In this document: positions 1 to 12,367 of the stretch, piece by piece
How the letters are laid out: every line of letters begins with the position of its first letter
Position numbering within the stretch: the first letter of the stretch is position 1
NCBI GenBank assembly: GCA_017452115.1
Contig: JAFTNB010000100.1
Span: forward strand, 1 to 12,367
DNA: 12,367 nucleotides
DNA from: Alphaproteobacteria bacterium
GTDB lineage: Bacteria > Pseudomonadota > Alphaproteobacteria > RF32 > CAG-239
Reading direction: 5' to 3'
Position numbers and translations under genes: made by a program
Notes under the pieces: generated by a model
The model's database searches: none
What the model was told of the DNA's origin: nothing
The model's input: only the letters and a program-made list of their open reading frames with translations

Positions 1-1205
1 AAACTTCTTTGTTAGCCAATCGAGATGGGCAAGAAGACGAAACAATAGATGTTTTGGCCGGTAAAATTAGTGAAAAAATCATTATTGACCGTAAGGATTT
101 TGACCGCTCTTTATTGCTGGTTTTGAGAGCAATGACAGCAATTACATCTGGAGATATGACAGAAGCTCGTGCTCATATTAAATTGTTGAAACAGGTTATT
201 GGAAAAGATCCAATTATTGATGTTTTGATGATGAAAATTTATAAGGGCGAGAAAAACTATGATAAAATGGAAAAACTATCTGAAAAATTGATGAAAAATG
301 CTGATATTCAGATGGTGGGAATGAAAGCTGCTGTTGAAGCTCAAATGGAGAAAAAAGAATTTAAAGTAGCTTTAGCAACCGTCAATAAGGCATTTGAACT
401 TCGTCAGGATTTGTATTGGATTATTGAAAGCGCTTATGAATTAAGAGCAAAAGCTGGTGATTGGGATGGTGCTATGCAAGTTTTGACTGCAGGATATAAG
501 AAAAAAATTATTCCTCATGCTAAATATGAACGTTTACGCGCTATGATTTTGTTTGAAAGAGCAAGAGAATATCATAAATCAGGTGATGAGGTTAATTTCT
601 TTAAATATGCTAATCAGGCAATATCTGCAGATGATACATTAGTTCCGGCAGCATTAGCATTAGCGGATTATTATAAAGCAAACGATAATCAGGTTCGTAA
701 AGCTGAAGCAGTTTTGTTTAGTATATGGAAAAAAAATCCGACAGATGAAATTGCTTATGCTTATATAAATTTGCTTGATGATTTAGATGGAAAAGAAAAA
801 ATGCAACGTTTGGAAACATTGTTAAAAGTAAATTCATTGCGTCCTTCTTTGAATAATAGATTAATTGCTGAATTTAGTCTTGCAAATGGAGCTTTAGGTA
901 AAGCTAAGTCTGAGCTTGAGATGTTTTTGGTTAATAATCCATGTACTAAAAAAGTATGTGAGATGATTGCAGAAGTTGAAGAAAAATTTGATAAAGATAA
1001 AAAAGAAGCTAAAGCATGGCGTGCTCGTTATGATGCTTGTGCTGATGATTCTTTGTGGGTTTGTGCTTCTTGCGGTGCTAAAACAACAGAATGGCATGCG
1101 GTTTGTCCGGAATGCAAGGCTTTTGGCCAAGCTCAATGGCATTTGTATGTAGAACAACATAAAGAAGATATTATTGAAGAAATGGATGATGAAGACGAGG
1201 AATAG
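1..1205 (+). CDS. hemY: HemY-like TPR protein with C-terminal zinc ribbon, 5'-partial
   Basis: The reading frame is open to the left edge (first whole codon at 3), so the true start lies outside and the expected N-terminal HemY_N part with its two membrane helices cannot be seen. What remains is almost all helical, with TPR-like A/L-rich pairs. It ends in a metal-binding ribbon (W-V-C-A-S-C, ten residues, then C-P-E-C and a closing W) and an acidic tail (DDEDEE). This ribbon-after-TPR arrangement is typical of alphaproteobacterial proteins annotated as HemY, which sit near the heme genes and are probably inner-membrane scaffolds. LapB carries a similar ribbon and is the main alternative. The Shine-Dalgarno of the next gene (GAGGAA, 1197-1202) lies in its last codons, so the two genes are probably co-transcribed. 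Family assignment is good; molecular function is unknown. Confidence 0.62.
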   Translation, partial: TSLLANRDGQEDETIDVLAGKISEKIIIDRKDFDRSLLLVLRAMTAITSGDMTEARAHIKLLKQVIGKDPIIDVLMMKIYKGEKNYDKMEKLSEKLMKNADIQMVGMKAAVEAQMEKKEFKVALATVNKAFELRQDLYWIIESAYELRAKAGDWDGAMQVLTAGYKKKIIPHAKYERLRAMILFERAREYHKSGDEVNFFKYANQAISADDTLVPAALALADYYKANDNQVRKAEAVLFSIWKKNPTDEIAYAYINLLDDLDGKEKMQRLETLLKVNSLRPSLNNRLIAEFSLANGALGKAKSELEMFLVNNPCTKKVCEMIAEVEEKFDKDKKEAKAWRARYDACADDSLWVCASCGAKTTEWHAVCPECKAFGQAQWHLYVEQHKEDIIEEMDDEDEE

Positions 1206-1208
1206 TCT

Positions 1209-2648
1209 ATGAGTAATACCGAGCTAAAGCAAATTTGGAAAGATAATTATAGGGTAGTACCAAATGCTATGGCGGATATGAAAAAGGTGGCAGCTGTAGC
1301 AACGGCATTTAATTCTAATATTGATGCGGTAATTAAATTGTCTGGAGAACAAATTGCTAAACTTGCTTTAGATATAGGTATATCATGGATTCATTTGCAT
1401 CGTATTGGGCGTAGTAAAATTCATGGACCACGCGATTTTATTAAAGCATTAGTTCGATGTTTTTAAAAAGTAATTGCTGAAGAATGGATTACAGAAAAGC
1501 CTGAAGTGTATGAATGGTTGATGCAAAAAGTAGGGTATAATCGTTTGCAAATGGGGGGGCAAGCTGGAATTGTCGGTAATGTTTTAGCTGCTTGTGGTAT
1601 ACAGAAAGTTTATGTGCATACTAATTCATTGCCTCAGAAGCAAGCAGAACAATTTTTAAAATTAGATAATTTATTATCTTTTGATGAAAATGGGAAGCCT
1701 GTTCCTGCTTATACAATTAATCGTGCTGATGATGTTCCGTTAATTCATTGGATTATAGAGTTTGATAAGGGTGATGTATTTAAATATTTAGGACACACGT
1801 CTGTTTGTCCTAAGTCAAATAGATTTATTGCTACATATGATCCTTTGAATTTAAGTTTAACCATAAATAAGGCATTTGTTGATGATATAAAAAATCAAAA
1901 ACTTGATTATATTGTATTATCAGGTTTTCATGCTTTAACAATTAATACGGGTGGGGTTAAGATTATTAATAAAGCCTTTCCGGTAATTGAAGAGTGGCGC
2001 AAATATTCTCCTAATGCTATCATTCATTTGGAATTAGCTTCAACGCAAGATATTGCAATTAGAAAAGCTATTATAAATAAAATTGTTCCTAAAGTTGATT
2101 CTATAGGTGTAAATGAACGAGAAACAATAGATGTTCTTGAAGTTATTGGTGAAGAAGAATTAGCTCGCTTGTGTGAAAATGAACCCAATAGTGTAAATCT
2201 TTTTAAAGCATTATTAAAAATTAAAGAAAAAACTAAGTGTTCAAGAATTCAATTACATATGTTTGGATTATATATAACTATACAAAACAGTTGTTATAGA
2301 ATTACTCCTGAAAATAATCGCAAAGGTATGGTGTTAGCATCATCTGTAGCCGCTCATAAAGCTAAAACAGGAACAACAGATAATTGTGCAAGTGAACCTA
2401 TGTGGTCATTAGGACGAAGTGTTTCTGATGTCGGGTTGGAAGAATTACGAGCACTTTCTAAATATCTAAAACGTCCTAAAATGATGAAAACAGGTATTGC
2501 TGAATATGCAGATTTGGAAATAATTGCAGTGCCTACAATCTTAGTCGATAATCCTCTTACTTTGGTTGGAATGGGAGATACTATTTCTTCGATTTCTTTA
2601 GTAGGAAGTTTTGATGAAAAAATACGTTCTCCGTTTTTGAATAAATAA
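1209..2648 (+). pseudogene. ADP-dependent glucokinase/phosphofructokinase family, interrupted by one in-frame TAA
   Basis: Read through codon 86, this is a 478-residue protein, close to the usual 450-480 of the ADP-dependent sugar kinases (ribokinase-like fold, ADP as phosphoryl donor). Recognisable elements in order: F-N-S-N-I-D near 34-39 (sugar site), G-G-Q-A-G near 116-120, S-G-F-H-A-L near 238, H-L-E-L-A-S (H273, E275), N-E-R-E (302-305, metal-binding), and G-M-G-D-T-I-S-S with the catalytic base near D457. A TAA at 1464-1466 splits it into 85 residues and a same-frame remainder; translation resumes as K-V-I-A-E-E-W-I, which fits the family. No other lesion was seen, so the stop looks recent, or is a sequencing error. 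Start ATG 1209 has GAGGAA six bases upstream. A downstream fragment restarting at GTG 1506 would lack the N-terminal sugar-binding part. Glucose versus fructose-6-phosphate specificity cannot be decided here. Confidence 0.8.
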
Positions 2649-2653
2649 TTTTC

Positions 2654-2683
2654 TTGCAAATCCGTATTTTAGCTGTATATATT
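2654..2683 (+). promoter_or_regulatory. Putative rbfA promoter
   Basis: TTGCAA (2654-2659) is followed after 16 bases by TATATA (2676-2681), or after 18 by TATATT (2678-2683). A 12-bp perfect palindrome, TAACTTAAGTTA (2683-2694), lies directly at the expected transcription start and could be an operator. It is a visual match only, in AT-rich DNA. Confidence 0.4.
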
Positions 2684-2712
2684 AACTTAAGTTATGTTAA
2701 GGAGTTTTTATT

Positions 2713-3099
2713 ATGGCTGAAAAAAAAGAACCGTCTCAGCGTCAATTACGAGTTGGGCAAGAAGTGCGAAAAATATTGGCTTCAATGATTGAAAAAGGTG
2801 AAATTCGTAATTTGCAAACAATAGATACGTTGGTTACTTTGACAGAAGTTAAAGTTTCTTCTGACTTAAAGTATGCTTTTGTGTATTTGATGACAAGTAA
2901 CGGAGAAAAGCTTAAAGAGGTTATGGAAGGATTGCAACTGGCCGCTAATTTTTTACGTAAACAGGTAGGAGCAAAATTACAACTTCGTTATGCTCCGGAA
3001 TTAGTATTTAAAATTGATGATACATTTGAGCAAGTGGATTATATTGAAAAATTGCTGCGCGATCCTAAAGTACAACAAGATTTGAATAAACAAGATTAA
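2713..3099 (+). CDS. rbfA: Ribosome-binding factor A
   Basis: A 128-residue protein of typical RbfA length. It has the expected pattern: an N-terminal R-Q-L-R-V-G-Q-E-V-R-K-I-L helix, then a T-L-V-T-L-T-E-V-K-V-S-S-D-L-K-Y-A-F-V-Y strand pair, and a late L-R-Y-A-P-E-L-V-F-K-I-D-D-T segment, all conserved in the KH-like RbfA fold. RbfA binds the 30S subunit and helps mature the 16S rRNA 5' end. The start is set by TAAGGAG (2698-2704), eight bases before ATG 2713. In most proteobacteria it lies between infB and truB. Here infB is not adjacent, and truB is 2.3 kb downstream behind an accessory block. Confidence 0.94.
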   Translation: MAEKKEPSQRQLRVGQEVRKILASMIEKGEIRNLQTIDTLVTLTEVKVSSDLKYAFVYLMTSNGEKLKEVMEGLQLAANFLRKQVGAKLQLRYAPELVFKIDDTFEQVDYIEKLLRDPKVQQDLNKQD

Positions 3100-3140
3100 T
3101 GATTTTATGAGTTTTTATTAATTATTAATAACTTATTTTT

Positions 3141-3737
3141 ATGGTGAAGAAAAAATATAATTATCGTTTTGTTTTACCTAAAGGTAAAAAATTGTATTCT
3201 TTGGTTGTTGTAAAAAAGAAAAACAAGCAACAAGTTTTGGTTAATGATGTTTTCCGTTTTTATACTGTCGGTGATTATTTAGTATATCGAAAATATAATG
3301 ATAGTAAGTGGTATATTCGTCAACAAAATATCAAAACAGAAACTCTTTTGGGGCATGCTCAAAGCAGAGTAGCTTATTTTTCTTATAGAGATGAAAGAAA
3401 ATATGTTATTAGTTTTTTTAATCAACACGGTGCTTTTGTAACTAGAAGTTATCTTTATACTGATTTGGGATATTCTGGGGGTAAACAAGTTTTAATTTGT
3501 TGCAAAGAAGATGGTTACTATGATGTTTTTGTAATAAAATTTCGAGTTTCTTATGATTTGAATGAATGTCATTTGGAAGAATTTATACCGAATGACAATA
3601 TTACAATTTGTTATAATGGTAATTGTTTAGTTAAACAAATGGAATACGATAAAAGCAAAAAATGTTGGAAAGATGCAACAGTAAAAGAAAGTTGGTTTGA
3701 AAAATTTATGAATTGGTTGGAGAAAGTTCTACCTTAA
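3141..3737 (+). CDS. Unknown protein H1, paralogue of the gene at 4751
   Basis: Not recognised. A 198-residue protein rich in Lys, Tyr, Phe and Val in alternating strand-like runs, with no signal peptide or membrane helix, so a cytoplasmic beta-rich protein is likely. Blocks line up almost without gaps with the gene at 4751: Y-R-F-V near 8-11, Y-R-K-Y-N near 49, V-I-S-F-F-N-Q near 89, C-K-E-D-G-Y-Y-D-V near 121-129, C-W-K-D-A-T-V near 175, and an amphipathic C-terminal helix with W-F-E-K-F. It lies 41 bases after rbfA behind an A/T-only leader with no Shine-Dalgarno. No promoter of its own is clear, so it may be read from rbfA. A strong terminator follows at 3746. Confidence 0.72.
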   Translation: MVKKKYNYRFVLPKGKKLYSLVVVKKKNKQQVLVNDVFRFYTVGDYLVYRKYNDSKWYIRQQNIKTETLLGHAQSRVAYFSYRDERKYVISFFNQHGAFVTRSYLYTDLGYSGGKQVLICCKEDGYYDVFVIKFRVSYDLNECHLEEFIPNDNITICYNGNCLVKQMEYDKSKKCWKDATVKESWFEKFMNWLEKVLP

Positions 3738-3745
3738 AATTGTTA

Positions 3746-3781
3746 CCCCGAAAATTGCTAATACAATTTTCGGGGTTTTTT
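3746..3781 (+). terminator. Intrinsic terminator after H1
   Basis: A perfect 12-bp stem, CCCCGAAAATTG with CAATTTTCGGGG, has a 6-base loop and is followed by TTTTTT. It closes the rbfA-H1 unit on the plus strand. Confidence 0.93.
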
Positions 3782-3809
3782 ATGTGGTCTAAGGTGATGA
3801 ATAATATGA

Positions 3810-3841
3810 AAGTAAAGCACTGTTAATCCAGTGCTTTACTT
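3810..3841 (-). terminator. Hairpin after the beta-barrel gene
   Basis: A perfect 13-bp inverted repeat with a 6-base loop lies 11 bases beyond the stop codon of the minus-strand gene. The minus-strand tail is TTCATATTATT, so the U-tract is weak, but position and stem strength support a terminator or a 3' stabilising hairpin. Confidence 0.65.
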
Positions 3842-3851
3842 GATTTGTTAT

Positions 3852-4379
3852 TTAAAAACTATATCTTACACCTGCTGATAATTCTGTGATGTTATCTACG
3901 GAATAGCTATCCACGAAAGCATGTTTAAGCATTCCTCTTATGCCCCAGTTATCGTTGATATTATATTGAGCGCCAAGACCAACTCGTAGGGCTGTTTCTT
4001 CTTCGCTTAAAGAATATCCGTATCCTTCGGCTTCGAATTCATAAAAGCCGACACCAGCGGAAGCAAATAATTCAACATTGTTGTTTACCGGTAAATATCC
4101 AAATGCGTCGATACCATAACTGTTGTAGGATAGATCTATTCCATAAGATTCTGTTTTGGCGGAAGTTTGAACAGATGTTTCAAGTCCAAAATAATCAGAA
4201 ATTTTGGTACCAACGTTAAAACTGCCGATAACAAAATTATCGTCAAATATATTCCACGGCTCATATAATTCAGCGTGAGAATAACCTATATCGGCGCCGA
4301 CATATGGTTTGATATCGGCAGCATTAGCATTAAATGCAATTAAAGTGGCTGCACTAGCCAGCAGTAATGTTTTATTCAT
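3852..4379 (-). CDS. Small outer-membrane beta-barrel protein
   Basis: A 175-residue protein from the ATG at 4379. Residues 1-20 form a signal peptide (M-N-K, hydrophobic L-L-L-A-S-A-A-T-L-I-A-F, then A-N-A, with cleavage before A-D-I). The mature part of about 155 residues consists of alternating amphipathic strands with G/Y-rich turns and ends in V-R-Y-S-F; the final Phe is the usual C-terminal signal for outer-membrane insertion. It resembles the eight-stranded OmpA/OmpW-like 'OMP_b-brl' group; the ligand or role is unknown. The start at 4379 is preferred over an in-frame ATG at 4388 because AAGGA (4392-4388) is eight bases from it but overlaps the spacing region of the other. It is transcribed against its neighbours and has an unusually structured upstream region (4403-4608). 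Confidence 0.87.
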   Translation of the reverse strand: MNKTLLLASAATLIAFNANAADIKPYVGADIGYSHAELYEPWNIFDDNFVIGSFNVGTKISDYFGLETSVQTSAKTESYGIDLSYNSYGIDAFGYLPVNNNVELFASAGVGFYEFEAEGYGYSLSEEETALRVGLGAQYNINDNWGIRGMLKHAFVDSYSVDNITELSAGVRYSF

Positions 4380-4402
4380 TATGAACATCCTTTTTTTTAG
4401 TT

Positions 4403-4432
4403 AAAACAAAACCCACCAAATTATGAGGTGGG
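4403..4432 (-). terminator. Terminator inside the leader of the beta-barrel gene
   Basis: Minus strand: CCCACC, nine-base loop, GGTGGG, then TTTTGTTTT. It lies between the structured segment and the ribosome binding site of the barrel gene, so it either ends a separate small RNA or acts as an attenuator. Confidence 0.68.
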
Positions 4433-4608
4433 CGGATGTTCAGAAACCGTATGTAACTAGACGGCTCGGCTTATTTGGCTGAGCCTTATTCGCCGACATC
4501 CGTCCAAAATAAGACATAAGAAGTCGGCACATTTATTTAAAGTCGTGTGCACACGACTAGTTGCATAAAGGGTTTCTGACGCCCTAGACATATCTCTATG
4601 TCTAGAAT
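4403..4608 (-). ncRNA. Candidate structured leader RNA / attenuator upstream of the beta-barrel gene
   Basis: No gene is credible in the 371 bases between the two divergent starts, but the sequence is dense with complementary segments. Coaxial long-range stems: 4440-4448 with 4571-4579 (9 bp, perfect) and 4452-4460 with 4557-4565 (9 bp, one non-Watson-Crick). Inside them: hairpins 4463-4470/4478-4485 and 4543-4547/4552-4556, and stem 4492-4497/4523-4528. Outside them: a 9-bp hairpin with a GAGA loop on the minus strand (4584-4605). Segment 4433-4439 also matches 4496-4502, which would form a pseudoknot. The minus-strand reading ends in an intrinsic terminator (4403-4432), 11-12 bases before the Shine-Dalgarno of the barrel gene. 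I recognise no known family. Strand caveat: the two imperfect pairs are G-U if read on plus but A-C on minus. Confidence 0.48.
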
Positions 4609-4610
4609 GC

Positions 4611-4639
4611 AGTTTAGAATTTAAATTTAAAATTGTAAA
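4611..4639 (-). promoter_or_regulatory. Putative promoter of the structured leader and beta-barrel gene
   Basis: On the minus strand TTTACA (4639-4634), 17 bases, then TAAACT (4616-4611). Transcription would begin near 4605, exactly where the first hairpin starts. The match is moderate and the region is AT-rich. Confidence 0.38.
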
Positions 4640-4692
4640 GAGAATATTAGATACATGTTTGGAATGAATAGTATTTTTGCCATAAAAGCAAG

Positions 4693-4720
4693 TTGACAAA
4701 ATTGTTATTTTTGGTATTTT
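4693..4720 (+). promoter_or_regulatory. Promoter of H2
   Basis: A perfect TTGACA (4693-4698) is followed after 16 bases by TATTTT (4715-4720), 30 bases before the ATG at 4751. The leader that follows is almost pure A/T with no Shine-Dalgarno. Confidence 0.62.
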
Positions 4721-4750
4721 TTTTAAATTAACATTATTAAAAAAATTACT

Positions 4751-5350
4751 ATGGAAAGAAAAAATTATTTAGAACATCGCTTTGTGTCTTATAATACAGA
4801 CAGGAGATTGAGTTTCAGGTTAGAATGTAAAAAGTCTGACAAGTGGGAAATGGTTGATACGGATATTGTTTGTCACTATGCTTTGAATGGCAGAATATTT
4901 TATAAAAAATATGATGAAAATGAAGAAGTATGGTGGATGTGCGAAGTACATGTTATGCAACCGGAATGCTTGGGCAAACGCTATTTTGAGGGTGCATTTT
5001 TTTGTATGCATAATTTTTGGGTGAGTTTCTTTACTCAAGATGCTTTGTTTAAGAGAATAGTGTACAGCGGTACAATAACAATTGATTATAAGCGGAGTTT
5101 GTTATTTTGCCGAAAAGAAAACAAGTATGATGTTTATAAAATAGAGTATTATCCGGGGATTGAAGCTTCCGGATATTTGATACCTAAATATGGCCCTCCG
5201 ACAGAAATTTTACATGTAAATACCGGTGATGGCAAAAAATTGCATTTGCGTTCTCGTTTAAATCCTGACAAAACCTTGTATTGGCAAGAAGTTGATGTAA
5301 GACCATGGTATACAAAGGTATATCAACGTATTAAAAAAGCTCTCGTATGA
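4751..5350 (+). CDS. Unknown protein H2, paralogue of the gene at 3141
   Basis: Not recognised. 199 residues, rich in Tyr, Trp, Phe and Cys, with no signal peptide or membrane helix. It is colinear with H1: H-R-F-V near 9, Y-K-K-Y-D near 51, V-S-F-F-T-Q near 91, C-R-K-E-N-K-Y-D-V near 120-128, Y-W-Q-E-V-D-V near 177, and a basic amphipathic C-terminal helix starting W-Y-T-K. Sequence identity is low, so the duplication is old or the proteins evolve fast. It has its own TTGACA promoter, an SD-less leader, and a terminator that overlaps its stop codon, making it a compact one-gene unit. Two paralogues on either side of the barrel gene may mean a local duplication around it. Confidence 0.75.
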   Translation: MERKNYLEHRFVSYNTDRRLSFRLECKKSDKWEMVDTDIVCHYALNGRIFYKKYDENEEVWWMCEVHVMQPECLGKRYFEGAFFCMHNFWVSFFTQDALFKRIVYSGTITIDYKRSLLFCRKENKYDVYKIEYYPGIEASGYLIPKYGPPTEILHVNTGDGKKLHLRSRLNPDKTLYWQEVDVRPWYTKVYQRIKKALV

Positions 5351-5366
5351 GAGCTTTTGCGTTTTT
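5335..5366 (+). terminator. Terminator overlapping the H2 stop codon
   Basis: AAAAGCTCTC (5335-5344) pairs with GAGAGCTTTT (5349-5358) around a GTAT loop, with tail GCGTTTTT. The stop codon TGA (5348-5350) lies in the loop and stem, so the last codons of H2 form the left arm. Confidence 0.8.
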
Positions 5367-5374
5367 AAAGGAGA

Positions 5375-5403
5375 TTGACATTATTCATTCTATCAGGTAC
5401 TTA
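5375..5403 (+). promoter_or_regulatory. Promoter of the truB-rpsO unit
   Basis: A perfect TTGACA (5375-5380), 17 bases, then TACTTA (5398-5403), 21 bases before the truB start. It directly follows the H2 terminator, so truB-rpsO is transcribed independently of rbfA here. Confidence 0.62.
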
Positions 5404-5424
5404 TGAAAAAAGCGAGGAATATTA

Positions 5425-6336
5425 ATGTCTAGAAGAAGAAAAGGTGAAGATATAAACGGTTGGTTGATTATTGATAAACCGGCAGGAATGGGCTCGACAG
5501 ATGTAGTAAATCTGACGAGAAAGATGTTTAATGCAAATAAAAACGGACATACCGGTACTCTAGATCCTTTTGCAACTGGTGTTTTACCGATTGCTTTTGG
5601 AGAGGCAACAAAATTAATCCCTCAAGTGACTGATGGAATAAAAGAATATGAGTTTATTCTTTGTTTTGGGGCAGAAACGGCTAGTGGTGATACGGAAAGT
5701 GAAATAATTAATACTTGTAATAAACTTCCAACAAAAGAGGAAATTTTAGAGGTTATTCCGCAATTTATAGGGAATATTAAGCAAGTTCCACCAGCTTATT
5801 CGGCAATTAAAATAAACGGACAACGAGCTTATGATTTGGTTCGCAAAGGAAAAACGGTGGAAATTCCGGAGCGAATCGTAACAATTTATGATATGCAACT
5901 GCTTGAAATTATATCTGAAGGTAAGGCAAAATTTAAAGTACAGTGTTCAAAAGGTACTTATGTTCGGACTTTAGGTATGGATTTGGCTAAAAAATTAGGT
6001 TCGTTAGGTTATTTAACAGCTTTAAGACGGACAAAATGCGGAGTTTTTGCGATTGATGATACGATTTTGCTGGAAAAATTAAAAAATATAGTGCATATTG
6101 ATGAGCGTAAAGAATATTTGCTTCCGTTATTAACTTCTCTGCGCGACATCGCGGTTATAGCTGTATCGGAAGAAGATGCCGGAAAACTTAAGCAAGGACA
6201 GTCGGTTTCTCCAAAGTTTTATAATGTTGCTCATTTAATAAATTCGGAAGTTGCTGCTGTTTATAATGGTGAGTTGATGGCGATAGTGCGAGTTGATGAG
6301 CGTAGAATTGCTCCGATTCGAGTGTTTAACTACTAA
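5425..6336 (+). CDS. truB: tRNA pseudouridine(55) synthase
   Basis: 303 residues, normal for TruB, which converts U55 of the tRNA T-loop to pseudouridine. The N-terminus has G-W-L-I-I-D-K-P-A-G-M-G-S-T-D, followed by G-H-T-G-T-L-D-P-F-A-T-G-V-L-P, with the catalytic Asp at residue 47. Later come S-K-G-T-Y-V-R-T-L-G-M-D-L near 175-187 and L-R-R-T-K-C-G-V-F near 206-214, both family signatures. The last 60 residues match the C-terminal PUA-like domain. GAGGAA (5414-5419) sits five bases before ATG 5425. rpsO begins 18 bases after the stop, so the two form an operon. Confidence 0.96.
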   Translation: MSRRRKGEDINGWLIIDKPAGMGSTDVVNLTRKMFNANKNGHTGTLDPFATGVLPIAFGEATKLIPQVTDGIKEYEFILCFGAETASGDTESEIINTCNKLPTKEEILEVIPQFIGNIKQVPPAYSAIKINGQRAYDLVRKGKTVEIPERIVTIYDMQLLEIISEGKAKFKVQCSKGTYVRTLGMDLAKKLGSLGYLTALRRTKCGVFAIDDTILLEKLKNIVHIDERKEYLLPLLTSLRDIAVIAVSEEDAGKLKQGQSVSPKFYNVAHLINSEVAAVYNGELMAIVRVDERRIAPIRVFNY

Positions 6337-6354
6337 AATATAAGGAAAATATAG

Positions 6355-6624
6355 ATGTCGATTTCTAATGAAAAGAAACAAGAATTAATTAGTTTATATG
6401 GTACAAAACCCGGAGATACCGGTTCTCCGGAAGTTCAAATTGCAATTTGGACGCATCGTATCAATAGCTTAATTGAACATTTTAATGTTCACAAAAAAGA
6501 TTTACACTCTCGTCTTGGTTTGATGAAAATGGTTAGTAAACGTCGTCATTTGCTTGATCACTTAAAAGCAACCAGTGAAAGTCGTTATCAAGATATTATT
6601 AAGAAGCTCGAACTTCGTAAATAA
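6355..6624 (+). CDS. rpsO: 30S ribosomal protein S15
   Basis: 89 residues, the standard S15 length. Signatures include G-S-P-E-V-Q-I-A near 22-29, the [11 protein letters not shown] segment, [11 protein letters not shown] near 45-55, and [11 protein letters not shown] near 59-69, which bind the central domain of 16S rRNA. S15 is a primary assembly protein of the 30S platform. AAGGAA (6342-6347) precedes ATG 6355. The gene shares the truB promoter and is followed by an unusual intergenic region before pnp. Confidence 0.96.
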
Positions 6625-6628
6625 TTTT

Positions 6629-6649
6629 AGAGAGGTTTTATGCGGTATC
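6629..6649 (+). repeat. 21-bp direct repeat, copy 1
   Basis: Begins AGAGAGGTTTTATGCGG and continues TATC; identical to 6770-6790. It contains an SD-like AGAGAGG four bases before an ATG. It forms the left end of the palindrome. Confidence 0.75.
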
Positions 6650-6752
6650 TAAAGTTATTTTACGAGTTCTCAAAAAATTCATGTATTTCTATATACACTA
6701 AAATTTTTTTCGCCTCTAGAAATAACTTTATCTATCAGCCTAAAACCACTCT
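6629..6752 (+). repeat. Long imperfect palindrome between rpsO and pnp
   Basis: The outer arms 6629-6660 and 6720-6752 are inverted copies with roughly five mismatches and one single-base gap. The inner 11 bases (TAAAGTTATTT with AAATAACTTTA) pair perfectly. Further in, an A-run pairs with a T-run and GTAT with ATAC, so nearly the whole 124-base segment can fold on itself. The strand is given for the transcribed direction only. Two readings fit: a double-stranded RNase III target like the one in the E. coli pnp leader, or a small non-autonomous mobile repeat (MITE-like). Confidence 0.6.
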
Positions 6753-6840
6753 AACGGGTAATAGATACAAGAGAGGTTTTATGCGGTATCCTAATCTTCA
6801 TTTTTTGAGTATTAAGGGATTGTATAAAACAGCTTTTTGA
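6640..6840 (+). CDS. Possible 66-residue ORF, or 19-residue leader peptide from 6781
   Basis: The ORF starts at ATG 6640 behind AGAGAGG and runs through the palindrome. The second repeat copy brings the same AGAGAGG-TTTT-ATG-CGG-TAT start back in the same frame at 6781. From there a 19-codon ORF ends at 6840, only seven bases before a terminator stem. The composition (basic, F/Y/K rich, no recognisable fold) does not argue for a conserved protein. The arrangement of SD, short ORF and terminator before pnp could be a leader peptide with attenuation, but may also be a by-product of the repeats. Low confidence that any product is functional. Confidence 0.25.
   Translation: MRYLKLFYEFSKNSCISIYTKIFFASRNNFIYQPKTTLTGNRYKRGFMRYPNLHFLSIKGLYKTAF
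6770..6790 (+). repeat. 21-bp direct repeat, copy 2
   Basis: Exact second copy of 6629-6649, offset by 141 bases (47 codons), so the ATG in each copy is in the same frame. It lies just outside the right arm of the palindrome. Confidence 0.75.
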
Positions 6841-6847
6841 ATGTTTT

Positions 6848-6881
6848 GGGGTGCGGGGCGATGTGTTTCGCACTCCTTTTT
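6848..6881 (+). terminator. Terminator between rpsO and pnp
   Basis: GGGGTGCG (6848-6855) pairs with CGCACTCC (6869-6876) with one G-U, followed by TTTTT. No convincing sigma-70 promoter was found between it and pnp, so pnp may depend on read-through, which would make this an attenuator. Confidence 0.75.
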
Positions 6882-6944
6882 CTCTGTTTGGCAATGGGGC
6901 CGGCAGATACAGATGTTAAAAGATAATAGTGAAAGGTAAAAAAT

Positions 6945-9062
6945 ATGATTGATTTTAAAGTCACCCGTAAAGAGATGGAATGGGGTGGACGTAAACTTGT
7001 TTTAGAAACAGGCAAAATGGCCAGACAAGCGACAGGCGCAGTAGTGGCAAAATATGGTGAAACAGAGGTTATTGCTACAGTAGTGGCTGCAAAAGAGGCA
7101 AAAGCCGATCAGGATTTTTTCCCTTTGACTGTGAACTATCAAGAAAAATATTATGCTACAGGTAAAGTTCCCGGTGGTTTTATGAAACGTGAGGGTAAGA
7201 CATCTGAACGAGAAGTTTTAATTTCCCGTTTAATTGATAGACCTATTCGTCCGTTGTTTCCGGATGCTTTTAAAAATGAAGTACAGGTTATTTGTACCGT
7301 TTTGAGTCATGATCAAAATACAGATTCAGATGTGGTTTCTATGGTGGCTGCTTCTGCTGCTTTGGCAGTTTCCGGTATTCCGTTTCTTGGTCCTATCGGT
7401 GCTGCAAAAGTAGGGTATAAAAATGGTGAATATATCCTTAACCCAACTATTGAGCAGATGAAAGATACTGATTTGGAATTGGCTGTTGCCGGTACTTCTG
7501 AAGGTGTATTGATGGTTGAGTCCGAGGCTCAAGAACTTTCTGAAGAAGTTATGCTCGGTGCTGTTATGTTTGGTTTTGATAGCTTCCAACCGGTAATTAA
7601 GATGATTAATGAGCTTAAAGCAGAAGCTGGTAAAGAAGCTTGGGAAGCTCCGGTCTTTCCAAAAGAATTTGATGAACTTTATGCTCGAGTAGAAAAAGAA
7701 TTTCGTGGAAAGTTTGAAGAAGCTTTCAAAGAAACAGACAAATTAAAACGAGGTACTTTGGTTGGTCAGGCTTCTGAAGAAGTAAAAGCAACTATTGATC
7801 CGGAAAATGAAATTGAAAATCGTTATGTAGGCGATGTAATTGAAAAATTAATGCATACAGTTGTTCGTGAAAAAGTTTTGACAACAGGACATCGTATTGA
7901 TGGACGTGATACTAAAACTGTTCGACCTATTCAGTGTGAAGTAGATGTATTGCCGAGAGCTCATGGATCTGCATTGTTTACTCGTGGTGAAACACAGGCT
8001 TTGGTTGTTACTACTTTGGGAACAGGTGAAGATGCACAAATTGTTGATGGCTTGTTAGCAGAATATAAAGAAAGTTTTATGCTCAATTATAACTTCCCTC
8101 CATTCTCTGTTGGTGAATGTGGTCGTTTGGGTAGTCCGGGACGTCGTGAAATCGGACATGGTAAGCTTGCATGGCGTGCAATTCATCCGATGATGCCTAA
8201 AGATAATGATTCTTTCCCTTATACAGTTCGAGTGGTATCTGAAATTATGGAATCTAACGGTTCTTCTTCTATGGCTACGGTTTGTGGTACTTGTATGTCA
8301 TTAATGGCTGCCGGCGTGCCAATGGCTAAACCGGTTGCAGGTATTGCTATGGGCTTGATTAAAGAAGATGACGGTCGTGTAGCAGTTTTGACAGATATTC
8401 TTGGTGATGAAGATCATCTTGGAGATATGGATTTCAAAGTTGCCGGTACTAAAGATGGTGTAACAGCTTTGCAAATGGATATTAAAATTACTTCCATTAC
8501 TAAAGAGATTATGCAAACAGCTCTTGCTCAAGCTCATGAAGGACGTATTCATATTTTGGGTGAGATGGCAAAAGCTATTGCAGAACCACGCCCGAATGTA
8601 TCTCCTCTTGCGCCAGGAATTGTGGCAATTAAGATTCCGGTTGATAAGATCCGTGAAGTGATTGGTACCGGTGGTAAGGTTATTCGTGAAATTGTTGAAA
8701 AAACAAATACAAAAATTGATATTGCTGATGATGGCGTTATCAAAATTGCTTCTATGAAAAAAGAAGATGGTGATGCTGCACTTGAATGGATTATGGGTAT
8801 TGTTGCTGAGCCGGAAGATGGTAAAATCTATCATGGTGTAGTAACAAAAATTATGGATTTTGGCGCTTTTGTTCGTTTCCTTGGAACAACAGAAGGGCTT
8901 GTCCATATTTCTGAAGTTAAGAATGAACGTATAGCTTCGGTTTCTGATTTCTACAAAGAAGGTGACAGCATTTGGGTTAAATGTATGGGTACTGATAATC
9001 GTGGAAAAATTAAACTTTCTGCGAAGAGAGTTAATCAGGAAACAGGTGAAGATTTAGAATAG
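6945..9062 (+). CDS. pnp: Polyribonucleotide nucleotidyltransferase (PNPase)
   Basis: 705 residues, the usual length. PNPase degrades RNA 3' to 5' with phosphate and can add tails in reverse; it works as a trimer and with the degradosome. Two RNase PH-like domains are present. The second includes [20 protein letters not shown] and the catalytic D-H-L-G-D-M-D-F-K block (D490, D496, K498, equivalent to E. coli D486, D492, K494). A KH domain has G-T-G-G at 574-577. An S1 domain covers about 627-695 ([13 protein letters not shown], then G-L-V-H-I-S-E-V). The protein ends soon after S1, without a long tail. GAAAGG is seven to eight bases before ATG 6945. A strong terminator follows at 9083. Confidence 0.98.
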
Positions 9063-9082
9063 TTTGTATCTTGTTATCGCAG

Positions 9083-9118
9083 AAAAGGTATCTTAATGTT
9101 TGTTGAGGTACCTTTTTT
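9083..9118 (+). terminator. pnp terminator
   Basis: A 14-bp stem (9083-9096 with 9103-9116, two G-U pairs) has a 6-base loop and a T-run of six at the end of the right arm. Confidence 0.88.
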
Positions 9119-9151
9119 CATATTTTATATTGTTACAATTATGATAACGGC

Positions 9152-9180
9152 TTGACAGCAAATGCTTAATTATCTATATA
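9152..9180 (+). promoter_or_regulatory. Promoter of the H3-H4 unit
   Basis: TTGACA (9152-9157), exactly 17 bases, then TATATA (9175-9180), 42 bases before the ATG. The leader between them and the gene is A/T-rich without a Shine-Dalgarno. Confidence 0.72.
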
Positions 9181-9222
9181 TTGCTTACAAATAATATTAT
9201 TATAAATTAAAAATTATTCATT

Positions 9223-9777
9223 ATGGAAGTATTAGAAATTTTGATTGTCTTGTTCAGCTTCTGGAAGTTGCTGTATCATGCGAAAAATGTTGGAGACATG
9301 TTGAAATATGGACGTGTTTTGGTTGGAGATAGATATAAAAAATATCTAAATATTAGTACGATAACAACTTGTGTTTTGTTAATGTTTGCATTTTGGGAAC
9401 TTTGTTATTATTTGTATTATGGGACTAGTCCATTGGGTTTTAGGGTGCATATACTTTATGTTGTTATATCTTTAGTTGCTATATGGGATCATTCTTTATC
9501 TTTGTATCGATTTAAGATGTATGGTCTTAGATATGAGTATAAATTTTATCCTAAGATTCAGCCTGTTTCTGAGGATATTGATGAAGTTTTGGGCGAGGTT
9601 TTGCTTCGAGAAGAGTGTGATGGCTCTTGTAAACTTATTGTTGCAGTTATCAAGAACTCTTCAGAGTTAAGACAACGCATGAAGAACAAATCTTATGTAA
9701 TGGTGAGATTTGAAAATGATTGTTTTGATTTGGAAGAATGTCCAAGGTCAATAAAAAGGAATGTTGAACTGATTTGA
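9223..9777 (+). CDS. Unknown small membrane protein H3
   Basis: Not recognised. 184 residues with three hydrophobic segments near 3-17, 45-68 and 73-92, then a soluble tail of about 90 residues. The tail ends in Y-V-M-V-R-F-E-N-D-C-F-D-L, a block resembling the ends of the next three unknown proteins. The basic loop K-Y-G-R-V-L-V-G-D-R-Y-K-K-Y between the first two segments suggests that loop is cytoplasmic. It has its own consensus promoter and no Shine-Dalgarno; H4 follows nine bases after the stop with the same topology, so they are probably co-expressed and may be an old tandem duplication. Confidence 0.72.
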   Translation: MEVLEILIVLFSFWKLLYHAKNVGDMLKYGRVLVGDRYKKYLNISTITTCVLLMFAFWELCYYLYYGTSPLGFRVHILYVVISLVAIWDHSLSLYRFKMYGLRYEYKFYPKIQPVSEDIDEVLGEVLLREECDGSCKLIVAVIKNSSELRQRMKNKSYVMVRFENDCFDLEECPRSIKRNVELI

Positions 9778-9786
9778 TTTTTTTAT

Positions 9787-10350
9787 ATGGATTATATTAT
9801 TATAATTTTGGTTAGTGTGATTATAGTTTTACATGCTATTCAGTTTATATATCATTCTTGTTTTAGGGTGGTATATTTACCAACAATTAGTAAATTGATT
9901 TTGTTGGGTAATATTGCTAGTGTGATTTTTACAGCATGTGTTTTATATCAACAACAGGATTTTGAGCTTACAAATTATGTGTTTTTAATATTGTTTTTAT
10001 CTATATTGACAATTGTTAACGCTTTTATATTGCATCGAAATTGGAAGAAATATACGGTTTCATCTTTTGTGCAAAATGGTATTTATGAATTTGAAGTTCA
10101 AGGTTTTAATCACGGTTTTGTGTTTGGACGTATTTATTGGAATAGAAAAAAATATCCTAATGTTTATTGTACGGGATGGTTGTATACCAATTATATTGGT
10201 TGTTCTTTTGCTGAAATGTGTGCAGAATATAGAAAAAATACTCAAATGCTTGTTGGGGATTTGTATAGGGTGAGTTTTGTTGAAAAAGCTTGTTTTCCTT
10301 ATTGCTCGGTTGAACCCAATCGAGGAAATGTTGTAAAACGTGTATCTTAG
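9787..10350 (+). CDS. Unknown small membrane protein H4
   Basis: Not recognised. 187 residues: three hydrophobic segments near 3-24, 35-55 and 62-84, then about 100 soluble residues rich in Tyr, Phe, Cys and Trp, including F-G-R-I-Y-W-N-R-K-K-Y and, near the end, Y-R-V-S-F-V-E-K-A-C-F-P-Y. Size and topology match H3, directly upstream. The start ATG 9787 has only an A/T leader (no Shine-Dalgarno) and probably relies on translation from H3. A perfect 13-bp terminator follows the stop codon. The tail could be a small beta domain facing the cytoplasm or periplasm; orientation is not clear. Confidence 0.72.
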   Translation: MDYIIIILVSVIIVLHAIQFIYHSCFRVVYLPTISKLILLGNIASVIFTACVLYQQQDFELTNYVFLILFLSILTIVNAFILHRNWKKYTVSSFVQNGIYEFEVQGFNHGFVFGRIYWNRKKYPNVYCTGWLYTNYIGCSFAEMCAEYRKNTQMLVGDLYRVSFVEKACFPYCSVEPNRGNVVKRVS

Positions 10351-10360
10351 TAAAGTAAAG

Positions 10361-10392
10361 AAAAAGGTTCTTCATATTAGAAGAACCTTTTT
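10361..10392 (+). terminator. Terminator after H3-H4
   Basis: A perfect 13-bp stem, AAAAAGGTTCTTC with GAAGAACCTTTTT, with a six-base loop. The arms carry the A- and T-runs, so it can also work on the minus strand. Confidence 0.93.
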
Positions 10393-10395
10393 GGC

Positions 10396-10660
10396 GATTC
10401 GGAAAAATAAGTATAAAATAGTTATGACTTTTTGTTTTTTAAGGTGCAAAAACGAATCGAACACCGTTCAAAGTTAAAAAAAACGAATCGAAATGATAAA
10501 AAAGTGCAAAAAAACGAATCGAGAAGCATTTTGTTAATATAAAATTAAGGAATCGAATCGTAGAATCCTATCATAACTTATATATTTATTTATATTATGA
10601 TAGCATTATTTGATTCAAAATTATTGGTCGTTTTTGTCGTTCGTTTTGTACGAATGATTC
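10396..10660. promoter_or_regulatory. Cluster of GANTC sites upstream of and into H5
   Basis: This 246-base gap (10351-10596) holds the previous terminator and a run of GANTC motifs at 10396, 10454, 10485, 10516, 10550, 10555 and 10563, continuing at 10612 and 10656 inside the gene. Three sit in identical CGAATCGA cores spaced exactly 31 bases apart (10453, 10484, 10515), each preceded by an A-run; the first and third also share an upstream GTGC. GANTC is the target of the alphaproteobacterial methylase CcrM. No TTGACA box is visible here, although TATCAT (10569-10574) could be a -10. Confidence 0.6.
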
Positions 10661-10902
10661 GAAATCGGGTGTTTGCTATGAAATTGCAAGATGGTCCAAT
10701 TGTTTGTGATGCTAGAGTAATTTCAATGCAGGAGTCTTCCACCCTGAAGGTAGAGGTTGTTTTTTGGCATGATAACGAGGAAATGTCCGGACATTTTTTT
10801 GTTCTTGCCCGAAGTAATCTTTTTCAAGTCGGTCAGAAATTGAAACTAGATGTTAGTTTTTTCTTTCCGGCACAGCAGTTATTGGTCTGCAATGTTGCAT
10901 AA
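10597..10902 (+). CDS. Unknown small protein H5
   Basis: Not recognised. 101 residues from ATG 10597: a hydrophobic, Arg-containing N-terminus (L-L-V-V-F-V-V-R-F-V near 9-18), then about 75 residues of strand-like alternation ending L-K-L-D-V-S-F-F-F-P. The true start is uncertain: ATG 10654 (residue 20) or ATG 10678 (residue 28) would remove the hydrophobic part and leave a small soluble beta domain. No start has a Shine-Dalgarno; the leader before 10597 is A/T-only. It is a one-gene unit with a terminator at 10943 and the GANTC cluster in front. Confidence 0.6.
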   Translation: MIALFDSKLLVVFVVRFVRMIRNRVFAMKLQDGPIVCDARVISMQESSTLKVEVVFWHDNEEMSGHFFVLARSNLFQVGQKLKLDVSFFFPAQQLLVCNVA

Positions 10903-10942
10903 GCTTGGGATATGCAACACTATTATTGGTTAAGCTTAATTC

Positions 10943-10983
10943 AAAAAAAGGGTTCGTCCACAGAAGTGACAGAGCCTTTTTTT
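10943..10983 (+). terminator. Terminator after H5
   Basis: A stem of 10943-10958 with 10968-10983: seven A-T pairs, two G-C pairs and then an imperfect upper part, ending in a run of seven T. It is less perfect than its neighbours but well placed. Confidence 0.72.
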
Positions 10984-10994
10984 ATTTTAAAAAC

Positions 10995-11023
10995 TTGACA
11001 AAATAGTCAAATACACATACGAT
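10995..11023 (+). promoter_or_regulatory. Promoter of H6
   Basis: TTGACA (10995-11000), exactly 17 bases, then TACGAT (11018-11023). ATG follows 31 bases later after a purely A/T stretch near the start, with no Shine-Dalgarno. Confidence 0.72.
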
Positions 11024-11054
11024 GGCAATACTAATTAATTAAAAATTAATAATT

Positions 11055-11363
11055 ATGGAAATAATGTATTTTTTAGGTGGTTTTGTGACCGCATCATTGA
11101 TTGGTGTTTGTATTTGTAAGTTTTATTGTCATTTTCAGCGCAAATTTATGTCAAGGAAATGGTATCAAGTTGATAAAATTGTACCTACTTTGGCAAAAGA
11201 TATGTGGTTGGTAGATTTTTTACATGATGATGGCGGTAAAGCTTATGGATATTGTAAAAAAGAGCCCCCTGCTGATGTAGATGTTAAAAATTTGAGAGTA
11301 TATGTAAAGCATTTTAATAATCACATATGTCTATATCATGTACATTGGGAAATCTTTGATTGA
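11055..11363 (+). CDS. Unknown small membrane-anchored protein H6
   Basis: Not recognised. 102 residues: one hydrophobic segment at about 4-25 (F-L-G-G-F-V-T-A-S-L-I-G-V-C-I-C), a basic stretch, then about 70 soluble residues with W-L-V-D-F-L-H-D-D-G-G-K-A-Y-G-Y-C and, near the end, L-R-V-Y-V-K-H-F-N-N-H-I-C-L-Y. The leading segment has no cleavage site and reads best as an N-terminal anchor with the tail in the cytoplasm (K/R-rich after the helix). It is a self-contained unit with consensus promoter, SD-less leader and terminator. Confidence 0.7.
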   Translation: MEIMYFLGGFVTASLIGVCICKFYCHFQRKFMSRKWYQVDKIVPTLAKDMWLVDFLHDDGGKAYGYCKKEPPADVDVKNLRVYVKHFNNHICLYHVHWEIFD

Positions 11364-11369
11364 AAAAAC

Positions 11370-11402
11370 AGGTCTGAATTTCAAATTCAGGCCTCTTTTT
11401 TT
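11370..11402 (+). terminator. Terminator after H6
   Basis: An 11-bp stem (11370-11380 with 11384-11394, one G-U) has a three-base loop, followed by C and a run of T. Confidence 0.9.
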
Positions 11403-11528
11403 AGAAAATACTTGTAAAACAAAAAAAAATGATGTACCAATAACTCGATTATTCAAACACCCCTGGAGGTTTGAACGATTGGGTGATTTTTTATTGCTCG
11501 TGATAATTTTATTTTAAGGATAGTAAAA

Positions 11529-11819
11529 ATGGCTAAATTTACATTTAATGCGCAAAAACGCGAAGTAGCAGGTAAGGGGGCAGCTCGTGCATGTCGTCGT
11601 GAAGGACGTGTTCCTGCTGTTATTTATGGCGGAAAACAAGAACCAGTTATGATTTCTTTGCATCCGGTTGAACTTGAAAAAGCTTTGAATAGTGCCGGTT
11701 TTTATTCTGCAGATATTGAAGTTGTTCTTGATGGCAAAACTTATGCTGTGGTTTGTCAGGATGTTCAATTCCATCCGGTTTCAGATATGCCTTTGCATGT
11801 AGACTTTTTGCGTAAGTAA
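11529..11819 (+). CDS. rplY: 50S ribosomal protein L25, short form
   Basis: 96 residues covering just the L25 domain that binds 5S rRNA: A-K-R-E-type N-terminus (here N-A-Q-K-R-E-V-A-G-K-G-A-A-R), R-R-E-G-R-V-P-A-V-I-Y-G-G, and a final H-P-V-S-D-M-P-L-H-V-D-F-L-R. Most alphaproteobacteria carry the longer TL5/Ctc form of about 200 residues with an extra C-terminal domain. This one stops at the end of the L25 domain, like the E. coli protein, and a terminator follows at once, so it is a genuine short form and not a truncation by frameshift. AAGGAT precedes ATG 11529 by seven bases. The upstream 126 bases include a 7-bp hairpin (11453-11459 with 11469-11475). Confidence 0.93.
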   Translation: MAKFTFNAQKREVAGKGAARACRREGRVPAVIYGGKQEPVMISLHPVELEKALNSAGFYSADIEVVLDGKTYAVVCQDVQFHPVSDMPLHVDFLRK

Positions 11820-11834
11820 GTTTGATGTGGAAGA

Positions 11835-11869
11835 GGGCTTATCTGTTAACTACGGATAAGCCCTTTTTT
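11835..11869 (+). terminator. rplY terminator
   Basis: GGGCTTATCTG (11835-11845) pairs with CGGATAAGCCC (11853-11863), one G-U, seven-base loop, followed by six T. It separates rplY from pth, so pth needs read-through or its own promoter. Confidence 0.92.
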
Positions 11870-11891
11870 AGTTTAAATCGGAATAAATAAT

Positions 11892-12367
11892 ATGTTTTTA
11901 ATTGTTGGTTTGGGCAATCCGGGGAATGAATATACAGAAACTCGTCATAATGTAGGGTTTATGTGTATTGATGCTTTGTTTGAAAAGTTTAAATTTGCGG
12001 CTTTTAAATCGAAATTTGACGGGCAAATTGCGGAAGGGAAAATAGCCGGAGAAAAAGTTTATTTGCTTAAACCTCATACTTATATGAATTTATCCGGTAA
12101 TTCTGTTGTTAAAGCAGCAAATTTTTATAAAATATTACCGCAGAATATTATAGTTATTCATGATGATATGGATTTGGTTGTAGGAAAAATAAAGGCAAAA
12201 CAGGGCGGTGGTACTGGTGGACATAATGGGTTGAAATCGATAGATGCTGCAATTACACCGAATTATAACCGAGTACGTGTTGGTGTCGGACATCCGCAAA
12301 ATAAAGGTGAAGCGGTAGTTAATCATGTGTTGTCACGTTTTTCTAAAGCTGATAAGGAAATTATTGA
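11892..12367 (+). CDS. pth: Peptidyl-tRNA hydrolase, 3'-partial
   Basis: From ATG 11892 the frame is open to the right edge: 158 whole codons of an expected 185-200. Pth releases peptidyl-tRNAs dropped by stalled ribosomes. Family residues are all visible: G-L-G-N-P-G-N-E-Y near 6-14 with Asn9, T-R-H-N with the catalytic His19, P-H-T-Y-M-N-L-S-G with Asn66, H-D-D-M-D near 90-94 with Asp91, and G-G-G-T-G-G-H-N-G-L-K-S-I near 106-118. The start has only a weak GGA nine bases upstream. Placement after rplY is the common bacterial order. Confidence 0.96.
   Translation, partial: MFLIVGLGNPGNEYTETRHNVGFMCIDALFEKFKFAAFKSKFDGQIAEGKIAGEKVYLLKPHTYMNLSGNSVVKAANFYKILPQNIIVIHDDMDLVVGKIKAKQGGGTGGHNGLKSIDAAITPNYNRVRVGVGHPQNKGEAVVNHVLSRFSKADKEII

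Follow-up and report, generated by a model that had tools for sequence, protein, structure and literature searches.

A probable antisense-type leader related to sRNA-Xcc1 and C4 RNA before an outer-membrane protein gene of an alphaproteobacterium

Overall, we think it probable that the gap before an outer-membrane beta-barrel gene in the window (the whole 12,367-nucleotide stretch of DNA that was analysed) holds a chromosomal leader of the C4/sRNA-Xcc1 type, one that would act mainly in cis and whose antisense strand would pair either with the leader's own 5' half or with the Shine-Dalgarno of the gene behind it. Judged by sequence comparison, the gap holds one of the many members of a large branch of antisense-type leaders that are not modelled as such in Rfam 15, and gut bacteria appear to use copies of this leader to switch surface-protein genes by masking their ribosome-binding sites. 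The common leader anatomy ties together sRNA-Xcc1 and C4, two families that stand apart in Rfam, and it places a chromosomal, multi-copy branch at the surface genes of uncultured gut bacteria. We know of no regulator for these surface genes; the leader, if our reading is true, would provide a testable mechanism for their coordinated or variable expression, and it suggests that sRNA-Xcc1 should be re-examined as a component of a leader that governs the gene behind it.

Anatomy, covariation and strand

The leader at 4404-4608 reads, in minus-strand order, as a promoter-like site, a 5' hairpin, a series of helices with two pseudoknots, a terminator and, last, the barrel gene's Shine-Dalgarno. Its parts, in window coordinates, are:

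4611..4639, minus: promoter-like site TTTACA-17-TAAACT, directly 5' of the leader, 9/12 consensus matches
4584..4605, minus: P0, the 5' hairpin (CTAGACATA/TATGTCTAG), arms 4584-4592/4597-4605
4569..4585, minus: H1, hairpin AGGG/CCCT with a1 in its loop; 97.3% of cells paired in 47 copies
4573..4579, minus: a1, 5' strand of helix P1, partner 4440-4446; 96.3% paired
4559..4567, minus: b1, 5' strand of helix P1b, partner 4450-4458; couplings among the strongest
4541..4558, minus: P2, a palindromic hairpin; 96.5% paired, two-sided changes in 4/6 pairs
4527..4550, minus: PK2, P2 loop 4547-4550 with 4527-4530; covarying pair 4547/4530
4493..4527, minus: P3, 4523-4527 with 4493-4497; 100% paired in 47 copies
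4422..4505, minus: C4/sRNA-Xcc1-like domain, first bases GGA; RF02221 positions 1-87, 35 bits
4496..4505, minus: PK1/closing stem, 5' strand GGACGGAUGU; 99.7% of PK1 cells paired in 47 copies
4477..4485, minus: P4, small hairpin GGC/GCC; 96.5% paired, two-sided changes in 2/3 pairs
4447..4464, minus: P5, 4461-4464 with 4447-4450, overlapping P1/P1b; covarying pair 4462/4449
4430..4439, minus: PK1/closing stem, 3' strand ACAUCCGCCC, which is also the anti-Shine-Dalgarno
4404..4432, minus: intrinsic terminator CCCACC/GGTGGG followed by TTTTGTTTT, its CCC in common with the closing stem; -12.5 kcal/mol
4382..4390, minus: Shine-Dalgarno target GGATGTTCA, complement of 4434-4442; perfect 9 bp
3852..4379, minus: outer-membrane beta-barrel gene, PF13505, 1.9e-16; the start is probably 4379 (MNKT...), the ATG at 4388 falling within the Shine-Dalgarno

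A sequence-only reading of this gap had described an attenuator layout, that is, a structured, pseudoknotted, terminator-bearing minus-strand leader of the barrel gene with a promoter-like site, and in this it was right. The stems that it proposed (4440-4448/4571-4579, 4450-4463/4554-4567, the palindrome 4541-4558 and 4584-4592/4597-4605) are present, as are its 7-bp pseudoknot (4433-4439/4496-4502, CGGATGT/ACATCCG) and its minus-strand terminator before the barrel gene (4412-4417/4427-4432, -12.5 kcal/mol by fold); a consensus terminator scan missed 4404-4432 because the loop is 9 nt and the scan permits 3-8. The pair 4480/4468, which it also drew, lies outside the structure supported by the copies, where the small hairpin is instead GGC/GCC at 4485-4483/4479-4477. 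Its imperfect pair 4563/4454 is a real mismatch (C-A), but a lesion of the window copy only, in a helix whose other pairs covary strongly.

A DNA search of 57 relatives' genomes returned dispersed copies at 71-86% identity, with many chance short matches besides. Taken with their flanks, 51 copies were refound and one place (L062) was not; 52 rows, window included, were aligned, and removal of the weak rows L057, L063, L061, L064 and L026 left the 47 copies of alignment A1, while the covariance model R1 was built on the trimmed alignment A2. This alignment of homologous loci, a check that the sequence-only reading had itself proposed, shows strong covariation with compensatory changes. Over 44 pairs in the 47 copies, 92.8% of cells are standard pairs, a share that falls to 27-41% when partners are slid by 1-3 columns; two-sided changes occur in 25/44 pairs of A1, as against 13.2 ± 1.6 in shuffles, and the A1 covariation score is 0.300 vs 0.149 in shuffles, these controls leaving some relatedness among the copies in.

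The strongest unsupervised couplings fall in P1b, P1 and PK2 (4547/4530). Two-sided changes are found in every pair tested of P1b and in 5/7 pairs of P1, and the PK2 pair 4547/4530 is C-G in 21, U-A in 20 and U-G in 3 of the 47 copies. The P5 pair 4462/4449 also ranks high (G-C in 41 copies, A-U in 5 of the 47); P5 has bases in common with P1 and P1b, so that they may be mutually exclusive. Among the same 47 copies the terminator pair 4429/4415 is G-C in 18, A-U in 16 and G-U in 11, P3 varies by G-U only, and H1 becomes GGAT/ATCC in two (L044 and L048). A hairpin stands at the place of P0 in many copies (shuffle p ≤ 0.05 in 79/105), with differing sequences. An outer pairing 4580-4584/4430-4434 (GGGCG/CGCCC) is 95% paired with almost no compensatory change, reads A-C in the two copies with compensated H1, and was not adopted. 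The motif AGCCGU/ACGGUU bears a resemblance to group II intron domain V; it was compared by eye with Xcc1 loci, and the idea was dropped.

Because G-U outnumbers A-C in the minus-sense helices of the 47 copies, we read the RNA from the minus strand: the ratio of G-U to A-C cells is 24:0 for P3, 17:0 for P4, 18:4 for P1b, 9:1 for PK1, 8:2 for P2, 10:4 for H1 and 2:1 for P1, with PK2 balanced (7:7) and the terminator nearly so (12:9). The sequence-only reading had called the strand unsettled while leaning to minus on the terminator and promoter; that lean agrees with the copies, which settle the matter. A plus-strand RNA gives the better lone fold (z -9.7, as against -7.6 for minus, with 0/200 dinucleotide shuffles folding as well on either strand), yet the counts favour minus. 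The -10 position across copies lends the promoter-like site weak support: the best -10-like hexamer begins 29-36 nt 5' of GGG in 61/105 copies, with a mean score of 17.2 vs 16.0 in mononucleotide shuffles.

Kinship with sRNA-Xcc1 and C4 RNA

No known class had been recognised in the letters alone, a verdict that we would now replace, since the 3' half of the leader is a divergent relative of sRNA-Xcc1 (RF02221) and the whole leader has the anatomy of a C4-type antisense RNA. An Rfam search, the other check suggested at that time, gave sRNA-Xcc1 at 35 bits and E 0.0047, below the gathering cut-off of 53; no window match had a better E-value, and of the matches listed to E 5 no other lay within the element. 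The RF02221 model also runs end to end (1-87) in 13/14 further loci (29-37.7 bits, E 0.0043-0.49 in the all-Rfam scan), L022 being the one of the 14 without such a match and 37.7 bits, again below 53, the best of them. The window's own genome yields RF02221 matches at E ≤ 0.001 at two copies of the element and nowhere else (9.2e-5 and 2.2e-4; 10 of 32 candidates scored). Our own model R1 recovers 5/20 Xcc1 loci in register (E 1.7e-6 to 0.02), the other 15 being unmatched or off register. A bridge is provided by the class-level locus L198, which scores 66.9 bits with R1 (E 1.8e-17) and 56.2 with RF02221, over the cut-off, and L197 lies just under it (51.7 bits with RF02221). An Xcc1 match to E 0.05 occurs in 7/20 class-level sources scanned, and among 398 Pseudomonadota genomes sampled 58 have one at E ≤ 0.001 and 39 one over the cut-off. 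As judged from these matches, the 3' domain of the leader is homologous to sRNA-Xcc1.

The likeness extends beyond the Rfam model. Strands resembling H1, a1 and b1 lie upstream of Xcc1 loci, and there, as here, the gene behind the RNA is complementary to it around the start site. An initial single-helix test on 20 Xcc1 loci taken from that sample was weak (p ≤ 0.05 in 9/20 upstream and 2/20 downstream) and was replaced by duplex folding and by permutation between loci. By duplex folding, the stretch 5' of the Rfam model forms pairs with the model's 3' half in 14/20 loci (p ≤ 0.05), and the start-site region does likewise in 9/20. When partners were swapped among these loci, the own a1b1 pairing came to -25.56 vs -18.65 (0/5000 as good; own partner best in 11/20) and the own start-site pairing to -18.32 vs -12.45 (0/5000 as good; own best in 9/20). 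Ten proteins downstream of Xcc1, picked from the 20 loci partly for their phage-like look, comprise four with Bro-N/KilA-N/P22_AR_N domains, one Bro-N below cut-off, one SymE-like and four unmatched. In the literature, sRNA-Xcc1 is an 88-nt RNA with mapped ends in Xcc (PMC2996969), lies upstream of symE in Xanthomonas cassettes (PMC12444791) and is discussed as a virulence-linked regulatory sRNA (PMC12444791, PMC12189769). The start-site complementarity of these loci (L066-L085) and the Bro-N, KilA-N, P22_AR_N or SymE-like genes at some of them argue against Xcc1 as a trans-acting RNA only, and sRNA-Xcc1 may itself be part of such leaders. There are differences: window copies score below the Rfam cut-off, a T-run visible by eye in Xcc1 loci is missing from their P2, and their genes are mostly envelope genes, whereas the Xcc1 loci tested include Bro-N, KilA-N, P22_AR_N and SymE.

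For C4 RNA (RF01695) the relation that we claim is one of shared anatomy, as distinct from the homology claimed for Xcc1. For the C4 RNA of phages P1 and P7, the literature lists c4-a1b1 (PMC2864571) and has C4 cut by RNase P at GGW, its loops binding target mRNAs and its b' loop covering ribosome-binding sites in part (PMC5320573). As in C4 (four loci, L086-L089, compared by eye), the leader carries a1b1 upstream, antisense a'b' inside and a target at the Shine-Dalgarno, and its domain begins like GGW: GGA in the window, with a third base A in 36/47 copies and G in 11/47. The upstream a1b1 is complementary to the antisense segment at p ≤ 0.05 in 47/47 copies. The complementarity to the Shine-Dalgarno is strong, but it runs through the closing strand and the end of a' and not through a copy of a1b1; since the masked site is an a1b1 copy in C4 and Xcc1 and a closing-strand copy here, the mode would not be identical. 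Unlike in C4, the gene downstream is a barrel (PF13505) and not a phage antirepressor, and no antirepressor domain was found in the 19 family representatives scanned. The C4 model finds nothing in the window to E 5 and nothing at E ≤ 0.001 across the genome of the window, while R1 matches 0/4 C4 loci in register and two off register (E 0.13 and 1.1). In Rfam, sRNA-Xcc1 shows no clan and c4-2 shows CL00128, and our search of titles and partial texts found no paper equating Xcc1 with C4. Xcc1 loci resemble C4-type leaders, and we read the window element as a divergent member of that architecture.

Copies, the genes behind them and the source locus

R1 matches at E ≤ 0.001 in 117/126 genomes of the window's bacterial family, some weakly (3.5e-4 in one, G001), with from 1 to at least 21 matches per genome, 21 being the number of candidates scored; at class level it matches 16/240 genomes, three of these in-family. 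A core-pattern scan of GTDB contigs returned at least 96 stretches, and the 80 match titles listed name MAG or uncultured Alphaproteobacteria, Pseudomonadota/proteobacterium, Azospirillum sp., Rhodospirillales and bacterium, many from ruminant or other gut and one being Azospirillum sp. CAG:239. The exact core pattern, which fits 43/47 copies, matched nothing in viral contigs. A core-pattern search for leaders gave 136 copies, 118 without duplicates, and seven more places without a recognisable closing 3' strand; an ORF is called directly downstream in 111/118 unique copies, the other seven having none.

The 111 element-led ORFs fall into 39 groups, named from one representative each, of which three consist of ORFs of at most 43 aa truncated at a contig end. 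PEGA-type lipoproteins form the largest group (25), ahead of autotransporters (14) and a second set of lipoproteins (11); then come pilin-like proteins (8), barrels (7) and a third set of lipoproteins (6). Neither the second nor the third of these lipoprotein sets matches a Pfam family, and both were named by eye from the lipobox. Among the minor groups and the singletons are an EcoRI-type methylase, an APH-family kinase, an Mrr endonuclease, Stealth and other glycosyl-transfer proteins, a phage tail-collar protein and a helix-turn-helix regulator. By crude sequence rules, 82/111 element-led ORFs begin with a lipobox or signal-like start, compared with 177/768 background ORFs, for which starts were assigned mechanically. 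In 48/78 cases an element and its closest relative in sequence stand before genes of one family, vs 6.6 when shuffled, so the copies mostly descend together with their genes.

Several side observations concern individual loci. The window's own genome holds two more copies, one (L065, contig C160, 4864-5042) leading an 827-aa ORF that resembles the autotransporter group and the other (L224, contig C4, 255-468; 48.6 bits) an ORF with a lipoprotein-like start. Tandem leaders occur in class-level genomes, about 60 bases apart at L225 (501-655 and 713-872, minus) and about 140 bases apart at L223 (216-360 and 501-650, minus). In the window itself, a promoter-like TTGACA-16-TATTTT with TG preceding the second hexamer (4693-4720, plus) faces the divergent gene at 4751. 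The barrel region is flanked by two orphan proteins, 198-199 aa long (3141-3737 and 4751-5350, plus), which are remotely paralogous to each other (22% identity, E 3e-9) and match no Pfam family above its cut-off. A gene for an ADP-dependent sugar kinase, to our knowledge unexpected in an alphaproteobacterium, appears split into 1209-1466 and 1506-2648 (plus), the second piece matching PF04587 (4.8e-60, profile 71-429) and the first, an 85-aa ORF without a Pfam match, resembling by eye the missing N-terminal part.

Shine-Dalgarno masking and mode of action

The pseudoknot noted in the sequence-only reading stands, but that reading missed that one of its strands is also an anti-Shine-Dalgarno (ACAUCC vs GGAUGUU). 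GGATGTT precedes the start in 62/111 element-led ORFs (within 22 nt) vs 4/768 other ORFs (within 30 nt), and GG[AG]TGT in 70/111 vs 9/768, a longer stretch being searched in the others; GG[AG]TGT is absent 5' of the start in 41/111 copies. Among the background ORFs with a recognisable Shine-Dalgarno, only 2/446 have GGATGTT (L041 and L097); L041, one of the four GGATGTT background ORFs, is itself element-led, and L097 is probably so too, its leader matching the core pattern although it was not kept in the filtered copy set. Pairing of the Shine-Dalgarno region reaches p ≤ 0.05 in 33/47 copies and is not significant in 14/47.

Within the family alignment the closing strand hardly varies; in class-level copies it changes, and the Shine-Dalgarno changes along with it. 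Thus L193 has closing GGATTT/AAATCC with GGATTTCAG, L207 has GAGAATCC with GGAATCTCGG, L216 has ACACCCC with GGAGTGTT and L225 has CCTCCG with CGGAGATCAAG. The own Shine-Dalgarno/antisense pairing averages -12.06 kcal/mol vs -7.99 ± 0.42 permuted in a curated set (n=35; 0/5000 as good), from which 12 named rows were taken out, ten as low-scoring, wrong-strand or off-place and the well-placed L197 and L231 for a start codon that looks miscalled, a choice that could favour the masking reading. With no ORF-bearing row dropped (n=45) the values are -10.46 vs -6.99 kcal/mol, and for rows without ACATCC (n=23) -11.68 vs -7.51 kcal/mol, again with 0/5000 permutations as good in each; the rows are those with a called ORF, and some genomes contribute several copies. 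Only in 7/35, 7/23 and 6/45 rows of the curated, ACATCC-free and full sets does the own Shine-Dalgarno rank first among all partners, and in L214 and L233 the own pairing is worse than the median of others. The b1 strand pairs well only with its own partner (0/88 cross-pairs as strong, among 23 copies within five genomes). We infer that P1b isolates each copy and that the masking code is common to the copies.

The simplest account would be a two-state leader. In the window, UUUCUGAACAUCCG can pair with the leader's 5' strands (a1 and the closing CGGAUGU) or with the Shine-Dalgarno GGAUGUUCA, at predicted energies that lie close together: -12.9 kcal/mol for the closing stem, -17.1 for the a1b1 pairing and -14.1 for the Shine-Dalgarno pairing, the terminator standing at -12.5. 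Averaged over 47 copies, the closing stem comes to -14.0 kcal/mol and the Shine-Dalgarno pairing to -12.3. While the 5' pairing, a pseudoknot, is held, the Shine-Dalgarno would be free and the 5' arm of the terminator partly occupied, and the barrel gene would be read. Were the 5' pairing broken or bypassed, the terminator would form and the Shine-Dalgarno would be masked in any read-through mRNA. We read this polarity, with 5' pairing as the on state, from which strand frees the Shine-Dalgarno, and candidate triggers would include RNase P processing, an RNA chaperone, temperature, a ligand, translation and growth state. The fast-changing P1b would make each copy fold with itself, so that the leader would act mainly in cis.

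A wider picture may be drawn, one that we offer tentatively and to which we lean a little less than to its denial. A phage-type antisense immunity leader would have been made into a host-wide control of much of the surface proteome in a family of small-genome gut Alphaproteobacteria, with many copies, a private b1:b' helix in each and a near-common Shine-Dalgarno code, and sRNA-Xcc1, which has been presented as a trans-acting sRNA, would form the 3' half of a leader of this kind. In this context, the private helix and the near-common code could allow leaders to be switched singly in cis or together via a common factor.

The terminator placed between leader and gene could also mean a separate small RNA, and the best surviving alternative, though an unlikely one, is a trans-acting sRNA with its 3' end at the terminator, which RNase P would cut at GGA and which would silence a regulon of GGATGTT Shine-Dalgarnos. 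The mapped ends of the 88-nt sRNA-Xcc1 (PMC2996969) and the cleavage of C4 at GGW with target-binding loops (PMC5320573) fit it, the window domain starting with GGA, and the antisense and target sequences are common to many copies. Such an RNA would, however, hold its antisense strand in its own closing stem within the mature domain, and outside element-led genes GGATGTT Shine-Dalgarnos occur at only those 4/768 ORFs, counted over the loci examined as distinct from whole genomes.

We consider a metabolite riboswitch, in which a ligand-binding pseudoknotted aptamer would govern the terminator and Shine-Dalgarno of surface genes, slightly less plausible again. The leader shares with riboswitches and attenuators generally a set of alternative pairings that could control both elements, and its two pseudoknots, many invariant positions and several genes per genome would fit such a switch. 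Nothing in the sequence comparisons, however, pointed to a small-molecule ligand. Unlike riboswitches, it is homologous to an antisense-type RNA family; the sRNA-Xcc1 homology and C4-type anatomy account for the architecture without a ligand, and the surface, restriction/methylation and glycosyl-transfer genes downstream offer no shared pathway that we can name.

Least of all do we favour a dispersed mobile or DNA-level element (a MITE, an attC-like or a recombination site) that folds by chance, a very improbable reading for which the dispersed copies (1 to at least 21 matches per genome) and the relative sRNA-Xcc1, reportedly integron-encoded and transposon- and plasmid-transferred by the title of Chen 2011, might speak, but which we reject on the one-strand bias of G-U over A-C, the fixed place before start codons, the linkage of nearest relatives to the same gene family (the 48/78 above) and viral contigs unmatched by the exact core pattern.
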